NCBI RefSeq assembly: GCF_902459645.1 | Contig: NZ_CABPSK010000001.1 | Span: 558,001 to 622,000 of the forward strand | From: Pandoraea pneumonica | GTDB taxonomy: Bacteria > Pseudomonadota > Gammaproteobacteria > Burkholderiales > Burkholderiaceae | Reading direction: 5' to 3' | Length of the DNA: 64,000 nt | In this document: one piece after another, positions 1-64,000 of the stretch | How the letters are laid out: each line of letters opens with the position of its first letter | Position numbering within the stretch: the first letter of the stretch is position 1 | Notes under the pieces: model-generated | Databases searched by the model: none | The model's input: the letters and a program-made list of their open reading frames with translations, nothing else | Told to the model about the DNA's origin: nothing | Program-made: the position numbers and the translations under genes

Positions 1-88
1 GAGATAAGCGAGACATGGCGTCGGCCACTATAGTACGGCGCGTGTGACAGCTCAAGCGCGTCGCCTCAATGAGTACAGCACATTCCCG

Positions 89-589
89 TCAGTTTCCCGC
101 CATCGTCGCGACCAGACGTGCGCCGAGATACAACCCGATGCCGAACACGCCGTGCGTCATCAGGCTGCGCAATCGCATCCGCGTGGGCGTTGGCGTGTTG
201 GACGCAGCGATGCCCGCGCCAAACGCCGGCTGCATCACGAAGAACGGCACCACGACGGTGACGATGCCAAAGGCCAAGGCGGGCAGGATGGTCGGCGTGT
301 GCAGCCAGCCGGGGCCAGTCAATGTCACCAGCCCCGCGGCAAAGGCCACGCCGATGGCGTAATGCGCGAACCAGCCCAGCGCTCGTTCACCGGCGACGGG
401 CGTAGCGTGTGCAATGCTCGGATGAGCGAATCGGCCGCGCGGCATATTTCCCAGCCAGCGCCCGACCATCGCATAGTCGAGCGACGCCATGCCGAATAAC
501 CGGCTCAGCAGCCACGCCCATAAATCGATGGTGACGGTGGCGATGACGCCGACCGTGGCGGTTTGTACAGCAACCAAAAGTAAAGTCAT
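89..589 (-). CDS. DUF2938 family membrane protein
   Basis: This is a 166-residue integral membrane protein of the DUF2938 type, whose function is unknown. Four hydrophobic stretches are visible: the N-terminal MTLLLVAVQTATVGVI segment, about residues 65-85, 95-115 and the C-terminal 145-165. The reading frame stays open about 18 codons further upstream, but that extension is Cys/Arg-rich and unlike a membrane protein N-terminus, so I start at the ATG ending at 589. It is divergent from a MerR regulator with an operator-like palindrome between them, which suggests that MerR controls it. Family assignment is from recognition of the sequence only. Confidence 0.8.
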   Translation of the reverse strand: MTLLLVAVQTATVGVIATVTIDLWAWLLSRLFGMASLDYAMVGRWLGNMPRGRFAHPSIAHATPVAGERALGWFAHYAIGVAFAAGLVTLTGPGWLHTPTILPALAFGIVTVVVPFFVMQPAFGAGIAASNTPTPTRMRLRSLMTHGVFGIGLYLGARLVATMAGN

Positions 590-651
590 ATCGAAACGCT
601 CGTGTGCTTTGAAGCGGCAGCAGACGCACCGCGATTGAGGCACTATACGAA

Positions 652-667
652 TTCAAGTCAACTTGAA
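652..667. promoter_or_regulatory. MerR-type operator palindrome
   Basis: TTCAAGT-CA-ACTTGAA is a perfect 7-2-7 inverted repeat between the divergent DUF2938 and merR-like genes. Dyads of this kind between -35 and -10 elements are typical MerR-family sites. A possible upstream TTG start for the regulator lies inside the dyad, which argues against that start. Confidence 0.6.
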
Positions 668-686
668 GTCAAGCGCCGAGGCGGAA

Positions 687-1163
687 ATGACACTGGACAT
701 TGGGGACGTGGCCGCGCGGGCAGGCGTGCCGACATCGACCTTGCGGTATTACGAGGAGAAGGGGCTGATCGCCGCGACGGGGCGAAAGGGACTGCGGCGC
801 CAGTACGACGAATCGGTACTCCAGACGTTGGCCCTCATCGCGCTGGGCCGGACGTCGGGATTCTCGCTCGATGAGATTGCGGGCATGTTGATGCCCAAGG
901 GCAAAGCCAGCATTGACCGCGCGCGTCTGCAAGCGAAGGCCGACGAGATCGATCGCACGATCCGGCAGTTGAGTGCGCTGCGTGACGGCTTGCGCCATGC
1001 TGCGCAATGCCCGGCCACCGAACATTTGGCGTGTCCCCAGTTCCAGCGGATGCTGAAATTGGCAAGTGCACGGCGCATCGTGCATGAAGCGCCGAGCGCA
1101 CCCATCACCCCACGCGCCAATTCGCGCAAGGCAGGCAAAGCCCCCGCACGCAAGGCGGGTTAG
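687..1163 (+). CDS. MerR family transcriptional regulator
   Basis: This 158-residue regulator has the N-terminal MerR winged helix: the DIGDVAARAGVPTSTLRYYE segment followed by the EKGLI wing. A coiled-coil dimerisation helix follows at about residues 75-115. The C-terminal part carries three cysteines (AAQCPATEHLACPQF), as in SoxR/CueR-like or thiol-sensing members, then a basic Ala/Lys/Arg-rich tail. I start at ATG 687 behind GAGGCGG, because a TTG at 663 falls inside the likely operator. It is divergent from the DUF2938 gene, its probable target. The ligand is unknown. Confidence 0.9.
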   Translation: MTLDIGDVAARAGVPTSTLRYYEEKGLIAATGRKGLRRQYDESVLQTLALIALGRTSGFSLDEIAGMLMPKGKASIDRARLQAKADEIDRTIRQLSALRDGLRHAAQCPATEHLACPQFQRMLKLASARRIVHEAPSAPITPRANSRKAGKAPARKAG

Positions 1164-1178
1164 CGCCCTGCGTTGGGC

Positions 1179-2663
1179 TTATTGCATCGGGCAAACGTTG
1201 GCAAGGCTACCCGGGGCATCCGGCGTCGCATGCAGCGCGGTTTGCGTGGCCGGAGTCCCGATGAGCGCCATCAGTCCGCAGGCCAGCGACCCACGCCAGT
1301 GGAAGTAATCGTGTCCGGTCGGCGTCGACGCGTACATCACGCGATACCCTTTCGCGCGCAACACGTCGCGCATGTGCCGCCCCGAGGTGCCGATGCCGAT
1401 CGGGCCGCGCCGGTCTTCAAACTGTCCCGACTCCAGATAGAACGTCACCGGCAGGCGTGGGCCGTTGGCATATTGACGAATCAGCCATCCCGTCTCGCGC
1501 GTGGCCGCATCGCCCTGTGACGGCGACCACCAATACGACCCCGACTGCGAGAGCACATTCCCGAACCACTGCGGCGCTTGCGATGCCGCCCACGCCGAGG
1601 CCAGTCCACCATAGCTCGACCCCGCGACCACCGTGCGAGCCGCCGGAGCCGACACGCCTTGCGCTTTCGCCCAGGGCATCAACTCATCGGCGAGAAAGCG
1701 AGCGAAGGCCGGGTTGGGCGGCAGTTCCTTGCCGCGCGTGTTCCCATCGATGACCCCCACGATGAGTGCGGCCGTGCGCGGAATGCGACCTTCGGCGATC
1801 AAATTGTCGAGGATGACGGGCGTGGGCACGGTATTCACATACGCGTGCGCATCGAACACCACGAGCAGCCCCTGCGCGTCGTCATTGGCGCGGTAGCCAG
1901 CGGGGCGATACACATAGACGTCGCGCGTATTGCCAAGCGCTGCGCTGGTAAATCGCGTCGCCTGTACCGTACCGGCGGGCACATTGTCGCGCCGGGCGAT
2001 CCACGGCTGCGGCGGTGCGCCGGGCAACGTGACCGAAGACTTCACGTTGCGTTTGCCGTCAAAACTCTCGACCTCGAACGGATGGCGATTGAGCGGATCG
2101 ACCTGCAACGTTTTCAGGATGGCGCGGCGGCGCTCCATCGCGGTGCCTTCGATCTCGGGCACGTCGGGTGCCAACTGGTACGACAGTCGCGTGCTGGCGG
2201 GCACGACGTAGCTGCGATACCAGACGTCGCTGTTGCCGAGTTGTCGCATGTCGTCGTAGTCGCCCGACGGCGCGCCGAGGATGCGCACGCTGCGCGGGTG
2301 GCCGCGCCAGAGGAACGTGACGAGCGAGGTGTTTTCGGTCTCGCGTCCGAGCAGCGAAGCGGGTTCATCGCCCGTGACCGAACCCGGCGGCACGGTCTCG
2401 ATCATCGGCGTGCCTTCGGCGCTCACGGCCTGCCAGAAGGCGTCGGTATTGCCCCCCGCACAGAGTGTCGTGTTTAGCGCCAGCAGACGCGGGCTGACGA
2501 GACCCAGACGGTATTGGGGCGCTGCCGGGTCGCCCACACATGCGCCTTGTGGCGTGACTGGCGTGACCGGCGCAGCTTGCGCCGCATTGGCGGCAAATGA
2601 AATGAATAGCGTAACAACGGCAGCACGGACGGCCGACGCGGCACGCGGCATTTGACGTGTCAT
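1179..2663 (-). CDS. Exported Fes-type siderophore (enterochelin-like) esterase
   Basis: This 494-residue hydrolase should cleave ester-linked ferric siderophores to release iron. It shows a signal peptide (hydrophobic core about residues 11-25, AQAAP cleavage region), then a Fes-type N-terminal domain with the FLWRG motif near 117-121. The esterase alpha/beta-hydrolase domain has the nucleophile elbow GSSYGG (Ser350) and the C-terminal GHDYFHWR motif (His451). Classical Fes is cytoplasmic, so the export signal suggests periplasmic hydrolysis. ATG 2663 has a TGAGG ribosome site that overlaps the end of the receptor gene, so the two are co-transcribed in the iron operon. Confidence 0.85.
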   Translation of the reverse strand: MTRQMPRAASAVRAAVVTLFISFAANAAQAAPVTPVTPQGACVGDPAAPQYRLGLVSPRLLALNTTLCAGGNTDAFWQAVSAEGTPMIETVPPGSVTGDEPASLLGRETENTSLVTFLWRGHPRSVRILGAPSGDYDDMRQLGNSDVWYRSYVVPASTRLSYQLAPDVPEIEGTAMERRRAILKTLQVDPLNRHPFEVESFDGKRNVKSSVTLPGAPPQPWIARRDNVPAGTVQATRFTSAALGNTRDVYVYRPAGYRANDDAQGLLVVFDAHAYVNTVPTPVILDNLIAEGRIPRTAALIVGVIDGNTRGKELPPNPAFARFLADELMPWAKAQGVSAPAARTVVAGSSYGGLASAWAASQAPQWFGNVLSQSGSYWWSPSQGDAATRETGWLIRQYANGPRLPVTFYLESGQFEDRRGPIGIGTSGRHMRDVLRAKGYRVMYASTPTGHDYFHWRGSLACGLMALIGTPATQTALHATPDAPGSLANVCPMQ

Positions 2664-2671
2664 GTCGGGCC

Positions 2672-5140
2672 TCAGAAGTCGATGCTCGTCGAGAGCTTGA
2701 ACGTGCGCGGTGCGTTTTGAATCACGTAACCGTCGTTGAACGTCCCCGACCACGCAATGCGATTGGTCACGTTCTCGACGGCGGCGCGGAACACGACGGC
2801 TTTGCCATAGACGCGCGTGGCGTAGCGTGCGCCGACGTCGTAACGCGTCCAGCCGCCGATACGTTGCGTGTTCGACGAGTTCACGTACTGGGCGCTGGTG
2901 GTAATCATGCGACCCGAGAGCGTCACACCCGGCACCCAGGGTAAGTCCCACTCGGTGCCGAGGTTGGCGGTCCACTTGGGTACGCCGTACGGGGTGTTGC
3001 CGTTGTAGAGATTGCCCGCCGTCTTGGTCAACTCGCCGCGTGTGTAAGCCACGCCGCCCAGCACACGCCAATGGGGCGTGAACTCACCGAACAGATTCCA
3101 TTCCACGCCGCGATTGCGTTGCTCGCCGTCGGGGTTGTAGGTATTGGTCGCCACGTCCTTGATCATGCTCGGCTTGGTGATCTGGAAGAACGACAGCGTG
3201 TTCGAGAAGCTACCGGCGTCCCACTTCACACCGACTTCGGCCTGTTTGCTGCGATACGGCGCGAAGACTTCGCCATAGTTGGCGGCGCTCACGTCCGTGA
3301 CCATGCCGCCTTGCGTGAGCCCTTCGATGTAGTTCGCGTACAGCGACACATTCGGGCCGAAGGGCTTGAGCACCACACCGAACGCCGGGGTGATGGCGTT
3401 CTCGTCGTAGCTCGATGTCTGCTTGCCGGTCGCGGCGGCGAACGCTTGCGCGCGCACGCGTTGGCTGCGCACCCCGGCGATGAACGTCACGCGGTCTTGC
3501 CAGAGCGAAATGGTGTCGGCCAGACCGAAGCTCGAGAGTGTGGTGCCCGACGTCTTCGGGGCGCTGCCCGGGTCTTTCGCCAGCGCGGGGTTGACCGGCG
3601 AGTAGATGTTCGAGTTGTAGTTGGCGCTGGTCGTGAAGACGTTGCCGCTGGTGATATCCAGCGACGTCGCCGAGAGGGTCAGCTCGTGTTTGAGCGGGCC
3701 GGTGCGGAACTTGGTGCGCACCCCGGCGTCGAGCGAGAACGTTTCGGTCCAGCCGCGTTGGAAGTAGGTCGCACCCGTGTAGCTGCCGTCCGGTTTGATC
3801 GGGCCGGTACGCGTACCGGTGATGAAGCCGGAATAGCGATAGTTGAGCGCGCCGATGCCCGCGTAGGCCGTAATCGCGTCGGTGACGTCGACTTCGCCGC
3901 GCAGTTGCACGCCGTTGCTCTCCAAGTTGCCGAACTCGCCGCGCAGCACGTTGGTGCCGGGTTTGGGCGGTGCGACGACCGTGCTTGCGAAGGTTGCCAT
4001 CCACGGGCTGCCCCCGCTGAACTTCTCGGTATCGGTATAAGCGTCGAGCCCGAAGCGCACGCGATCGGTCTTCAAGTCGAGCGCAAGCGAGCCAAACTGG
4101 CGCTGTTTGTTCTGCCCGTCGAGGGTGGTGCGTCCGTCGCGTAGCGAGCCGTTAAAGCGAATGCCGAACTCCTCGTTGGGGCCGAAGCGTCGCCCGAGAT
4201 CGGCTTGCACCCCGAATTGCGAGTCGGACATATAGTCGGCAGTGACCCGGGCCAGCGGCGTGCTCTCGGCCTTTTTCGTCACTACGTTGATGGCCCCGCC
4301 AACCGCGCCCGAGGGCGACATACCGTTCAGTAGCGCATTCGGCCCTTTGAGCACTTCCACGCGTTCGATGAATTCAACCGGCACGTGGCCGTAGGGCGAG
4401 AGGCCGTACATGCCGTTGAGCGAGACTTCATCTGCCGTCAGCGGGAAGCCGCGAATGCTGAAGTTCTCGTACATGTGGCCGCTCGACGTGGTGAAGCGTA
4501 CCGAGGGGTCGTTATCGAGCACATCGGCCAGCGTGGTCGACTGCTGGTCCTGAATCGTCTTCGCGGTGTAGGACGTGATGCTGAACGGCACGTCCATATA
4601 GTCTTTGTTGCCGAGCAGACCGAGGCGTCCGCCGCGTGCCACCTGTCCGCCGTCGTAGGCTTCGGGCAGCGCGATGGCCTGCGCGACCACGTTCGTGGTG
4701 GGCAGCACCACGGCACCTTCTGTGCCGAGCGATGCGCTAGCTTGGTCCTGCGCTGATGGGCGCAGCGTGTACACCCCGTTGCTGCCGCGCATCGCTTGCA
4801 GTTGATGCGGCGCGAGCAAGTGATAAAGCGCCTCGTTAAGCGTGTACTCGCCACGGATACCCGAGCTTTGACGCCCTTGCGTGAGCGAGGCGTCCACCGC
4901 CAGTTCGATGCCTGCGGCGCTCGCGAAGCGATTGAGTACGGCGTCCAACGTGCCGGGCGCGACTTGCCACATACGGCGTGCTTCGGCGGCGCTTTGCGCC
5001 GAGGGCTCAGTGGCAGGGGCTGCGCTCGCGTGTGTCGCGGCGCTAGCGGCGGCGAGCGCAATGAGCAGCGCAATCGCCGGGCGCAGGGCAGCGGCAGAGG
5101 CGGTGGGACGCAAGGAAACGGCTTCGGAAATCAACACCAT
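2672..5140 (-). CDS. TonB-dependent siderophore receptor with N-terminal signalling (STN) domain
   Basis: This 822-residue outer-membrane receptor has a long signal peptide ending near ATHASA. A secretin/TonB short N-terminal (STN) signalling domain follows at about residues 55-110, then the plug (RGFPLTADEVSLNG, VEVLKGPNALLNG). The C-terminal beta-barrel ends in STSIDF with the usual terminal Phe. STN domains transmit ligand occupancy to a FecR-type anti-sigma factor, and fecR- and fecI-like genes lie directly upstream. The esterase starts right after the stop codon. The pairing suggests a triscatecholate or other ester-containing siderophore; the exact ligand cannot be read from the sequence. 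Confidence 0.92.
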   Translation of the reverse strand: MVLISEAVSLRPTASAAALRPAIALLIALAAASAATHASAAPATEPSAQSAAEARRMWQVAPGTLDAVLNRFASAAGIELAVDASLTQGRQSSGIRGEYTLNEALYHLLAPHQLQAMRGSNGVYTLRPSAQDQASASLGTEGAVVLPTTNVVAQAIALPEAYDGGQVARGGRLGLLGNKDYMDVPFSITSYTAKTIQDQQSTTLADVLDNDPSVRFTTSSGHMYENFSIRGFPLTADEVSLNGMYGLSPYGHVPVEFIERVEVLKGPNALLNGMSPSGAVGGAINVVTKKAESTPLARVTADYMSDSQFGVQADLGRRFGPNEEFGIRFNGSLRDGRTTLDGQNKQRQFGSLALDLKTDRVRFGLDAYTDTEKFSGGSPWMATFASTVVAPPKPGTNVLRGEFGNLESNGVQLRGEVDVTDAITAYAGIGALNYRYSGFITGTRTGPIKPDGSYTGATYFQRGWTETFSLDAGVRTKFRTGPLKHELTLSATSLDITSGNVFTTSANYNSNIYSPVNPALAKDPGSAPKTSGTTLSSFGLADTISLWQDRVTFIAGVRSQRVRAQAFAAATGKQTSSYDENAITPAFGVVLKPFGPNVSLYANYIEGLTQGGMVTDVSAANYGEVFAPYRSKQAEVGVKWDAGSFSNTLSFFQITKPSMIKDVATNTYNPDGEQRNRGVEWNLFGEFTPHWRVLGGVAYTRGELTKTAGNLYNGNTPYGVPKWTANLGTEWDLPWVPGVTLSGRMITTSAQYVNSSNTQRIGGWTRYDVGARYATRVYGKAVVFRAAVENVTNRIAWSGTFNDGYVIQNAPRTFKLSTSIDF

Positions 5141-5307
5141 CGGAATGCCTGTCGGTTCGGATCAAGGGATACCGGTGAGCGCAGAGATGACCCGTGCGCG
5201 CCGGTGCATGCTTGGTATTCCGAACGAGATCGACAAACCCGCAATCGAAAATGAAAAAAAGTAGAAATTTTTTTGGCGAGGGTTCTGGCGCCTGCCTCGA
5301 CCCCGGA
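5141..5307. other. AT-rich gap between fecR-like and receptor genes
   Basis: This 167-base gap contains an A/T-rich run near 5248-5276. That is out of character for the surrounding GC-rich DNA, and it may hold the ECF sigma-dependent promoter of the receptor. I could not assign -35/-10 elements with confidence. Confidence 0.4.
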
Positions 5308-6318
5308 TTACTTCGCTTTGACGGTGACCCAATAACGCGTGCGGTACACCGTTTCCACGGGCAACCCGATGGTCAGGCTGGCCAGTGCGCGGTCGGTATC
5401 CGCGAGCGAGAACACGCCACTCACGCGCAGATCGGCAACCGCCGCATCGCATCGCAACACCCCCCGCCGGTAACGGCTGAGCGCGTCGACAAGGTCGCCC
5501 AGTCGCATGCGCTCGACAATCAACTGCGCCCGCGTCCAAGCGTCAGCGTCGGTATTGGCGGTGCTTGGCGGGTCTATCGCTGCGGATGAGAAGCGCGCGA
5601 GTTGTCCGGCGTCGAGCCGCTGTGTGCGCCCGGTCTCGGCGGTGCGCACGAGCACGATGCCGTCGTAGACGGCGACCTGCGTGCGATCGCCTTCGTCACG
5701 TACTGAGAAGCGGGTGCCGATGTCTCGGATCTCGCCTTGGCGCGTCGCGACGACCAGCGGCGATGGCGCGGTGCCGGGGGCGGTTTCGATGCAAATTTGT
5801 CCGCGCCGCAACGTAATGTGCCGCTCGCCGGGCGTGATGCGAACGTCGACTGCCGACGCGGTATCGAGCCAAAGGCGCGTGCCGTCGGCGAGCACAAGGC
5901 TGCGCACTTCGCCGACGCCGGTGGCGTAATGGGCTGCGGCGGACTCCCAAACGGACGAGCGTTGCAGTGCATAGCCCGCGCCTGCGAGCGTGACGACGCC
6001 GCCGAAGACCCGCAGCGCGCGGCGTCGGCTGGCAGATGAGACGCGCGGCGTGGCGCGGGCCGTAAGCGTGTCGAAGGCGACACGCGGCGGTACGGGATGC
6101 AGGGCGTCGAACTTGCGATCGATCGCCCCGAGCCGTTGCCAGGCGCGCTCGTGATCGGGGTGTGCAGCACGCCAGCGTTCGCACGCGGCGACATCGTCCG
6201 CACTGGCCGAGCCCGACCACAGCCGCGCCAGCCAAAGGCTGGCTCGTTCGATGACTTCAGGGGCGAGCGGTGCCTGTGCTGCCGAGGCGTCGGAAGAAGC
6301 GGGGCGTCCGGCGCTCAC
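5308..6318 (-). CDS. FecR family anti-sigma factor / signal transducer
   Basis: This 336-residue protein is the inner-membrane regulator that links the STN domain of the receptor to the ECF sigma factor. An N-terminal cytoplasmic domain has the Trp-rich FecR motif (ASLWLARLWSGSASADDVAACE, then ERWRAAHPDHERAWQ). A single membrane segment follows near VFGGVVTLAGAGYAL, then the periplasmic FecR domain (LADGTRLWLDTASAV, RQGEIRDIGTRFSV). I start at GTG 6318 because it overlaps the sigma-factor stop as GTGA, a classic coupled junction. Upstream in-frame codons would run deep into the sigma gene. Confidence 0.9.
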   Translation of the reverse strand: MSAGRPASSDASAAQAPLAPEVIERASLWLARLWSGSASADDVAACERWRAAHPDHERAWQRLGAIDRKFDALHPVPPRVAFDTLTARATPRVSSASRRRALRVFGGVVTLAGAGYALQRSSVWESAAAHYATGVGEVRSLVLADGTRLWLDTASAVDVRITPGERHITLRRGQICIETAPGTAPSPLVVATRQGEIRDIGTRFSVRDEGDRTQVAVYDGIVLVRTAETGRTQRLDAGQLARFSSAAIDPPSTANTDADAWTRAQLIVERMRLGDLVDALSRYRRGVLRCDAAVADLRVSGVFSLADTDRALASLTIGLPVETVYRTRYWVTVKAK

Positions 6319-6824
6319 GTGTCGCTCCCGTATTGCACGGCATAGCACTCGCGCAACGCATGCGCGATGTACTTCTCCACGGAAGACACCGAGACCTGTA
6401 ATCGCTCGGCAATCTCGCGGTATTCGAGCCCTTCGAGCTTGCACAACAAGAAGGCGGTGCGGGCTTTCGCTGGCAGACGAGCGAGCAGCGTGTCGATTTC
6501 GATGAGCGCTTCAAGCACGAGGGCACGTGTTTCGGGTGAAGGGGTCATCGGCTCCGGCAACGCGGCCAGCGTTTCACGATAGGCGGCCTCGATATCGCGG
6601 CGACGGAACAGGTCGATGACGAGACAGTTGGCAATGCGGGCGAGATAGCGTCGGGAGTCTTCGGGCTGCGGTGCACGTCCACTCGAGAGCACGCGTAAAT
6701 AGGTGTCGTGCGCCAGATCGGCGGCATCGAACGTACTGCCGAGTTTCTTGCGCAACCACCCACGCAGCCAGCCGTGATGATCGCTATAGAGCGCGCTCAC
6801 CTCGCGCTGAAAATGACTTTCCAT
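6315..6824 (-). CDS. FecI-like ECF RNA polymerase sigma factor
   Basis: This 169-residue ECF sigma factor should direct transcription of the downstream receptor. Region 2 is visible in DAADLAHDTYLRVL and RRYLARIANCLVIDLFRRR. Region 4 is seen in LARLPAKARTAFLLCKLEGLEYREIAERL with the recognition helix VSVSSVEKYIAHAL. ATG 6824 sits behind GGGGAA; two further in-frame ATGs upstream are possible. A Fur-box-like sequence lies about 100 bases upstream, so iron repression of the whole operon is expected. It is the first gene of the order sigma, anti-sigma, receptor, esterase. Confidence 0.9.
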   Translation of the reverse strand: MESHFQREVSALYSDHHGWLRGWLRKKLGSTFDAADLAHDTYLRVLSSGRAPQPEDSRRYLARIANCLVIDLFRRRDIEAAYRETLAALPEPMTPSPETRALVLEALIEIDTLLARLPAKARTAFLLCKLEGLEYREIAERLQVSVSSVEKYIAHALRECYAVQYGSDT

Positions 6825-6921
6825 GATTCCCCGTGTTCGCATGGCGCGAATTCCACGAACCACGCGTGAGCGTGCGAGACCCCACCTGATACGTGCGGCC
6901 TACGAGGGATAGCGCTTCTCT

Positions 6922-6944
6922 GCGAATGATAATGATTCTTATTT
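6922..6944. promoter_or_regulatory. Fur-box-like site upstream of the ECF sigma gene
   Basis: The sequence GAATGATAATGATTCTTAT resembles the Fur consensus GATAATGATAATCATTATC, with a nine-base identical core AATGATAAT. It lies about 100 bases before the fecI-like start, as expected for iron-dependent repression. The position is seen in the sequence; Fur binding is inferred. Confidence 0.7.
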
Positions 6945-7025
6945 ATTCTAAGCGGGAATGATGAGGTGACGCAATAGGCGTGACGGGTGCCGTGCGAACG
7001 AAGGGACGAGCTTCAGGGGGACACG

Positions 7026-7427
7026 TCAGGGGGCGATCAACCCGAGTCCGATGGCGCGAGCTACGGCGGCGCGGCGATTGGTGGCACCGAGCTTCTTGAC
7101 GGCGTTGGTGAGATGGAAGGTCGCCGTGCGCTCTGAGATGGCGAGAATGCGCGACGTCTCCCATGCCGTCTTGCCCGCGGCGGCCCATTGCAGGCACTCG
7201 GTCTCACGCGGCGTGAGATGGATCGCCGATGATGTGATCGCTGCCGTGCCGATCATGTCTTGCAGACGCACGAGCGTGAGGAGGGCGAGTTGGGCGAGGG
7301 CGACGACCGGGGCGTCGGCCGCATCGGGGTGTTCGCGCGACAACGCGACGATGGCTTTGTCGATGGCGGTGTCGAGCAGACGGTATTGGGGCTGTTGGCG
7401 AAGGGACTTGCGAAGGCCGTCGGTCAT
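7026..7427 (-). CDS. Short LuxR-type (GerE helix-turn-helix) regulator
   Basis: This 133-residue protein has a clear LuxR-type DNA-binding domain in its C-terminal half, from HLTPRETECLQWAAAGKTAW through the ISERTATFHLTNAVKKLGAT recognition helix. The N-terminal 65 residues are too short for an acyl-homoserine-lactone-binding domain (about 160 residues) or a receiver. It is therefore either a minimal single-domain regulator or a remnant of a longer one; no frameshifted upstream remainder is evident. It stands alone between the iron operon and the BoxR-type gene. Confidence 0.75.
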   Translation of the reverse strand: MTDGLRKSLRQQPQYRLLDTAIDKAIVALSREHPDAADAPVVALAQLALLTLVRLQDMIGTAAITSSAIHLTPRETECLQWAAAGKTAWETSRILAISERTATFHLTNAVKKLGATNRRAAVARAIGLGLIAP

Positions 7428-7519
7428 GGTGTCGCGCGCAGAGAAGGTATCGATGCCTTCTATTCGGAGCGACGGGGGAAAAGCGGGAGATTATTTTTCC
7501 GGGCAGGGCACTTCGGCGC

Positions 7520-8434
7520 CTATGCCGCCCGCGCCGGTGCCAACTGCCGCGTGAGCGTGGCGAGGGCGTCGTCTTGCGTCATCTCCGAGGTATCGACGGT
7601 GACATCGGCCAGCCGATACAGCGCTTCGCGCGCATCGAGCATGCGGTGAATGTGATCGAGTGCTTCCTTGCGCAGGGCTTCCGTGGCAATACGCGCATCG
7701 TTTTGCTGCATCACACGCTGAAAGTGGACTTCCGGGCGCGCGCGTAGCCACACGGTTCGAAACGTGCGCAGCAGACGCTCATAGGTCGCGGCTTCAGAGA
7801 CGATACCGCCGCCGGTGGCGAGCACCACGCGTTCGTGCTCGGCAACGATCCGCTCGATGCACTGGCGCTCGATACGCCGCATGGCCGCTTGACCGTACAA
7901 CGTGATGACTTCGCCGATGGCGATGCCCGCTTCCCGTTCGACTTCCTTATCCAGTTCAATAAACGGCGCGCCGATGGCCTCGGCTAGCCTCGGCCCGAGC
8001 GTCGACTTGCCTGCGCCGCGCAGGCCGATGAGCGCGATGCGATGGCCGCGTGCCGTGGCACCCGCCGCACTGGGTGTCACGATCTGCCGCCGCAAACGCG
8101 AGAGCGTCTCTGGCGATTGCTGCCGCAGGTATTCCACGAGGATGAGCAGATCGCCGTCGTACGCCGTGCGCTCGGCAACGAGCGTTTCGACCGCAACATT
8201 CAGGGCGTCGGCCAGCTTGTGCAACACCGTGAGCGACACGTTGCCGGTGCCAGCTTCCACGCGTGCGAGATAGGGCAGTGACACGCCCGACTGCGCGGCG
8301 AGTTGCTTACGGGTCATGCCGCGCTGCGCGCGCAACATGCGCACGCGCTGCGCCAGCGAGTTCAGCCGGGAGGCGACTGCGGCATCGAAGGTTTCGGCAG
8401 GCTCGGCCGCATCGGACGAGGGGCGATTGACCAT
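7520..8434 (-). CDS. BoxR/BzdR-type regulator: XRE helix-turn-helix fused to shikimate-kinase-like domain
   Basis: This 304-residue regulator has an XRE/Cro helix-turn-helix at about residues 28-83 (MTRKQLAAQSGVSLPYLARV). A linker leads to a shikimate-kinase-like domain from about 130 with Walker A GLRGAGKST (137-145) and ATGGGIV. This architecture is characteristic of BzdR/BoxR, repressors of benzoyl-CoA pathways that sense benzoyl-CoA. It is divergent from a CoA-dependent aromatic side-chain operon, its likely target. ATG 8434 is chosen because the helix-turn-helix lies close behind it; an in-frame ATG at 8509 is possible, and neither has a strong ribosome site. Confidence 0.87.
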   Translation of the reverse strand: MVNRPSSDAAEPAETFDAAVASRLNSLAQRVRMLRAQRGMTRKQLAAQSGVSLPYLARVEAGTGNVSLTVLHKLADALNVAVETLVAERTAYDGDLLILVEYLRQQSPETLSRLRRQIVTPSAAGATARGHRIALIGLRGAGKSTLGPRLAEAIGAPFIELDKEVEREAGIAIGEVITLYGQAAMRRIERQCIERIVAEHERVVLATGGGIVSEAATYERLLRTFRTVWLRARPEVHFQRVMQQNDARIATEALRKEALDHIHRMLDAREALYRLADVTVDTSEMTQDDALATLTRQLAPARAA

Positions 8435-8612
8435 AGTGGGTAACGAAGAACGGCGTCTTTGAAAGATGTCGATAAATATACTATGAGATATCGAGCGCGC
8501 CATGGGCATTCTTACGAGACGCCACGACTATCGCGGCATTAAGTGCAATAAATTGCCTGATATGCCAAATCATCCCTGTTAACCCTGAATTGCATTGCAC
8601 AAGCCCCGCAAC

Positions 8613-8642
8613 GTGAAAAATATCTTATAAGATACTTTTCAC
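8613..8642. promoter_or_regulatory. 30-base near-perfect palindrome (likely operator) before the crotonase operon
   Basis: Arms GTGAAAA and TTTTCAC flank a perfect TATCTTATAAGATA core; 28 of 30 positions match the reverse complement. It ends 12 bases before the chosen crotonase start. A weaker relative (TATCTCATAGTATA on the minus strand, about 8476-8493) lies in the boxR-like 5' region. The gap between the genes (8435-8654) also holds TGCA-type repeats around 8543-8554 and 8589-8599. It is a strong candidate for the BoxR-type regulator site. Confidence 0.65.
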
Positions 8643-8654
8643 GATTTGGAGCCA

Positions 8655-9422
8655 ATGCAAAACATGACCTATCCCCATCTGCGCGTGCGTGTCGACGACG
8701 GCATCGCGTATGTCGAACTCGACCGCGCCGACAAGCGCAACGCCCTGTGTAATGCCGCCATCGATTCGCTTGAAGCGGCATTCCGCGACTTCGACGACAG
8801 CGTGCGAGCGGTGGTGCTCACGGGGGCTGGCGAACACTTCTGCGCCGGACTCGATCTGGCGGAGAACAGCACACGCGACCCGCTCGACGTTCTGCGTGTT
8901 TCGCAGCGCTGGCACAAGGTGTTTCACGACATGCAGTTCGGCGGTCGCCCGATCGTGGCGGTGCTGCAAGGCGCGGTGATCGGCGGCGGCCTCGAACTCG
9001 CGCTGGCCGCCCATGTGCGCGTCATCGAGCGCAATGCCTTCTTCCAACTGCCCGAGGGCAAGCGCGGCATTTTTGTCGGCGGCGGTGCCTCGGTACGCGT
9101 CGCGCGTATTCTTGGCCCTGACCGGATGACGGAAATGATGCTGACCGGCCGCCGCTACGACGCCGTGGACGGCGAACGGCTCGGCCTCGGTCACTATCTG
9201 GTCGACGCAGGGGCGGGTCTCGCCCTTGCCACGCAACTCGCCCGCGAGACAGCGGCTAATAGCCCGCTGTCGAACTGGGCGACGATTCACGCGCTCTCGC
9301 GCATTCACGATATGTCGATGGCCGACGGCTTATTCACCGAGTCGGTCACCAGTGCACTGATGCTGGCCACCCCCGAAGCGCGCGATCGCATGGAGCGGTT
9401 TCTTGGGGGCACCCAGCGCTGA
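8655..9422 (+). CDS. Enoyl-CoA hydratase/isomerase (crotonase) family protein
   Basis: This 255-residue crotonase-fold protein has the first oxyanion-hole segment HFCAGLDLAE (about 61-70) and the second, GAVIGGGLELALAAH (about 106-120). It probably hydrates an unsaturated acyl-CoA made by the acyl-CoA ligase at the end of the same operon. A GGAG sits at 8648-8651; ATG 8655 is close to it and ATG 8664 is the alternative. A TTG at 8646 overlaps the ribosome site and is unlikely. It is the first gene of the putative operon; the exact substrate is unknown. Confidence 0.88.
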   Translation: MQNMTYPHLRVRVDDGIAYVELDRADKRNALCNAAIDSLEAAFRDFDDSVRAVVLTGAGEHFCAGLDLAENSTRDPLDVLRVSQRWHKVFHDMQFGGRPIVAVLQGAVIGGGLELALAAHVRVIERNAFFQLPEGKRGIFVGGGASVRVARILGPDRMTEMMLTGRRYDAVDGERLGLGHYLVDAGAGLALATQLARETAANSPLSNWATIHALSRIHDMSMADGLFTESVTSALMLATPEARDRMERFLGGTQR

Positions 9423-9466
9423 CATGGGGCGTATGCGCAGGGTCCGGACCGAACGAAATTCAGGAG

Positions 9467-10399
9467 ATGAACGTGAAATACGACAGCATTGAACAGGTCG
9501 CCGTCATCGGCACCGGCGTCATCGGTGCGAGTTGGGCGGCTTACTTCCTCTCGCGCGGCTTGCGCGTCACTGCATGGGACCCGGCCCCGGGGGCTCGCGA
9601 GCGCTTACGCGAGACGGTCGATGCCCACTGGCCGACGCTGGTACGCATGGGCCTCACTGCCGATGCCTCGCGCGACTCGTTGACGTTCCACGACACGCTC
9701 GAAGGCGCGTTGCAAGGCGCTCACTTCGTTCAAGAGAGCGGTCCCGAGCGTGAAGACCTGAAGCAGGATCTTTTCCGCCGGATGGACGCGGCACTGCCGC
9801 CGTCGGTGGTGATCGCATCGAGTTCTTCCGGGCTGCTGATGAGCCGCGTGCAGTCGGTGTGCGAGCACCCGGGGCGCGTGGTGTTGGGCCATCCGTTCAA
9901 TCCGCCGCATCTGATTCCGCTGGTGGAAGTTATCGGCGGCGAGCAATCGTCGCCCGATGCCATCGCGAGCGCAATGCAGTTCTATCTCGCCATCGGCAAG
10001 CGGCCCATTCACGTGCGCAAAGAGGTCAAGGGCCACATTGCCAATCGCTTGCAGGCAGCGCTCTGGCGCGAGGCGATTCATCTGGTCGATACCGGCGTGG
10101 CATCGGTGGCCGATATCGACGACGCCATCGCCTACGGCCCCGGCTTGCGCTGGGCGGCGTTCGGTCCGTTCCTGAATCTGCACCTCTCTGGCGGCGCGGG
10201 CGGCATCGGGCATCTGCTCGACCATCTCGGCCCGCCCATCGAGTCGTGGTGGGCCGATCTCGGCGCACCGACGCTCACGGACGAGCTCAAAGCGCGCATC
10301 GTGGCCGGTGTCGACGCTGAGCTTGCCGGGCGCGGTAACGCACGTATCGAAGCGCAACGCGACGCCGTCATTCTCGGCATTCTCGCGAACAAGCCGTAA
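9467..10399 (+). CDS. 3-hydroxyacyl-CoA dehydrogenase family protein
   Basis: This 310-residue NAD-dependent dehydrogenase begins with a Rossmann motif (VAVIGTGVIGASWAAYF). It carries SSSSGLLMS and GHPFNPPHLIPLVEV, the hallmarks of the single-domain HAD/lambda-crystallin/L-carnitine dehydrogenase group. It likely oxidises a 3-hydroxyacyl intermediate to the 3-keto form used by the next gene product. AGGAG abuts ATG 9467 directly, so the true start may be the GTG at 9473 with a six-base spacer. A carnitine dehydrogenase role is possible from the family but is not supported by the aromatic-type ligase in the operon. Confidence 0.88.
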   Translation: MNVKYDSIEQVAVIGTGVIGASWAAYFLSRGLRVTAWDPAPGARERLRETVDAHWPTLVRMGLTADASRDSLTFHDTLEGALQGAHFVQESGPEREDLKQDLFRRMDAALPPSVVIASSSSGLLMSRVQSVCEHPGRVVLGHPFNPPHLIPLVEVIGGEQSSPDAIASAMQFYLAIGKRPIHVRKEVKGHIANRLQAALWREAIHLVDTGVASVADIDDAIAYGPGLRWAAFGPFLNLHLSGGAGGIGHLLDHLGPPIESWWADLGAPTLTDELKARIVAGVDAELAGRGNARIEAQRDAVILGILANKP

Positions 10400-10486
10400 G
10401 GCACCTGTCACAGGTCATTCGTCGTCGGGGAAGCGGCGGGGGTGGTGTCAATCCGCCCTCGCGCACCTACACCTCAGGAGACAAGC

Positions 10487-11407
10487 ATGAGCAAACCGAA
10501 GGTCATCGTCACCATCGCGCCCACGGGCGGCATGGCATACAAGTCGCAAAACCCGCATCTGCCCACGCAACCCGACGAAATCGCGCGCGACGTCTACGAC
10601 TGCTACAACGCGGGGGCCAGCGTCGTCGCCATTCACGCACGACGCCCGGGCGACGATGGCGCGACGTGCGATCCGGCGATCTATCGCGACATCAATCGCC
10701 GTATTCGCGACAAGTGCGACATCGTCATCAACAACTCCACCGGCGGCGGCGTGCACGGCGACATGATCGGCCAGCGCGACAGCGGCTACTGGGAGATTCT
10801 CTGGGAGGAGCGTCTGAAGGGCATGGACGCCGGGGCCGAGATGTGCACGCTCGACGCCACCACCATCATTGCGAGCTTCGGTGGCAAAGAACTGCTGATG
10901 CACACATCGCCCGAGCGCTCTAAGCACCTCGCGATCGAGATGAAAAAACGCGGCATCAAGCCGGAGTGGGAAGTGTTCAGCCCGACGCACATCGTGCAGG
11001 ACTTGGCGACGCTCACCGCTGCCGGGTTCGACGACGAGCCGTTCTTCGTCAATTTGGTGCTGGGGGTGCATCGCGGCTTCCAGAACGCCATGCCGTACAC
11101 GCCGCGTGTGTTGCAGTCGATGGTCGATCTCTTGCCCAAGGGCAGCATTTTCTGCGTGAGCGGCATCGGCCCGGCACAACTGCCGTCGGCGATGAACTCG
11201 CTGCTGCTCGGCGGTCACGTGCGCGTGGGGCTGGAAGACAACCTGTATTACGAACAAGGTGTGCTGGCGACGAACCAGCAACTGACCGAGCGCATCGTGC
11301 GCTTGGTGCGCGAGATGGGCTATGAGCCAGCGACGCCTGCCGAAGCGCGGGAAATCATGGGTCTGCCGCGTAATCGCGAAGTGCTGCCGGAGTTTGCTGT
11401 GCGTTGA
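10487..11407 (+). CDS. BKACE (DUF849) beta-keto acid cleavage enzyme
   Basis: This 306-residue TIM-barrel protein of the 3-keto-5-aminohexanoate cleavage family condenses a beta-keto acid with acetyl-CoA, giving acetoacetate and a shortened acyl-CoA. Recognisable elements are [10 protein letters not shown], the [11 protein letters not shown] segment with the metal-binding His, NNSTGGG, and the C-terminal [14 protein letters not shown] 10487 has a CAGGAG site six bases upstream. It follows a hydratase and a 3-hydroxyacyl dehydrogenase, so it could perform the final chain cleavage in this pathway. The substrate of this subfamily cannot be read by eye. Confidence 0.9.
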
Positions 11408-11468
11408 TCGACGCTCGCGCGTCGCAAGCTGTACGGCCCCAAAAATACAAGACAAGGAGACATGTCAC

Positions 11469-12686
11469 ATGGCGGCAAACAGGTTCACACGCAGTTTCAC
11501 GTCGTCGTTGCGCTCGGTGAGTTTGCGATCGGCAACCTCGGCACTTTCAGCGCTCTCGGTGCTCTCCATTTGCGCCGCGGTGCTGATGGCACCGTCACCG
11601 GCGCGGGCACAGCAGGGCGCCGTCACCATCGGCGTGACGTTATCGACGACGGGGCCGGGCGCGTCGCTGGGCATTCCCGAAAAGCAGGCGATCAGCATGT
11701 TGCCGCAGACGCTGGGCGGTTTGCCTGCGCGCTACGTCGTGCTCGACGATGCCACCGATCCCACGATGGCGACGAAGAACGCGCGCCGTCTTGCGACCGA
11801 AGATAAAGCCGATGCGATCATCGGCTCGTCCACCACACCGGCGTGTCTGGCCGTGGCGGCCGTCGCACTCGACACGCGCACGCCGCAACTGGGGCTGTGC
11901 CCGTTCGTGCCGAGCGCGGCGCAAATGCGCTATGTGTTCTCGCTACCGCAATCGGTGGCGGTGATGGCCGATGCCGTGCTCGACGACATGAAGGCGCACA
12001 AGGTCAAGACGCTCGGCTTCATCGGCTTCTCCGATTCGTACGGCGAGGCGTGGTTGAAGGACATTCAGGCACGGGCAGCGGCACGGCAGATTCAGGTCGC
12101 GCCGGTCGAGCGCTACGGCCGTAGCGATCAGTCGGTGACCGCGCAGGTGCTTAAGTTGCAGGCCGCCAATGTCGACGCGGTGATCGTCGCCGCGAGCGGA
12201 ACGCCCGGCGCGTTGCCGATGAGCACGTTGCGAGAGCGCGGCTACAAAGGGCGCATTTACCAGACGCACGGCGTCGCCAACAACGACTTTCTGCGTGTGG
12301 CGGGCAAGAGTGCGGAGGGTGTGATCTTGCCGGTGGGCAACATCCTCGTGGCCGAACAGTTGCCGGGCAGTCATCCGGGCAAGGCCGTCGCAACCGACTT
12401 TGCCAAGCGATACGAAGCGCAGTACGGCGCCGGGTCGCGCAATTTGTTCGCGGGCTATGCCTACGACGCTTATCTGGTGCTCGATCATGCCGTCGCGATT
12501 GCCGCTAAACAGGCGCAGCCGGGCACGCAAGCGTTCCGCGACGCACTGGTCACCGCCATCGAGCAGACGAAAGGGCTGGCCGCCACGCACGGCATGATCA
12601 ACATCAACGCACAAGACCACTCGGCTTATGGCGAAGACGGTCGCGTGCTCGTTACGGTGAAGGGCGGCAAGTGGACCATCGACTAA
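11469..12686 (+). CDS. Branched-chain amino acid-type ABC transporter substrate-binding protein
   Basis: This 405-residue periplasmic binding protein of the LivK/Peripla_BP_6 type has a long signal peptide ending at SPARAQ. Mature motifs include VTIGVTLSTTGPGASLGIPE, IIGSSTTPACLAVA and FIGFSDSYGEAW. The family often binds aromatic acids as well as amino acids. AAGGAG lies nine bases before ATG 11469. No permease or ATPase gene accompanies it here, so it must use components encoded elsewhere, or act in sensing. Confidence 0.9.
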   Translation: MAANRFTRSFTSSLRSVSLRSATSALSALSVLSICAAVLMAPSPARAQQGAVTIGVTLSTTGPGASLGIPEKQAISMLPQTLGGLPARYVVLDDATDPTMATKNARRLATEDKADAIIGSSTTPACLAVAAVALDTRTPQLGLCPFVPSAAQMRYVFSLPQSVAVMADAVLDDMKAHKVKTLGFIGFSDSYGEAWLKDIQARAAARQIQVAPVERYGRSDQSVTAQVLKLQAANVDAVIVAASGTPGALPMSTLRERGYKGRIYQTHGVANNDFLRVAGKSAEGVILPVGNILVAEQLPGSHPGKAVATDFAKRYEAQYGAGSRNLFAGYAYDAYLVLDHAVAIAAKQAQPGTQAFRDALVTAIEQTKGLAATHGMININAQDHSAYGEDGRVLVTVKGGKWTID

Positions 12687-12700
12687 ACGGCGGAGGCAAC

Positions 12701-14545
12701 ATGGGGACGGCACTGCGGCGTCTCGCCACGCCCGATATCGAACGGGAGATGCGCGCCGACGGGAGCTTCGTGATCCGCTCGCGCGCCACGCTCGGCGAGT
12801 TTTCGCGCAGCCCGGCCGATTGGCTGGTGCAATGGGCCGAGCGCACGCCGGAGGCCGTGTTCGTGGCGGAGCGCTGGCGCAGCCCCGACGCGGGCACCGG
12901 CTTGTGGCGGCGCGTGACCTACCGCGAAGCGCTTGCGGCGGCGCGTGGCATCGGTCAGGCGTTGCTCGATATGGACGTACCGCGCGAGCAGCCGGTTGTC
13001 ATTCTCTCGGACAACAGCGTGAACCATGCGCTGTTGGTACTGGGCGCGATGATGGCCGGGCGGCAGACAGCGATTGTGTCTTCCGCGTACTCGCGCGTGG
13101 CTCGCGATATGAGCAAGTTGCACGGCATTCTCGCGCGGCTCGACCCGGCGTTGGTCTATGTCGAAGATGGCGAGACGTATGCCCGAGCCCTCGATGGCGC
13201 GCCGATTCGCTGCCCCGTGGCCGCCACACATAACGTGCGCGATGGCTGGCTGTCGTTCGATGCGCTAGCCGAAACGCCTGCAACGCCCGCGCTCGACGCG
13301 GCCTTCGCACAAGTGACGCCCGACGATACGGCCAAGCTGCTGCTGACGTCGGGCTCGACCGGCAAGCCGAAGATCGTCGTCAACACGCACCGCATGCTCG
13401 CTGCGAATCAGCAGATGATCGCGCAGTGCTGGCAGTTCATCGACAACGCGGCCCCGGTGGTGGTGGACTGGCTGCCGTGGAGTCACACGTTCGGGGCGAA
13501 TCACAACTTTCATATGGCGCTGCGCAACGGCGGGGCGTTCTACGTCGACGATGGCCGCCCGGTGCCCGAGTTGATCGGGCGTTCGGTCGAGAACCTTCGC
13601 GACGTTTCGCCGACGCTGCACTTCAACGTGCCCAAGGGGTTCGAGGCGCTGGCGCCGTATCTGGAAAGCGACGACGAATTCGCGGCGCGTTTCTTCGACC
13701 GTCTGCAAGTGTTGTTCTATGCGGCGGCGAGTCTGCCGCCTGCGGTGTGGCAGCGTTTCGAACGGCTCGCGGCGCGTCATTGCCGGGCGGGCAATGCACT
13801 GCCGTTCTTCACGTCGGCGTGGGGTGCGACCGAAACCGCGCCGCTCATTACGAGCGTGCATTTCCCGATTCCGGGGGCCGGAAACATCGGCGTGCCCGCA
13901 CCGGGCAACGAGCTCAAGTTCGTGCCTAACGGCGACAAGTTGGAAATGCGTGTGCGGGGTCCGTCGGTGTTTCGGCGCTACGCGGGCGATCCGCAGGCCA
14001 CGGCAGCCGCGTTCGACGAGGAGGGTTTCTATCGCACGGGCGACGCCGGGCGGCTGTGCGATGCGGCTGACCCGAATGCAGGCGTCATCTTCGATGGACG
14101 CGTGTCGGAAGACTTCAAGCTGACGAGCGGCACATGGGTGTCGGTCGGCGCGCTGCGCTTGCGTGCCGTGAGCGCGCTCGCCCCGTACGCGTCGGATGTC
14201 GTCATTGCCGGGCATGACCGCGACGAGATTGGGCTGCTGATTTTCCCGTCACCGGCGCTACGTCAGACGGCGGGCGACGCAACGGCACAGCACTCGGGGC
14301 AGACATTGGCGTCGCACGATGGCGTGCGTGCGTTAGTGGCGCAGGCGCTCGCCCAACTCGCCGAGGATGCCGGTACGTCGCAGCGCGCCGCGCGCGCCGC
14401 CATTCTTTCGTCGCCGCCGTCGTTGGAGCAGGGGGAAATTACCGACAAGGGTTACGTCAATCAGCGGGCGGTATTGAATCTGCGCGCCGACGACGTCGCG
14501 CGGCTGTATTCCGATTGCACGTCGGTCATTCGTCTGCCGGTCTGA
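12701..14545 (+). CDS. Feruloyl-CoA synthase-like AMP-forming acyl-CoA ligase
   Basis: This 614-residue ANL-superfamily ligase activates a carboxylic acid through an acyl-adenylate. The phosphate-binding loop LLLTSGSTGKPK lies at residues 213-224. The segment WLPWSHTFGANHNFHMAL is typical of feruloyl-CoA synthases, and the A5/A7 regions appear as SAWGATETAP and FYRTGDAG. A GGAGG site precedes ATG 12701. As last gene of the operon it would supply the CoA thioester for the hydratase, dehydrogenase and BKACE, pointing to a phenylpropanoid-like substrate. The lyase-type hydratase Ech and vanillin dehydrogenase of the classical ferulate route are not seen here. Confidence 0.85.
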   Translation: MGTALRRLATPDIEREMRADGSFVIRSRATLGEFSRSPADWLVQWAERTPEAVFVAERWRSPDAGTGLWRRVTYREALAAARGIGQALLDMDVPREQPVVILSDNSVNHALLVLGAMMAGRQTAIVSSAYSRVARDMSKLHGILARLDPALVYVEDGETYARALDGAPIRCPVAATHNVRDGWLSFDALAETPATPALDAAFAQVTPDDTAKLLLTSGSTGKPKIVVNTHRMLAANQQMIAQCWQFIDNAAPVVVDWLPWSHTFGANHNFHMALRNGGAFYVDDGRPVPELIGRSVENLRDVSPTLHFNVPKGFEALAPYLESDDEFAARFFDRLQVLFYAAASLPPAVWQRFERLAARHCRAGNALPFFTSAWGATETAPLITSVHFPIPGAGNIGVPAPGNELKFVPNGDKLEMRVRGPSVFRRYAGDPQATAAAFDEEGFYRTGDAGRLCDAADPNAGVIFDGRVSEDFKLTSGTWVSVGALRLRAVSALAPYASDVVIAGHDRDEIGLLIFPSPALRQTAGDATAQHSGQTLASHDGVRALVAQALAQLAEDAGTSQRAARAAILSSPPSLEQGEITDKGYVNQRAVLNLRADDVARLYSDCTSVIRLPV

Positions 14546-14591
14546 CGCAAGTCAGGCGCGGTCGGAGGAGATTGTTGGGGGAAGTGGGGCA

Positions 14592-14635
14592 GAAGCGGGA
14601 AAGAAGCGGGAAAGAAGCGGGAAAGAAGCGGGAAC
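14592..14635 (+). repeat. Four tandem copies of an 11-base unit
   Basis: GAAGCGGGAAA is repeated at 14592, 14603, 14614 and 14625 (the last copy ends in C), followed by a partial GAAGCG. It lies between the convergent ligase and MFS genes. Its period is not a multiple of three and it lies outside coding sequence, so it is a plausible slippage-variable repeat. Confidence 0.85.
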
Positions 14636-14645
14636 AGAAGCGACA

Positions 14646-14678
14646 GCGCGCCGACGGCAAGGATTACCGTCGGCGCGC
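14646..14678. terminator. 12-bp perfect stem between convergent genes
   Basis: GCGCGCCGACGG and its exact complement flank a nine-base loop, sited between the converging ligase and MFS genes. There is no U-tract, so it is either a strong transcript-end hairpin or a bidirectional terminator of a non-canonical type. Confidence 0.55.
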
Positions 14679-14699
14679 GAAGTCGCGTGGGGCACACGA

Positions 14700-15962
14700 T
14701 CAGGCTAATGCTTCGCCGTGACTCTCCGGCAAGAAGAAGTAGACGATGATGGCGGCGAGCAGGAAAAACCCGGCGGTCGCGCCAAGCGCAGCGCTCACAT
14801 TTTCACCGCGTGAGAGCAAACCGACGGCCGCAGGTGCCAGTGCGCTAGCGGCTCGGCCCGTGTTGTAGATGAAACCCTGCGCCGTGGCACGGACTTGCGT
14901 GGGGAACATCTCCGCGAAGGTCGGCGCAAAGCCGCTGTAAAAACCGGTGCCGAAGAACGCCACGACCGGCCCGAATGCGAGTAGCAGCATCGGCTCTCGA
15001 ATCGCCACGTAGAGCGGCACGGTGACCGCCGAGACGAGGAAGAACAGCAGGAACGACTTGCGGCAACCGATGCGGTCGGCGATATAGCCGAAGCAAATGA
15101 AGCCTGCCGCCGCACCGATCTGCATGATGACGATCCATGTCGTCGAGCGCATCAGGTCGAACCCCGGGCCGCCTTGATCGATTGGCGTGGACAGGTACGC
15201 GGGAATCCACGTGAACAAGCCCCAGTAACCGCACATCGCGGCCGCCGTGAAAGCGAGTCCGACGATGGTGCTGCGCGCATAGGGACCAAAAAGCATGCCG
15301 ATCGTCTGACCCAGCGTGAGACGCACGCGTTGTTCGCGCCAGATGGCCGGCTCTTCCACATGGCGGCGCACCCAGAAGGCGAGCACTGTCGGCAAAAGAC
15401 CGAAGGCAAACACCCAGCGCCAGCCGAAGTGGGGCAGGATCACCGCCGCGACGATAGCCGCCACCGCATACCCCACGGCGAACGCGCTCTGCACCCACGC
15501 CATCACTTTGGCGCGGTGCTCGGCAGGCCACGTTTCGGTAATCAACGCGGCACCCGCCGACCACTCGCCACCGATGCCCAGACCCAGCAGAAAGCGGAAC
15601 ACGAGCAGTTGCGTGACGGAATCGGCGAAACCACACAACGCCGTGCCGATGGAGTAGCACAGAATCGAGAGAATCATCGAGCGCGTGCGGCCAATGCGGT
15701 CGGCAAGAAAGCCGAAGAACAGCCCGCCGAATGCTGTCGCCAGCAACGTGAGCGACGCGATCATCCCCGCCACGCCCTTGTCGAAGTGCAGATCGACGCT
15801 GATGTAGCGAATCACCATCGCAAACAACATCAGATCCATGATGTCGAGCATCCAGCCGATGTAGGCCGATCCGAATGCTCGCCATTGCGCCGGGCTCGCG
15901 CCGCGATACCACGCCCGGCCCGCTGCGCCCGCCGGTTTGAGGGCGGTCGTACCAGTGTCCAT
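14700..15962 (-). CDS. MFS transporter (sugar/aromatic acid:H+ symporter type)
   Basis: This 420-residue major facilitator protein has about 12 membrane helices. The loop 2-3 signature GFLADRIGRTRSM and the corresponding C-half loop GYIADRIGCRKSF are both visible, along with LGLGIGGEWSAGAALI of metabolite:H+ symporters. ATG 15962 has AAGGAG seven bases upstream; an earlier in-frame ATG would overlap that site. It is divergent from a cupin gene, with two identical-type palindromes between them, and an IclR regulator lies beyond. It probably imports an organic acid. Confidence 0.88.
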   Translation of the reverse strand: MDTGTTALKPAGAAGRAWYRGASPAQWRAFGSAYIGWMLDIMDLMLFAMVIRYISVDLHFDKGVAGMIASLTLLATAFGGLFFGFLADRIGRTRSMILSILCYSIGTALCGFADSVTQLLVFRFLLGLGIGGEWSAGAALITETWPAEHRAKVMAWVQSAFAVGYAVAAIVAAVILPHFGWRWVFAFGLLPTVLAFWVRRHVEEPAIWREQRVRLTLGQTIGMLFGPYARSTIVGLAFTAAAMCGYWGLFTWIPAYLSTPIDQGGPGFDLMRSTTWIVIMQIGAAAGFICFGYIADRIGCRKSFLLFFLVSAVTVPLYVAIREPMLLLAFGPVVAFFGTGFYSGFAPTFAEMFPTQVRATAQGFIYNTGRAASALAPAAVGLLSRGENVSAALGATAGFFLLAAIIVYFFLPESHGEALA

Positions 15963-16004
15963 TCTTGTCTCCTTCATGGAACCCATCCTATTGTTATTCC
16001 TCGT

Positions 16005-16021
16005 GTATCGACTATCGATAC
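16005..16021. promoter_or_regulatory. Operator-like palindrome 1 (MFS side)
   Basis: GTATCGACTATCGATAC is a near-perfect dyad 43 bases before the MFS start. It matches the second site at 16101 in 15 of 17 positions. The likely ligand is the IclR-family regulator encoded just downstream. Confidence 0.6.
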
Positions 16022-16100
16022 CAATGGGAATAATTTCGTTTGAATGTTAGCAGGTCATTGCGAAGCGGTGTCTTCTGGTAAACCATAAATAGTGCTTTGC

Positions 16101-16117
16101 GTATCGATGATCGATAC
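16101..16117. promoter_or_regulatory. Operator-like palindrome 2 (cupin side)
   Basis: GTATCGAT-G-ATCGATAC is a perfect 8-1-8 dyad, 96 bases from site 1 in the same divergent promoter region. A third, different dyad follows immediately. Confidence 0.65.
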
Positions 16118-16120
16118 TCT

Positions 16121-16141
16121 GTGTCGAGATTGTCTCGACAC
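16121..16141. promoter_or_regulatory. Perfect 9-3-9 inverted repeat
   Basis: GTGTCGAGA-TTG-TCTCGACAC lies four bases after operator-like site 2 and about 80 bases before the cupin gene. It could be a further regulator site or a 5' leader hairpin. Confidence 0.5.
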
Positions 16142-16219
16142 ATCGGTCCGTCGAGATTCGGAAGCCTTTGATGCCGCGCAGGCATGTCGTCCTGCGGGCG
16201 GGTTTTAGGAGATTGAGAA

Positions 16220-16897
16220 GTGAAGCCGTTTCAATTGCGTTTGTATGAAGATGTCATCGCCCCCAACCACGCACCGGTTTATTTGCCGTCGGCGCGCCGG
16301 GCGATCTATGTGGTGCGTGGCGATGTGGCGATCGAATTCGATACTGGGGCGCAGCATCACGTCGCACAAACTGCGTGGCTGGGCGAGGACAATGTTGCCC
16401 TCGTCGCGGGTAGCGAAGGGGCGACGTTGTGGCGTTGGGAACTGATGTCGGGCGACGCGCCCACGTCCGGCGAGATCGCTTGCGCACCGGGTGCGTCGTC
16501 GACGCTGAAGCTCGCAGCACCGATTGAATTGGACCCGCGCCAACACTGGCTCATGCGTTGCGACAAGGTACAATTCCCCCCCGGCGGCGTCGCGCATACG
16601 CACGTGCATCAGGGGCCCGGCGTGCGATGCACGCTCGAAGGCGAGATCACGATCGAGACACTCGGCGCATCGCACACTCACGGGCCGGGCGAGGCGTGGC
16701 TCGAACTGGGGCACGCGCCCGTGCTGGCGCCGACGACCGAGGCACGGGACACGACGTTTATCCGTTGCTTCATCCTGCCGCGTGCGTGTCGCAATCGGAG
16801 TTCGATTCGTTACGTGCACGCTGAGGATGCGAACAAGAACAAGCCGCAGCGCTACCACGTATTCGGCGAGCGTTTCATCTCGCTCGACGCGCAGTAG
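16220..16897 (+). CDS. Cupin-domain protein of unknown function
   Basis: This 225-residue protein is probably bicupin. The N-half has RAIYVVRGDVAIEFDTG. The C-half has PPGGVAHTHVHQGPGVRCTLEGEI followed by HGPGEAWLELG, which fits cupin motif 1 and motif 2 with a His cluster at about residues 129-133. The start is GTG 16220 with AGGAG eight bases upstream. It is divergent from the MFS carrier and followed by the IclR regulator, so it may modify the carrier's substrate or a catabolite. I do not recognise a specific enzyme. Confidence 0.75.
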   Translation: MKPFQLRLYEDVIAPNHAPVYLPSARRAIYVVRGDVAIEFDTGAQHHVAQTAWLGEDNVALVAGSEGATLWRWELMSGDAPTSGEIACAPGASSTLKLAAPIELDPRQHWLMRCDKVQFPPGGVAHTHVHQGPGVRCTLEGEITIETLGASHTHGPGEAWLELGHAPVLAPTTEARDTTFIRCFILPRACRNRSSIRYVHAEDANKNKPQRYHVFGERFISLDAQ

Positions 16898-16927
16898 CCG
16901 CTAGGCGACAGTGACAAAGGACATGCA

Positions 16928-17803
16928 GTGAAACGATCGAAGGACACTCCGGCAGACGTTATCTTGACGCCGCAACGCGTGGCATCGGCAAGCGCCCTCG
17001 AGCAGGGTGGTGCGATGGCGGGTGAGAGCGGCGCAGATGAACCCAACACGTCGTCGACTTCGGTCATTTCGCTGCGCATTCTGGAGTTGCTGGCTGAGCG
17101 CAATGCGGAGTGCGGCGTGACACATCTCGCCGCAGCACTCGGCGTACCCAAAGCCCGTGTGCACCGGCACCTGACGGCGCTGCGTCAGGAAGGGTACGTG
17201 GTGCAGAACCCAAGTACGAGCCGTTACCGCATCGGCTGGCGTCTATTTCTGCTGGGGCAGAAGCTCGTCAAGCAATTCGATGTGATCGGGCTCGCCCGTC
17301 CGGTGATGGAAGAACTGCGCGATGCCGTCGGACAGACCATTGTGATCAGTTCGTTCACTGAAACCGATGTGGTCGTGCTCGACGTGATGCGCGGGCGTAG
17401 TCCGTTAGAGATTTTGTTGCACCCGGGCACGCAGTTCAAATTGCACACGGTAGCGCAGGGCAAGATTGCGCTGGCGTTCGGCGCGCCGGCGCGGCGTGAG
17501 GCAGCGCTGGCAGCGCCGCTCGATGCGTGCACACCACACACGATTACCGATGCGATGCGGCTCTCGCACGAGTTGGCCTTGGTGCGGGAGCGTGGTTGGG
17601 CCGATGCGCCGGAAGAGGTGTTTCTCGGGGTGAACGCGTTGGCGGCGCCCATCATGCAAGACGACGGCTCGTTGTTCGGCACGCTGGCCATTGTCGGCTC
17701 GATTCACTATCTGCCCGCACACCCGAACCCGCAGACGGTTGCTGCACTGACCGATGCCGCCAAACGCATCTCGCGCTTATTGGGTGCCGAGCGCGGCGGC
17801 TGA
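16928..17803 (+). CDS. IclR family transcriptional regulator
   Basis: This 291-residue regulator has an unusually long polar N-terminus of about 45 residues. A winged helix follows (ISLRILELLAERNAECGVTH and LGVPKARVHRHLTALRQEGYV), then an IclR effector domain with GQTIVISSFTETDVVVLDVM and LHTVAQGKIALAF. The start is a GTG. It lies 30 bases after the cupin gene in the same direction. The paired dyads between the MFS and cupin genes are its most plausible sites. The effector is unknown. Confidence 0.9.
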   Translation: MKRSKDTPADVILTPQRVASASALEQGGAMAGESGADEPNTSSTSVISLRILELLAERNAECGVTHLAAALGVPKARVHRHLTALRQEGYVVQNPSTSRYRIGWRLFLLGQKLVKQFDVIGLARPVMEELRDAVGQTIVISSFTETDVVVLDVMRGRSPLEILLHPGTQFKLHTVAQGKIALAFGAPARREAALAAPLDACTPHTITDAMRLSHELALVRERGWADAPEEVFLGVNALAAPIMQDDGSLFGTLAIVGSIHYLPAHPNPQTVAALTDAAKRISRLLGAERGG

Positions 17804-17967
17804 GCGAAACGCCGACATGCGCAATGTTTTGCCGATGGCGCCAGTCGATGCGCGAACGCGTCGGTAAATAAGGCGAAGGAGACTACTAAACATCTGCATG
17901 GATGTCACAGAACGACGAGAACCGAATACGATGCGCTCAACAACTAGAAGTAAAAAGGGGGGCGACG

Positions 17968-18537
17968 ATGGTTTTCTCGCGGGTGGCTTGTATGTTGACG
18001 GCCGTCGCTTTGATGGCGGCGACGAATGTGTTTGCGGACCCGGCAGCGGACCAAGTGAGTCGGTCCAATGCCGCGACGAATCTATTCATGGAGTTCTGCA
18101 TTAAGTCGAACGGCGACTATAACCAGCTTCGCGGTATTGCGGCGCAGCATCACCTGTTGCTGGTTAGTCCGGAGTTCGCACCGCGTTTTCTGGCAGGTAA
18201 AGCTGGCCGCGTGTGGGGCGCAACGAGTTCACTGGGGGAATTCGTCATCATCGGCACCGAAGACAACTCGTGCCAGATATGGGCACGGCGAGCCGACGCG
18301 GAGACCTCGATTCAACACTTCAACCGCATTATTTCGGGCGTAGCGCGCCCGGGGTTGGTCGTTAGACGCTACAAGGACGATCCACTCGAAACCAAGGACG
18401 GCACGTATCGCATGATCGTGTACATGATGCGGCGCGAAGATCAGGAGGTTGGGATGCTCGCGAGCATCATCGCCAGTCAATCGAGCACGGCGGCCGTCCA
18501 AGTGCGGTTGAAGCTTGCCCCGGCGGCGGATCGTTAG
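17968..18537 (+). CDS. Secreted protein of unknown function
   Basis: This 189-residue protein has a clear signal peptide (MVFSRVACMLTAVALMAATNVFADP) if started at ATG 17968, which sits behind a G-rich site. An earlier in-frame ATG would add a polar 22-residue stretch and hide the signal peptide. The mature part has a conserved-looking NAATNLFMEFC segment and a second Cys in DNSCQIW, which may form a disulfide. It resembles small periplasmic proteins known from beta-proteobacteria, but I cannot name a function. Its stop codon overlaps that of the convergent LysR gene by four bases. Confidence 0.7.
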   Translation: MVFSRVACMLTAVALMAATNVFADPAADQVSRSNAATNLFMEFCIKSNGDYNQLRGIAAQHHLLLVSPEFAPRFLAGKAGRVWGATSSLGEFVIIGTEDNSCQIWARRADAETSIQHFNRIISGVARPGLVVRRYKDDPLETKDGTYRMIVYMMRREDQEVGMLASIIASQSSTAAVQVRLKLAPAADR

Positions 18538-19427
18538 CGATCGAAGCGCAACGTGTCGATCACGAGCGAGAGTGCAGGGGAAAGCTGGCGACGGTGCGCA
18601 TAGTAGAGGTGATAGCCGGGCAGGGTAGGCCACCATTTCTGAAGCACCGGCACGAGTCGACCGGCTTGGATATGCGGCTCGATGAGATCGAACGGCACGT
18701 AGGCCAACCCCATGCCATCCAACGCGGCTTGCAGCATTAGAAATGTGTTGTTGAAGATGGTTTGACCGTCGACGCGAACGTTGATCGATTCGCCGCCCTT
18801 TTCGAAGTCCCATGCGTAGAGACCGCCATGCGTGGGCAGTCTCAAATTAATGCAGCGATGGGTCGTCAGGTCGCGCGGCGTGAGCGGTATTTTCCTGCCC
18901 GCCAAATAGTCCGGCGACGCGGCGACGGCCATCTGAAAGTCGGGGCCGATGCGCACCGCAATCATGTCTTTATCGACTTGGTCGCCGACGCGCACGCCCG
19001 CATCGAAACGATGCGCGGCAATGTCGGTGAGCGCATAGTCGACACTCAATTCCACGCGGATGTCGGGGTAGTCGTGCAACAACGATTTCAATCGCGGCCA
19101 GAGGGCAGTGACTACCGCGTGGTCGTGTGCGGTGATGCGTACGCTGCCGGCAGGCTTGTCCCGCAACAACATCAATGACGCCAGCTCCGCCTCGATTTCG
19201 TCCAGCCGCGGTGCGAGCGTCTCTAGCAACCGTTCGCCAGCGTCAGTCGTCGAGACACTGCGCGTGGTGCGCGTGAGCAAACGCACGCCCAGCCGCGCTT
19301 CCAGCGCCGACATGGCATGACTCAAGGCCGAGCGCGAAACGCCCAGATGCGCGGCGGCGCGCGTGAAACTGCGTTCTCGCGCGACTAGCACGAAGGCCTG
19401 TAAATCGTTCAGATTCTCTCGTTGCAT
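18534..19427 (-). CDS. LysR family transcriptional regulator
   Basis: This 297-residue protein shows the LysR helix-turn-helix (DLQAFVLVARERSFTRAAAH, then LGVSRSALSHAMSALEARLG) and a co-inducer domain of the type found in the DmlR/PgrR-like group (LNLRLPTHGGLYAWDFEKGG). ATG 19427 is preferred over an upstream ATG because the helix-turn-helix begins right after it. It is divergent from a small cupin gene. A TGCAC-N6-GTGCA dyad at 19440-19455 lies between them. Confidence 0.9.
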   Translation of the reverse strand: MQRENLNDLQAFVLVARERSFTRAAAHLGVSRSALSHAMSALEARLGVRLLTRTTRSVSTTDAGERLLETLAPRLDEIEAELASLMLLRDKPAGSVRITAHDHAVVTALWPRLKSLLHDYPDIRVELSVDYALTDIAAHRFDAGVRVGDQVDKDMIAVRIGPDFQMAVAASPDYLAGRKIPLTPRDLTTHRCINLRLPTHGGLYAWDFEKGGESINVRVDGQTIFNNTFLMLQAALDGMGLAYVPFDLIEPHIQAGRLVPVLQKWWPTLPGYHLYYAHRRQLSPALSLVIDTLRFDR

Positions 19428-19439
19428 TGGTGAGCTATT

Positions 19440-19455
19440 TGCACCATCGTGTGCA
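19440..19455. promoter_or_regulatory. LysR-box-like dyad
   Basis: TGCAC and GTGCA are separated by six bases in the divergent lysR/cupin region, 13 bases upstream of the LysR start. The arms are short, so this is a weak candidate. Confidence 0.35.
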
Positions 19456-19568
19456 GATATTACCGTCTTATCAAACAATCGATGCGCTTATACATTGTGA
19501 GCATGCGCAAAGTGGCCAGCCCGAGCGGGGCGGCCTAGCGTGAATCCGACATGAGCGAGGAGTGAGTT

Positions 19569-19994
19569 ATGGAACTGAAGCGCGCTGGATCACAGCCTTC
19601 CGTCAAAGGCCCGGCCGAGTTTTTTACCGGCACCGTCCGTATCGATCCGTTGAGCAATCCGCCGCCGCCCGCGCGCGTATCGTGCGCCAGCGTCACGTTC
19701 GAGCCCGGTGCGCGCTCGGCATGGCACACGCATCCGCTCGGCCAGACGCTTATCGTCACAGCCGGTTGCGGCTGGACCCAGTGCGAAGGGGAAGCCATTG
19801 TCGAGATTCGTGCAGGGGATGTGATTTGGTGCCCGCCGGGTCACAAGCATTGGCACGGCGCGACACCGACGACTTCGATGACGCATATCGCCGTACAAGA
19901 AGCCCTCGACGGCAAGAACGTCATTTGGCTGGAGCACGTGACGGATGCGCAATATCTGGCGGGGCCTTCTGCGCCAAACACCCCAACCCTTTGA
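19569..19994 (+). CDS. Small cupin protein (mandelonitrile lyase/quercetinase-like fold)
   Basis: This 141-residue single-domain cupin has motif 1 [23 protein letters not shown], giving metal-ligand histidines in HTH. Motif 2 is [18 protein letters not shown]. It resembles the (R)-selective cupin mandelonitrile lyases and other proteins paired with LysR or SDR genes. Its last 74 bases overlap the 3' end of the convergent SDR gene. The reaction is not deducible. Confidence 0.85.
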
Positions 19995-20943
19995 GCGTCG
20001 CATGCACGGCTTCGTCGAGCGGCGTATGCGGCTCGCGCCCAAGCACGTCGAGGAGCCGCGCGTTGTCCATGCGTACGGGGCGCGACCAGAGATAGCGCAT
20101 TTCCAGCAACTCGCGCAGCGTCGTGACGAAAGGCGCTGCGGCCCACACCACCCACCACGGGAAGCGCCGTGCTTTGACGGCGACGCCTTGGCGTTGCATC
20201 ACACGCGTGATCGCGCCTGCCATTTGCGTGCCATCGTTGTCCCAATGCCCCGCCATATGAAAGTTAGAGAACGGCGGTAACGTGTCGCGTCGCTCGACGA
20301 GCGCCACCATCGTGCGCGCTACGTCGGGAAGATACGACCACTGATGCCCAACGCCGGGCGCATTTGGCACCTGCACCACACGTGCCGTTTGTCCGGGCTT
20401 CACCAGCCCCTGACCGAACCAACTGTTGCCCGCTTGCGGCCCGAAGAAGTCGCCAGCGCGAACGATGATCGTCTGCACGCCTTGCGCACTGGCGGCACGC
20501 AGACGCGATTCCATTTCCACACGAATCTTGCCTTTGCGCGTGACTGGGCGTTGCTCGGCATCTTCGTGCAACACCGGGAACGCGTCCGGCCCGAAGTTGT
20601 ACACCGTGCCGGGCAGCACAATCGTCGCACCGTGCGCCTTAGCGGCTGCAATGGTGTTGTCGAGCATCGGCAGTACCACCTTCGGCCAATTGCGGTACCC
20701 CGGCGGATTGACGGCATGCACGATCACGTCGCAATTCTCTGCCGCGGCGAGCACGTCGCTCGCATTCATCGCGTCGCCATCCGTCCACTCGATGCCGATG
20801 TTCGGCGCATCGGTACGCGGTGCGCCACCCCGTCGCATGGCCCGCACGCGCCAGCCCGCGGCCAGCAATTGCAGGGCGACTTCACTGCCGATCCCACCCG
20901 TGGCGCCCAACACCAGTGCGCGTGATACGTTTTCGCGGTTCAT
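19921..20943 (-). CDS. NAD(P)-binding epimerase/SDR-like protein
   Basis: This 340-residue extended-SDR-like protein starts with the Rossmann motif [19 protein letters not shown]. It contains GTVYNFG in place of the usual YxxxK region and RAGDFFGP, as in NAD-dependent epimerase/dehydratase relatives. The C-terminal part is longer than core members and has the Trp-rich [11 protein letters not shown]. It is divergent from a LysR regulator, and its 3' end overlaps the cupin gene by 74 bases on the opposite strand. The substrate is unknown. Confidence 0.85.
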
Positions 20944-21039
20944 CTTGAAGCTCCCAACACGTTGTCGATGGGGGCATTCTCCGCGCGACCGACTTCAAAT
21001 AAAATTGCCTAAAATCTTCCATCGGCTATACATTTTTGT

Positions 21040-21939
21040 ATGACTTCAAATCTCAGTTGGGATCTCTGCCGAACCTTCCTTGCGGTGTTGACCGAAGGGT
21101 CGCTCTCAGGCGCCGCCCGGGCGCTCGGCATCACGCAACCCACTGCGGGCCGCCACATTGCGGCGCTGGAGGAGGCGCTGGGCCAAACGTTGTTCACCCG
21201 CTCGCAAACCGGGCTGATGCCGACCGACGCGGCCGAGTCGCTGCGCCCACACGCGCAGGCCATGCAGCACACGGCATCGGCCTTCGAGCGGGCGGCGGCC
21301 AGCCGAGACGACGGCGCGAATGGTGTCGTGGGTGTCGTGCGAATTTCCGCCAGTGAAGTCGTCGGTGTGGAAGTGCTGCCGCCGATATTGACCGCGCTGC
21401 GCCGCGCCCATCCGCTGCTCTCGGTCGAACTGGTGCCGACCAACCGGATACAGGATCTGCTGCACCGCGAGGTAGACATTGCCGTGCGCATGGCACCCCC
21501 ACAGCAAGATGCGCTGATCGCACGCCGCGTCGGCAGTGTCGATATCGGTCTGCATGCGCGCGACGACTATCTGGCCCGTTACGGCGCACCGACCACGCTG
21601 GCCGATCTGGCCAACCACGCGCTGATTGGCTTCGACAGCGTCACGCCGTTCATCCGGGCAGCGACGGCAGGCGTGCCCGAATGGTCGCGCGATAGCTTCG
21701 CGTTTCGGGCCGACAATGATCTGGCCCAACTCGCGATGATCCGAGCAGGGTACGGCATCGGGGGCTGTCAGGTGCCGATCGCTCGCCGCGACCCGCGACT
21801 CGTGCGCGTACTGACCAACGCCTTCCGTTTCAAACTCGTCACGTGGGTGACCATGCACGAAGACCTGCGCCAGAGCCCGCGTTGCAAGGCCACGTTCGAC
21901 GCACTCGTGGCCGGATTGTCTGCCTACATGGCCGTTTGA
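21040..21939 (+). CDS. LysR family transcriptional regulator
   Basis: This 299-residue protein has an N-terminal LysR helix-turn-helix (FLAVLTEGSLSGAARALGIT, then QPTAGRHIAALEEALG) and a substrate-binding-like effector domain with VDIAVRMAPPQQDALIARRVG. It is divergent from the SDR gene with about 96 bases between the starts, the standard arrangement for control of that gene. The effector is unknown. Confidence 0.9.
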   Translation: MTSNLSWDLCRTFLAVLTEGSLSGAARALGITQPTAGRHIAALEEALGQTLFTRSQTGLMPTDAAESLRPHAQAMQHTASAFERAAASRDDGANGVVGVVRISASEVVGVEVLPPILTALRRAHPLLSVELVPTNRIQDLLHREVDIAVRMAPPQQDALIARRVGSVDIGLHARDDYLARYGAPTTLADLANHALIGFDSVTPFIRAATAGVPEWSRDSFAFRADNDLAQLAMIRAGYGIGGCQVPIARRDPRLVRVLTNAFRFKLVTWVTMHEDLRQSPRCKATFDALVAGLSAYMAV

Positions 21940-21972
21940 GCCCAAATATCGCGTGTCAGCCGTTAAATTTAG

Positions 21973-21989
21973 TGATATACAATATATCA
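21973..21989. promoter_or_regulatory. Perfect 7-3-7 AT-rich dyad before the esterase
   Basis: TGATATA-CAA-TATATCA lies 34 bases upstream of the esterase start, in an unusually AT-rich gap. It overlaps the probable core promoter region, so an operator role is likely; the regulator is not identified. Confidence 0.5.
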
Positions 21990-22023
21990 ATAATTTTAAC
22001 GATCACGAGACACTCACTGCGCC

Positions 22024-22728
22024 ATGTTCGATCCCGCATTGTTCGGTCGGATGTCGCCCGGGGTATTCACGCCCGGGCGTTCTTTGTTACCCCTTGAATC
22101 GCAACAACCGCCGCTCGCTGCTGGCCGTCACCCCCTCGGGTTGAGCGACACGCGCGACGCGGTGCTGTATGTGCCGCCCAATTTGCCGGCGGATAAGCCG
22201 GTGCCGCTGTTCGTGATGTTCCACGGCGCGGGCGGGTTTCCCGAGAAGGTGCTGCCGTTCATCGAGTCGCATGCCGACAAGCATGGGTTTCTCGTGCTTG
22301 CGCCGCACTCGACGTTTCCGACGTGGGACATCGTGATCGGCGGCAACGGCCCCGATCTCGATCGCTTACAACAGGCGCTGGGCATCGTCGCATCGCGCTA
22401 TGACATCGATACGGCGCGCGTCGCGTTTGCCGGGTTTTCCGACGGTGCCAGTTATGCGCTATCCATCGGCGTGACCAATGGCGATATCGCCAGTCATGTC
22501 ATCGCGTTTTCCGGCGGCTTCATGTCGATCTTCGTGCAGGAAGGGCAGCCGCGCGTCTTCATTGCCCACGGGCTGATCGACGAACAATTGCCGATTGCCA
22601 CGAGCGGGCGTAACAACGCCAACAAGCTCAAGGCAGTGGGCTATGACGTCGAGTATGTGGAGTTCGACGGCTTACACATCATCGAGCCGAGTGTGGTGGC
22701 GCGCGCCATCGACTTCTTCCTTGCCTGA
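22024..22728 (+). CDS. Alpha/beta hydrolase (phospholipase/PHB-depolymerase-like esterase)
   Basis: This 234-residue cytoplasmic hydrolase has the oxyanion segment VMFHGAGG (64-71) and the nucleophile elbow GFSDG (Ser139). A likely Asp near 186 (HGLIDEQLP) and His218 (GLHII) complete the triad. The layout is that of small carboxylesterases/PHB-depolymerase-like enzymes, and there is no signal peptide. It precedes the AAA+ ATPase gene by about 60 bases in the same direction, so co-transcription is possible. Confidence 0.85.
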   Translation: MFDPALFGRMSPGVFTPGRSLLPLESQQPPLAAGRHPLGLSDTRDAVLYVPPNLPADKPVPLFVMFHGAGGFPEKVLPFIESHADKHGFLVLAPHSTFPTWDIVIGGNGPDLDRLQQALGIVASRYDIDTARVAFAGFSDGASYALSIGVTNGDIASHVIAFSGGFMSIFVQEGQPRVFIAHGLIDEQLPIATSGRNNANKLKAVGYDVEYVEFDGLHIIEPSVVARAIDFFLA

Positions 22729-22788
22729 ACGTACGCGGCCGCGAGGCCATGCGTGCGCTGGCGTTACGTATCACGGGGAGTGCCATCC

Positions 22789-24414
22789 ATGGATTTCGAA
22801 ATTCCTGAGTCGCTGATTCATCCGTTGCTGCAACTGATCGGCACCGACTCGCCGCTCGGCAAACAGATGACGGCGTATGGCGTGTGCCGCGGCAATATGC
22901 TCGTGTCGAGCGAATGGTTCGATGCGAAGTCGCTCAACACGCTCTACGTGCTGTGCAAATCGCAGAACGAGCGTGCCTTGATGTTCCAGATGCTCGCGCT
23001 CGACAACGTCTACAACGCGCCGCAGGCGCGCGTCATTCCGAGTCTGGACAAACTCGTGCCGGGGCTCGTCGCGTATCTCGCCCGCGACGTCATCGACGGC
23101 TGGCTGTACCAGCGACATCGGGACGGTGCACTGCTGCCGTGGCTCGTGCGTCGCTTGCGCTATGTCGAGCCGGAGCAGGGCTCGCCGTATGTCGTGATGG
23201 ACATGCTGGCCAACACGATGCAGTCGGCCAATTTGAGTGCGTCGGAGCATCGGCCGCGCCGCTCAGGCATGACGACGTCGCTGGTATTTACGCGCGACGA
23301 CATCGCCAATCGCACGATTCCTGAGTTGCTCGCGGAGTTCGGTTTTTACAAGGAATGCGCAGAGTTCAAACACGAATACGAGCAGCACGCGCAGCGCTTT
23401 CTCAAGGTGCAACGTGCGTTCGGCGCGCAGTTCGTGATGCGTCGCGCGGCATTCTCGGTCGATCCGAAGGGGGCGACCGAACTCGTGCGCGTGGTCGACG
23501 GCACGACCGCCAAATGCGTGAACGACGAAGAGCGTCTGGAGCGCAATTTCGAAATGGCCTGCGATGCCGATTTCTGGCGCAATGCCGAGATTGGGGCCGC
23601 CTTCGAGACCATTCCGCTGCACTGTTATGTGCATGTGTTTCATCTGGATTGGCATCGCAACTTGTGGGTGCACGTGCAGAACATCAGCGAGTACGCGTAC
23701 CAACCGGCGCTGCGCGACAAGCTGGTATTGCCAGCTCATCATCACGATCTGATCGACATCCTGACCTCGAACATGGACTCGATGATGCCCGACTTCGTAC
23801 CGGGCAAATCGGGCGGCGCGACCATCCTCTGTCAGGGCGCACCGGGGCTGGGTAAAACGCTTACCGCCGAGATTTATTCGGAAGTCGTCGGCAAGCCGCT
23901 GTATCGCGTGCATTCGGGGCAACTCGGCACGACCGCCGCATCGGTGGGTGCAACGCTCATGAGCATTCTGCGTCGCGCGATGCGCTGGAATGCGATCTTG
24001 CTGCTCGACGAAGCCGACGTCTACATTCGCCGTCGCGACAACGATCTCGAACACAATGCCATCGTCGCGGAGTTTCTACGCTCGCTGGAGTATTTCCACG
24101 GCTTGCTGTTCATGACGACGAACCGTATTGGCGACGTGGACGACGCGATTCTCTCGCGCTGCATCGCAACGATTCATTACGAAACCCCGTCGCCCGCCGA
24201 TGCCCGCCGCTTGTGGCGCATGCAGGCCGAGCAGGTCGGCGCGTATCTCGATGACGGATTGATCGAAACATTGGCCAGCCGCTACCCCGACGCAAGCGGG
24301 CGCGACATCAAGGAATTGATGAAGCTCGCAAGCCGCTACTGCAAGGTCAGGGGGCTGCCGTACACGGAGGATGTATTCCGTCTGTGCGGATTGTTCCGGG
24401 GCTATCCGGGCTAA
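22789..24414 (+). CDS. Stand-alone AAA+ ATPase of unknown function
   Basis: This 541-residue protein has a roughly 330-residue N-terminal region I do not recognise and a C-terminal AAA+ module. The module contains Walker A GAPGLGKT (350-357), Walker B LLLDEAD (404-410), sensor 1 MTTNR (442-446), an arginine-finger candidate in LSRC (455-458) and a lid helix with sensor 2 (SGRDIKEL). The N-terminal half is moderately acidic and lacks membrane segments. GGGGAG precedes ATG 22789. It is not next to a protease or chaperone partner. It could be a remodelling factor with a novel substrate-binding domain. Confidence 0.8.
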   Translation: MDFEIPESLIHPLLQLIGTDSPLGKQMTAYGVCRGNMLVSSEWFDAKSLNTLYVLCKSQNERALMFQMLALDNVYNAPQARVIPSLDKLVPGLVAYLARDVIDGWLYQRHRDGALLPWLVRRLRYVEPEQGSPYVVMDMLANTMQSANLSASEHRPRRSGMTTSLVFTRDDIANRTIPELLAEFGFYKECAEFKHEYEQHAQRFLKVQRAFGAQFVMRRAAFSVDPKGATELVRVVDGTTAKCVNDEERLERNFEMACDADFWRNAEIGAAFETIPLHCYVHVFHLDWHRNLWVHVQNISEYAYQPALRDKLVLPAHHHDLIDILTSNMDSMMPDFVPGKSGGATILCQGAPGLGKTLTAEIYSEVVGKPLYRVHSGQLGTTAASVGATLMSILRRAMRWNAILLLDEADVYIRRRDNDLEHNAIVAEFLRSLEYFHGLLFMTTNRIGDVDDAILSRCIATIHYETPSPADARRLWRMQAEQVGAYLDDGLIETLASRYPDASGRDIKELMKLASRYCKVRGLPYTEDVFRLCGLFRGYPG

Positions 24415-24529
24415 GGGGGCTAAGAGGGCTAAGCGCGCAGCCATCCAATTTCCAAATACCACCCAACCAAACATTTAATTTCCCAATTCGAAACGTCCTG
24501 CCCATACTCCAAATCGCCAACACGCATTC

Positions 24530-24579
24530 AGCAGGGGAGGCAGAAAGACTGCGCCGATAAGCGGTCCGCCGACCCTGCT
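24530..24579 (+). promoter_or_regulatory. Structured 5' leader before the NCS1 permease (candidate riboswitch)
   Basis: AGCAGGG (24530-24536) pairs with CCCTGCT (24573-24579), enclosing a 36-base region with a GCAG-AAAGA-CTGC hairpin and a GCGG/CCGC pair. It ends eight bases before the AAGGAG ribosome site of a nucleobase-type permease, the right place to control translation. The pairing is seen in the sequence; ligand control is inferred. I could not match it to a known riboswitch consensus from memory. Confidence 0.4.
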
Positions 24580-24594
24580 TCATTCAAGGAGACG

Positions 24595-26136
24595 ATGCGG
24601 ATGCAATTGGATGTTTCGAACGACGTCTTGGGCGCGATGCCCTCGACCGGGCAAGCGCACGCTCATGCCCCCCATTCCCCAAACTCTCACGGGCTGAGCC
24701 CGAAGTTGCACAACACCGATCTGGCGCCGACGAAGTCGGAAGGGCGGCGCTGGGGGCGGTATAGCATCTTCGCGCTCTGGACCAACGATGTGCACAACAT
24801 CGCCAACTATTCCTTTGCCATCGGCCTGTTCGCATTGGGTTTGTCGGGCTGGCAGATGCTGGCGTCGCTAGCGATTGGCGCGGCGCTCGTGTATTTCTTC
24901 ATGAATCTCACGGGGTACATGGGCCACAAGACCGGTGTGCCGTTTCCCGTCATCAGCCGCATGAGCTTTGGGGTGTACGGCGCGCAATTGCCTGCAATCA
25001 TCCGTGCCGTCATTGCGATTGCGTGGTTCGGCATTCAGACCTATCTCGCCTCGGTCGTATTGCGTGTACTGCTCGTCGCTGTCTGGCCCGCGCTCGACGC
25101 CTTCGATCACAACGCCATCCTTGGCCTGTCGACGCTCGGCTGGGCAAGCTTCGTTGCCATCTGGCTCGTGCAGATCGCCATCCTGGCGTACGGCATGGAG
25201 ATGGTGCGCAAGTACGAAGCCTTCGCCGGGCCGATCATTCTGGTTACCGTCACGTCGCTAGCCGTATGGATGTACCACCGTGCGGGCGGCCACATCGCCA
25301 TGTCTATCGGTGAGCCGCTGACCGGCGTAAAGATGTGGACGAAGGTCTTTGCGGGCGGGGCGTTGTGGCTGGCGATCTACGGCACGCTGGTGCTCAATTT
25401 CTGCGATTTCACACGGGCGTCGCCCAGCCGGAAGGTCATTCGCACGGGCAATTTCTGGGGCCTGCCGGTCAACATTCTGATCTTCGCCGTCATCAGCTTC
25501 GTGCTGGCCGGTGCGCAATTCAGCCTGAACGGCCAGATCATCCATAGCCCGACGGAAATCATCGCGACCATTCCCGACAAGACATTTCTCGTCCTCGGCT
25601 GTCTGGCGTTCCTCGTCGTGACGGTGGCCGTGAACATCATGGCGAACTTCGTCGCGCCTGCGTTCGTACTGACGAGTCTCGCGCCGCATCGTCTGACTTT
25701 CCGCCGTGCGGGCCTCATCAGCGCCACGATTGCCGTGCTGATCCTGCCATGGAATCTCTATAACAGCCCCATCGTGATCGTGTACTTCCTGTCCGGGCTC
25801 GGCGCGTTGCTCGGGCCGCTTTACGGCATCATCACCGTCGACTATTGGCTGCTTCGCAAGACCTGTGTGCACGTGCCGCATCTCTACACGGAAGCGCGCG
25901 ACGGCACCTATCACTACGCCCGCGGCGTGAATCCGAAAGCGATCATCGCGCTCGTGCCGTCGGCGATCACCGCCGTGACCGTGGCGCTCGTGCCCGCGTT
26001 CAGCGCACTCACGCCGTTCTCGTGGCTGCTCGGTGCGGCGATTGCCGGTGGCGTGTATTACGCGATCTCTGACCGGCGCCAGCCGTTCGAAGACTGCTCG
26101 GGCGAACACTTCGCCGTCGACAGCGCCGCGCACTGA
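24595..26136 (+). CDS. NCS1 family nucleobase/hydantoin-type permease
   Basis: This 513-residue nucleobase:cation symporter-1 protein has about 12 membrane helices. NCS1 hallmarks include LWTNDVHNIANYSFAIGLFA at the first helix, GVPFPVISRMSFGVYGAQLP, and IITVDYWLLRK near the end of the core. The N-terminus has a His-rich cytosolic tail (AHAHAPHSPNSHG). Members import cytosine, allantoin, hydantoins or related rings with H+ or Na+. It is followed 22 bases later by an Asp/Glu/hydantoin racemase gene, in line with uptake of a hydantoin or ureide. Confidence 0.9.
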   Translation: MRMQLDVSNDVLGAMPSTGQAHAHAPHSPNSHGLSPKLHNTDLAPTKSEGRRWGRYSIFALWTNDVHNIANYSFAIGLFALGLSGWQMLASLAIGAALVYFFMNLTGYMGHKTGVPFPVISRMSFGVYGAQLPAIIRAVIAIAWFGIQTYLASVVLRVLLVAVWPALDAFDHNAILGLSTLGWASFVAIWLVQIAILAYGMEMVRKYEAFAGPIILVTVTSLAVWMYHRAGGHIAMSIGEPLTGVKMWTKVFAGGALWLAIYGTLVLNFCDFTRASPSRKVIRTGNFWGLPVNILIFAVISFVLAGAQFSLNGQIIHSPTEIIATIPDKTFLVLGCLAFLVVTVAVNIMANFVAPAFVLTSLAPHRLTFRRAGLISATIAVLILPWNLYNSPIVIVYFLSGLGALLGPLYGIITVDYWLLRKTCVHVPHLYTEARDGTYHYARGVNPKAIIALVPSAITAVTVALVPAFSALTPFSWLLGAAIAGGVYYAISDRRQPFEDCSGEHFAVDSAAH

Positions 26137-26157
26137 ATTACCCCCAAGGAGTGCTTC

Positions 26158-26892
26158 ATGAAAATACTGGTCGTGAACGTCAATACGACGACCGCCATCA
26201 CCGACGCCATTGCCCAGCATGCACGCACGGCAGCGTCGCCCGGGACAGAAATCGTCGGCCTGACGCCACACTTCGGCGCGGAATCGGTCGAGGGCAATTT
26301 CGAGAGCTATCTCGCCGCCATCGCCGTCATGCAGCGCGTGCTTAGCTACGATCAGCCCTACGACGCCGTCATTCAAGCGGGCTACGGCGAGCATGGCCGT
26401 GAAGGCTTGCAAGAGCTGCTGAACGTGCCCGTAGTCGATATCACCGAAGCCGCCGCGAGCGTCGCCATGCTGCTCGGGCACCGCTACTCGGTCGTGACCA
26501 CGCTCGACCGCACCGTGCCGCTGATCGAAGACCGTTTGAAACTCGCCGGACTCGACGCGCGGTGCGCTTCGGTGCGGGCAAGCGGCATGCCGGTGCTGGA
26601 ACTGGAGCGTGACCCGGTGCGTGCCGTGGAAGCCGTGGTGCAGCAGGCGGAACGGGCAGTGCGCGACGATCACGCCGAAGTCATCTGTCTGGGCTGTGGC
26701 GGCATGGCCGGGCTCGACGCCAAGATTCGAGAGCGCACGGGCGTGCCGGTCGTCGATGGCGTCTCAGCAGCCGTTGCACTGGCCGAATCGCTGGTTCGGC
26801 TGGGACTGCGTACGTCGAAGGTGCGCACGTACGCGACGCCGCGACGTAAGCAAATCGTCGGCTGGCCCGAAGCACTGCTGCGCTGCGCTTGA
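26158..26892 (+). CDS. Asp/Glu/hydantoin racemase family protein
   Basis: This 244-residue protein starts with the family signature KILVVNVNTTTAIT. The C-terminal catalytic cysteine lies in CLGCGGM (Cys180). The first-half position, usually a Cys (for example ACFGDPG), here reads QAGYGEHG (73-80) with Gly75 in its place, so a normal two-cysteine racemase mechanism is doubtful. It may use a single Cys, act as a decarboxylase-like relative, or have another acid/base. It probably shares an mRNA with the NCS1 permease. Confidence 0.85.
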   Translation: MKILVVNVNTTTAITDAIAQHARTAASPGTEIVGLTPHFGAESVEGNFESYLAAIAVMQRVLSYDQPYDAVIQAGYGEHGREGLQELLNVPVVDITEAAASVAMLLGHRYSVVTTLDRTVPLIEDRLKLAGLDARCASVRASGMPVLELERDPVRAVEAVVQQAERAVRDDHAEVICLGCGGMAGLDAKIRERTGVPVVDGVSAAVALAESLVRLGLRTSKVRTYATPRRKQIVGWPEALLRCA

Positions 26893-27076
26893 TCGCGAGA
26901 CCTAAAACGCGCCTGTTCCATCCTCCGTTGCGGCCCATAACGAGAAATCATGAAGCGCCGCAACAACCCGATATGCGGGAAAACTAGAGGCGCGCGCCGC
27001 CGCCGGTCTGGATATATTGAAGCCAGACCGGCGCCGCCATGAGGGCGGCGCAGTGAGAAGACGGAGTGGAGACGCA

Positions 27077-28147
27077 GTGGAAACGCATGGCGAACTGCAC
27101 CGGGCCATTCTGAACAACATTCCCGATCAGGCGTGGCTCAAAGACACCGAGTCGCGCTACATCCTCGTGAATGACGCCTTCATGGCCGCCTGCGGCCGAT
27201 CCGAGAAGGAAATCATCGGCAATACCCCCGACAAGGTCTGGTCTTCCGACTGGGGCCGCGTCTATCTGTCCACCGACCGTGCCGTGGTCGTGAGCGGCAA
27301 GCGTCGGCGCTACGAAGAAAGCCGCCCTGGTGCCGATGGCGCGCCGCGCTGGTTCGATACCGTCAAAATGCCCGTGCGCGACGCCAACGGCCGCATCGTC
27401 GGCACCGTGGGCATCTCACGCGACATCACCGATCGCAAGCGCTCCGAAATGGCGCTGCTCGACTCTCGCGCGCAACTGCGGCAGCTCTCCGCTTATCTGC
27501 AATCGGTGCGTGAAGCCGAACGCACCCGGCTATCGCGCGAACTTCACGATGAACTCGGACAATGGCTCGGTGGCTTACGCCTGGGTCTGAATTACCTCGA
27601 AGCCCAGCCGGGCACCGTGCCGCCCGATCAACCGGCGCACGTGCAGATGCTCAAGGAGCTGGTCGACGCGACAATCGACGCGGTACACCGCATCGCCGCC
27701 GATCTACGCCCGGCAGTGCTCGATGAGCTCGGCCTGCATGCTGCGCTGGAATGGCTCACCGAATCCTTCACCCAACGGCATGGTTTGCCGTGCGCGTTGC
27801 ATATGGCCGAAGACGTCACCGTCGGTCTCGACAGCGAGTGCAGCACGGCCATCTTCCGTATCGTGCAGGAGTCGCTCACCAATGCGAGCCGCCACGGACA
27901 GGCGACGCAGGTGACGGTCTCGCTGGACCTGCGCGACGGGTACTGCCACGTCACTATTGCCGACGATGGCCGTGGCATGGACACGTCGCGCGCAGGGCAC
28001 GGCCAGCGCTTGGGCCTGATGGGCATGCGCGAGCGCGCGTTGATGCTCGGCGGCGCGTTCGAAATCGAGAGTCAGCCGGGGCAGGGCACGCGCGTGATGG
28101 CGCGCATCCCGCAGCATCCGGCGGGCGCAGACGGAGCGCCGCAATAA
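27077..28147 (+). CDS. PAS-domain sensor histidine kinase (NarX/DegS-type)
   Basis: This 356-residue soluble kinase has an N-terminal PAS domain (ILNNIPDQAWLKDTESRYIL to GTVGISRDITDRK). A HisKA_3 dimerisation domain follows with the phospho-acceptor in RELHDELGQ (His157). The HATPase_c domain has RIVQESLTNASRHG, DDGRGMD and GLMGMRERA. No membrane segment is seen, so it senses a cytosolic signal through PAS. I start at GTG 27077 behind GGAG; an earlier TTG is possible. Its stop overlaps the start of the response regulator by one base (TAATG). Confidence 0.9.
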   Translation: METHGELHRAILNNIPDQAWLKDTESRYILVNDAFMAACGRSEKEIIGNTPDKVWSSDWGRVYLSTDRAVVVSGKRRRYEESRPGADGAPRWFDTVKMPVRDANGRIVGTVGISRDITDRKRSEMALLDSRAQLRQLSAYLQSVREAERTRLSRELHDELGQWLGGLRLGLNYLEAQPGTVPPDQPAHVQMLKELVDATIDAVHRIAADLRPAVLDELGLHAALEWLTESFTQRHGLPCALHMAEDVTVGLDSECSTAIFRIVQESLTNASRHGQATQVTVSLDLRDGYCHVTIADDGRGMDTSRAGHGQRLGLMGMRERALMLGGAFEIESQPGQGTRVMARIPQHPAGADGAPQ

Positions 28148-28791
28148 TGCGCATCATGATTGCCGACGATCACGCGATCATTCGCGACGGCCTGAAGAAG
28201 ATCATCTCGACCTCGCCCGACATGTGCGTGGTTTCCGAGGCCGTCGATGGTACCGACGTGCTCAATCGTTTGCGGCTGACTACGGTCGACGTGCTGCTGC
28301 TCGATATGTCTATGCCCGGCAAGAGCGGCATTGCGCTAATCCAGCAAATCAAGGCCACTTACCCGGCATTGCCGATTCTCGTGCTCAGCATGTACCGCGA
28401 ATCGCAATACGCTGTGCAGGCCATTCGCGCAGGCGCGGCGGGGTATCTGACGAAGAACGCCGAGTCGGAGCAGTTGGTCGGGGCGATCCGGCGAGTGGCG
28501 CGCGGCGGCACGGTGGTGTCGCCATTGGTCGCCGACAAACTCGTGCGTCAGTTGCAGCAGCCCGCCGAAGTGCTGCCGCACACGCGGCTCACGGCGCGAG
28601 AGTTCCAGATCTTCCAGATGCTCGTCGAGGGCAGCGGCATCAACGACATCGCGCGTTGCCTGTCGCTCTCGAGCAAGACGGTCAGCACTCACAAGGCCAA
28701 TATCCTGACCAAGATGGACATCGCATCCACCGCCGGTCTCGTGCACTACGCCATCGAGCACGGGCTGATCGTCGCCGGTACCGACGCTTAA
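28147..28791 (+). CDS. NarL/FixJ family response regulator
   Basis: This 214-residue regulator has a receiver domain with acidic pocket ADDH (6-9), phospho-acceptor Asp53 (LLDMSMPG) and Lys103. A LuxR-type DNA-binding domain is at about 145-205 (LTAREFQIFQMLVEGSGIND and LSSKTVSTHKANILTKM). It is translationally coupled to the upstream PAS kinase. Neighbouring nitrogen-compound genes are plausible targets, including the amidohydrolase 340 bases downstream, but no binding site was identified. Confidence 0.93.
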   Translation: MRIMIADDHAIIRDGLKKIISTSPDMCVVSEAVDGTDVLNRLRLTTVDVLLLDMSMPGKSGIALIQQIKATYPALPILVLSMYRESQYAVQAIRAGAAGYLTKNAESEQLVGAIRRVARGGTVVSPLVADKLVRQLQQPAEVLPHTRLTAREFQIFQMLVEGSGINDIARCLSLSSKTVSTHKANILTKMDIASTAGLVHYAIEHGLIVAGTDA

Positions 28792-29130
28792 GCGCGCCGC
28801 GCTAGCGCGCTTGTCACCGATTCTCCAAACGCTGAAGCCGCACGCCGAGCGCCCTCGGGGGCGGCTTCACGTCTGCACGTCCGTGTTTTCCCGCACGCAT
28901 TCCCTTGTGTTGGCGATTGCTGCACCGCGTCTAGGGAAATTCTTAGACGAAAACCAGCAAATCCCGATGCCCCGGTCGCAGGCACTCCCATAACCTGAAT
29001 TTCAGCCCCACTCAGTCCGACTTACGGGGCAATGCCGAATGCCACCCCGGCCGCCATCGTAGCCAAACGCAATACAACGCACTTCAACACAACAACATCG
29101 ACATCATTCGAGACCCTAGGAGACGGCACC
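28791..29130. other. 340-base non-coding stretch before the amidohydrolase
   Basis: It starts with an AGCGCGC-N7-GCGCGCT hairpin at 28791-28811, right at the response-regulator stop codon and probably a terminator without a U-tract. The remainder has no supported gene. Frames open here lack ribosome sites and family similarity. The promoter of the amidohydrolase operon should lie here. Confidence 0.5.
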
Positions 29131-30402
29131 ATGCATGTGGACTTGCTGATTAACAACGTGTGCGTGCGCGATGAAGCGCCGCTCGTGGATATCGCCATCA
29201 AAGGCGGGCGCATCGTGGCGCTGGAGCCGGGCATCGACGCTTCGGCCGACGAGATCATCGACGCGCAAGGGCGCGCCGCGATTCCCGGTCTCATCGAAGC
29301 GCACTTGCATCTGGACAAAGCGCTGCTGCATCGCCGGTTGCCTGCGCGCTTCGGCACCTTAGACGAGGCCATTCGCGTCACCGGCATTCTCAAGAGCAAG
29401 CAGGAGCGCGAAGACGTGCTCGACCGCTCGCGTCAGGTGCTCGACATGGCGGTGAAGCACGGCACAGTGGCCGTGCGTGCGCACCCGGACGTCGATCTGA
29501 TTCAGGGCCTGATCGGCGTGGAGACGCTGCTCGCGCTCAAAGACGAATACAACAGCCTGCTCGACTTGCAGATCGTCGCGTTTCCGCAAGAAGGCATTCT
29601 CAAGTCCAAGGGCACGTACGAGTTGATGATCGACGCGCTGCGCATGGGCGCGGACGTGGTCGGCGGGTGCCCGTACAACGAGTTGAACTGGGACGACACC
29701 AAGCGCCATATCGACATCGTGTTCGAGCTGGCGCAGCGTTTCGACGCGCCGGTCGACATGCATGCCGACTTTGCGGACGACACGGCCGACCAGCGTTTTG
29801 CCGCGATCTCATACATCGCGCAGAAGACGATTGAAACCGGCTACCAAGGCCGCGTTTCGCTGGGGCACGTGACGAGCCTCGGCGCGCTCGATGCCGACAC
29901 ACTCGCCCCCGTCATCGAACAGATCCGGCTGGCCGGTATCAGCATCGTGACGCTGCCCGCGACCGATCTCTATCTCGGCGGGCGCAAGGATCAGCAGAAC
30001 CAGCGCCGGGGCCTCACGCCGGTCAAAGCGCTGCACAGCGCGGGCGTGAACGTGGCCTATTCGTCGAACAACGTGCGCAACGCATTCACGCCGTTCGGCA
30101 AGGCCGACATGCTGCTCATCGGCAACCTGCTCGCGCACGTTGCACAGTTCGGGGTGCCGGAGCATCAGCAGGCCATTCTCGACATGGGCACGCATAACGC
30201 CGCGCGTGCCATCGGGCTCTCGCACGACTACGGCATTGCCGTGGGTAAGCAGGCCGACCTCGTCATTCTCGACACCTTCAAAGTTGCCGATGCGCTACTC
30301 GACATCCCGCCCCGTGCGTGGGTGATCAAGCGCGGGCGCATTACGGTGGTGACGCAGCATCACTGCGAAATCCATCGGCATTCATGTTGTTGTGCGCAAT
30401 GA
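29131..30402 (+). CDS. Cytosine deaminase-like amidohydrolase (paralogue 1, Asp-to-Asn at metal site)
   Basis: This 423-residue amidohydrolase of the CodA/AtzC-like group has the metal motif EAHLHLDK (His58, His60), DMHADFADD and LGHVTSLG. Where CodA-type enzymes have a catalytic metal-binding Asp (GHDD or GNDN), this protein reads SSNNV with Asn313, so its chemistry may differ from standard deamination. ATG 29131 has TAGGAG eight bases upstream; earlier in-frame codons are unsupported. The C-terminus ends in an unusual CEIHRHSCCCAQ tail. It is followed by DUF1097 and gamma-glutamyltransferase-like genes in the same direction. Confidence 0.85.
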   Translation: MHVDLLINNVCVRDEAPLVDIAIKGGRIVALEPGIDASADEIIDAQGRAAIPGLIEAHLHLDKALLHRRLPARFGTLDEAIRVTGILKSKQEREDVLDRSRQVLDMAVKHGTVAVRAHPDVDLIQGLIGVETLLALKDEYNSLLDLQIVAFPQEGILKSKGTYELMIDALRMGADVVGGCPYNELNWDDTKRHIDIVFELAQRFDAPVDMHADFADDTADQRFAAISYIAQKTIETGYQGRVSLGHVTSLGALDADTLAPVIEQIRLAGISIVTLPATDLYLGGRKDQQNQRRGLTPVKALHSAGVNVAYSSNNVRNAFTPFGKADMLLIGNLLAHVAQFGVPEHQQAILDMGTHNAARAIGLSHDYGIAVGKQADLVILDTFKVADALLDIPPRAWVIKRGRITVVTQHHCEIHRHSCCCAQ

Positions 30403-30430
30403 AGTTCCAATAAAACTCAAGGAGACAATC

Positions 30431-30967
30431 ATGAAGAAGCTGCCTGCGGAAGTTGTTGCCTCGTTACTTGCTGTCACGACCATCCCGATTGCCATGCTGC
30501 CGCTGCACTTGCCGCCGTGGGCGATCTTCATCAGTTGGGCCGCCACGTTTGCCATGGGCGGGCCGACCTTCGTCAACCTCAAACGCATCTGGGCGACGCT
30601 GCCCGTCGGCTCGTTCTTCGCGTTCCTGATCGTGCTGGGGTTCAAACAAGCCTCGACGCAATTCACCGGTAACACGCTCGTGCTCGCCGAGATGGTCATT
30701 CTCTTTACCGGCAACGGCACGATGATGGCGCTCGCTCGCGTGTTCCCCGGCCTGAACTTTATTCCGGGCATGTTCTTCGGCTTTGCCACGTATTTCGCCA
30801 CGCTCTTTGGCGGCTTCGGCCCCGTGCCGCAAGACCCGATGGCGGCGCTGGGAGCGGCTGTGGCGATGAACGCTCTTGGCCCGGTCTACGCATGGGTGAA
30901 GGAGCGCTATTCGGCCCCGGAAGTCACGCATCACCGCAACTGGAAGGGCTGGAAGGCCGAAGTCTAA
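30431..30967 (+). CDS. DUF1097 family membrane protein
   Basis: This 178-residue protein has about five hydrophobic segments (VVASLLAVTTIPIAMLPL, AIFISWAATFAMGGPTF, FFAFLIVLGF, MVILFTGNGTMMALA, MFFGFATYFATLFGG). It matches the DUF1097/YcdZ type of small inner-membrane protein, for which I know no reaction; a channel or transporter role is commonly supposed. AAGGAG precedes ATG 30431. It lies 28 bases after the amidohydrolase gene and about 96 before the next, consistent with a catabolic operon. Confidence 0.83.
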   Translation: MKKLPAEVVASLLAVTTIPIAMLPLHLPPWAIFISWAATFAMGGPTFVNLKRIWATLPVGSFFAFLIVLGFKQASTQFTGNTLVLAEMVILFTGNGTMMALARVFPGLNFIPGMFFGFATYFATLFGGFGPVPQDPMAALGAAVAMNALGPVYAWVKERYSAPEVTHHRNWKGWKAEV

Positions 30968-31063
30968 GCCGATTTTGCAGGGCATGACATCGCATAGAGC
31001 AGCGGGGCGCTTGCCAGTGTCGGGCGCGCCCCGCCGCGAGAAAACACCACGCAGGGAGGCGGT

Positions 31064-32836
31064 ATGACGTTCGCAGGAAAAACGGCCACAGGGCCGTCGA
31101 CGACACAACTTGGCACGACAAGAGACGGCGGTACCACGCGCCGCGATTTTCTGATGAGTACGGCGGCGCTCGCGAGCAGTGCGGTGCTGCCTGTGGCAAC
31201 GGCAGAAGCTGCGGGCGTCGCCGACGCGGTCGTGGCCGTGCCTGCCTCCCGTGGCGACCCTCGCTTGGCGCAGTCGACACGCGGCATGGTGACCAGTCCG
31301 CACGAGTTGGCCAGCGAGGCCGGGCTGGAAGTGTTGCGCGCCGGTGGCAACGCTATCGAAGCCGCTATCGCTATCGGCGCCGTGCTTGCCGTGACGTATC
31401 CGCATTTCACCGGGCTGGGCGGCGATGCCTTCATGGTCATCAGCGACCGTGACGGCAACGTGCGCACGCTCTCCGGTATCGGGCAGTCGGCGGCCAAGTT
31501 GCCGGCGTATCAAGGAGAGATTCCGGTGCGCGGCCCGGGCGCTGCGTTGACGACCGCGGCCACCGTCGCTATCTGGGAGAAAGCGTACGAGTTCGGCCGC
31601 ACGCAATGGGGCGGCAAGCAGGCGTGGTCGTCGTTGTTCTCTCGCGCCACGGAATACGCCGCCAATGGCTTTCCCGTCACGCCGTCGCAGCATTTCTGGC
31701 AAACGCTTCGCGCAAAGGAATTGGCGAGTTGGGAAGGGTTCGCCTCGGTGTACATGCCCAACGGCCGCATTCCGCAAGCAGACGAAACGTTCGTGCAGCC
31801 CGCATTGGCACGAAGCCTCGATAGCATCGCCACGCATGGCGGGCGCGAGTTCTACGAAGGCGATTTGGCGGCGCGTGTCGCGGCGGGGTTGAAGCGAGTC
31901 GGCTCGCCGCTGACGCTAGACGATATCGCTCGCACGCAAGCCCGGGAGGAAGTGCCGCTGCGCGTGGCGTATCGCGATGGCGAGTTGCTTGGCCTGCGTC
32001 CGCCCACACAGGGCGTGACGACGCTGGAGATCATGGGAATTCTCAATCGCTTCGATCTGGCGTCGATGCCGGAGGGGAGCGCGGATTACTATCACGTGCT
32101 GGTCGAAGCGGTGAAGCTCGCCTTCATCGATCGCAACCGCTACGTGGCCGACCCGGACTTTGTCGACGTGCCGCTCGATCGCATGCTCTCGAGTGCGTCG
32201 CTCGATGCGCACGCGCGCAGCATCCGCATGGATCGTGCGATGCCGTGGCCGCATGTCTACAAAACGGGCGATACCGTCTATATCGGCGCGACGGACGCCG
32301 CAGGCAATTGCGTGAGCATGCTGCAAACGGTCTATTTCGACTGGGGCAGCGGTGTGGTGCTGGGCGACACCGGTGTGTTGTGGCACAACCGTGGCGCGTC
32401 GTTCAGTCTCGATGCGCGCAGCCCGAACGTGTTGCAGCCCGGCAAGCGACCGTTCCATACGCTCAATCCGGGCATCTATCTCAAGCAAGGGCGCCCGAGC
32501 CTGCTGTACGGCACGCAAGGTGCCGATGGCCAGCCGCAGACGCTCGCCGCAGTGCTAACCCGGTTGATCGACTACGGCATGGACCCGCTGACGGCACTCG
32601 GCCGTCCGCGCTTTCTGCTCGGCAAGACGTTCTCGGATAGCCGCGATAGCCTCAAGCTCGAACAGGACGCTGGGGCCGCTGTGTTCACGGAATTGGCCGT
32701 TCGCGGGCACGAGATGAGCGCATTGCCTGCACAAAGCCAGCTTGCCGGGCACCCCGGGGCAATTCGCATCAGCGCGCAAGGGCAGATGAGCGGCGCGCAC
32801 GACCCACGCAGCGACGGGCGGGCATTGGGTGTGTGA
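31064..32836 (+). CDS. Tat-exported gamma-glutamyltransferase-like (oxamate amidohydrolase-like) Ntn hydrolase
   Basis: This 590-residue precursor has a twin-arginine signal (TTRRDFLM, Arg26-Arg27; hydrophobic core to about residue 47). The Ntn-hydrolase precursor has a large-subunit start (GMVTSPHELASEAGLEVLRAGG and TGLGGDAF). The autoprocessing/nucleophile region is GDTVY with Thr404, followed by DAAGNCVSMLQ and GSGVVLGDTGVLWHNRG. The GDTVY form, rather than TTH, is typical of the YwrD/HpxW branch, whose HpxW member hydrolyses oxamate. Export to the periplasm is unlike HpxW. Its neighbours suggest hydrolysis of an amide in a ureide-type pathway. Confidence 0.82.
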   Translation: MTFAGKTATGPSTTQLGTTRDGGTTRRDFLMSTAALASSAVLPVATAEAAGVADAVVAVPASRGDPRLAQSTRGMVTSPHELASEAGLEVLRAGGNAIEAAIAIGAVLAVTYPHFTGLGGDAFMVISDRDGNVRTLSGIGQSAAKLPAYQGEIPVRGPGAALTTAATVAIWEKAYEFGRTQWGGKQAWSSLFSRATEYAANGFPVTPSQHFWQTLRAKELASWEGFASVYMPNGRIPQADETFVQPALARSLDSIATHGGREFYEGDLAARVAAGLKRVGSPLTLDDIARTQAREEVPLRVAYRDGELLGLRPPTQGVTTLEIMGILNRFDLASMPEGSADYYHVLVEAVKLAFIDRNRYVADPDFVDVPLDRMLSSASLDAHARSIRMDRAMPWPHVYKTGDTVYIGATDAAGNCVSMLQTVYFDWGSGVVLGDTGVLWHNRGASFSLDARSPNVLQPGKRPFHTLNPGIYLKQGRPSLLYGTQGADGQPQTLAAVLTRLIDYGMDPLTALGRPRFLLGKTFSDSRDSLKLEQDAGAAVFTELAVRGHEMSALPAQSQLAGHPGAIRISAQGQMSGAHDPRSDGRALGV

Positions 32837-32865
32837 GCGTGTGACATCCGCAAACGTATGACGAT

Positions 32866-32902
32866 GTGCCCGACAACGCCGGAAACCCCAGTTGTCGGGC
32901 AC
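32866..32902 (+). terminator. 12-bp perfect stem after the Ntn hydrolase gene
   Basis: GTGCCCGACAAC and GTTGTCGGGCAC flank a 13-base loop 30 bases after the stop codon; the stem extends by ACGA/TCGT with one bulge. No U-tract follows, so termination efficiency is uncertain. Confidence 0.6.
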
Positions 32903-32948
32903 TCGTCGTGCGTGATACAAGATCCACTGCCTATCGATAAATCAAATA

Positions 32949-33845
32949 GTGACTATGGCTGGCAGTGCGAAATCGAATCGACCGCTTTTCGATCTGGATC
33001 TGTTGCGCTCGATCATCATGGTGGCCGACTGCGGCAGTTTCACCACGGCGGCCGCGCGCCTTCACTCGACGCAATCCACCGTGAGCCAGAAGGTGCGCCG
33101 TCTTGAAGACATGGTCGGCCACAAGCTGCTCGACCGGGGCAATCGCGAAGTGCACGCCACCGACGCCGGTGAAATGCTGCTCGGCTATGCCCGTCAGATC
33201 CTGGCGCTCAACGATCAGATGTTCGAGGCGCTTTCCGGCGCGGTGGTGGCGGTGACGGTGCGTCTGGGCGTGCCGGAAGATTTCGCCACGGGCGCGACGA
33301 CGCAAGTGCTTGCGGGCTTCAATCGGCAGTATCCGCAAGTCAAACTCGAAGTCACGAGCGGGCTGAGCCGCGACTTGCTCGGCAGCTACGATCACGGCGA
33401 ACTGGACCTCGTGCTGGTCAAACAGCGGCGCAACAGCCGGGAATCGGTGGCGTGCCGACCGGAGAAGCTCGCATGGATCGATAGCGCGACGCACCCGTCG
33501 TTCGCCCTCGACCCCGTGCCGCTCGTCACGTTTCCGACGCGCGGCCTTTACCGCGACGACATGATCAATGCGCTCGAAGCGATGGGGCGCAACTGGCGCA
33601 TCAGCTTCACCAGTTCGAGCCTGAGCGGCATTCAGGGGGCGGTGGCCGACGGCATGGGCATCAGTCTGGTGCCGCCGCGTGCGGTGCTGCCTGGCCATGT
33701 CGTGCTGGGGCGTGCCCAGGGGTTGCCCGTGGTCGACACGTTCGAGTTGGCGATCTTTCACCGGCCCACGGCCGACCCAATGGTCAAAGCCTTAGCGAAG
33801 GTGCTGGTCGGTATGTTGGAGTCGAAGACGCGTTCAGCGAAGTGA
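32949..33845 (+). CDS. LysR family transcriptional regulator
   Basis: This 298-residue regulator has a LysR helix-turn-helix (SIIMVADCGSFTTAAARLHS, TQSTVSQKVRRLEDMVG) and a compact effector domain with VRLGVPEDFATG and GELDLVLVKQ. The start is GTG 32949, or ATG 32955 two codons later; neither has a clear ribosome site. It sits between the rightward Ntn hydrolase operon and the leftward AllE/deaminase genes, and may regulate either. A strong bidirectional terminator follows. Confidence 0.88.
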   Translation: MTMAGSAKSNRPLFDLDLLRSIIMVADCGSFTTAAARLHSTQSTVSQKVRRLEDMVGHKLLDRGNREVHATDAGEMLLGYARQILALNDQMFEALSGAVVAVTVRLGVPEDFATGATTQVLAGFNRQYPQVKLEVTSGLSRDLLGSYDHGELDLVLVKQRRNSRESVACRPEKLAWIDSATHPSFALDPVPLVTFPTRGLYRDDMINALEAMGRNWRISFTSSSLSGIQGAVADGMGISLVPPRAVLPGHVVLGRAQGLPVVDTFELAIFHRPTADPMVKALAKVLVGMLESKTRSAK

Positions 33846-33867
33846 CGCCTCGGTTTTCCAAGGCGCA

Positions 33868-33903
33868 AAAAAGCCGGTGCGGCGTATTGCCGACCGGCTT
33901 TTT
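33868..33903. terminator. Bidirectional rho-independent terminator
   Basis: AAAAAGCCGGT pairs with ACCGGCTTTTT, with an inner CGGC/GCCG extension around a short loop. U-runs on both strands let it end the lysR transcript and the convergent AllE-type transcript. Confidence 0.92.
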
Positions 33904-33944
33904 GTATCGAAGCTCACGCACAGACGCGTGAGACTTCGCCTGGC

Positions 33945-34784
33945 TTAGCGCGGTTGTGCGCCCAGCGTCAGGTTCATGTGACGATTGACGTCCTTGTACA
34001 GCAGGTAACGGAAGGGGCCGGGGCCGCCGGCGTAGCAAGCTTGCGGGCAGAACGCGCGCAGCCACATGAAGTCACCGGCTTCGACTTCCACCCAGTCTTG
34101 ATTCAGACGGTAGACGGCCTTGCCTTCGAGCACATACAGGCCGTGCTCCATGACGTGCGTTTCGGCGAACGGAATCACGCCGCCCGGCTGGAACGTCACG
34201 ATGTTCACGTGCATGTCGTGGCGCATGTCCTGAATGTCGACGAAGCGCGTCGTGACCCAACGGCCATCGGTGCCCGGCATCGGAATCGGTTCCACGTCCT
34301 GCTCGTTCTTCACGAACGGCTCCGGATACGGCAGACCTTCCACGGCTTGGTAGTGCTTGCGAACCCAGTGGAAGCGCGCCGTGCTCTGGCTCTGGTTGCG
34401 CACTTGCCAGTCGGTAGCGGGCGGGATGAACGCGTAGCCGCCCGGCGTCAGCTTGTTGGCCTTGCCTTGAATCGTGACGGTGATTTCGCCTTCGACGACG
34501 AACAGCACGCCTTCGGCCTTGTCGTCTTGCTCGGGCTTGTCGCTACCACCACCGGCACCGACTTCCATGATGTATTGCGCGAACGTCTCGGCAAAACCCG
34601 AGAGCGGACGGGCCAGCACCCACAGACGCGTGTTGTCCCAGAACGGCAGGTGGCTCGTCACGATGTCGCGCATCACACCCTTCGGGATGACGGCGTACGC
34701 TTCGGTGAACATCGCGCGGTCGGTGAGCAGTTCCGTTTGCGCCGGATGCCCGCCGTGCGGTGCGTAATACGTTGTCTTCGACAT
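33945..34784 (-). CDS. allE: (S)-ureidoglycine aminohydrolase-like bicupin (AllE type)
   Basis: This 279-residue bicupin closely follows the layout of E. coli AllE (YlbA), which converts (S)-ureidoglycine to ureidoglycolate and ammonia. The C-terminal cupin has DMHVNIVTFQPGG, then ETHVMEHGLYVLEG with the expected manganese ligands Glu208, His210 and His214, and Gln248 in CPQACY. The N-terminal cupin carries GVLFVVEGEITV and PGGYAFIPP. The conserved KDVNRHM end is present. It lies 160 bases after a cytosine-deaminase-like gene on the same strand. No allantoinase or allantoate hydrolase gene is nearby, so the physiological substrate may differ. Confidence 0.87.
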   Translation of the reverse strand: MSKTTYYAPHGGHPAQTELLTDRAMFTEAYAVIPKGVMRDIVTSHLPFWDNTRLWVLARPLSGFAETFAQYIMEVGAGGGSDKPEQDDKAEGVLFVVEGEITVTIQGKANKLTPGGYAFIPPATDWQVRNQSQSTARFHWVRKHYQAVEGLPYPEPFVKNEQDVEPIPMPGTDGRWVTTRFVDIQDMRHDMHVNIVTFQPGGVIPFAETHVMEHGLYVLEGKAVYRLNQDWVEVEAGDFMWLRAFCPQACYAGGPGPFRYLLYKDVNRHMNLTLGAQPR

Positions 34785-34944
34785 TCCATTGACTCCTGAT
34801 GACGCTAGTTTTTCTCCCCATCGTTCGTCTTTGATTGCCGTGGTTACACGCTGCGCTTGGGGGCGCGCACAGCGGGCTTCACCTCGGCGCGACGAACGCT
34901 AGCGACGCCGTGACCTCGCGCAGGCCCGGCATCGCGCATGACAG

Positions 34945-36171
34945 TCAGGTCGGGGTGGACCCTGCTGTGTCCTTCAATAGGGCGGGGTCGAGCGCAAGCT
35001 GCGCCGGGCCGCCCCAATAACGTCCGTGACGAATCACCGCGCGGGCCGCCGGCGCGGCAGCTACGGCAGCGGCGGCATTCGGTGCATCGAACACGACGAA
35101 ACTCGCTTCGTTGCCTTCGCGCAGACCGTAATCGGCTTTGCCGATGACAGCAGCGGCCGCATGCGTCGCCATGTCGAGCGCGACTTGCAGATGTTCGTCG
35201 GTATAGAAGCCTGAGCGATAGCCGATGAGCATCGCGCGTTGCAGCATGTCGCCGTTGCCGTACGGCCACCAACTGTCTTGAATATTGTCGTTGCCGGTGA
35301 ACACGCGCACGCCCGCTTCGCGCAGACGCAGAATCGGTGGGAACGCGCGGTCACCAGGGGCGTTGGTCATGATCGACACACCGGCATCGGCCAGCGCACG
35401 CGCGATCACGTCAAGTTCCGCGAGGCCGATATCGCCCAGTCCATACGCATGGCTTACCGACACGCGGCCCTGCAAACCAGCGGCCTGCGTGCGCGCCGCG
35501 ATGCGGTGCAATTGCGCGAGACCCGTCTCGCCGGGTTCGTGCAGATGAATATCGATCTTCGTGCCGTGCTTCTCGGCAATGCCGAACACCACACTGAGTT
35601 GTCCTTGTGCGTCGCCGTCGAGCGTCGTCGGATCGATGCCACCCACGACCTGCACGCCTTCGCGAACGGCGGCTTCGAGGACTTCGGCAGTTCCCGGGCA
35701 AGTCATCACGCCTGCCTGCGGGAAGGCCACGAGCTCGATGTCGAGCAGGTCGCGCCACTGGTCGCGCATGGCCATCACGGCATGCAGGTGCGTCAGGTTC
35801 GTGCTTGCGTCGACGTCGACATGGCAGCGCATGGCAACCGTGCCGAAGGCGACGCATTGACGCATGAGGGCGTCGGCGCGCTGTGTCATCGGTGCGGCAG
35901 CAGCGATCTCTTCCTTTTCTGCGGCCAGCCGATCACGCAAGGTGGCTGCCGGGCGATGCGGGCGCCAGCGGTCGCCGAGAAAGCTCTTGTCGAGGTGAAT
36001 ATGACCATCGACAAAACCGGGCAGGACCAGCTTGCCTTGCAGATCGATGACTTGTGCGCCGTGGGTTTCCGGTGCCTGAGGGCCGACGTAGGTGAAGCGT
36101 CCGTCGCGCGTGGCGAGGTGGAGGGGTTGGCCGTCGGCACCAACGGCGCCAACGAAAACACGGTGAGTCAT
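34945..36171 (-). CDS. Cytosine deaminase-like amidohydrolase (paralogue 2)
   Basis: This 408-residue amidohydrolase has an intact CodA-type metal site: DGHIHLDK (His57, His59), DIHLHEPGETG (His209), VSHAYGLGD (His241) and GNDNIQDSWWPYG (Asp295). It should deaminate or hydrolyse a cyclic amidine or amide. ATG 36171 opens with MTHRVFVGAV and there is no signal peptide. It is transcribed with the downstream AllE-type gene, and is paralogous to the amidohydrolase at 29131, which has Asn at the equivalent of Asp295. Confidence 0.88.
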   Translation of the reverse strand: MTHRVFVGAVGADGQPLHLATRDGRFTYVGPQAPETHGAQVIDLQGKLVLPGFVDGHIHLDKSFLGDRWRPHRPAATLRDRLAAEKEEIAAAAPMTQRADALMRQCVAFGTVAMRCHVDVDASTNLTHLHAVMAMRDQWRDLLDIELVAFPQAGVMTCPGTAEVLEAAVREGVQVVGGIDPTTLDGDAQGQLSVVFGIAEKHGTKIDIHLHEPGETGLAQLHRIAARTQAAGLQGRVSVSHAYGLGDIGLAELDVIARALADAGVSIMTNAPGDRAFPPILRLREAGVRVFTGNDNIQDSWWPYGNGDMLQRAMLIGYRSGFYTDEHLQVALDMATHAAAAVIGKADYGLREGNEASFVVFDAPNAAAAVAAAPAARAVIRHGRYWGGPAQLALDPALLKDTAGSTPT

Positions 36172-36400
36172 GGAGCGGCCTCTGTGCTGCCCGGGGCCTC
36201 GCTGGCGCTGCCTGCCTTCCCGTTGGATAGCGTTGGCTAGGGTTGGCGCAATGGCGCCGCGGGGTCTCGTGGGGTAATGAACTGCGGGGAAAGACTTACA
36301 AGATAGCGAACGGACCGCACATCGACAAATTAAATATCAGAATGGGCGGCATTGGATTTCTAAATACATGAGCAGCACTCAGATGTCGCGGTAGATGAGT

Positions 36401-36898
36401 TCAGCTGACAACAATGCTTAGTGGCCATTCGAACGTACCGGCGATTGCCGCGTCGCGATCCGTCACGATGGCCTGAAGCGTCAATTCCACGCTGCCTTCG
36501 GCGGCAACGTCGAGTTGCCAGAACGCGTCGTGTGCCGGTTGCGCTTCGAGTTCGGCGGGCTCTCCCATCTGCGGCACGCGGACGATGGCCGCCGGATTCG
36601 TTTGCATCGTTAGGTTCGCGAGCACATCGTCACCAGCCAACTGCACGTTAAGCAGTACCGTCTGCTCGCCGCGCACTGAGGTCGGGGACCAACGCACGCG
36701 CACTTGTTCACCGGGCAAGGCATTCAGGTGGAGTTGTCCATCGTTGCGGATCAGCAGCGAATCCATGCCCGTACACAGCGCGTAGCAACAGGTGGGCTCG
36801 GACTCACCGGCGAGCAGCGCCGCAGTATCGATGACGAGCAATACCGAGGCACCGGCGGCGTTCGATTCACAGGTGTGAGGCGGCTGGTCTTTGGACAT
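36401..36898 (-). CDS. AidA/PixA-family-like protein
   Basis: This 165-residue protein is the probable paralogue of the upstream AidA/PixA-type gene, with the same length and the same opening (VLLVIDTAALLAGES versus VLVAIDTKAVLDRYG). The rest is more diverged, with beta-rich segments such as GEQVRVRWSP. PixA is an inclusion-body protein of Xenorhabdus, and AidA is a quorum-sensing-controlled protein of Ralstonia; the biochemical role is unknown. It is encoded 69 bases after its paralogue, so one mRNA is likely. Confidence 0.7.
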   Translation of the reverse strand: MSKDQPPHTCESNAAGASVLLVIDTAALLAGESEPTCCYALCTGMDSLLIRNDGQLHLNALPGEQVRVRWSPTSVRGEQTVLLNVQLAGDDVLANLTMQTNPAAIVRVPQMGEPAELEAQPAHDAFWQLDVAAEGSVELTLQAIVTDRDAAIAGTFEWPLSIVVS

Positions 36899-36967
36899 GG
36901 TGCATTCCTTGCCATGGGGCGTGGGGTTTCGCGATCCACCAAGCGGCGGATCGCGAACTGATGGGAC

Positions 36968-37468
36968 TTAGTCGTTACGAATGCTGATGAACGGATCCCA
37001 TTGATAGCAGCCGCAGAGATTGCCGCTGCGATCCAGAATCTGGAACTGGAAGTGGTACGTCACGCGGCCGGTCTTGAGCGTTTCGCAAGACCAGAAGTAG
37101 TTCGATACCTGTTGCTTCTTCGGATGGGACGGGTCGTCCGGATTCGGCACGGGAATCTTGACTTCGGCTTCGCGCGGCGACGGATCGGAGATCAACTTGA
37201 CCTGACTGCTCACGAACTTATAGAAGATGCACGACTCTTCAAAACCCAGCGAGAGGGAGTTCTCGCGCCAACGAATCACGTCGCCGATGCGGGCGGCAAC
37301 ATCGAGTTCGCCCCCGGCTTGGCCGCTGACGACGTTCTTCTGCGTGACGATCATGAACACGTGCTTGGCGTCGATGAGCGGCGGGTTCGACATGCTGCTG
37401 TTCCTGCCATACCGATCGAGAACGGCTTTCGTGTCGATCGCGACGAGGACATCAGTAACTTCAGACAT
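36968..37468 (-). CDS. AidA/PixA family inclusion body protein
   Basis: This 166-residue soluble protein matches the AidA/PixA family. It has DVLVAIDTKAVLDRYG, the PPLIDAKHVFMIVTQ segment, RWRENSLSLGFEESCIFYKF, and the end GCYQWDPFISI. I start at ATG 37468 (MSEVTDVLV); the upstream open stretch lacks family similarity. Family members are strongly expressed in stationary phase, often under quorum sensing, and have been linked to biofilm or host association. It is the first gene of a two-gene unit. Confidence 0.85.
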   Translation of the reverse strand: MSEVTDVLVAIDTKAVLDRYGRNSSMSNPPLIDAKHVFMIVTQKNVVSGQAGGELDVAARIGDVIRWRENSLSLGFEESCIFYKFVSSQVKLISDPSPREAEVKIPVPNPDDPSHPKKQQVSNYFWSCETLKTGRVTYHFQFQILDRSGNLCGCYQWDPFISIRND

Positions 37469-37780
37469 ATGAGTCTCCACAAAAGGGTAGAGCGAGATGC
37501 CGTCAATCTGAGAGACGACGGGCGCGGCGCGGGGCAAAAAGCGATGCCTCGCGTTTCATTTGTGGAAGCTAGAAGGCTGGAGAGCGTGCAACAACCTATC
37601 GGCGTTGCACTGCACTGAGACTCATAGGCGACGTTTGCGGGCAATACGTGGTGAACGTTGGCTTCGCAAGTCGTGGCGGGACGTCTGTCGAACACTACAA
37701 AACGGCGGATTGAAACGACGCCGCCCGGACTTGAGCGGTCCGGGCGGGTATTTGGGGAGGCTTACGTTGCGCCTTACGGC
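37469..37780. other. 312-base intergenic region between aidA-like and gntR-like genes
   Basis: It holds the aidA-side promoter region and, at 37721-37747, a CCGCCCGGAC-N7-GTCCGGGCGG hairpin positioned 3' of the leftward gntR-like gene. The hairpin lacks a U-tract. I see no supported gene in the stretch. Confidence 0.5.
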
Positions 37781-38431
37781 TTATGGCTTGCGGCTGTGTT
37801 GCAGGCGGTCGAGTACGTGAATGCTCAACCGCGCCGTGTGGCTGCGCATGGCGTTATAGGCGCCTTCGGCATCTGACGCGAGTACGGCTTCGACCACTTT
37901 TTCGTGTTCGTCGAACGAAACGGTGAAGCGCTCTTCGACGTCGGACTGCGCGGCCCGGAACGGGGCCAGCCGTTCGCGATGATTGTCGATCAGGGCCATC
38001 AGCGTCTTGTTCTGCGTGCCCGCGCTCAGCAACTGGTGAAACTCGCGGTTGAGCGCGAGATAACCGGCTTCGTCACCGGCGTCCATGCATTGCTTGCTTT
38101 GGACGTGCAGCATTTCCAACTGCTTCTTCTGCATGGCGCTCATACGCTGCGCGCTCAGGCGGCAGCACAGCGCGTCGAGTTCGCACATCGCTTCGAGCAT
38201 GTCGGACAGATCGTCGACGCTGATGCTGGCGACAACCCCGCCCTTGTGCGGGGTGAGTTCGATCAGGCCGCGGGCGTTGAGCTCGCGCAGCGCTTCGCGA
38301 ATGGGCGTGCGCGAGGCTTTGAAGCGCTCGGCCAGCACAACTTCTTCCAGCTTGCGTCCTGGCGGCAGACGACCGTCGATGATCTCATCGGTCAGCTCCC
38401 GGCAGATTCGTGCGGCAATGGTTTCGGCCAT
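37781..38431 (-). CDS. GntR family (FCD-type) transcriptional regulator
   Basis: This 216-residue regulator has an N-terminal GntR winged helix (ICRELTDEIIDGRLPPGRKL and FKASRTPIREALRELNARGL) and a helical FCD effector domain (DMLEAMCELDALCCRLSAQR through HEKVVEAVLASDAEGAYNAM) with the likely metal/ligand His residues. FCD members sense carboxylates. A GTATACAT-type palindrome lies 53 bases upstream of its start and recurs before three other promoters in the cluster, so it is probably autoregulatory and the master regulator of the 38-51 kb genes. Confidence 0.92.
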   Translation of the reverse strand: MAETIAARICRELTDEIIDGRLPPGRKLEEVVLAERFKASRTPIREALRELNARGLIELTPHKGGVVASISVDDLSDMLEAMCELDALCCRLSAQRMSAMQKKQLEMLHVQSKQCMDAGDEAGYLALNREFHQLLSAGTQNKTLMALIDNHRERLAPFRAAQSDVEERFTVSFDEHEKVVEAVLASDAEGAYNAMRSHTARLSIHVLDRLQHSRKP

Positions 38432-38483
38432 GGTTAGTTATCTCGCTCCGTGGACGTGCATTTTTTTTCTTGAGTTGGCTCGG

Positions 38484-38496
38484 ATTGTATACATGC
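38484..38496. promoter_or_regulatory. GntR operator candidate 1 (gntR promoter)
   Basis: ATTGTATACATGC lies 53 bases before the gntR-like start. It shares the eight-base core GTATACAT with three other sites in this cluster. Confidence 0.65.
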
Positions 38497-38624
38497 GGAT
38501 TATAAGGGTATTTTTTCCCGGATTTGTGGCCTGACGCCGCATTCCAAGGGAATGGACCGGAGATTTGTTGGGGGTTGTGATGTTGTTGTATTCAAAAATG
38601 CATTTTGGGATGCAATTTGCTGAG

Positions 38625-38637
38625 ATAGTATACATGT
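38625..38637. promoter_or_regulatory. GntR operator candidate 2 (VOC promoter)
   Basis: ATAGTATACATGT, with core GTATACAT, lies about 73 bases before the VOC start on the other side of the divergent region. Confidence 0.65.
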
Positions 38638-38709
38638 GAGTTTGCCGACGTTCGGCAAACCCCATTTCGTCACAGCTGTGACCTATCCATCAGAAGGAGA
38701 CATTCCATC

Positions 38710-39177
38710 ATGGCCAAACTGCGTCATATCGCGCTTTCCGTACCCGATCCGTGGAAGGCGGCCGAGTTCTATATGCAGGCGTTCGACTTCAAGAAAGTCG
38801 GTGAAACCGATTCGTCGCTTGCCCGCGGCGTGTACCTATCGGACGGCGTCATCAACCTCGCGCTGCTCAACTACAAGAACGACGAAGCCGCGGGCGACCG
38901 TGGCCGCGAGTTCGTGGGCCTGCACCACATGGGCATTTGGGTGGAAGACGTCGAAGCCGCGCGCGCGAAGATCGAAGCCGCAGGCGGGCGCTACTACATG
39001 GGCGAAGTGCCGGTGAAGAGCAACATCTTCTACGAAGTGAAGTTCTTCGATCCGAATGGCGTGATCTTCGACGTCACCGCACACGGCTGGGGCGGCGCTT
39101 CTAAGGACGGCACGGGCAAGGACGACGCGCCCAAGCTTCGCCACGAAGGTCTGCAAGCCGACCGCAAGGGGCTTTGA
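38710..39177 (+). CDS. VOC (glyoxalase/extradiol dioxygenase-like) family protein 1
   Basis: This 155-residue vicinal-oxygen-chelate protein has paired beta-alpha-beta-beta-beta modules. The first metal ligand is in LRHIALSVPDPWKAAEFY (His7), the second in LHHMGIWVEDVEAA, and the end of the fold is FFDPNGVIFDV, where the usual terminal Glu appears as Asp. AAGGAG precedes the ATG by about ten bases. It is divergent from the gntR-like gene with two operator-like sites between. The reaction (isomerase, lyase or ring cleavage) is not determined by sequence. Confidence 0.87.
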   Translation: MAKLRHIALSVPDPWKAAEFYMQAFDFKKVGETDSSLARGVYLSDGVINLALLNYKNDEAAGDRGREFVGLHHMGIWVEDVEAARAKIEAAGGRYYMGEVPVKSNIFYEVKFFDPNGVIFDVTAHGWGGASKDGTGKDDAPKLRHEGLQADRKGL

Positions 39178-39344
39178 TCCGTACGACGCGCCGCCATCGC
39201 CGGGGCGCAAACTCCCCGCCGGCCAGCACGTGCCGGCGGCGGCCACCGTATATCAGGGGTAACCCGCTATAAAAAAATAGCCCGTTTGTATAAGCAAATA
39301 GCGGTAGAAATTCAATTTCTTTGCTATGTATAATCATTCGAAAG

Positions 39345-39357
39345 ATTGTATACATAC
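39345..39357. promoter_or_regulatory. GntR operator candidate 3 (porin promoter)
   Basis: ATTGTATACATAC lies 67 bases before the porin start. A related half-site (CTATGTATAATC) occurs about 20 bases upstream. It shares the core GTATACAT with the other three sites. Confidence 0.65.
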
Positions 39358-39423
39358 AACGGGCGAGCGGCAGACACCCAGCAAGGGGCGCCGCAAATAA
39401 AACGAGAATTCTCAGGAGACGGC

Positions 39424-40473
39424 ATGAAGAAGCGAGTGTTATGTGCATTGCTACTGGGCGCAATGCAGGGGGGCGCCTACGCGCAAGCATCCGGAGGCGT
39501 CACGCTCTCGGGTTTTGTGGACTTGAACATCGAGCAGTTGTGGCAGTCGGGCGCGAATGGCGGCAAGGTCACGCGCATGTCGAGCGGTGGCTTGAACAAC
39601 TCTCGCTTCAACTTGAGCGGCTTCGAAGAACTGGGCGGCGGTAATCGCGCCTTCTTCACCTACGAGCCGATGTTCTCGGCGAACAACGGCACGCAGTCGG
39701 CACAGGCGCGTCAGTCGTTTGTCGGCCTTAAGGGCCCGTGGGGTGAAATTTCGCTGGGCCGTCAATTCACGCCGTCGTACTGGATTGCTGGCTACGCCGA
39801 CCCGAGCTGGGCGGCCGACTTCAGTATGGTCAACAACATGGAGTTCTTCTACGCGTCGTACCGCGTCGACAACTCCATTCAGTACAAATCGCCGACCTTT
39901 TACGGCCTGACGGCACGCTTCATGGCGACCACGGGCGTGGGCGATACCACGCGCGCCGGGCGCTTCCTGTCAGCCGCGCTCGAATACCGCAACGGCGGTG
40001 TTTTCCTCGGCGCCGTGAGCGAGTTGCAATACACCCGCGACATCTACTCGGCGAGCCAGATCCATTCGTCGCGCGATAACTACTTCGCTGCAACGTATAA
40101 GTGGGGCAGCGTCGAGCCGACCTTGATTTATCACACCTACAACGGCTACTACGCCTACCCGCCGTACGTCGCATTCAATGTGCGCGGCTGGGACGTGCAA
40201 GCCGGTGTGCGTTACGCACTGACCGATCGCCATCGCTTCTACGCGAGCTTTGTCCATCGTCAAGACGACGACAACAAGGCGCTCTCGAACGCCAACGGCT
40301 TCGTGATCGGCTACATGTACGGCATGTCGAAGCGCACCACGCTCTACGCGACGTTCGCTCACATTCAGCACAGCAACGACACTACGGTGCATTACCCGGT
40401 CACGTTCCAGGTCACGCCGCTGGGCAACCAGAACCCGTCCGGTCTGCAACTGGGTATCCGGCACGCCTTCTGA
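39424..40473 (+). CDS. Gram-negative general porin
   Basis: This 349-residue outer-membrane porin of the beta-proteobacterial OmpC/Omp32-like family has a signal peptide MKKRVLCALLLGAMQGGAYAQ. The mature start SGGVTLSGFVDLNIEQLW and RQSFVGLKGPWGEISLGRQF (loop 3 region) are both present. The barrel ends in GIRHAF with the terminal Phe. AGGAG lies upstream of ATG 39424. Transcription probably depends on the GntR operator candidate. It likely admits the carboxylate substrate of the cluster. Confidence 0.92.
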   Translation: MKKRVLCALLLGAMQGGAYAQASGGVTLSGFVDLNIEQLWQSGANGGKVTRMSSGGLNNSRFNLSGFEELGGGNRAFFTYEPMFSANNGTQSAQARQSFVGLKGPWGEISLGRQFTPSYWIAGYADPSWAADFSMVNNMEFFYASYRVDNSIQYKSPTFYGLTARFMATTGVGDTTRAGRFLSAALEYRNGGVFLGAVSELQYTRDIYSASQIHSSRDNYFAATYKWGSVEPTLIYHTYNGYYAYPPYVAFNVRGWDVQAGVRYALTDRHRFYASFVHRQDDDNKALSNANGFVIGYMYGMSKRTTLYATFAHIQHSNDTTVHYPVTFQVTPLGNQNPSGLQLGIRHAF

Positions 40474-40494
40474 TCGCACTACCTGAATCCACGC

Positions 40495-40517
40495 CGCCGG
40501 CACGCGTAGTGCCGGCG
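40495..40517 (+). other. Intercistronic hairpin after porin
   Basis: CGCCGGCAC-GCGTA-GTGCCGGCG is a nine-base-pair stem between the porin and beta-propeller genes, without a U-run. It is probably an mRNA-stabilising or partial-termination hairpin that sets the high porin to low downstream ratio. Confidence 0.55.
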
Positions 40518-40545
40518 AGAAGACTTTGAAACGAAGGAGGAAGAC

Positions 40546-42348
40546 ATGTTTCGCAAGCCCACACTCAGCGTATCGCTCACCGCCACGGCGGTACTCGCTG
40601 CGCTGACGATGACGCTGGCCGCTCACGCATCGGCACCGGAAGCCACGCCTGCTGCCGCACCGGCAGCACAGCCCGAGGCACAACCGACCGGCACCCCCGG
40701 TACGCCGAACGTCAAAGATCCGTATCTGGCGGGATGGTTGAGCCTCACGCCCGATCGTTCACCGAAGCCGCTCAAGCCGGGCGTCGACTACGGCATGGAC
40801 CCGGCGACTGGCAAGTTCATCTGGCCGAAGGCCACGCCGGAAGTGCACACCGGTCAGAAATTCCCGGGCGAACTGCCGTACTGGGATAAGAAGAGCTACA
40901 CCAAGAACGTGAAGGTGCTCGCCTTCTATCCGGGCGTCGATTCGCCGTTCCACGCGTGGAACAACATCGCCGACTTCAACGGTAAGCGCTATCTGTACAT
41001 CCATGACCGCGATTACCTGCGCATCATGGATGTGACCGATCCGGCCAACGGCAAGGTTGTGTTTTCGAAGGGCGGCGTGTGGGGCCCGAAGGGATCGAGC
41101 GAGAAGTTCGACCCGAACAACGTGCACGACTATCTGGGCGGCGCGACCATCGTCTGGAGCAAGAAGCTCGGCAAGCCGATTCTCGTGGCGTCGTTCGAAA
41201 TCGGCCGCTACGGCCTGATGACGGACAAGTCGAAGCAGCCGGATAAGGTTGCCGCACAGCGTAACTACAACGATCTGAAGGGCTTCAAGGTGTTCGAGAT
41301 GGATGGCCCGCTGCCGTCCGACTGGAAGCTGATCGCTACGCGCACCACCGATTACACGCGCCCGAACGCCCCTGTGGGCGAACAGCGCGGCTCTGGTTCG
41401 CTCGACTCGCCGGAGTTCTACGGCGGCAAGTACATGATCTTGTCGGCTGCACCGGACGATAGCTACGCGCTCACCGAATACCCGAACTATCTGTACTCGC
41501 CGGGTTATCAGGTGTGGGATATGTCGGACCCGGCCAACCCGAAGTTCGTCTCGCAAATTTCGGTCCCCGGCCAGATTCTCGGCAACACCGAGCATGAACA
41601 GGCGTACCTCCAGAACGCCCGCGCAGGCAACCGCACGTCGTGGATGGGCTCGCGTATGCCGATCTTCCTGCCCAAGCCGCTGGAGCAGGGCGGCAAGGTG
41701 GGCTTCGGCGCGATGGGTGGTTTGGGCCTGTGGTCGTTCGACCTCTCCGACCCGGCACATCCGAAGGTGATGGGCAATGTGAACACGCCCCCGAGCTTTG
41801 CCGGTACCGAGTACGACAACGCGGACGTGAGCCAATACGAGCGCACCGGTTACGTGCTCACGAGCGGCTACCCGATGAACCGCGACTGCTACGAGCCGTA
41901 CAAGGACATCTTCGTGGTCGACGCGCGTAACCCGGCCAAGATGAAGGTCGCAGCCAAACTGCCGGAGCCGGCGATTCCTGAAGGCGCGCCGTTCACCAGC
42001 TTCTGCCAGCGTGGCGGCAACTACGGTCCGAAGCGCTCGAACTCGATCGGGCAGCCGGGTACGTGGCGTCAGGGCATCGTGCCGTACTCGTTCTACAGCG
42101 CAGGCGTGCAGATCTTCGACGTGAAGGATCCGGCCAAGCCGACCATTGCCGGTTACTTCGTGCCGGGCCTGGCCGACGAGACCGAATTGCCGGTCTACAC
42201 GCTGGGTAAGGGTGTGTTCGCGATGTACACCGAGTACGACCGCAACATCATGTGGGCCTTCACCGAGAACGGTGCCTACGCGCTGTCGAGCCCGCTGCTG
42301 GGCGAGCCGGTGATGGGGGCCCCCGCAAAGCCTTGGCCTGCACGGTAA
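40546..42348 (+). CDS. Exported LVIVD-repeat-like beta-propeller protein
   Basis: This 600-residue protein has a signal peptide ending near LAAHASAPEA and an Ala/Pro-rich linker. Repeated blades of the LVIVD type follow, for example YLRIMDVTDPANGKVV, YQVWDMSDPANPKFVSQI, LWSFDLSDPAHPKVMGN, IFVVDARNPAKMKV and VQIFDVKDPAKPTIAGYF, consistent with a beta-propeller. There are only a few cysteines (MNRDCYEPY and TSFCQRGG), possibly one disulfide. AGGAGG precedes the ATG. Function is unknown; its place between a porin and catabolic genes suggests a periplasmic binding, hydrolytic or lactonase-like role. A strong terminator follows. Confidence 0.8.
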   Translation: MFRKPTLSVSLTATAVLAALTMTLAAHASAPEATPAAAPAAQPEAQPTGTPGTPNVKDPYLAGWLSLTPDRSPKPLKPGVDYGMDPATGKFIWPKATPEVHTGQKFPGELPYWDKKSYTKNVKVLAFYPGVDSPFHAWNNIADFNGKRYLYIHDRDYLRIMDVTDPANGKVVFSKGGVWGPKGSSEKFDPNNVHDYLGGATIVWSKKLGKPILVASFEIGRYGLMTDKSKQPDKVAAQRNYNDLKGFKVFEMDGPLPSDWKLIATRTTDYTRPNAPVGEQRGSGSLDSPEFYGGKYMILSAAPDDSYALTEYPNYLYSPGYQVWDMSDPANPKFVSQISVPGQILGNTEHEQAYLQNARAGNRTSWMGSRMPIFLPKPLEQGGKVGFGAMGGLGLWSFDLSDPAHPKVMGNVNTPPSFAGTEYDNADVSQYERTGYVLTSGYPMNRDCYEPYKDIFVVDARNPAKMKVAAKLPEPAIPEGAPFTSFCQRGGNYGPKRSNSIGQPGTWRQGIVPYSFYSAGVQIFDVKDPAKPTIAGYFVPGLADETELPVYTLGKGVFAMYTEYDRNIMWAFTENGAYALSSPLLGEPVMGAPAKPWPAR

Positions 42349-42453
42349 CTCTTACGTGCGATTTAGCGTGACGTGGGGCACGCACCGGCGAAGACCGGCA
42401 ATGCGTGCCTCCACCGCTGACGACTTCACAGGGCCTCCAAAGTGAAGTGTTAA

Positions 42454-42496
42454 GGCGGGCAACCTCCGATGGTCTCCCGGTTGCCCGCTTCTTTTT
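42454..42496 (+). terminator. Rho-independent terminator
   Basis: GCGGGCAACC (42454-42463) pairs with GGTTGCCCGC (42478-42487) and is followed by a T-rich run. It ends the rightward beta-propeller transcript and also lies at the 3' end of the leftward dehydrogenase gene. Confidence 0.92.
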
Positions 42497-43480
42497 TTAT
42501 CCGAACGTTTTGTTGCTGTGAACGGGAACGATGGCGTTCACGGCAGCGGGTAACGGCTCGCCGGCGAGATGGGCGCGCACGTTGCCGAGCAGGACATCGA
42601 TCTGGGCTTGCAACGCCGCAGGCGAGCGGCCGGACACGTGCGGTGTGAGCACCACGTTTTCGAGCATGCGCAGCGCCGACGGCACTTCGGGTTCGGTCTC
42701 GTACACGTCGAGCGCGGCACCGGCAATCACGCCGTCGCACAGCGCTTCGATCAGCGCCACGGTATCGACTACGCTGCCGCGCGCCACGTTCACGAGAAAC
42801 CCCTTGGGGCCGAGCTGGACCAGCACGTCGCGATTGACCAGATGGTGCGTGGCCGGTCCGCCGGGGCAGGCCAGTACGAGAAAGTCGCTATCGCGCGCCA
42901 ACTCGGCGACGTTGCCGTAGTGCTGCCATGCACAGTCCGTGCGTGCCGAGCGCGTGTGATACCCGATCGACATGCCGAAGCCCGCTGCGCGCAGCGCAAT
43001 GGCCTGACCGATGTTGCCAAGGCCCACGATGCCGAGCCGTGCGCCGTTGAGCGTCGGGCGCGGCGAACGGTGCGATTCCCAGCCCCCGGCTTTGACGGCG
43101 CGGTCGAGCGTGACCAATCCGCGTGCCACGGCAAGCATCAGCGCCAGCGCGTGATCGGCCACCGTCTCGCCGTTCGTGTTGGGGGCGTGCCCGACAGAAA
43201 TACCGCGCGCCGTTGCCGCGGCGACGTCGATGTTCTCGAACCCGGCGCCGAAAGCGCAAACGAGTTCGAGCTGCGGCATGGCTTGCATCTGCGCCGCCGT
43301 CAGTCCGGTCGTGCCGTTGGTGAGCACCAGACGGGCTGATGCGAGGGCTGCCAGATCGACAGGTTCGATCGATGGCCGGCGCAGGTCGAGGTCGTGCAAA
43401 CGCACCCCGGCGGCAAGCAGTTGCGCACGTGCCTGTGGGGCCAGCGAGATGAGGTTGAGCATCAGGGGAGCATCGGTCAT
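42497..43480 (-). CDS. D-2-hydroxyacid dehydrogenase (hydroxypyruvate/hydroxyphenylpyruvate reductase-like)
   Basis: This 327-residue NAD(P)-dependent enzyme has the Rossmann motif LGIVGLGNIGQAIALRA. The catalytic elements are NVARGSVVDT (Arg), the Glu in DVYETEPEVP and the His in LTPHVSG. It reduces a 2-keto acid to the D-hydroxy acid or the reverse. It is divergent from the FAH-family gene with a GTATACAT palindrome between, so it is likely in the same regulon. It ends at a shared terminator. Confidence 0.9.
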   Translation of the reverse strand: MTDAPLMLNLISLAPQARAQLLAAGVRLHDLDLRRPSIEPVDLAALASARLVLTNGTTGLTAAQMQAMPQLELVCAFGAGFENIDVAAATARGISVGHAPNTNGETVADHALALMLAVARGLVTLDRAVKAGGWESHRSPRPTLNGARLGIVGLGNIGQAIALRAAGFGMSIGYHTRSARTDCAWQHYGNVAELARDSDFLVLACPGGPATHHLVNRDVLVQLGPKGFLVNVARGSVVDTVALIEALCDGVIAGAALDVYETEPEVPSALRMLENVVLTPHVSGRSPAALQAQIDVLLGNVRAHLAGEPLPAAVNAIVPVHSNKTFG

Positions 43481-43536
43481 GGGTGCCTTAATCGCTACGT
43501 AGTGAAGGATTGAAAAATAAAATACAAATCATTTGC

Positions 43537-43550
43537 CATGTATACATATG
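43537..43550. promoter_or_regulatory. GntR operator candidate 4 (dehydrogenase/FAH promoter)
   Basis: CATGTATACATATG contains the full ten-base palindrome ATGTATACAT, 57 bases before the dehydrogenase start and 90 before the FAH start. It shares GTATACAT with the other three sites. Confidence 0.65.
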
Positions 43551-43639
43551 CTATGTATTGTATGTTCATAGAGCAATAAGAAAGACAACCGATGTGTGTT
43601 ATCGACATCGAATCTGAGTAAGAAGACAAGGAGATAGGC

Positions 43640-44596
43640 GTGACTTGGTTTGGTATTGCAACTTATGAATCGCTGGCCCCGGGCGCCGGTGCTGATCGCC
43701 GTACGGCGCTGGTGCAACATGGCCGTCTTTATGACCTGGAAGCGGTGCTGCGCCACACGGGCGCGGGCAACGACGATGGCCTGCTGGCTGCGCAGGATCT
43801 GACGGCGTTGCTCTCCGACTGGTATGTCCATGGCGAGACCGTGATGACGGCCGTGCGTCAGGCGCTCGACGCCGGGGTGGTGAGCAAAGTCGGCGCGCTG
43901 GAAACGAATCAGTACCGCCTGTGCGTGCCGTATCAGCCGGGTCGCATCTTTGCCACGGCGTCGAACTATTACGAACACGCGGCAGAAATGGGCACGAAGC
44001 TCGCGCCACGCAGCGAAAGCTCGCCGTACATGTTCATGAAAGCCGAGACGAGCGTGACCGCCACCAACACCGACGTGGTGCTGCCGCCGCATGCCGAGCG
44101 CGTCGACTGGGAGGTCGAACTGGCCGTGGTGATTGGCCGTCCGGGCCGCCACATCTCGGTGGAGCAAGCCCACGAGTGGATCGCCGGTTACACCGTGATT
44201 AACGACGTGAGCGCCCGAGATCTCAACCGCCGCACCGACTATCCGTTTACGCACGACTGGTTTCGCGGCAAGAGTTTCGATACCTTCGCTCCTCTGGGGC
44301 CGTGGTTTGTGCCGCGCGACGTCATTCGCGATCCCCAGAACCTGCGCATGACGCTGTCGGTCAACGGCGAGTCGATGCAGGACGACACGACGGCAGGGAT
44401 GATCTTCAACATTGCGGAGCAGATCGCTTACCTGTCAGGCATCCTTACGCTCAAGCCCGGCGACCTGATCGCCACGGGCACGCCGACCGGCGTGGGCATG
44501 GGACGTGGCGTGTATCTCAAGGCGGGTGACGTGATGGTGGCGGGTATCGAGGGCATTGGCGCCATCGAGAACCGCGTCGTGGCACAGCGTCAATAA
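43640..44596 (+). CDS. Fumarylacetoacetate hydrolase (FAH) family protein
   Basis: This 318-residue FAH-fold hydrolase or decarboxylase has metal ligands visible in DWEVELAVVIG (Glu158, Glu160) and NDVSARD (Asp189). The KSFDTFAPLGPW segment, GETVMTA and ATGTPTGVGMG are typical of 2-hydroxyhepta-2,4-diene-1,7-dioate isomerase/acylpyruvase relatives. The start is GTG 43640 with AAGGAG. Enzymes of this fold cleave or isomerise products of aromatic ring fission, which fits the VOC proteins in the cluster. It is the first gene of a long rightward operon. Confidence 0.9.
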   Translation: MTWFGIATYESLAPGAGADRRTALVQHGRLYDLEAVLRHTGAGNDDGLLAAQDLTALLSDWYVHGETVMTAVRQALDAGVVSKVGALETNQYRLCVPYQPGRIFATASNYYEHAAEMGTKLAPRSESSPYMFMKAETSVTATNTDVVLPPHAERVDWEVELAVVIGRPGRHISVEQAHEWIAGYTVINDVSARDLNRRTDYPFTHDWFRGKSFDTFAPLGPWFVPRDVIRDPQNLRMTLSVNGESMQDDTTAGMIFNIAEQIAYLSGILTLKPGDLIATGTPTGVGMGRGVYLKAGDVMVAGIEGIGAIENRVVAQRQ

Positions 44597-44601
44597 AAAA
44601 G

Positions 44602-44615
44602 GCCGCTCGAGCGGC
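44602..44615 (+). other. Perfect 14-base palindrome between FAH and binding-protein genes
   Basis: GCCGCTCGAGCGGC follows the FAH stop codon by five bases, preceded by an A-run and followed by the AGGAGG of the next gene. It could form a short hairpin modulating downstream translation. Confidence 0.5.
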
Positions 44616-44633
44616 GGCCAGGAGGAGGCAGCA

Positions 44634-45659
44634 ATGCAGCAGTGGCAGTGGGCTAAGCGCTGGTGGACGGCGCTCGCATGTGTCGGAAGCATCGGAGCTG
44701 TGGGCGTGAGCGCCCTGTGGGCGACCCCCGTCGCCGCGCAGGAGAAAGTGAAGTTCAACCTCTCGTGGCTGCCGCAGGGCAGTACCGGCGGCGTGCTGGT
44801 CGCCATCAACAAGGGCTTTTACCGAGAAGCCGGGCTCGACGTCTCGGCCGTGGTCGGTCATGGCGGGCAACGCACCGTCAACGAAGTCGATCAGGGCTTG
44901 TTCGATTTCGGCTATGGCGACCCGATCAGCGTGATGCTCAATCGCGCGCAGGGCGGCAAGACGGTGATGGTCGGCTCGGTCAACGTGGCGTGGCCCGGCG
45001 CCATCTGTTACCTCGTCAAACCGGGGCGCACCATTGCCAAACCGGCCGACCTCAAGGGCTTGACGATGGGCGGCGGCGGGGCATCGCCGTTGCAGAACAT
45101 CGTCCCGGCGTGGCTCAAGGCCAATGGCCTGCCGCCGACGTCGGTGAAGTTGCTGCGACTCGATCCGTCGACCATCAACCCGTCGTTCCTGCAAGGCCGC
45201 GTCGATCTGACCGAATGCTGGGAAGGCGCGAACCTGCCGGTGCTGCGCTCGCTCGCGGCGAAGCAGGGCCGCGAGATCGGCATGCTGCGCTACCGTGATT
45301 TCGGGCTGGATATGGTTGGCAACGGTCTCGTGACCACCGAGACGATGATCAAGCAGAAGCCCGACGTCGTGCGCCGCTTCGTGCAGGCGACGTATCGCGG
45401 CTACGCCTGGTTGCGTGAGCATCCGGAAGAGTCGGCTGCCGTCATCGCATCGCAGTACCCGATGCTCGATAAGCAGGTGATGCTCGAACAGGTCAAGCAG
45501 ATCAACGGTCTTGAGGGCGACGCGGAAACCAAGGGTCACAAACCCGGCTGGCTGCCCGTGCCGCGTATGGAGGCAACCGCGAAGTTCGTGCGCGAAGCCT
45601 TCAACTTGCCCGCAACGCTCAAGGCGACGGATATCTACACCAACCAGTTCGTCGAGTGA
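44634..45659 (+). CDS. NMT1/SsuA-type ABC transporter substrate-binding protein
   Basis: This 341-residue periplasmic protein has a signal peptide ending around TPVAAQE, then KVKFNLSWLPQGSTGGVLVA and KGFYREAGLDVSAVVGHGG of the NMT1/THI5-like nitrate-sulfonate-taurine family. Such proteins bind sulfonates, aromatic acids such as phthalate, or pyrimidine precursors. AGGAGG precedes ATG 44634. Its permease and ATPase partners are encoded two genes downstream, with a VOC gene between. Confidence 0.9.
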   Translation: MQQWQWAKRWWTALACVGSIGAVGVSALWATPVAAQEKVKFNLSWLPQGSTGGVLVAINKGFYREAGLDVSAVVGHGGQRTVNEVDQGLFDFGYGDPISVMLNRAQGGKTVMVGSVNVAWPGAICYLVKPGRTIAKPADLKGLTMGGGGASPLQNIVPAWLKANGLPPTSVKLLRLDPSTINPSFLQGRVDLTECWEGANLPVLRSLAAKQGREIGMLRYRDFGLDMVGNGLVTTETMIKQKPDVVRRFVQATYRGYAWLREHPEESAAVIASQYPMLDKQVMLEQVKQINGLEGDAETKGHKPGWLPVPRMEATAKFVREAFNLPATLKATDIYTNQFVE

Positions 45660-45735
45660 GGCACCCCGGTAATCCTCGCGTAATCACGTAATACCCCTCG
45701 CAAGCCCCCGAATAGAAGCAAAGCAAGGAGTGGAG

Positions 45736-46281
45736 ATGACAAGCCTCAAACCCAAGCGTCTCGGCCATCTGGTGCTGGTCGTGCGCGATATCCAGAAGTC
45801 GGTGAAGTTCTACACCGAAGTGCTGGGCCTGACCGTATCCGACTGGATCGACGATCAAATGGTGTTCCTGCGTGCCGGCACCGATCACCACGATCTGGCG
45901 CTCTCGCAAATTCCGAAGAACTCGCCCGACATCGACGATCTGCCGCGATACAGCCGTCCGGGCATGGAGCACTTCTCGTACCTCGTCGAGAGTGTGGAAG
46001 AAATGGAGAAAGCGGTCGACGTGCTGCGTGCGCACAACGTCGAGATCGTGCGCGGCATTGGCCGCCATGGCCCGGGGGCGAATTACTTCCTCGTGTTCAA
46101 AGATCCGGATGGCAACAACGTCGAACTGTATTGCGAGATGACGCAGATCGACGCCGAGCATCCGTACGAAGCCAAGGTGTGGGAGCGCAACATCGAGAGC
46201 TTCGACCGGTTCCGTTTCGAGCGTTTCGTGGTGCCGCCCCCGCCGGGGATGGTCAAGGATAAGTCGGGCGGCAAAGCATAA
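45736..46281 (+). CDS. VOC family protein 2 (extradiol dioxygenase-like)
   Basis: This 181-residue protein has LGHLVLVVRDIQKSVKFYTEVLG (His near 11), MEHFSYLVESVEEM (second ligand His) and KDPDGNNVELYCEM with the terminal Glu. That is an intact two-His/one-Glu facial triad as in type I extradiol dioxygenases and glyoxalases. ATG 45736 is five bases after AAGGAG; a GTG at 45730 overlaps that site. It lies inside the ABC importer operon, which suggests it acts directly on the imported compound. Confidence 0.88.
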   Translation: MTSLKPKRLGHLVLVVRDIQKSVKFYTEVLGLTVSDWIDDQMVFLRAGTDHHDLALSQIPKNSPDIDDLPRYSRPGMEHFSYLVESVEEMEKAVDVLRAHNVEIVRGIGRHGPGANYFLVFKDPDGNNVELYCEMTQIDAEHPYEAKVWERNIESFDRFRFERFVVPPPPGMVKDKSGGKA

Positions 46282-46309
46282 CGCGCCGGCGATCTGGAGG
46301 AGACATCAC

Positions 46310-47053
46310 ATGAAACGCATCGCACAGACGATCGTATTTTGGGGCGTGCTGCTCGCCCTGTGGGAACTGGCCGTGTCGTACTTCAAGGTGCAGTCGTACC
46401 TGATGCCGCCGCCGTCAGCGATCTTTCGCGCCGCTTGGGAAGTGCATCCGCAGATGCTGTCCGACACGTGGGTCACGACCGTTGAAGTGCTCACGGGCTT
46501 CGTGGCCGCGGTCGCCGGTGGCTTGCTGATCGGCGTGGTCATCAGCTACAGCGCTTTTGCGCGCCGCACGCTGTACCCACTGGTCACGGCGCTGCAAAGC
46601 ATGCCGAAGATCGCGCTCGCGCCGCTCATGATCGTGTGGTTCGGCTATGGCTTCGCGTCCAAGCTTGCGTCCACGTTCCTGTTCGCCTTCTTCCCGGTGG
46701 TCGTGGCCACGATGGGTGGTCTGGCGTCGGTGGCACGCAACCTCGACGAGCACTTCCGCGCGTTGGGGGCTAGCCCGTGGGACACGTTCTGGCGGCTTTA
46801 TCTGCCCGCCGCGCTGCCCGCGTTTGCCGACGGGCTCAAGATCGCCATGCCGCTGGCGGTGATCGGTGCCATCGTCGGTGAGTTCATCGGCTCGGAAGAA
46901 GGGCTCGGACACCTGATCGTGTTCGCGTCGGCGGCGGCACGCACCGACGTGATGTTCGCCGCGATTTTGATGGTGACGTTGCTGGCCGTGGTGCTGTATT
47001 GGGGAATCGAGCGCCTCGCGCGCATGGTTTGGTGGCGAGGGATCAACGTATGA
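46310..47053 (+). CDS. ABC transporter permease (SsuC/TauC type)
   Basis: This 247-residue inner-membrane permease of the BPD_transp_1 family has about six helices. The cytoplasmic EAA loop is visible as FRALGASPWDTFWRLYLPAALP. The opening FWGVLLALWELAVSYF and SYLMPPPSAIFRA are typical of sulfonate/nitrate/pyrimidine-type permeases. GGAGGAG precedes the ATG. Its stop overlaps the ATPase start as ATGA, so translation is coupled. Confidence 0.92.
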   Translation: MKRIAQTIVFWGVLLALWELAVSYFKVQSYLMPPPSAIFRAAWEVHPQMLSDTWVTTVEVLTGFVAAVAGGLLIGVVISYSAFARRTLYPLVTALQSMPKIALAPLMIVWFGYGFASKLASTFLFAFFPVVVATMGGLASVARNLDEHFRALGASPWDTFWRLYLPAALPAFADGLKIAMPLAVIGAIVGEFIGSEEGLGHLIVFASAAARTDVMFAAILMVTLLAVVLYWGIERLARMVWWRGINV

Positions 47054-47901
47054 ATACCGTGACGAAATTGCACACGGCGGCGCAGGCCGCCCATTCGGCA
47101 AGCACCGAGCGCGCGCCGTCGGCGCAGACCGGCGACGCGATGATCGAGATTCGCCACATTGATAAGACGTTCGCAGGCAAGGCGCGCAAGTCGGCCCCGG
47201 TGAAGATTCTCGACGACGTGTCGCTGTCGATTGCCGATCAGGAGTTCGTGTCGATTCTTGGCGCGAGCGGCTGCGGCAAGAGCACGCTGTTGCGCATCGT
47301 GGCGGGGCTGGTGCCGCACGACGGCGGCGAGATTCGCGTGGCCGGGCAGCGCGTGTCGCGTCCGGTGCCGGAGATCGGCGTGGTCTTCCAGACGAGCAAC
47401 ATGCTGCCGTGGCTGACTGTGCGGCAGAACCTGCTGCTCGGCACCAGCCTGCGCAAAATTCCGAAGGAAAAGAGCGAACCGCGCGTGGCGGCGCTGCTCG
47501 ACATGCTGGGGCTGTCGCAGTTCGCCGACCATCATCCGCATGAGTTGTCGGGCGGCATGCGCCAGCGCGCGTCGATCGGCCAGATCCTCGCGCTCGAGCC
47601 GAAAGTCTTGCTGATGGACGAGCCGTTCGGTGCCCTCGATGCGCTCACGCGCGACAACCTGAACGTCGAGTTGCTGCGTATCTGGCAAGAGCATCGGCAG
47701 ACGGTGTTGCTGGTCACGCACAGCATCGAAGAAGCCGTGTTCCTGTCGGATCGCGTGATCGTGATGTCGGCACGCCCGGGCAAGATCGTCGAAGAAGTGA
47801 CGATCGACCTGCCGCGCCCGCGCGCACCGCAGACGATCAAGCAGCACCCGCGCTACGCCGGGTATATCGCCCAGCTTTCGCAGCTGATGGGAGTGTATTG
47901 A
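47050..47901 (+). CDS. ABC transporter ATP-binding protein (SsuB/TauB type)
   Basis: This 283-residue ATPase has Walker A GASGCGKST (71-79), a Q-loop in VVFQTSNMLPW, signature LSGGMRQR (166-173), Walker B LLMDEPFGALD and switch His in VTHSIEEA. It completes the importer with the upstream permease and binding protein. The N-terminal 30 residues are a non-conserved extension before MIEIRHI, so the true start could be nearer residue 31, but ATG 47050 forms the ATGA overlap with the permease. Confidence 0.92.
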   Translation: MNTVTKLHTAAQAAHSASTERAPSAQTGDAMIEIRHIDKTFAGKARKSAPVKILDDVSLSIADQEFVSILGASGCGKSTLLRIVAGLVPHDGGEIRVAGQRVSRPVPEIGVVFQTSNMLPWLTVRQNLLLGTSLRKIPKEKSEPRVAALLDMLGLSQFADHHPHELSGGMRQRASIGQILALEPKVLLMDEPFGALDALTRDNLNVELLRIWQEHRQTVLLVTHSIEEAVFLSDRVIVMSARPGKIVEEVTIDLPRPRAPQTIKQHPRYAGYIAQLSQLMGVY

Positions 47902-48839
47902 TGTCGCCGGTAACGTCTGCTGCGACGGAATGGCAAGTGGTGCGCGAGTTGATGCGCGCCCTCGGGCCGGTGTGGGCGAACGACATTGGCGCCGGGCGTC
48001 GCGCCGTACTCGACGCGTACACGCCGCTGCTCGCGAAGTCGAGTACCGACGGCTATGACGTGGTGCGCGATCTCGCTTACGGTGCGCACCCACGGCACCG
48101 GCTCGACGTGTACCGGCCCAATCCGTTACCCGATGCTCCGATGCCTGTCGTGGTCTTCGTGCACGGCGGCGGGTTCGTGCGCGGAGACATGAACGCCAAC
48201 ACGCAGATCTACGGCAACGTGCCGCGCTACTTCGCGCGTCACGGTTGCATCGCGGTGAACGTGGAATATCGTCTTGCGCCGGAAGCAGCTTTCCCCGGCG
48301 GTGCGCAGGACGTGGCCGACGCGATGCGCTGGGTGCGTCAGCACATTGGCGAATATGCGGGGCAGGGCGGTGCTGACCTGTCGCGCATTCTGCTCATCGG
48401 CCATTCCGCGGGCGGCTCGCACGTGGCCAGCTACTTGTGCGACCCGCGTTTGCGTCCTGCAACGCCGGAAGTAGCGGGCACGGTACTAATCAGCGCGCGT
48501 TTGCGTGCGGATGTGCTGCCCGACAATCCGAACGCGCCCGGCGTGGTGGCTTATTACGGTGCGGACGCATCGCGTTATGAGGCGGACGCGCCCATGGCCC
48601 ATGCCGACGCGCTGCCCGTGCCGGCGATGGTCGTCATCGCCGAGTTCGAGAATCCCCATCTCGATACGTACGCGCTCGAGTTTTGCCATCGCGTGTCGCA
48701 GCGCGACAAATGCGCCCCGCGTCTGGTGCAGGTGCGCGATCACAACCATACGTCGGTGGTTGCCCATATCGATACGGGGGACGACGCCCTCGGTCGCGAA
48801 ATTCTGCAATTCCTGCACGAACTCAACCCATCGCCTTGA
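47901..48839 (+). CDS. Alpha/beta hydrolase (HSL/kynurenine formamidase-like esterase)
   Basis: This 312-residue hydrolase has the oxyanion motif HGGG (88-91), VEYRLAPEAAFPGG, nucleophile elbow GHSAGG (Ser169) and a C-terminal His in RDHNHTSVVAH. The layout matches carboxylesterases and arylformamidases. The start overlaps the ATPase stop by one base (TGATG). It probably removes an ester or formyl/amide group from the imported compound. Confidence 0.88.
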   Translation: MSPVTSAATEWQVVRELMRALGPVWANDIGAGRRAVLDAYTPLLAKSSTDGYDVVRDLAYGAHPRHRLDVYRPNPLPDAPMPVVVFVHGGGFVRGDMNANTQIYGNVPRYFARHGCIAVNVEYRLAPEAAFPGGAQDVADAMRWVRQHIGEYAGQGGADLSRILLIGHSAGGSHVASYLCDPRLRPATPEVAGTVLISARLRADVLPDNPNAPGVVAYYGADASRYEADAPMAHADALPVPAMVVIAEFENPHLDTYALEFCHRVSQRDKCAPRLVQVRDHNHTSVVAHIDTGDDALGREILQFLHELNPSP

Positions 48840-48851
48840 TGCGGTCCGCGC

Positions 48852-48886
48852 CTGCCTGATCTGAACCCATTTCGGACATCAGGCAG
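48852..48886 (+). other. Intercistronic hairpin before the aldolase gene
   Basis: CTGCCTGAT and ATCAGGCAG form a nine-base-pair stem with a 17-base loop between the hydrolase and DHDPS-family genes. It has no U-tract and is probably an mRNA processing or stability element. Confidence 0.45.
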
Positions 48887-48921
48887 CGCAACACCTCTTT
48901 CCCTACCTCCAAGGAACTGTC

Positions 48922-49827
48922 ATGGTCGATCAAGCATTGACCGGGGCGTTTGCGCCCGTCGTCACGCCGTTTCACGCGGATTTGACGCCGGATGCCCCCC
49001 GTTTTCTCGCGCATTGCGAATGGTTGCTGTCTCACGGCGTCGGTCTCGCACCGTTCGGCACGAACAGCGAAGCGAACTCATTGGGCACGCAAGAGCGTAT
49101 CGGCTTGCTCGATCATCTGATCGACGCCGGGCTGGACACGCGCCGCATGTTGCCGGGCACCGGCTGTTGTTCGCTGCCGGAAACCGTAACGCTCACGCGT
49201 CACGCCGTCGAACGCGGCTGCGCAGGCGTGCTGATGCTGCCGCCGTTCTTCTACAAAGGCATTACCGACGACGGGCTCTACAGCTACTACGCGCGGGTGA
49301 TCGACGCGGTGGCCGATGCCCGTCTGCGGCTGTACCTGTACCACATCCCGGCACTCTCGGGCGTGCCTATCACGCTGCCAGTGATCGAACGATTGATTCG
49401 CGACTTCCCGGGCATTGTCGTCGGTATTAAAGACAGCTCCGGCGATTGGCAGAACCTGAGCGCAATGCTCGATGCGTTCCCGGGCTTTGGCATTTTCCCC
49501 GCATCGGAGTCGCTCGTGTCGCGTGCTTCCGCGAAGGGGGCGAAGGGCTGCATTTCCGCCACCGTGAACATCAACCCGGCCGTAATCGGTCAACTGTGTC
49601 GTGATTGGTCGGCTGAGAACGGCCCGGCGCTGCAAGCACAGGCCGACGCGGTGCGTAGCGTCGTGCAGTCGTTCCCGATGATTCCGGCGCTCAAGGCGGT
49701 GCTTGCCTCGCAGCGCGACGACGCAGCGTGGGCACAACTGCGCCCGCCGTTATCAAAGCTGAGCGACGCACAACACACGGCATTGCACGCGCAGTTGGCG
49801 GCGTGCGGTTTCGCGTTGCCGGGCTGA
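48922..49827 (+). CDS. Dihydrodipicolinate synthase/N-acetylneuraminate lyase family aldolase
   Basis: This 301-residue class I aldolase fold has the Schiff-base lysine in VGIKDSSGD (Lys170) and the catalytic tyrosine in YLYHIPALSG (Tyr140). The substrate loop reads APFGTNSEANSL instead of the GTTGE form of lysine-biosynthetic DapA, so it is more likely a catabolic aldolase or hydratase-aldolase acting on a pyruvate-containing product. AAGGAAC precedes the ATG. It lies in the VOC/FAH cluster, where pyruvate-releasing cleavage is expected. Confidence 0.88.
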   Translation: MVDQALTGAFAPVVTPFHADLTPDAPRFLAHCEWLLSHGVGLAPFGTNSEANSLGTQERIGLLDHLIDAGLDTRRMLPGTGCCSLPETVTLTRHAVERGCAGVLMLPPFFYKGITDDGLYSYYARVIDAVADARLRLYLYHIPALSGVPITLPVIERLIRDFPGIVVGIKDSSGDWQNLSAMLDAFPGFGIFPASESLVSRASAKGAKGCISATVNINPAVIGQLCRDWSAENGPALQAQADAVRSVVQSFPMIPALKAVLASQRDDAAWAQLRPPLSKLSDAQHTALHAQLAACGFALPG

Positions 49828-49833
49828 CCGGCC

Positions 49834-51156
49834 ATGCGCGGCGCGTTGCGGTATCAAAGTGGACATGGGCGTCGGCGCGCGGTGGCTCGGCGCGCCGGGG
49901 CACGTGTGCTGGGTGTCGTGCTTGGCATGAGCGCGTACGAGATGTCGCACGCGCAAGTGCAGATTTACGGCTTGCTCACGCCCATGACCGATTGGGTCAG
50001 CGTGAGCGGACGCCATGTCCCGGCGGGGACGCCGCGTCCGACGCAGGCCCCGGCGGGTGCGATCAACGTCGGGGAGGCGAGCAGCACCCGCATGCTGTCG
50101 AGCATTTCGTACTTCGGCATGCGGGGCAAAGAGGATCTCGGCGACGGGTACTCCGCCATCTGGCAGATCGAGACGCCGGTGTCCATCGACGGCAAGCAGT
50201 CGGGTGTCGCCATCGCGGGCCGCAACACGAACGTGGGGTTGGCGGGGCCATTCGGCACGGTGTTTCTGGGCAACTGGGATACCCCGTACCAATGGTCGAC
50301 GCTGTCGGTCGGCTCGCCCGTGCGCAATCCGTATACGGGCGATCTGAGCACGATCTTGAGCAACCCCGGGTTCAATGTGCCGAACACGACGACGCTCTCA
50401 GGCCGCACCAACACGTCGGCCGACGCGACGTTCAACCGCCGCCAAGGCAACAGCATTCAGTACTGGACGCCAGACTGGAATGGGCTGCATCTGCGGTTCT
50501 CTTACTCGCCATCGAACGGCAAGGTGGCAACACCCGCCGGAGACATCTCGCCGCAGGTATTCGGTGCAGGCCTCGAATACCTGAACGGGCCGCTGCGTGT
50601 GCGCTACGCCTACGAGTTGCACAAGGATTACTTCGGGTTGGCTTGGCTGGGCGCCCCCGCATCGGGCAACCCGTCCAACGCCGGTTCAAAGGCCACCGGG
50701 TCGAGCGATGACGCACACAAGGTGCTCATTACGTTCACCTATGCGGGAACGAAATGGGTCGCGGGCTGGGACCGTCTGACGTACCGCACCGACGACGGCA
50801 CCGTCGGCAACTTGAATCGCTATCGGCGCGACGCCGTCTACGCGATGGTGCAGCACTGGTTCGGCGGCGGGCGGCATTCGGTGTGGATTGGCGGGGGCTA
50901 CGCGATGAATGGGGCGTGTTCGCGCACGGGTGGGGCAGCGTGCAGTACCGACGCGCTGGGCGCGACGCAGATGAACCTTGGCTATCGCTATGACTTCTCG
51001 AAGCGCACCGACGTGTACGTCGCTTATTACCAAGTGATCAACCGTGCATGGGGCAGCTACGGGTTCTCGCCGCGCCCGATTTCCGGCAACGGCGGAAACG
51101 CGCCGCCGGGCGTGCATTACCGAGGCGTGGGCGTCGGCATGGAACACAGTTTTTGA
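49834..51156 (+). CDS. Gram-negative porin (outer-membrane)
   Basis: This 440-residue porin has an Arg-rich N-terminus (RRRAVARRAGARVLGVVLGM) leading to a SHAQ cleavage region. The mature start VQIYGLLTPMTDW and SSISYFGMRGKEDLGDGYSAIWQIE follow, then FGTVFLGNWDTPYQW, and the barrel ends in VGMEHSF. Length and signal peptide are somewhat atypical, and the start is uncertain. It follows the aldolase gene by six bases, so it probably belongs to the same operon and serves uptake of the substrate. Confidence 0.88.
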   Translation: MRGALRYQSGHGRRRAVARRAGARVLGVVLGMSAYEMSHAQVQIYGLLTPMTDWVSVSGRHVPAGTPRPTQAPAGAINVGEASSTRMLSSISYFGMRGKEDLGDGYSAIWQIETPVSIDGKQSGVAIAGRNTNVGLAGPFGTVFLGNWDTPYQWSTLSVGSPVRNPYTGDLSTILSNPGFNVPNTTTLSGRTNTSADATFNRRQGNSIQYWTPDWNGLHLRFSYSPSNGKVATPAGDISPQVFGAGLEYLNGPLRVRYAYELHKDYFGLAWLGAPASGNPSNAGSKATGSSDDAHKVLITFTYAGTKWVAGWDRLTYRTDDGTVGNLNRYRRDAVYAMVQHWFGGGRHSVWIGGGYAMNGACSRTGGAACSTDALGATQMNLGYRYDFSKRTDVYVAYYQVINRAWGSYGFSPRPISGNGGNAPPGVHYRGVGVGMEHSF

Positions 51157-51380
51157 GTGCGGGTTTTATGCGCAAAAACGGCTGACGTCAGCTATTCCCA
51201 AACCCCATACCCACCGACGATTTGTTGATTGTACAGAGCGAAAACGGCTGACTAGACTTGCCATCACGGTAGTGGACGAATTTCATTCGCATTCCTTATC
51301 GATGATGCGATGGCCCGCCACGCAGCAACCTGACGCCGCACAGGCGTGAGTACCGAAAGACAGAAGAACAGGAGACGAAA

Positions 51381-52793
51381 TTGAGTACAACCAAACCGGG
51401 CTTCGACAGCATTGTCGAGCGCGAGAAGGGCCTGCATCGCGGCCTGACGAGCGGCCAGTTGTCGATGATCGCCATTGGCGGCGCGATCGGCACGGGGCTG
51501 TTTCTGGGCAGCGCCTTTGCCATTGGCTTTGCTGGCCCGAGCGTGCTGCTGAGTTACGCCATCGGTGGCGCCATTGCCTTGTTGCTGATGGGCTGCTTGG
51601 CGGAGATGACGGTAAAGCACCCGACGTCGGGTTCGTTCGGCGCTTACGCAGAACACTACATCGGGCCGCTGGCGGGCTTTCTGGTGCGCTACGCGTACTG
51701 GTCGTCGATCGTGTTCGCGGTGGGCACGGAAGTCACGGCCATCGCCGTGTACATGAAGTATTGGTTCCCGGCGGTGCCAGGCTGGTATTGGATCGTCGGT
51801 TTCTCGGCGGGGCTGATCGGCATCAACGCGGCGAGCGTGAAGGTGTTTGGCGCGGTCGAGTATGCGTTCTCGATGCTCAAGATCGTGGCCATCGTGGCGT
51901 TCCTGATGCTCGGCGCGTACGTGGTGTTCCGTGCGCCGGCTGAGAGCGGCATCGGTATTGCCAACTACACGTCGCACGGCGGTTTCTTCCCGAAGGGCGC
52001 GTGGGGCATGTGGGTGGCCGTGATCGTGTCGATCTTCAGTTATCTGAGCATCGAGATGATTGCTGTGGCCGCAGGTGAGGCACAAGACCCGCAGCGCGCG
52101 ATCACGCAGGCGTTTCGCGCGACCATGTTCCGTCTGGTGTTCTTCTATCTGCTGACGCTGGCGCTCACGCTGGCCATCGTGCCGTGGAGCGCGGCGGGCG
52201 AAGACGGCAGCCCATTCGTGAAGGTGATGGCGGCGACGCACATCCCGGGCGCAGCGGGCGTGATCAATCTGGTGATTCTGGTTGCGGCGCTTTCCGCCAT
52301 GAACAGCCAGCTCTACATCACCACGCGCATGATGTTCAGCCTGTCGCGTGCGGGCTACGCGCCGCGCCGCTTCGGTGAAGTGAGCCGCAATGGCGTGCCG
52401 GTCGCGGCGCTGTTGCTGTCGACCATCGGCATTGCCCTTGCCGTGGCGCTCAACGTCATGGCACCGCAAGCGTCGTTCACGCTGATGATGTCGGTTTCGA
52501 TGTTCGGCGCGATGTTCACGTGGTTGATGATCTTCGTGACGCACCTGTACTTCCGCCGTCGCCACGAGGCGAAATCGCTGTCGTTCCGTATGTGGGGGTA
52601 TCCGTATGCGAGCCTGACGGGCGCATTGCTGATGCTCGCGACGCTCGTCACGACGTACTTCACTGACGAGTTCCGCATGACGCTGGTCTACGGCGTGCCG
52701 TTCATCGTGGCGCTGTCGGTGGTGTATTTCGTGTGGTACCGCAAGCGCGCCGTGGCCGCCACGGCGGGTGAAATGCAAGGGCAGGGGAACTGA
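51381..52793 (+). CDS. APC family amino acid permease
   Basis: This 470-residue permease has about 12 helices. The opening is GLTSGQLSMIAIGGAIGTGLFLGSA-like (helix 1 GGAIGTGLF), then PTSGSFGAYAEHYIGPLAGF and a helix 6 FSYLSIEMIAVAAGEAQDP, hallmarks of the AroP/ProY/GabP group. The start is TTG 51381 with AGGAG six bases upstream. About 224 bases separate it from the porin, including a 12-base direct repeat AAAACGGCTGAC at 51175 and 51241. It may be co-regulated or independent. The substrate is a neutral or aromatic amino acid by family. Confidence 0.9.
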   Translation: MSTTKPGFDSIVEREKGLHRGLTSGQLSMIAIGGAIGTGLFLGSAFAIGFAGPSVLLSYAIGGAIALLLMGCLAEMTVKHPTSGSFGAYAEHYIGPLAGFLVRYAYWSSIVFAVGTEVTAIAVYMKYWFPAVPGWYWIVGFSAGLIGINAASVKVFGAVEYAFSMLKIVAIVAFLMLGAYVVFRAPAESGIGIANYTSHGGFFPKGAWGMWVAVIVSIFSYLSIEMIAVAAGEAQDPQRAITQAFRATMFRLVFFYLLTLALTLAIVPWSAAGEDGSPFVKVMAATHIPGAAGVINLVILVAALSAMNSQLYITTRMMFSLSRAGYAPRRFGEVSRNGVPVAALLLSTIGIALAVALNVMAPQASFTLMMSVSMFGAMFTWLMIFVTHLYFRRRHEAKSLSFRMWGYPYASLTGALLMLATLVTTYFTDEFRMTLVYGVPFIVALSVVYFVWYRKRAVAATAGEMQGQGN

Positions 52794-52837
52794 CGCGCGG
52801 CGTCGCTTTCCCCCGCTGTTTGAAGACCCGGCCAGTC

Positions 52838-54553
52838 TTACGAGATGTTGGCCGGGTCGATTTCCAGTGCCGTGCGGGATTGAACGGCCTGACGCGCCGC
52901 ATTATCGGTGGTTGCCTTGGCGTTGTCGCTCGCCGACTTGCCGATTTCCTGCTGCATGGCCGACTGCAAGAGCGTCATGAGATTGCTGACGTGCGAGGCC
53001 GAGGCGGGCGTGGTGACGTCGCTCACAAGCTTGGCCAACTCGTAGCGCTTGACGTTCATCGACTGGCTGGCCGAGCGGCTCACTTGGGCGTTCGCAAGCA
53101 AGCCGTCGCGATAGCCGATGTTCGTGGTGCTTTGCGCCGAATCCTGCACTGTCACGTATTCGTAATTCTGCGACTTCGGATCGGTCGTGAGATTGAGCGG
53201 CACGCCGGGCCAGAGCGAGCGGTGATAACTCGCGCTCAAATCCGCCCGCGTCTGCTGCGAAATGGTGCGGTTGAGCCAGTCTTTGCCGCCGATGGCCGTC
53301 TGCTGTGAAATTCGATAATTGAACCCATCGACCTCGCTAGGGCGCATCGGATTCGGTGTGCTGTTGGCTTGCGAGATCGATGCCGAGAAGTCGGCCAGAC
53401 CGCTGAGCGCCGTGCGGTCGGCACCGGAAAGCGCAATGCGCGGCATGGAAGGTGCTGGCGGGTAATGACTGTTCAGCGCTGTAAACGCCGACTTGAACAT
53501 CGTCATCAACGACGCGTCGCCATTGCCGCGTGTTTGCGCGCTATCGAAGCGGGTTAGCCATGCGTCGAGCGCATCGGCCTGTGCCTGCTTGCTGCCGATG
53601 ACTTGAAGATCCGACAGATCGACGCTGACGTCGAACGTGCCGGTCGGGCCGCTTGCGCTCAGCGAGCGCACCGTGGCGTCGGCATGAAACGCGAACGTTT
53701 GCGGTGCGGTGCTCTTGTTGGCACCCAGCGTGGCGTTGAGATCGACCGACGTCAGGACAGACGTATCGAAACCCGTCAATTCGCTGAAATCCACCGTGGG
53801 CGGTTGTTTCGCCAGCCCAGTGATGGCGTTCTGGAACGCATCGGCGAGTTGGCCGATGGCGTTGCGTTCCGCGTCCGTCAGCGTGCCTTTGGCGACGGAG
53901 AACGACGCTGCCAGGCCGTCGTCGCTACTCCCCAGACTGATGTTGACCTTCGCGCCACTTGCCGTGGTGATCGTCAGTGCGAACTGATTGTCAGCGTGAG
54001 TTTGCAATTGCGCTTGCTGCACGGCGAGTTCGGTGCCGGTCGCTGGGCCAGTCAAGCCTGAACGGAGCACTGTCTGGTTGTACGAGGCGCTGCCGTTCGC
54101 AATGGCCGTCAACAGACCGGAGCCCAAGTGTTCGAGACGATTACCCAACGCGGAGGTTGAGACGTTGCCCGACATCAACAACGACAGCGGATCGGACAGG
54201 GCGTGCTGCCACGTGAGCGTCCCACCGTTGAGCGTCGGTTGGCTGTAAGTGGGCCAGTTGGCGACGACAGGGGCGGGCGAGAGCGTGACGCGTGTCGACT
54301 CCGGAACGGATGCGTTGTCATTCTGAGTGGCCGTCGGCACGGCGCTCGCAGCGGCAGCGCGCGACGTTACCGCACTGTTGTTCGCGCTGGTGATCCCGCT
54401 ACTCAGGACATTCAGGGTATTCAGACTCGTGAGATTGGTCAGCGACGTCATCGGGGGGATGGCGGCAGGCGCGTATTCACGCGCGTCGCAGGAATGGTGC
54501 AGTTCGTGTAAGCCCCGGTAAGGAAATGGGGCGCCTGAAAGGCTTAACGACAT
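52838..54553 (-). CDS. Large protein of unknown function (571 residues)
   Basis: I do not recognise a family. The protein has no signal peptide or membrane segments. It is rich in Ala, Ser, Thr and Asn, with a repetitive N-terminus (TSLTNLTSLNTLNVLSSG) that suggests a disordered or beta-helical region. A central segment is INISLGSSDDGLAASFSV-like. A C-terminal helical region has many Ser, Gln and Ala residues (SRSASQSMNVKRYELAKL). This composition is seen in secreted or surface and flagellar-type proteins exported without a classical signal. The start is uncertain: ATG 54553 or the in-frame ATG at 54451 (MTSLTNL). It stands alone. Confidence 0.6.
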   Translation of the reverse strand: MSLSLSGAPFPYRGLHELHHSCDAREYAPAAIPPMTSLTNLTSLNTLNVLSSGITSANNSAVTSRAAAASAVPTATQNDNASVPESTRVTLSPAPVVANWPTYSQPTLNGGTLTWQHALSDPLSLLMSGNVSTSALGNRLEHLGSGLLTAIANGSASYNQTVLRSGLTGPATGTELAVQQAQLQTHADNQFALTITTASGAKVNISLGSSDDGLAASFSVAKGTLTDAERNAIGQLADAFQNAITGLAKQPPTVDFSELTGFDTSVLTSVDLNATLGANKSTAPQTFAFHADATVRSLSASGPTGTFDVSVDLSDLQVIGSKQAQADALDAWLTRFDSAQTRGNGDASLMTMFKSAFTALNSHYPPAPSMPRIALSGADRTALSGLADFSASISQANSTPNPMRPSEVDGFNYRISQQTAIGGKDWLNRTISQQTRADLSASYHRSLWPGVPLNLTTDPKSQNYEYVTVQDSAQSTTNIGYRDGLLANAQVSRSASQSMNVKRYELAKLVSDVTTPASASHVSNLMTLLQSAMQQEIGKSASDNAKATTDNAARQAVQSRTALEIDPANIS

Positions 54554-54706
54554 CTACCAGTCGTTATTTAGGGCGCGGTCGATGAAATCGACTCACTTGC
54601 GCGTGAATCGGATGCGTTCGGGGCGGATGGCGTGCTTGTCATAGGGCGGCCATGCGTGGCATTATGCAACATCGAAAGTTACGTAAACCCGATGCCGAGG
54701 GCAAAA

Positions 54707-55423
54707 ATGGATCACAAAGCCAATCAGGAAGCGACGATTGCGATGTTCGACCAACACGCCGCGAACTACGACGACACGTGGCGCGCAATGTCGCCGCTGC
54801 GCGATGCGCTGCAACTGGTGATCGGCAATGTGTTCGCCGGGTTGCCGGCGCAAGCGCATGTGTTGAGCGTTGGCACGGGAACGGGGGCCGAGATTTTGTA
54901 CTTTGCGCAGCGCAATCCGGGCTGGCGTTTTACAGCCGTCGAGCCGTCGGCACCGATGCTCGACGTGTTTCGGCGCAAAGCCGAGGCGGCGGGGATTGCC
55001 GATCGGTGCGTGTTTCACTCGGGCTATCTGGACACCTTGCCGCCGAGCGGGCCGTTCGATGGCGCGACGTCATTGCTCGTGTCGCAGTTCATTACCGACC
55101 CCGCTAGCCGTCGCGGCTTCTTCCGAGGTATTGCCGAACGGTTGCGCCCGGGGGCTTATTTGGCGAGCGCCGATCTGGCATGCGATATGGCGTCGGAGAC
55201 GGGGAAAAGCTTGCTCGACGTGTGGTTCAACATGATGTCGGTCGCGCCTGAAATTCGCGATCGTTCGCGGGAGATGTATGGCCGTCAGGTGGCCGTGGTG
55301 CCGCCGGAGTCGGTGAGCGAGATCATCGCCGCGGGCGGTTTCGACGCGCCGGTGCGCTGCTTTCAAAGCGGGCTGATCCACGGTTGGTACGCGCGTCAGG
55401 CATTGGTGGCGCAAGCGGCGTGA
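54707..55423 (+). CDS. Class I SAM-dependent methyltransferase
   Basis: This 238-residue enzyme has SAM-binding motif I VLSVGTGTGAEILYFA, motif II/acidic residue FTAVEPSAPML, and a later motif around DGATSLLVSQFITD. I prefer ATG 54707 behind GAGGGC; ATG 54692 and further upstream codons are open but unsupported. It is followed seven bases later by an Rrf2 regulator gene, and the pair is probably one transcriptional unit. The methyl acceptor is unknown. Confidence 0.87.
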   Translation: MDHKANQEATIAMFDQHAANYDDTWRAMSPLRDALQLVIGNVFAGLPAQAHVLSVGTGTGAEILYFAQRNPGWRFTAVEPSAPMLDVFRRKAEAAGIADRCVFHSGYLDTLPPSGPFDGATSLLVSQFITDPASRRGFFRGIAERLRPGAYLASADLACDMASETGKSLLDVWFNMMSVAPEIRDRSREMYGRQVAVVPPESVSEIIAAGGFDAPVRCFQSGLIHGWYARQALVAQAA

Positions 55424-55430
55424 GGGCACG

Positions 55431-55874
55431 ATGAGAAGCGATAGCCGACTCTCGCGCATGCTGCACGTGCTGCTGCATATGGCGCGACACGATGCGCCGT
55501 TCACGTCCGAGCAATTTGCGCAGATGCTGCGCACCAACCCCGTCGTGGTCAGGCGCACCATGGCGGGACTGCGCGACGCTGGATACGTGCGCTCGGGCAA
55601 AGGCCATGGCGGCGGTTGGTCGATTGCTTGCGATCTGCAAGACATCACATTGCTGGACATTCACCGTGCCGTGGGCGGTCCACATCTTTTCGCCATCGGC
55701 GTGGAGAGCGACAACCCTGAATGTGCCGTCGAGCGCACGGTGAACGCGGCGCTCGACGGGGCGTTGCGAGAAGCGGAGGCCATTCTGATTAAGCGTCTCG
55801 GTGCGATTACGCTGGCCGATCTGGCGCAGAACTTCGACGCGATCTGCCGAGACGCGGGCTTGCCTCACGCCTGA
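55431..55874 (+). CDS. Rrf2 family transcriptional regulator
   Basis: This 147-residue protein has an N-terminal winged helix (SRLSRMLHVLLHMARHDAPF, then FAQMLRTNPVVVRRTMAGLR and GYVRSGKGHGGGW) typical of Rrf2. Only one cysteine lies in the C-terminal region (DNPECAVE), so a [2Fe-2S] or [4Fe-4S] cluster as in IscR/NsrR is unlikely. It resembles the cluster-free YwnA-type members. It is co-oriented with the methyltransferase gene and may control it. Confidence 0.9.
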   Translation: MRSDSRLSRMLHVLLHMARHDAPFTSEQFAQMLRTNPVVVRRTMAGLRDAGYVRSGKGHGGGWSIACDLQDITLLDIHRAVGGPHLFAIGVESDNPECAVERTVNAALDGALREAEAILIKRLGAITLADLAQNFDAICRDAGLPHA

Positions 55875-55893
55875 GCGCTGGCGTGGCGCACGA

Positions 55894-56421
55894 CTACTGC
55901 GCCGCGCTCAGTTGCGCCTTGATGGCCGCCTCGGTCTTGTCGTAATCGCCTTCGCCGAAGTGCGTGTAGACGATCTTGCCGTTCTTGTCGACGAGATAGA
56001 AGCCCGGCCAATACATGTTGTCGTAGGCCTTCCACGTGGCGTAACGATTGTCTTGTGCGACCGGGTAGGTCAGGCCGAAACGGCGAATGGCATCGCGCAC
56101 ATTGCCGGTGTCGCGCTCGAAGGCAAACTCCGGCGTGTGCACGCCCACGACGACCAGCCCCTGATCTTTGTACTTCTGATACCACTGCTGCACGTACGGC
56201 AACGTGTGAATGCAGTTAATGCACGAGTACGTCCAAAAATCGACGAGCACCACTTTGCCGCGCAGTTGCGACAGCGTGAGCGGCGGGCTGTTGAGCCACG
56301 TCTCGATGCCGGTGAATTCCGGGGCGACGGTGGTGCGCGCGGGGGCGGCTTGCGAAGGGGCGCTGGCGGCAAGGCCGGTGAGAGCGAGGGCGACAAAGGC
56401 ACTTCTGATCAGCGTAAGCAT
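55894..56421 (-). CDS. TlpA/ResA-like periplasmic thioredoxin-fold protein
   Basis: This 175-residue protein has a signal peptide (MLTLIRSAFVALALTGLAAS) and a redoxin domain with the active-site pair CINC (Cys67, Cys70) in DFWTYSCINCIHTLPYV. A cis-Pro region is YWPGFYLVDKNGKIVY. The WTYSCINC version is characteristic of the DipZ C-terminal domain/thiol-disulfide proteins. It should reduce or oxidise periplasmic disulfides, but no electron-donor membrane protein (DsbD/CcdA) is encoded next to it. Confidence 0.9.
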   Translation of the reverse strand: MLTLIRSAFVALALTGLAASAPSQAAPARTTVAPEFTGIETWLNSPPLTLSQLRGKVVLVDFWTYSCINCIHTLPYVQQWYQKYKDQGLVVVGVHTPEFAFERDTGNVRDAIRRFGLTYPVAQDNRYATWKAYDNMYWPGFYLVDKNGKIVYTHFGEGDYDKTEAAIKAQLSAAQ

Positions 56422-56673
56422 GGCGTGAGTCTCCGTGGGTGATGGGGTCGCTGCCGCGATGGCGGGCAGTGAATCGATTCGGTTGAATCAGTGACGCCAT
56501 TTCACCCCTCGGGCGTATCCGGCATGTGTGCGCCACCCCCCATTCCTGCAATGTCATGTATCGGCGTACAGGCCAGATACACAGTGATACAAACGGGTTT
56601 TCTGTTTGGGCTATAAAGCAGACATCGAGAGCGCCAGCGGCGCATCTTCCCCAATCAAATAAGGAGGCAAACG

Positions 56674-57045
56674 ATGTCGTCCCAACCGTTACAAGGGTCC
56701 TGCCACTGCGGGGCTGTCCGTTTTGAAGTGCAGACGCCGGTGGAGCCTGCCGCGCGCTGTAATTGCAGCCTCTGCCGCCGCAAAGGGGCATTGATGTCCC
56801 CAGCCTTTCCGGCGGAAAACCTGCGCATTCTCAGCGGCGAAGACGAACTGACCTGCTACCAGTTCAACACCCGCGTCGCCCGCCACTACTTCTGTAAGCA
56901 TTGCGGTATCTACACGTTCCACGCGTCGCGCACGTCGCCCGGCATGTGGCGGGTGAATATCGGCTGTCTCGAGGGGATCGATCCGTATGCCATCGACGCA
57001 TCGGTGGCCGATGGGCAATCGTTGTCCGTAGTGGAGGACGCATGA
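56674..57045 (+). CDS. GFA (glutathione-dependent formaldehyde-activating enzyme-like) family protein
   Basis: This 123-residue zinc protein has the CENP-V/GFA cysteine pattern: Cys10 and Cys12 in GSCHCGAVRFE, Cys29, Cys31 and Cys34 in RCNCSLCRRKG, and Cys74 and Cys77 in YFCKHCGIYTFH. The family binds zinc and possibly glutathione adducts; many members have no proven activity. AGGAGG precedes the ATG. Its stop overlaps the ATG of a small downstream reading frame. Confidence 0.92.
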   Translation: MSSQPLQGSCHCGAVRFEVQTPVEPAARCNCSLCRRKGALMSPAFPAENLRILSGEDELTCYQFNTRVARHYFCKHCGIYTFHASRTSPGMWRVNIGCLEGIDPYAIDASVADGQSLSVVEDA

Positions 57046-57221
57046 GACGCCTGCTGAGCCTGATTGCCTTTCTGGCGGGTGGTTTGTGCGCGGAAATCAC
57101 GCATCCGTTGCAATGCAACCTTGCTTCCGCAAGCCGGGGGATGCAGCCGGTGCCGGAGCGTGGACGTCGTCGTACGCCGCAAGATCCGAACGGTAAACCT
57201 GTTAAAGACTCGTCGCTATAA
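57042..57221 (+). CDS. Possible small exported protein (59 residues)
   Basis: The ATG overlaps the GFA stop as ATGA, a coupled arrangement. The product starts MRRLLSLIAFLAGGLCAEI, a plausible signal peptide or lipoprotein-like segment, and then becomes a polar basic tail with no recognisable domain. It ends eight bases before the response-regulator gene. It may be a real small protein or only a leader that couples GFA to the two-component genes. Confidence 0.35.
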   Translation: MRRLLSLIAFLAGGLCAEITHPLQCNLASASRGMQPVPERGRRRTPQDPNGKPVKDSSL

Positions 57222-57229
57222 TCGCCCGC

Positions 57230-57970
57230 ATGGACAAAATCGATCATGTGTTGATCGTCGACGACGATCGCGGTATTCGAGAGCTGCTCGCCGATTATCT
57301 CGAGAAGAACGGCATGCGCGTGAGCGTCGCCGCCAATGGGCGCGAGATGCGCGCGGTACTGGCGGACGGCGCGCCCGATCTGATCGTGCTGGATTTGATG
57401 CTGCCCGGCGACGACGGTTTGGTGCTATGCCGTGAGCTGCGCGCGGGCAAGTTTCGCGCGGTGCCGGTGCTGATGCTCACAGCGCGCAGTGAGGAGACCG
57501 ATCGCATCGTGGGCTTGGAAATGGGCGCCGACGATTACCTCGCCAAGCCGTTTGCCGTGCGTGAGCTGTTGGCGCGTATCAAGTCGGTGCTGCGCCGCAC
57601 GCGGATGTTGCCGCCGGGGATGCAGGTAACGGAGACGGCAGAAGTGCTGGGCTTTGGCGAATGGCAACTCGACACCACGGCGCGCCATTTGCTCGATACC
57701 GACGGCACGCAGGTGGCCCTGAGCGGTGCCGAGTATCGCCTGTTGCGTGTATTGCTCGATCATCCGCAACGGGTGCTCACGCGCGATCAGTTGTTGAATC
57801 TCACGCAGGGGCGGCAGGCGGATGCGTTCGACCGATCGATCGATTTGCTGATTAGCCGTTTGCGGCAACGGTTGCGCGATGGTGCGCGTGAGCCTCGCTA
57901 TATCAAAACACTACGCAACGAAGGCTATGTGTTTTGCGCGAACGTGACGGTAGTGGCGGCACCGGAATGA
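57230..57970 (+). CDS. OmpR/PhoB family response regulator
   Basis: This 246-residue regulator has receiver acidic residues VDDD (10-13), phospho-acceptor Asp55 (IVLDLMLPG), and the KPF motif lysine in DDYLAKPFAV. A winged-helix domain follows with LSGAEYRLLRVLLDHPQRVL and SIDLLISRLRQRLRD. The RSIDLLISRLR segment is typical of the OmpR branch. Its stop overlaps the kinase ATG as ATGA, so the pair is coupled. Confidence 0.94.
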   Translation: MDKIDHVLIVDDDRGIRELLADYLEKNGMRVSVAANGREMRAVLADGAPDLIVLDLMLPGDDGLVLCRELRAGKFRAVPVLMLTARSEETDRIVGLEMGADDYLAKPFAVRELLARIKSVLRRTRMLPPGMQVTETAEVLGFGEWQLDTTARHLLDTDGTQVALSGAEYRLLRVLLDHPQRVLTRDQLLNLTQGRQADAFDRSIDLLISRLRQRLRDGAREPRYIKTLRNEGYVFCANVTVVAAPE

Positions 57971-59289
57971 GCGAGTCGACGACGATTCGCCAGACGTTCT
58001 GGCATTGGCCGAGGTCGCTGTTCGCGCGTCTGGCGATCATCCTGTTTATCGGATTGGCGTTGTCGCAGGCGCTCTCGTTCTGGCTCACCATGACCGAGCG
58101 CAATCGCGTCACGTCCAGCATGATGAGCATCTACATCGAGAGCGAAGTGGCAAGCTCCGTGGCGTTGCTCGATCATTTGCCTGCGGCCGAGCGAGCGCAG
58201 TGGCTGCCGCGTTTGGCGCGCCGCAGCTATCGGTTCGAACTCGGGCAGGGCGTGCCGGGTGGTCATCCCGATTCGGCGCTGGCGATGCAGGTCGCGACGG
58301 TGATCAAGGATGCGATCGGCGTGTCGTATCCGTTGACGGTCAACAGCGTGCCCGGCGACCCTGACCGGCTGCAAGTGCATTTGCGGCTGACGGATGGGTC
58401 GCCGCTCACCATCGACGTGTTGCCGATGCCGACGCTGCCGTTGTCGGGTTGGCTTCCGGCTGTGCTGGTGTTGCAACTGTTGATGATTGCAGGTTGCTGC
58501 TGGCTGGCCGTACGTGTGGCGACGCGACCGTTGAATGCGCTGGCGAAAGCGGCGGATACGCTGGGGCCGGATCTGCGCGCCGAGCGGTTGAAGGAGACGG
58601 GGCCGTCCGAAGTGGCGAGAGCCGCGCGCGCGTTCAATGCGATGCAGGATCGTATTGGCAGTTACATGACCGAGCGGATGCAGATTCTGGCGTCGATCTC
58701 ACACGATTTGCAGACGCCGATTACTCGCATGCGCTTGCGCGTCGACACGATGGATGACCAATCGTCCGCCGTGCGCTTGCAACAGGATTTGCGCGAGATG
58801 GAAACGCTGGTCAAGGAAGGCGTGACGTATGCGCGCACGTTGCATGGCGCGTCGGAAGCGCCTTGTAAGGTCGATCTCGATGCGTTGCTGGAAAGTCTCG
58901 TGTACGACTATGTGGATGCGGGGGAACCGGTAACGCTCACTGGGCAACTGGGCAAGCCGATGGTGACGCGTCCACAGGCGTTGCGCCGTATCGTTGGAAA
59001 TCTGGTGGATAACGCGATCAAGTACGGCGGCGAGGCAGCGATGGAAGTCTCGACGCACGCGCGCGGTGTCGACATCGTGATCCGCGACAAGGGCCCAGGG
59101 ATTCCTGACGATATGCTCGAAGCGGTGTTTGCGCCGTTTGTCCGCGTGGAGACTTCGCGCAATCGCAATACTGGCGGCACCGGATTGGGGTTGGCCATCG
59201 CCCGGCAGTTAGCACAGGCGATGGATGCAACGCTTACGTTGCGCAATCGTGAAGGGGGAGGGCTGGAGGCGCGGCTTTCGTTGCACTAA
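57967..59289 (+). CDS. EnvZ-like membrane sensor histidine kinase
   Basis: This 440-residue kinase has a first membrane segment at about 19-41 (FARLAIILFIGLALSQALSF) and a periplasmic domain of about 120 residues. A second membrane segment (about 161-183) and a HAMP domain (ATRPLNALAKAADTLG) follow. HisKA has His246 in SISHDLQTPITRMRLR, and HATPase_c carries NLVDNAIKYGG, DKGPGIP and GTGLGLAIARQLA. The coupled response regulator is OmpR-like. The signal is unknown; osmotic or envelope stress is suggested by family only. Confidence 0.93.
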   Translation: MSESTTIRQTFWHWPRSLFARLAIILFIGLALSQALSFWLTMTERNRVTSSMMSIYIESEVASSVALLDHLPAAERAQWLPRLARRSYRFELGQGVPGGHPDSALAMQVATVIKDAIGVSYPLTVNSVPGDPDRLQVHLRLTDGSPLTIDVLPMPTLPLSGWLPAVLVLQLLMIAGCCWLAVRVATRPLNALAKAADTLGPDLRAERLKETGPSEVARAARAFNAMQDRIGSYMTERMQILASISHDLQTPITRMRLRVDTMDDQSSAVRLQQDLREMETLVKEGVTYARTLHGASEAPCKVDLDALLESLVYDYVDAGEPVTLTGQLGKPMVTRPQALRRIVGNLVDNAIKYGGEAAMEVSTHARGVDIVIRDKGPGIPDDMLEAVFAPFVRVETSRNRNTGGTGLGLAIARQLAQAMDATLTLRNREGGGLEARLSLH

Positions 59290-59301
59290 AGCACACGAAG
59301 A

Positions 59302-60762
59302 TTAGCGCTTGCCGCGGCCACCTGCGGGTTTGGTCGCGGGCTTGCCTGAACCCGCTGTCTTGCTGGCGGGCTTGTTGCGCTGCTTTTGCGCCGCGTAGCC
59401 GAAGGGATTGCCGGGGGCGCTTGCGTTGTTGGCTACGACGGTTGTGTTATTGCCTGTGGCCCCAGCCCGCTGCGTCGCAGGTTTGCGTTTGTTGCCAGCA
59501 TTCAGCGTGTTCGGTTTTTTGCTGGGCGCATGCGGGGCACTTGGCGCGCCCTGGAACACCTTCGGTTTCTTAGGCTTCTTGGGTTTCTTGATGATCTGCC
59601 CCGTCGCGCTGGTTTGCGGCACACGGTGTTCGGCTTCAAAACCCGGTTCTTCCTCGCGGGTCAGCGTCTGCCCGATCAATGCTTCAATCGCGGCCAGCTG
59701 CGGCGCTTCGTCGGCGCACACGAGCGACACCGCAACGCCACTCGCGCCTGCACGGCCGGTACGGCCAATTCGGTGCACATAGTCTTGCGCCACGATCGGC
59801 AGATCGACATTAATCACCAGCGGCAGATCATCGATATCGAGCCCGCGCGCGGCCACATCGGTGGCGACCAGCATCCCGACTTCTCCGGCTTTGAAACGCT
59901 CCAGTGCGCGCAGGCGCGCGGGCTGCGGTTTGTCGCCGTGAATGGTGTCGACTGAATACCCGGCTTCATCCAGAACGCCCGCCAAATAATCCACGCCATT
60001 GCGCGTTTTGACGAACACCAGCGCGTGCGTCCATTTGTTCTCGGCCACGAGGTGCATGAAGAGGTCGGGCTTGTTCTTCTTGTCGACGGTCACGACCCAC
60101 TGCTTGATCTTGCTGGCGGTGACGTTGGGCGGGCTGACGCTGATATTGACCGGGTCGCGCAGAATCCCTTCCGCCATCGCGCGGATATCGTCGGTGAACG
60201 TGGCGGAGAAGAGCAGCGTCTGGCGCTTGGCGGGCAGGGCGGCAAACACGGCGTTGAGTTCGCGGGCGAAACCGAGATCGAGCATGCGGTCGGCTTCATC
60301 GAGCACCAGCGTTTCGACTTGATCGAATTGGACGGCGTTCTGGCGATTGAGGTCTAGCAAGCGGCCCGGCGTGGCAACGAGGACATCGACGCCTTTGCGC
60401 AGCTTCATCATTTGCGGATTGAGACTCACGCCACCGTAGGCTGCGAGAAATCGCAAGTTGAGACCTTTGCCGTATTCAACAAAGCTTTGCAGCACTTGCT
60501 CGGCAAGCTCACGCGTGGGCACTAGCACGAGCACTCGGGCGCGGTTGCTCGAGACTGCCGGGCCTTGCTGCACGAGGCGCTGCAATAGCGGCAGTGCGAA
60601 ACCAGCCGTCTTGCCGGTGCCCGTCTGCGCTGCGGCCATCACGTCTTTGCCACTCAGCACAACAGGAATCGCCTTGGCCTGCACCGGCGTAGGTGTCTGG
60701 TACTTGAGGTCCTGCAAGTTGCGCAGTAACGGCTCGATCAGGCCAAGCGAGGCAAAAGACAT
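59302..60762 (-). CDS. rhlE: DEAD-box ATP-dependent RNA helicase, RhlE type
   Basis: This 486-residue helicase has the Q motif region (YQTPTPVQAKAIP), motif I AQTGTGKT (45-52), Ia PTRELAEQV, motif II DEAD (155-158), motif III SAT (186-188) and motif VI YVHRIGRTGRAG. A Lys/Ala/Asn-rich basic tail of about 90 residues (KKPKKPKKPKVF) probably binds RNA. Tail length and composition fit RhlE rather than DbpA or SrmB. It acts in ribosome assembly and cold-related RNA remodelling. It converges with the EnvZ-like kinase gene, 12 bases apart. Confidence 0.92.
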   Translation of the reverse strand: MSFASLGLIEPLLRNLQDLKYQTPTPVQAKAIPVVLSGKDVMAAAQTGTGKTAGFALPLLQRLVQQGPAVSSNRARVLVLVPTRELAEQVLQSFVEYGKGLNLRFLAAYGGVSLNPQMMKLRKGVDVLVATPGRLLDLNRQNAVQFDQVETLVLDEADRMLDLGFARELNAVFAALPAKRQTLLFSATFTDDIRAMAEGILRDPVNISVSPPNVTASKIKQWVVTVDKKNKPDLFMHLVAENKWTHALVFVKTRNGVDYLAGVLDEAGYSVDTIHGDKPQPARLRALERFKAGEVGMLVATDVAARGLDIDDLPLVINVDLPIVAQDYVHRIGRTGRAGASGVAVSLVCADEAPQLAAIEALIGQTLTREEEPGFEAEHRVPQTSATGQIIKKPKKPKKPKVFQGAPSAPHAPSKKPNTLNAGNKRKPATQRAGATGNNTTVVANNASAPGNPFGYAAQKQRNKPASKTAGSGKPATKPAGGRGKR

Positions 60763-60972
60763 GGGGCGTGTTCCGGCGAAAAACCGTCATTTTAACGGCG
60801 ACTCGCGAGTTCTCAGCGGGAACTTGGTTTGGTATGCCCGGAAGGGCAATCGGGTTGCCCAAACTACCAATCGTCACGGCCCTGTTTTTCCGAGAGACTG
60901 ACTGCCGGTTTTCAATCCATTTAAGGCAGTGGCGGCCGAGCAGTCCGCCAGATCGTCATACCGGAGCGCACC

Positions 60973-61800
60973 ATGCCAATGATGAAGCGCCAGCATCGTC
61001 GCCTAACGGGACTGGCTGGCATTGCGGCGCTGGCCTTGTCGCTCACGCCCTCGATTGGGCATGCGCAAAGCGACCAGGATCTTGCAAAGCAGTTGAGCAA
61101 TCCTGTCGCGGCGTTGATTAGCGTCCCATTCCAATTCAATTACGACGACAACATCGGCCCGGGGCGAGACGGTCACAAGTTTCTGCTCAATTTCCAGCCG
61201 GTCATTCCGTTCCATCTGAACGAGGATTGGAACGTCATTTCACGGACCATCGTTCCGATCACATCGCAAACCAACATCTCTCCCGGTTCGGGAACGCAAA
61301 CGGGGCTGGGCGATGTGGTCCAGAGCCTGTTCTTTTCGCCGCAAAAGCCGACGGCGAGCGGCCTGATCTGGGGTGTCGGCCCGGCGTTTTTGGTGCCCAC
61401 TGGCACGTCTGCGCTCTTGTCGAGCCGGAAATGGGGCGCGGGGCCCACCGGCGTGTTGCTCATGCAGTCGCATGGCTGGACATACGGGTTGCTCGCCAAT
61501 CACATCTGGTCCTTCGCAGGCGAAGGCGATCGCGCATCGGTCAGCTCCACGTTCTTGCAGCCGTTCCTCAATTACACGACGAAGGACGCATGGACGTTTG
61601 GCCTCGACACCGAATCGACTTATGACTGGCCGCGCAGGCAGTGGACGACGCCACTCAACTTCACCGTGACCAAATTAATCAAGGTCGGTGGACAACCGAT
61701 CAGCGTAGGCGGTGGGGTGCGCTACTACGCCGCCAGCCCGGATTCCGGGCCGCACGGCTGGGGTGCGCGGGTGATTGTGACGTTCCTTTTCCCGAAATAA
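60973..61800 (+). CDS. Exported outer-membrane transporter-like protein (neuromedin U-type annotation)
   Basis: This 275-residue protein has a signal peptide ending SIGHAQ. The mature part is beta-rich with alternating hydrophobics (LISVPFQFNYDDNIGP, WNVISRTIVPITSQT, GLGDVVQSLFFSPQ, GVGPAFLVPTG, GWGARVIVTFLF) and a terminal Pro-Lys rather than Phe. The pattern resembles the small family often labelled transporter or neuromedin U in proteobacterial genomes, for which no mechanism is established. It stands alone, 210 bases from the divergent rhlE gene. Confidence 0.8.
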   Translation: MPMMKRQHRRLTGLAGIAALALSLTPSIGHAQSDQDLAKQLSNPVAALISVPFQFNYDDNIGPGRDGHKFLLNFQPVIPFHLNEDWNVISRTIVPITSQTNISPGSGTQTGLGDVVQSLFFSPQKPTASGLIWGVGPAFLVPTGTSALLSSRKWGAGPTGVLLMQSHGWTYGLLANHIWSFAGEGDRASVSSTFLQPFLNYTTKDAWTFGLDTESTYDWPRRQWTTPLNFTVTKLIKVGGQPISVGGGVRYYAASPDSGPHGWGARVIVTFLFPK

Positions 61801-61833
61801 GCGGCGCGGGCTATGGCGTGCAGGAGCGGCAGC

Positions 61834-62523
61834 TTATTGACGCTCCATGAGGCAGACGGCGCAGCCGCCGTCCTTGTTGCACCAGTGATCGGTGAGCGTT
61901 TTGCCATCGGCCGATAGCGTCATCTGATGCGAACTACCCACACTGCTTTGCAGCTTTGCTCCTTCGGCTACCGAGGCACCGGAAAGTTGGGCTGTGTAGC
62001 TGTAGGCAGCACTGTGTTCGTCGAGCGTTCCCACCACCTGTCCGGCCCGGAGCGAAAGCGATATCGTCACATCTCGAGCCGGGCCGCCGCTGCCCCACCA
62101 CCCCGGCGCACCCGGACAAGCGGCAGCGTGCCATTGCCCGTCCAAGCCATTGGTTCGCGCGGGTACCGGCTGGGCTGCGGGGGCGCTACGGGGAGTCGTC
62201 GAGGCGCAAACGTGGCAACTGATCGACGAGACGTTTTCCCGTGAAATCGGCTTTTGTCCAAAGACGCGGTCTTCACCTGTGTTTCCTTGATTCAGGATGG
62301 TGAAGTAGGGCGTTCCATCGACAAAATAATCGACCTTGGAACAAGTTGGCGCAGTCGATGTAATCAAGAGGTCCGCGCCATAACTTCCCTTTTTCGCGTC
62401 AGTCGGTACGACCCGGACGGACGCGGCACATGCGCCGACAATTTGCTGGCAGTCGCAATTGCTGCTTTGTGCCATTGCCGGACCGGCAAGCAGCAGCACC
62501 AAACACACGAATGTTGCTCGCAT
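61834..62523 (-). CDS. Secreted Cys-rich protein of unknown function
   Basis: This 229-residue protein has a signal peptide MRATFVCLVLLLAGPAMAQ if started at ATG 62523, which sits behind a G-rich site. The mature part begins with NCDCQQIVGACAASVRV and contains further cysteines (TCSKVDYF, SCHVCAS, ACPGAPGW, HWCNKDGGCAVC), suggesting several disulfides or a metal site. I recognise no family. It is convergent with the transporter-like gene. Confidence 0.7.
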   Translation of the reverse strand: MRATFVCLVLLLAGPAMAQSSNCDCQQIVGACAASVRVVPTDAKKGSYGADLLITSTAPTCSKVDYFVDGTPYFTILNQGNTGEDRVFGQKPISRENVSSISCHVCASTTPRSAPAAQPVPARTNGLDGQWHAAACPGAPGWWGSGGPARDVTISLSLRAGQVVGTLDEHSAAYSYTAQLSGASVAEGAKLQSSVGSSHQMTLSADGKTLTDHWCNKDGGCAVCLMERQ

Positions 62524-62621
62524 CGACACCCCCCAGGTTTCGTGCACGCAATAGAACTGCCTAAGCGACTACCGAGCATTCCCGTGATGTAACGAGAATG
62601 CGCCTGTCACGGCAGGAAGAA

Positions 62622-63071
62622 TCAATCCTTTATCGCATTGGGTGCCGACAGCACTTGAGCGCAAATCGAGTTCCAAACGACTGCGTCGAGCGGCATGACG
62701 GTCGACCACTCGATGCTTCCCACCAAGGCAGGATGTGGGGCAAATCCATAGAATTGCCCGACACCCCGGGTGACCCCTTTTTCCTTCAGCAGGGCGATTC
62801 CCACAGTGAGCAGATTTTGCTCTTGCCATTGTTGGGAATTCATCAGACCCGCAAATTCGCTAAAGCTATTCGCTACGCGATGGAGGCCGCCTTCGAGGAC
62901 ATCGATCTTCTCGACTTCCCCAGATCGTCTCTCCAGGAATAGGTTGCCAAATACAGATGCGCCTATCGGCCGAACCTGACCGGTGACAAGTCCGGGCCAC
63001 TGTTCCAACAAGGTGGCGAAATCCAAGAGTGCGGCATCGATAAAAATATCAGCCCAAGTCAGTGAGTTCAT
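62622..63071 (-). CDS. Orphan T6SS immunity protein of the Tdi1/DUF1851 type
   Basis: This 149-residue cytosolic protein matches the DUF1851/T6SS Tdi1 C-terminal family: GNLFLERRSGEVEKIDVLEG, SFSEFAGLM, and the hallmark GQFYGFAPHPALVGS followed by ICAQVLS. Tdi1 proteins neutralise Tde1-type DNase effectors of type VI secretion. I start at ATG 63071 (MNSLTW); the frame is open about 117 codons further, but that part looks unrelated. The surrounding 62.6-63.4 kb is less GC-rich than the window. No effector, VgrG or adaptor gene is seen, so it may be an orphan immunity gene acquired by transfer. Confidence 0.78.
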   Translation of the reverse strand: MNSLTWADIFIDAALLDFATLLEQWPGLVTGQVRPIGASVFGNLFLERRSGEVEKIDVLEGGLHRVANSFSEFAGLMNSQQWQEQNLLTVGIALLKEKGVTRGVGQFYGFAPHPALVGSIEWSTVMPLDAVVWNSICAQVLSAPNAIKD

Positions 63072-63378
63072 TGGCGTTGGAATAGCGTTGAAATAGTGAT
63101 TTTTGCTATGTGAATACTTCTGATTCGACCTAAACCGCGACTGATTGCGCCAAATTCTAGCAGGCCCCGTTGCGCAATACTCTTTACTGGCAATGAATTT
63201 GTATCGCCACGTATCTCCAACCTCATCTGCTACGCACGCATACACCCGCCCCCACCTCAGACAAACCCCAGATACCTCCGGACGGTGTAATGGCTTCAAC
63301 GGCGGATCGATGCAGACGCATCGGAAATCAACCCAATATCCGCGCGTTGTGAATCCTGAAACCTTTTGGAGAATCACC
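63072..63378. other. 307-base AT-richer gap upstream of the Tdi1-like gene
   Basis: It contains the promoter regions of the leftward Tdi1-like gene and the rightward small secreted gene. Open frames here lack ribosome sites or recognisable domains. The base composition differs from the flanks, which is compatible with a transferred segment. Confidence 0.45.
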
Positions 63379-63612
63379 ATGAAAGCATTGATGATTGCAG
63401 TTTCGCTCGCCGCGCTTGGCACCGCTGGTGCAGCTTATGCCGCTGGCACTGACGCAGTTTTGACGAGCGCGGGCAATGCCGTTCACGCTTCGCACTGGAC
63501 GCCGGAAAGTGGCCCGGCGCTTAGCGCCTCGCAGGTACATAACCAACTCGTGACGGCCGAAACGTCGGGGCAGATCGACCATCTGAACATGACGTTGTAC
63601 AAAGGCGCGTGA
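63379..63612 (+). CDS. Small exported DUF4148-like protein
   Basis: This 77-residue protein starts MKALMIAVSLAALGTAGAAYA (signal peptide) and ends with ALSASQVHNQLVTAETSGQI, which resembles the conserved LTRAQVRAEL helix of the DUF4148 family common in Burkholderiales. The role is unknown; such proteins are periplasmic and often abundant under stress. A GGAG precedes the ATG. It ends with a strong terminator. Confidence 0.75.
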   Translation: MKALMIAVSLAALGTAGAAYAAGTDAVLTSAGNAVHASHWTPESGPALSASQVHNQLVTAETSGQIDHLNMTLYKGA

Positions 63613-63680
63613 GCGGTCGCAAGGAAGGCAGGTGGTTGCGGCAAACGCGGCAATCACCCGCAACCACCAAGAACGCGAAA

Positions 63681-63721
63681 GGGCGGGGCGACATGAAAAC
63701 AATGTCGTCCCGCCCTTTTTT
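63681..63721 (+). terminator. Rho-independent terminator
   Basis: GGGCGGGGCGACAT (63681-63694) pairs with ATGTCGTCCCGCCC (63702-63715), with one G-T pair, followed by six T. It ends the small DUF4148-like transcript. The reverse strand also has a short A/T run, so it may serve the leftward ohr transcript as well. Confidence 0.92.
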
Positions 63722-63799
63722 CGCAATCGCGCCGTAAAGAAATTGTCCGGTGCCGCCAATCCCTTTGCGCACACCAGACAACCCTACATCGCCCCTACA

Positions 63800-64000
63800 T
63801 CAGGCCAGCGTAATCGTCACGTCAATATTGCCGCGGGTGGCCTTCGAGTACGGGCAGGTGTTATGTGCGGCGTCGATCAACGCCTGCGCCGTATCACGCG
63901 GCACGCCCGGCAGATTCACCAACAAGCGAGCTTGCAATGCATACCCGTCACCGATGCGCCCGAGATCAACCTCAGCGTCGACCGACAGATCCTCCGGCAA
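63800..64000 (-). CDS. ohr: Organic hydroperoxide resistance protein Ohr (3' part; 5' end beyond the window)
   Basis: Only the C-terminal 66 residues are in the window; the frame is still open at the right edge. The sequence VDLGRIGDGYALQARLLVNL, PGVPRDTAQALIDAAH and NTCPYSKATRGNIDVTITL is the conserved end of Ohr, including the second catalytic cysteine in the CPYS motif. Ohr reduces organic hydroperoxides with lipoylated partners. In related genomes an OhrR MarR-type repressor gene is adjacent, but that side lies outside the window. Confidence 0.9.
   Translation of the reverse strand: MPEDLSVDAEVDLGRIGDGYALQARLLVNLPGVPRDTAQALIDAAHNTCPYSKATRGNIDVTITLA

Follow-up and report, generated by a model that had tools for sequence, protein, structure and literature searches.

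Does a ten-gene block in the soil bacterium Pandoraea pneumonica encode one pathway or several? We analyzed a window of 64,000 nt (assembly GCF_902459645.1, contig NZ_CABPSK010000001.1, positions 558,001-622,000, forward strand), in which the block spans 24595..36171. A preliminary description had suggested that it could be a single undescribed pathway. The six gene types named there (NCS1, racemase, two amidohydrolases, Ntn hydrolase, and AllE) are all present; the kinase, the response regulator, the DUF1097 protein, and the LysR regulator had been missed.

24595..26136, + strand: NCS1 permease, probably of the allantoin/hydantoin type, half of a variable NCS1-racemase insertion (PF02133, 265 bits)
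26158..26892, + strand: allantoin racemase, Asp/Glu type (5lfd, E 4e-127)
27017..28147, + strand: sensor histidine kinase (HK) with PAS and HisKA_3, AH1 cluster (PF08448, PF07730, PF02518)
28147..28791, + strand: NarL-type response regulator (RR; PF00072, PF00196)
29131..30402, + strand (open reading frame 29032..30402): amidohydrolase AH1, cytosine-deaminase fold, N346/D312 replacing Asp/Asn
30431..30967, + strand: small DUF1097 membrane protein (PF06496, 84 bits; ATG read)
31064..32836, + strand: HpxW-like Ntn hydrolase with a gamma-glutamyltranspeptidase fold (GGT; similar to 5hft)
32949..33845, + strand: LysR-family regulator (PF00126, PF03466)
33945..34784, - strand: AllE-type (S)-ureidoglycine aminohydrolase (NF008376, NF040771)
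34945..36171, - strand: AH2, a PRK05985-type amidohydrolase (NF004636, 576 bits, cut-off 408)

The true start of AH1 is probably 29131; its residue numbers (N346, D312, R349) are counted from 29032, the start of the open reading frame. The kinase and response regulator genes overlap by one base (gap -1), and the DUF1097 gene starts 28 bp 3' of AH1. A promoter and terminator scan returned no promoter-like sites (0 vs 3.3 in shuffles) and 11 terminator-like sites (vs 11.9) and was not informative. The quick ORF picker can choose the wrong strand for genes that lack a known relative; gene counts are based on tblastn with thresholds that we set.

The block is three separate modules: NCS1-racemase, AH2-AllE, and HK-RR-AH1-DUF1097-GGT. 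Among Pandoraea genomes, NCS1-racemase, AH2-AllE-LysR, and HK-RR-AH1-DUF1097-GGT vary independently. The NCS1-racemase pair is a variable insertion, present in 4/20 fetched Pandoraea stretches (4 of the 15 with AH1), and 4 of the 23 AllE-bearing genomes have no AH1. The ten genes therefore do not form one pathway, and we reject a novel ten-gene route. Where a fetched Pandoraea stretch has AllE but no AH1 (four cases), the LysR gene still adjoins AllE.

The racemase, together with the two amidohydrolases, had been taken to suggest an additional ring substrate. The racemase is, however, 82.1% identical (197/240 residues) to the solved allantoin racemase 5lfd, presumably from Pseudomonas, from which we found no notable difference; racemase and permease thus suggest allantoin uptake rather than an extra ring. 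The solved chains nearest to the permease are those of the Mhp1 hydantoin permease (E 3.5e-27), and its score to the NCBIfam allantoin permease model, 283 bits, lies below the cut-off of 620. In line with an earlier list of missing enzymes (allantoinase, allantoate hydrolase, and ureidoglycolate lyase), the 20 window proteins scanned include no allantoinase, allantoicase, or ureidoglycolate lyase, but the genome does encode a standard urate/allantoin cluster (PuuE, UraD, the allantoicase Alc, and the ureidoglycolate lyase AllA) outside the window, at ~1.21 Mb of the same contig and ~0.6 Mb away, as well as a second pair of allantoicase and ureidoglycolate lyase on contig C4. Hence AllE needs no new pathway, and the permease and racemase may import and racemise allantoin for the standard pathway encoded there. 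Standard allantoin genes elsewhere, combined with a lack of co-conservation in the block, had been named as evidence against a new pathway; the former exist, but HK-RR-AH1-DUF1097-GGT is co-conserved far beyond Pandoraea.

AllE, the second gene of the AH2-AllE unit, exceeds the curated equivalog cut-offs of NF008376 (557 vs 338 bits), NF040771 (511 vs 350 bits), and one further model (316 vs 200 bits), and its nearest solved chain is 1sq4 (E 2e-161). AH2 matches 6nbo (E 7e-82), keeps the catalytic Asp, and carries a GNDNIQDSW motif; together, the two would constitute a second ureide unit. The allantoate amidohydrolase AllC was considered as the source of the AllE substrate and rejected: it is over the cut-off in 0/32 Pandoraea genomes, 31 of which encode weaker relatives below the cut-off. 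In the locus tables, AH2 was counted only from 42% identity up, matches at 29-35% being AH1 matching itself.

AH1 has the fold and the HxH/His/His framework of the cytosine deaminase type. Yet, compared with E. coli CodA and AtzC, it carries Asn on beta-8, Asp on beta-7, and mostly Phe after the beta-5 His. The catalytic Asp at the beta-8 end (which we take to be the metal-binding D313 of CodA) is replaced by Asn in 83/83 rows of the AH1 clade (81 distinct), against Asp in 20/20 others, and the beta-7 Asn is replaced by Asp in the same 83/83 rows (81 distinct). The Glu that follows the metal-binding beta-5 His (presumably E217 in CodA) is Phe in 75/83 clade rows and Gly, Leu, or Val in the other 8, whereas 19/20 rows outside the clade keep it; Arg at R349 is found in 75/83 vs 2/20. 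AH1 also scores below the curated cytosine deaminase models (PRK07572, 297 vs 438 bits; PRK09230, 240 vs 483 bits). Since the key residues are replaced, the earlier label "deaminase-like" is doubtful for AH1, and a plain cytosine or creatinine deaminase is disfavored. As far as we know, the beta-8 Asp is regarded as near-invariant across the amidohydrolase superfamily; a consistent Asp/Asn exchange would alter what counts as such, and our search of the open-licence PMC literature found no Asp-to-Asn amidohydrolase of this kind. The catalytic geometry of AH1, like its substrates, is inferred.

We then examined the neighbors of AH1 in 80 named loci, using as markers of oxalurate/oxamate-type metabolism the HpxW-like GGT, the OXTCase genes (AllF, AllG, and carbamate kinase together), an FmdA-like protein, and a DUF4440-amidase. 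At least one marker lies near AH1 in 67/80 loci and in 58 of the 70 outside Pandoraea (GGT in 43 of the 80, the OXTCase genes in 11, FmdA-like in 22, and DUF4440-amidase in 15), compared with 0/17 control loci of cytosine-deaminase-like genes (58/70 vs 0/17, Fisher p 1e-10, for loci that are not independent). The 12/70 non-Pandoraea loci without a marker include some short contigs. DUF1097 accompanies AH1 in 64/80 loci, and a kinase with a response regulator in 38/80. The FmdA-like protein that we tested scored 68 bits to the curated formamidase (vs 500), and the DUF4440-amidase that we tested reached the cut-off of none of the 25 listed families; both results weaken the linkage argument. Among 398 Pseudomonadota genomes drawn, with the first few candidates per genome scored, AH1 (E <= 1e-95) was found in three, each with a GGT match 665, 34, or 735 bp away, while GGT matches (E <= 1e-75) occurred in 88 genomes. 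More distant Asn-type relatives had GGT nearby in only 3/8 cases.

The AH1 gene stands beside oxalurate/oxamate-type genes in Proteobacteria, Actinobacteria, and Firmicutes. Similar to the allantoin OXTCase operon of E. coli, allFGHK (with allD), relatives in Fusibacter, Streptomyces, Pseudonocardia, and Enterococcus faecalis adjoin AllF/AllG and carbamate kinase. The gene order is PucR-AllH-AllF-AllG-carbamate kinase-membrane protein-AH1 in Fusibacter (L183) and PucR-FdrA-DUF2877-MFS-carbamate kinase-symporter-AllD-membrane protein-AH1 in E. faecalis (NZ_CP143580.1; AllD 696 bits, cut-off 496), so that AllH in the former and DUF2877 and AllD in the latter add to the likeness. The window differs from allFGHK in that no OXTCase gene was found near its AH1: AllF, AllG, AllH, and carbamate kinase are absent from the 20 proteins scanned, which include all ten block genes. 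Because the neighbors of AH1 in other phyla are oxalurate/oxamate genes, the earlier hint at an oxalurate-oxamate side route holds for AH1 and GGT, but not for AllE. The available part of the report on the E. coli OXTCase operon mentions no AH1-like amidohydrolase (PMC11326118).

The GGT is HpxW-like, and HpxW-like enzymes form the known oxamate amidohydrolase family. Its closest solved relative by summed chain scores is 5hft, which we take to be HpxW, the oxamate amidohydrolase of the Klebsiella hpx branch (large chain 134/324 identical, 41.4%; small chain 91/185, 49.2%), although 2nlz comes out ahead when chains are compared singly (251 vs 219.5 bits). The small subunit scores 171.8 bits to 5hft_B vs 97.5 for 2nlz and 60.6 for 2e0w, and T404, the predicted nucleophile at the start of the small subunit, falls opposite the N-terminal residue of 5hft_B in the alignment. 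The gamma-glutamyl-binding Arg and Asp (R114 and D433 of the E. coli enzyme, by our assumption) are absent in an alignment with 2e0w read by eye. The score to TIGR00066, the curated model of true gamma-glutamyltranspeptidases, 356.9 bits, falls just under the cut-off of 357.85, which a relative (L154) passes with 374.6. Unlike Klebsiella HpxW, the window GGT has AH1-DUF1097 and a two-component system as its partners and carries an N-terminal twin-arginine-like leader (TTRRDFLMS, read by eye); its oxamate activity is putative.

The Ntn hydrolase was earlier described as exported, but export is not supported as an essential feature of this GGT. By motif search, it is found in 23/24 Pandoraea loci with this GGT type (L104-L127 other than L106, which lacks GGT; the GGT of L107, at a contig start, has no leader), in the 7 Cupriavidus loci, and in L142 and L154. 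The same search detected none in the 8 Paraburkholderia/Burkholderia and the 4 Methylobacterium/Methylorubrum loci, in L145 and L152, or on any copy of a second GGT type.

The recurrence of AH1 with oxalurate/oxamate enzymes in several phyla suggests that a small cyclic ureide is broken down to oxalate. In the scheme that we favor, the kinase-regulator pair would sense the substrate, which DUF1097 probably carries across the membrane, unless it carries the product; AH1 would convert a small cyclic ureide (parabanate being the best candidate and 5-hydroxyhydantoin an alternative) into oxalurate or ureidoglycolate; and GGT would convert oxamate, or oxalurate itself, into oxalate for the genome's oxalyl-CoA decarboxylase (Oxc). 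Oxc is above the cut-off in 28/32 Pandoraea genomes, including this one, and a formyl-CoA transferase (627 bits, cut-off 504) adjoins AH1-DUF1097 in one locus (L164). We regard the whole three-module reading, with a sensor-regulated HK-RR-AH1-DUF1097-GGT catabolic cluster at the oxalurate node, as plausible, if just short of probable. Against it, the step from oxalurate to oxamate lacks a linked gene in the Gram-negative cluster, unless oxalurate is itself a substrate of GGT. The presence of AllD in the E. faecalis operon also points to AH1 making ureidoglycolate and not oxalurate, or acting at some other step. In a fold comparison, the top matches of DUF1097 were ALMT channels, at a level not above that of unrelated helical proteins.

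Other assignments of AH1 deserve weighing against this scheme. In the OXTCase-type runs of Fusibacter and E. faecalis, AH1 comes after all other enzyme genes, and it might itself be the oxamate amidohydrolase (oxamate to oxalate and NH3) acting after OXTCase, in which case these runs would span oxalurate to oxalate, GGT would have another substrate, and the clade's R349 could bind the carboxylate. Such an activity would be redundant wherever the HpxW-like GGT co-occurs with AH1, including three loci (L149, L151, L169) that combine both with AllF, AllG, and carbamate kinase, and we consider it unlikely. Direct hydrolysis of oxalurate by AH1, yielding either oxalate plus urea or oxamate with NH3 and CO2, would bypass OXTCase and complete the Gram-negative cluster of AH1 and GGT, mostly without linked OXTCase genes; being redundant in the 11/80 loci that have AllF, AllG, and carbamate kinase, it appears very improbable.

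A broader rival would make all ten genes one ordinary allantoin locus, with AH1 and AH2 as accessory enzymes that hydrolyse allantoin or an isomer of it. In its favor, the block does hold AllE and NCS1 along with an allantoin racemase, 4/8 Paraburkholderia/Burkholderia loci (L129, L132, L141, L170) have AH2-AllE after the AH1 cluster, and NCS1 with a 36-38% identical racemase lies near AH1 in four Gordonia loci. Yet of the 70 named loci outside Pandoraea, only 4 gave AllE, all Paraburkholderia, and only 4 gave NCS1-racemase, all Gordonia. Within Pandoraea, NCS1-racemase is missing from 11/15 fetched stretches with AH1, and AllE without AH1 and AH1 without AllE both occur, making a single allantoin locus distinctly unlikely.

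Returning to parabanate, we tentatively propose that AH1 is a new amidohydrolase branch whose catalytic Asp has shifted to strand 7 from its usual place on strand 8, opening an undescribed route from parabanate or another oxidised-purine ring through oxalurate to oxalate in several phyla, and that it would be the missing entry enzyme of the oxalurate pathway, familiar in streptococci since the 1960s; this is possible rather than probable. A 1965 study reportedly observed induction of OXTCase by parabanic acid in a Streptococcus, and a 1986 study is said to have dealt with S. faecalis, its oxalurate pathway and a third carbamate kinase. In the open-licence PMC literature, we found no paper assigning such a role to an AH1-type amidohydrolase and none combining parabanic acid, oxaluric acid, bacteria, and hydrolase. 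The available portions of that literature on DUF1116, DUF2877, amidohydrolase, carbamate kinase, and cytosine deaminase do not describe an AH1-type enzyme, nor did those available yield a bacterial route to oxalurate other than through allantoin; the gene set is apparently undescribed. Knowledge of how oxalurate and oxamate are metabolized has long been incomplete, the OXTCase genes having been identified only in 2024, according to the accessible part of PMC11326118, and AH1 offers a directly testable candidate for the oxalurate entry step in three phyla. Parabanate forms when singlet oxygen attacks uric acid, and the route may thus recycle damaged purines; speaking against the scheme, parabanate also hydrolyses without an enzyme, slowly at neutral pH (both from the part available of PMC5703782).

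All six gene types named in the preliminary description were found in the window, which lies at positions 558001-622000 of contig C1 in a host genome of 5.85 Mb. It also holds genes unmentioned there: a PAS/HisKA_3 kinase, a NarL-type response regulator, a DUF1097 membrane protein, and a LysR regulator. The plus strand carries, in order, the NCS1 permease, racemase, kinase, response regulator, first amidohydrolase (AH1), DUF1097, an HpxW-like Ntn hydrolase of the gamma-glutamyltranspeptidase fold (GGT), and LysR, with intergenic gaps of 21, 124, -1, 339, 28, 96, and 112 bp (AH1 start set at 29131, DUF1097 start at 30431). The minus strand carries the second amidohydrolase (AH2), then AllE, with a 160 bp gap. 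After AH2 lies a tandem pair of PixA inclusion-body-type genes (PF12306):
36401-36898, minus strand, first PixA-type gene (32-81% identity to other Pandoraea)
36968-37537, minus strand, second PixA-type gene (79-96% identity to other Pandoraea)

The six gene types of the preliminary description had been proposed as a single combination, which was not borne out: across Pandoraea genomes the NCS1-racemase pair, the AH2-AllE-LysR unit, and the kinase-regulator-AH1-DUF1097-GGT cluster come and go independently, making the block composite. Among 32 Pandoraea genomes, AllE was present in 23, AH1 in 20, and both in 19 (Fisher p = 0.0004 for co-occurrence, in genomes that are related to each other). 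We fetched 20 Pandoraea stretches from 19 genomes, 15 of them holding AH1; the NCS1-racemase pair adjoins the cluster in four (4/20, or 4/15 with AH1). Four genomes encode AllE without AH1: AH2 is kept in one (83%), only its first and last parts are seen in another, and none was seen in two. Genome G226 encodes AH1 without AllE; its GGT is of another type (37-38%), and the genes run kinase, regulator, GGT, AH1, DUF1097. At L101:9597-9800, a locus of Pandoraea genome G219, all that is left of AH2 beside an intact AllE is a deletion remnant of 19 N-terminal and 54 C-terminal residues.

The racemase shares 197 of 240 residues (82.1% identity) with the solved allantoin racemase 5lfd, and AllE scores over its curated cut-offs. 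The NCS1 permease, whose closest solved structure is Mhp1, falls short of the curated allantoin-permease cut-off. Allantoin enzymes counted as missing from the block sit elsewhere in the genome: PuuE (540.7 bits, cut-off 424.6), UraD (181 bits, cut-off 24), two copies of ureidoglycolate lyase (204 and 205 bits, cut-off 23), and allantoicase at two places. The latter two genes form a pair on both C1 (L053:11503-13164) and contig C4 (L055:9408-11065), with 338/339 allantoicase and 186/186 lyase residues identical and 96.7% DNA identity over 1662 bp, which suggests duplication or transfer with protein sequences held constant.

For the window GGT, summing both chains placed 5hft on top (219.5 + 168.5 bits vs 251.2 for 2nlz), with 134/324 and 91/185 identical residues. 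The small subunit alone scored 171.8 bits against 5hft, 97.5 against 2nlz, and 60.6 against E. coli GGT 2e0w. We take 5hft, an entry labelled gamma-glutamyltranspeptidase, to be the Klebsiella oxamate amidohydrolase HpxW. It is also closest to the alternative GGT type (L039; 198 + 123.1 vs 276.1 for 2nlz, chains summed). The Tat-like leader is not common to all copies. A second HpxW-like GGT (62%) lies in the same genome (L228, C6:98801-100429) near polysaccharide-deacetylase-family (PuuE-like), GntR-like, flavin-reductase-domain, and ABC transporter genes; judged by eye, L229 and L230 hold this set in the same order, possibly a second uncharacterised ureide route.

Scanning named genomes with the AH1 alignment yielded 104 relatives, of which we retained the best 80 loci (10 Pandoraea, 70 others); those nearest to the window's AH1 were in Pandoraea. 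Hosts beyond Pandoraea include Paraburkholderia, Burkholderia, Cupriavidus, Noviherbaspirillum, Methylobacterium, Ancylobacter, Bradyrhizobium, several Actinobacteria, Fusibacter, and MAGs, of which one carries an Acidobacteria label and another a Chloroflexi label. Neighbours were counted by tblastn with thresholds of our choosing, AH2 only at 42% or more.

Genes near AH1 in the best 80 of 104 loci
DUF1097: 64/80
GGT: 43/80
Kinase and response regulator: 38/80
FmdA-like: 22/80
AH2: 17/80
DUF4440-amidase: 15/80
AllE: 13/80
AllF, AllG, and carbamate kinase: 11/80
NCS1 and racemase: 8/80

At least one oxalurate/oxamate-type gene lay near AH1 in 67 of these best 80 loci (58/70 outside Pandoraea). 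The control comprised 17 of 19 loci whose cytosine-deaminase-like gene retains the beta-8 catalytic Asp that Asn replaces in AH1 (G052 and G061 left out); there, oxalurate/oxamate-type genes and DUF1097 were each found in 0/17. Remoter Asn-type loci had GGT in 3/8. Among 398 evenly drawn Pseudomonadota genomes, three had AH1 and 88 had GGT; in all three with AH1, a GGT match lay within 735 bp of it. A role for DUF1097 with ureides fits Anaerostipes hadrus, where, in an excerpt of PMC11036815, DUF1097/ycdZ adjoins the pyrimidine genes preTA and hydA.

The oxalurate link extends to Firmicutes. In Fusibacter (L183), Pfam matches near AH1 were PucR, AllH, a CoA-ligase-type FdrA, AllG, and a protein of the amino-acid-kinase family that resembles carbamate kinase; next come a membrane protein with no match, AH1, and a DctP-type binding protein. 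The locus gave no match to DUF1097. Enterococcus faecalis NZ_CP143580.1 (L223) encodes PucR, FdrA, DUF2877, MFS, carbamate kinase, a symporter, AllD (TIGR03175, 696 bits, cut-off 496), a membrane protein, and an AH1 relative (49.6% identity, same residue signature). Ordinary metabolic genes lie on this 747 kb "plasmid", which is perhaps a fragment of the chromosome from an incomplete assembly. The membrane protein preceding AH1 (451-454 aa; L223:10624-11979, L183:8621-9985) is 62.9% identical between the two, had no Pfam match (L183 copy) or NCBIfam match (L223 copy), and is a candidate transporter of AH1's substrate. Oxamic transcarbamylase (OXTCase) of E. coli is AllFGH according to a passage of PMC11326118. 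By their titles, a 1965 paper reports its induction by parabanic acid in a Streptococcus (cited in PMC3364942, PMC6022934, PMC11326118, PMC3282769), and a 1986 paper concerns the S. faecalis oxalurate pathway and a third carbamate kinase (cited in PMC6022934, PMC11326118, PMC3282769).

We tentatively propose that AH1 would act upstream of oxalurate, a placement given slightly less than an even chance. It fits operons with OXTCase, with FmdA-like and amidase genes, and with HpxW-like genes alike. Were AH1 instead an oxamatase, it would be redundant with the HpxW-like GGT in L149, L151, and L169; were it an oxalurate hydrolase, 11 loci would hold it and OXTCase redundantly. Action upstream of oxalurate would require, in the Gram-negative type, an oxalurate-accepting GGT or an unlinked enzyme, and, with AllD in E. 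faecalis, the AH1 product may be either oxalurate or ureidoglycolate. Excerpts of the open-licence PMC literature yielded no description of an amidohydrolase of this kind with oxalurate genes. AH1 appears to be a promising enzyme family at the core of a variant within known ureide catabolism.

At the oxalate end, the MAG locus L164 encodes formyl-CoA transferase (627 bits vs cut-off 504) upstream of AH1-DUF1097, with a TPP enzyme at 239 bits, far under the Oxc cut-off of 739. Oxc exceeds its cut-off in 28/32 Pandoraea, the host genome included, and the four without it also lack AH1 (p = 0.014, uncorrected for kinship). Pandoraea is linked to oxalate degradation in a passage of PMC6851202.

Related genes also occur in other settings. 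Rhizobium plasmids (L224:2904-9233, L225) carry a row of FAD oxidoreductase, questin-oxidase-family protein, AH2-type amidohydrolase, 8-oxoguanine deaminase (625 bits, cut-off 532), and Asn-type amidohydrolase, which looks like a purine ring-opening operon. L232 and L234 hold a GGT relative alongside an Asn-type amidohydrolase. The row at L233:6560-12588, with a GGT-like gene, two isochorismatase-family genes, an allophanate-hydrolase-type amidase, and an AH2-type gene (47%), resembles a triuret/biuret-type operon.
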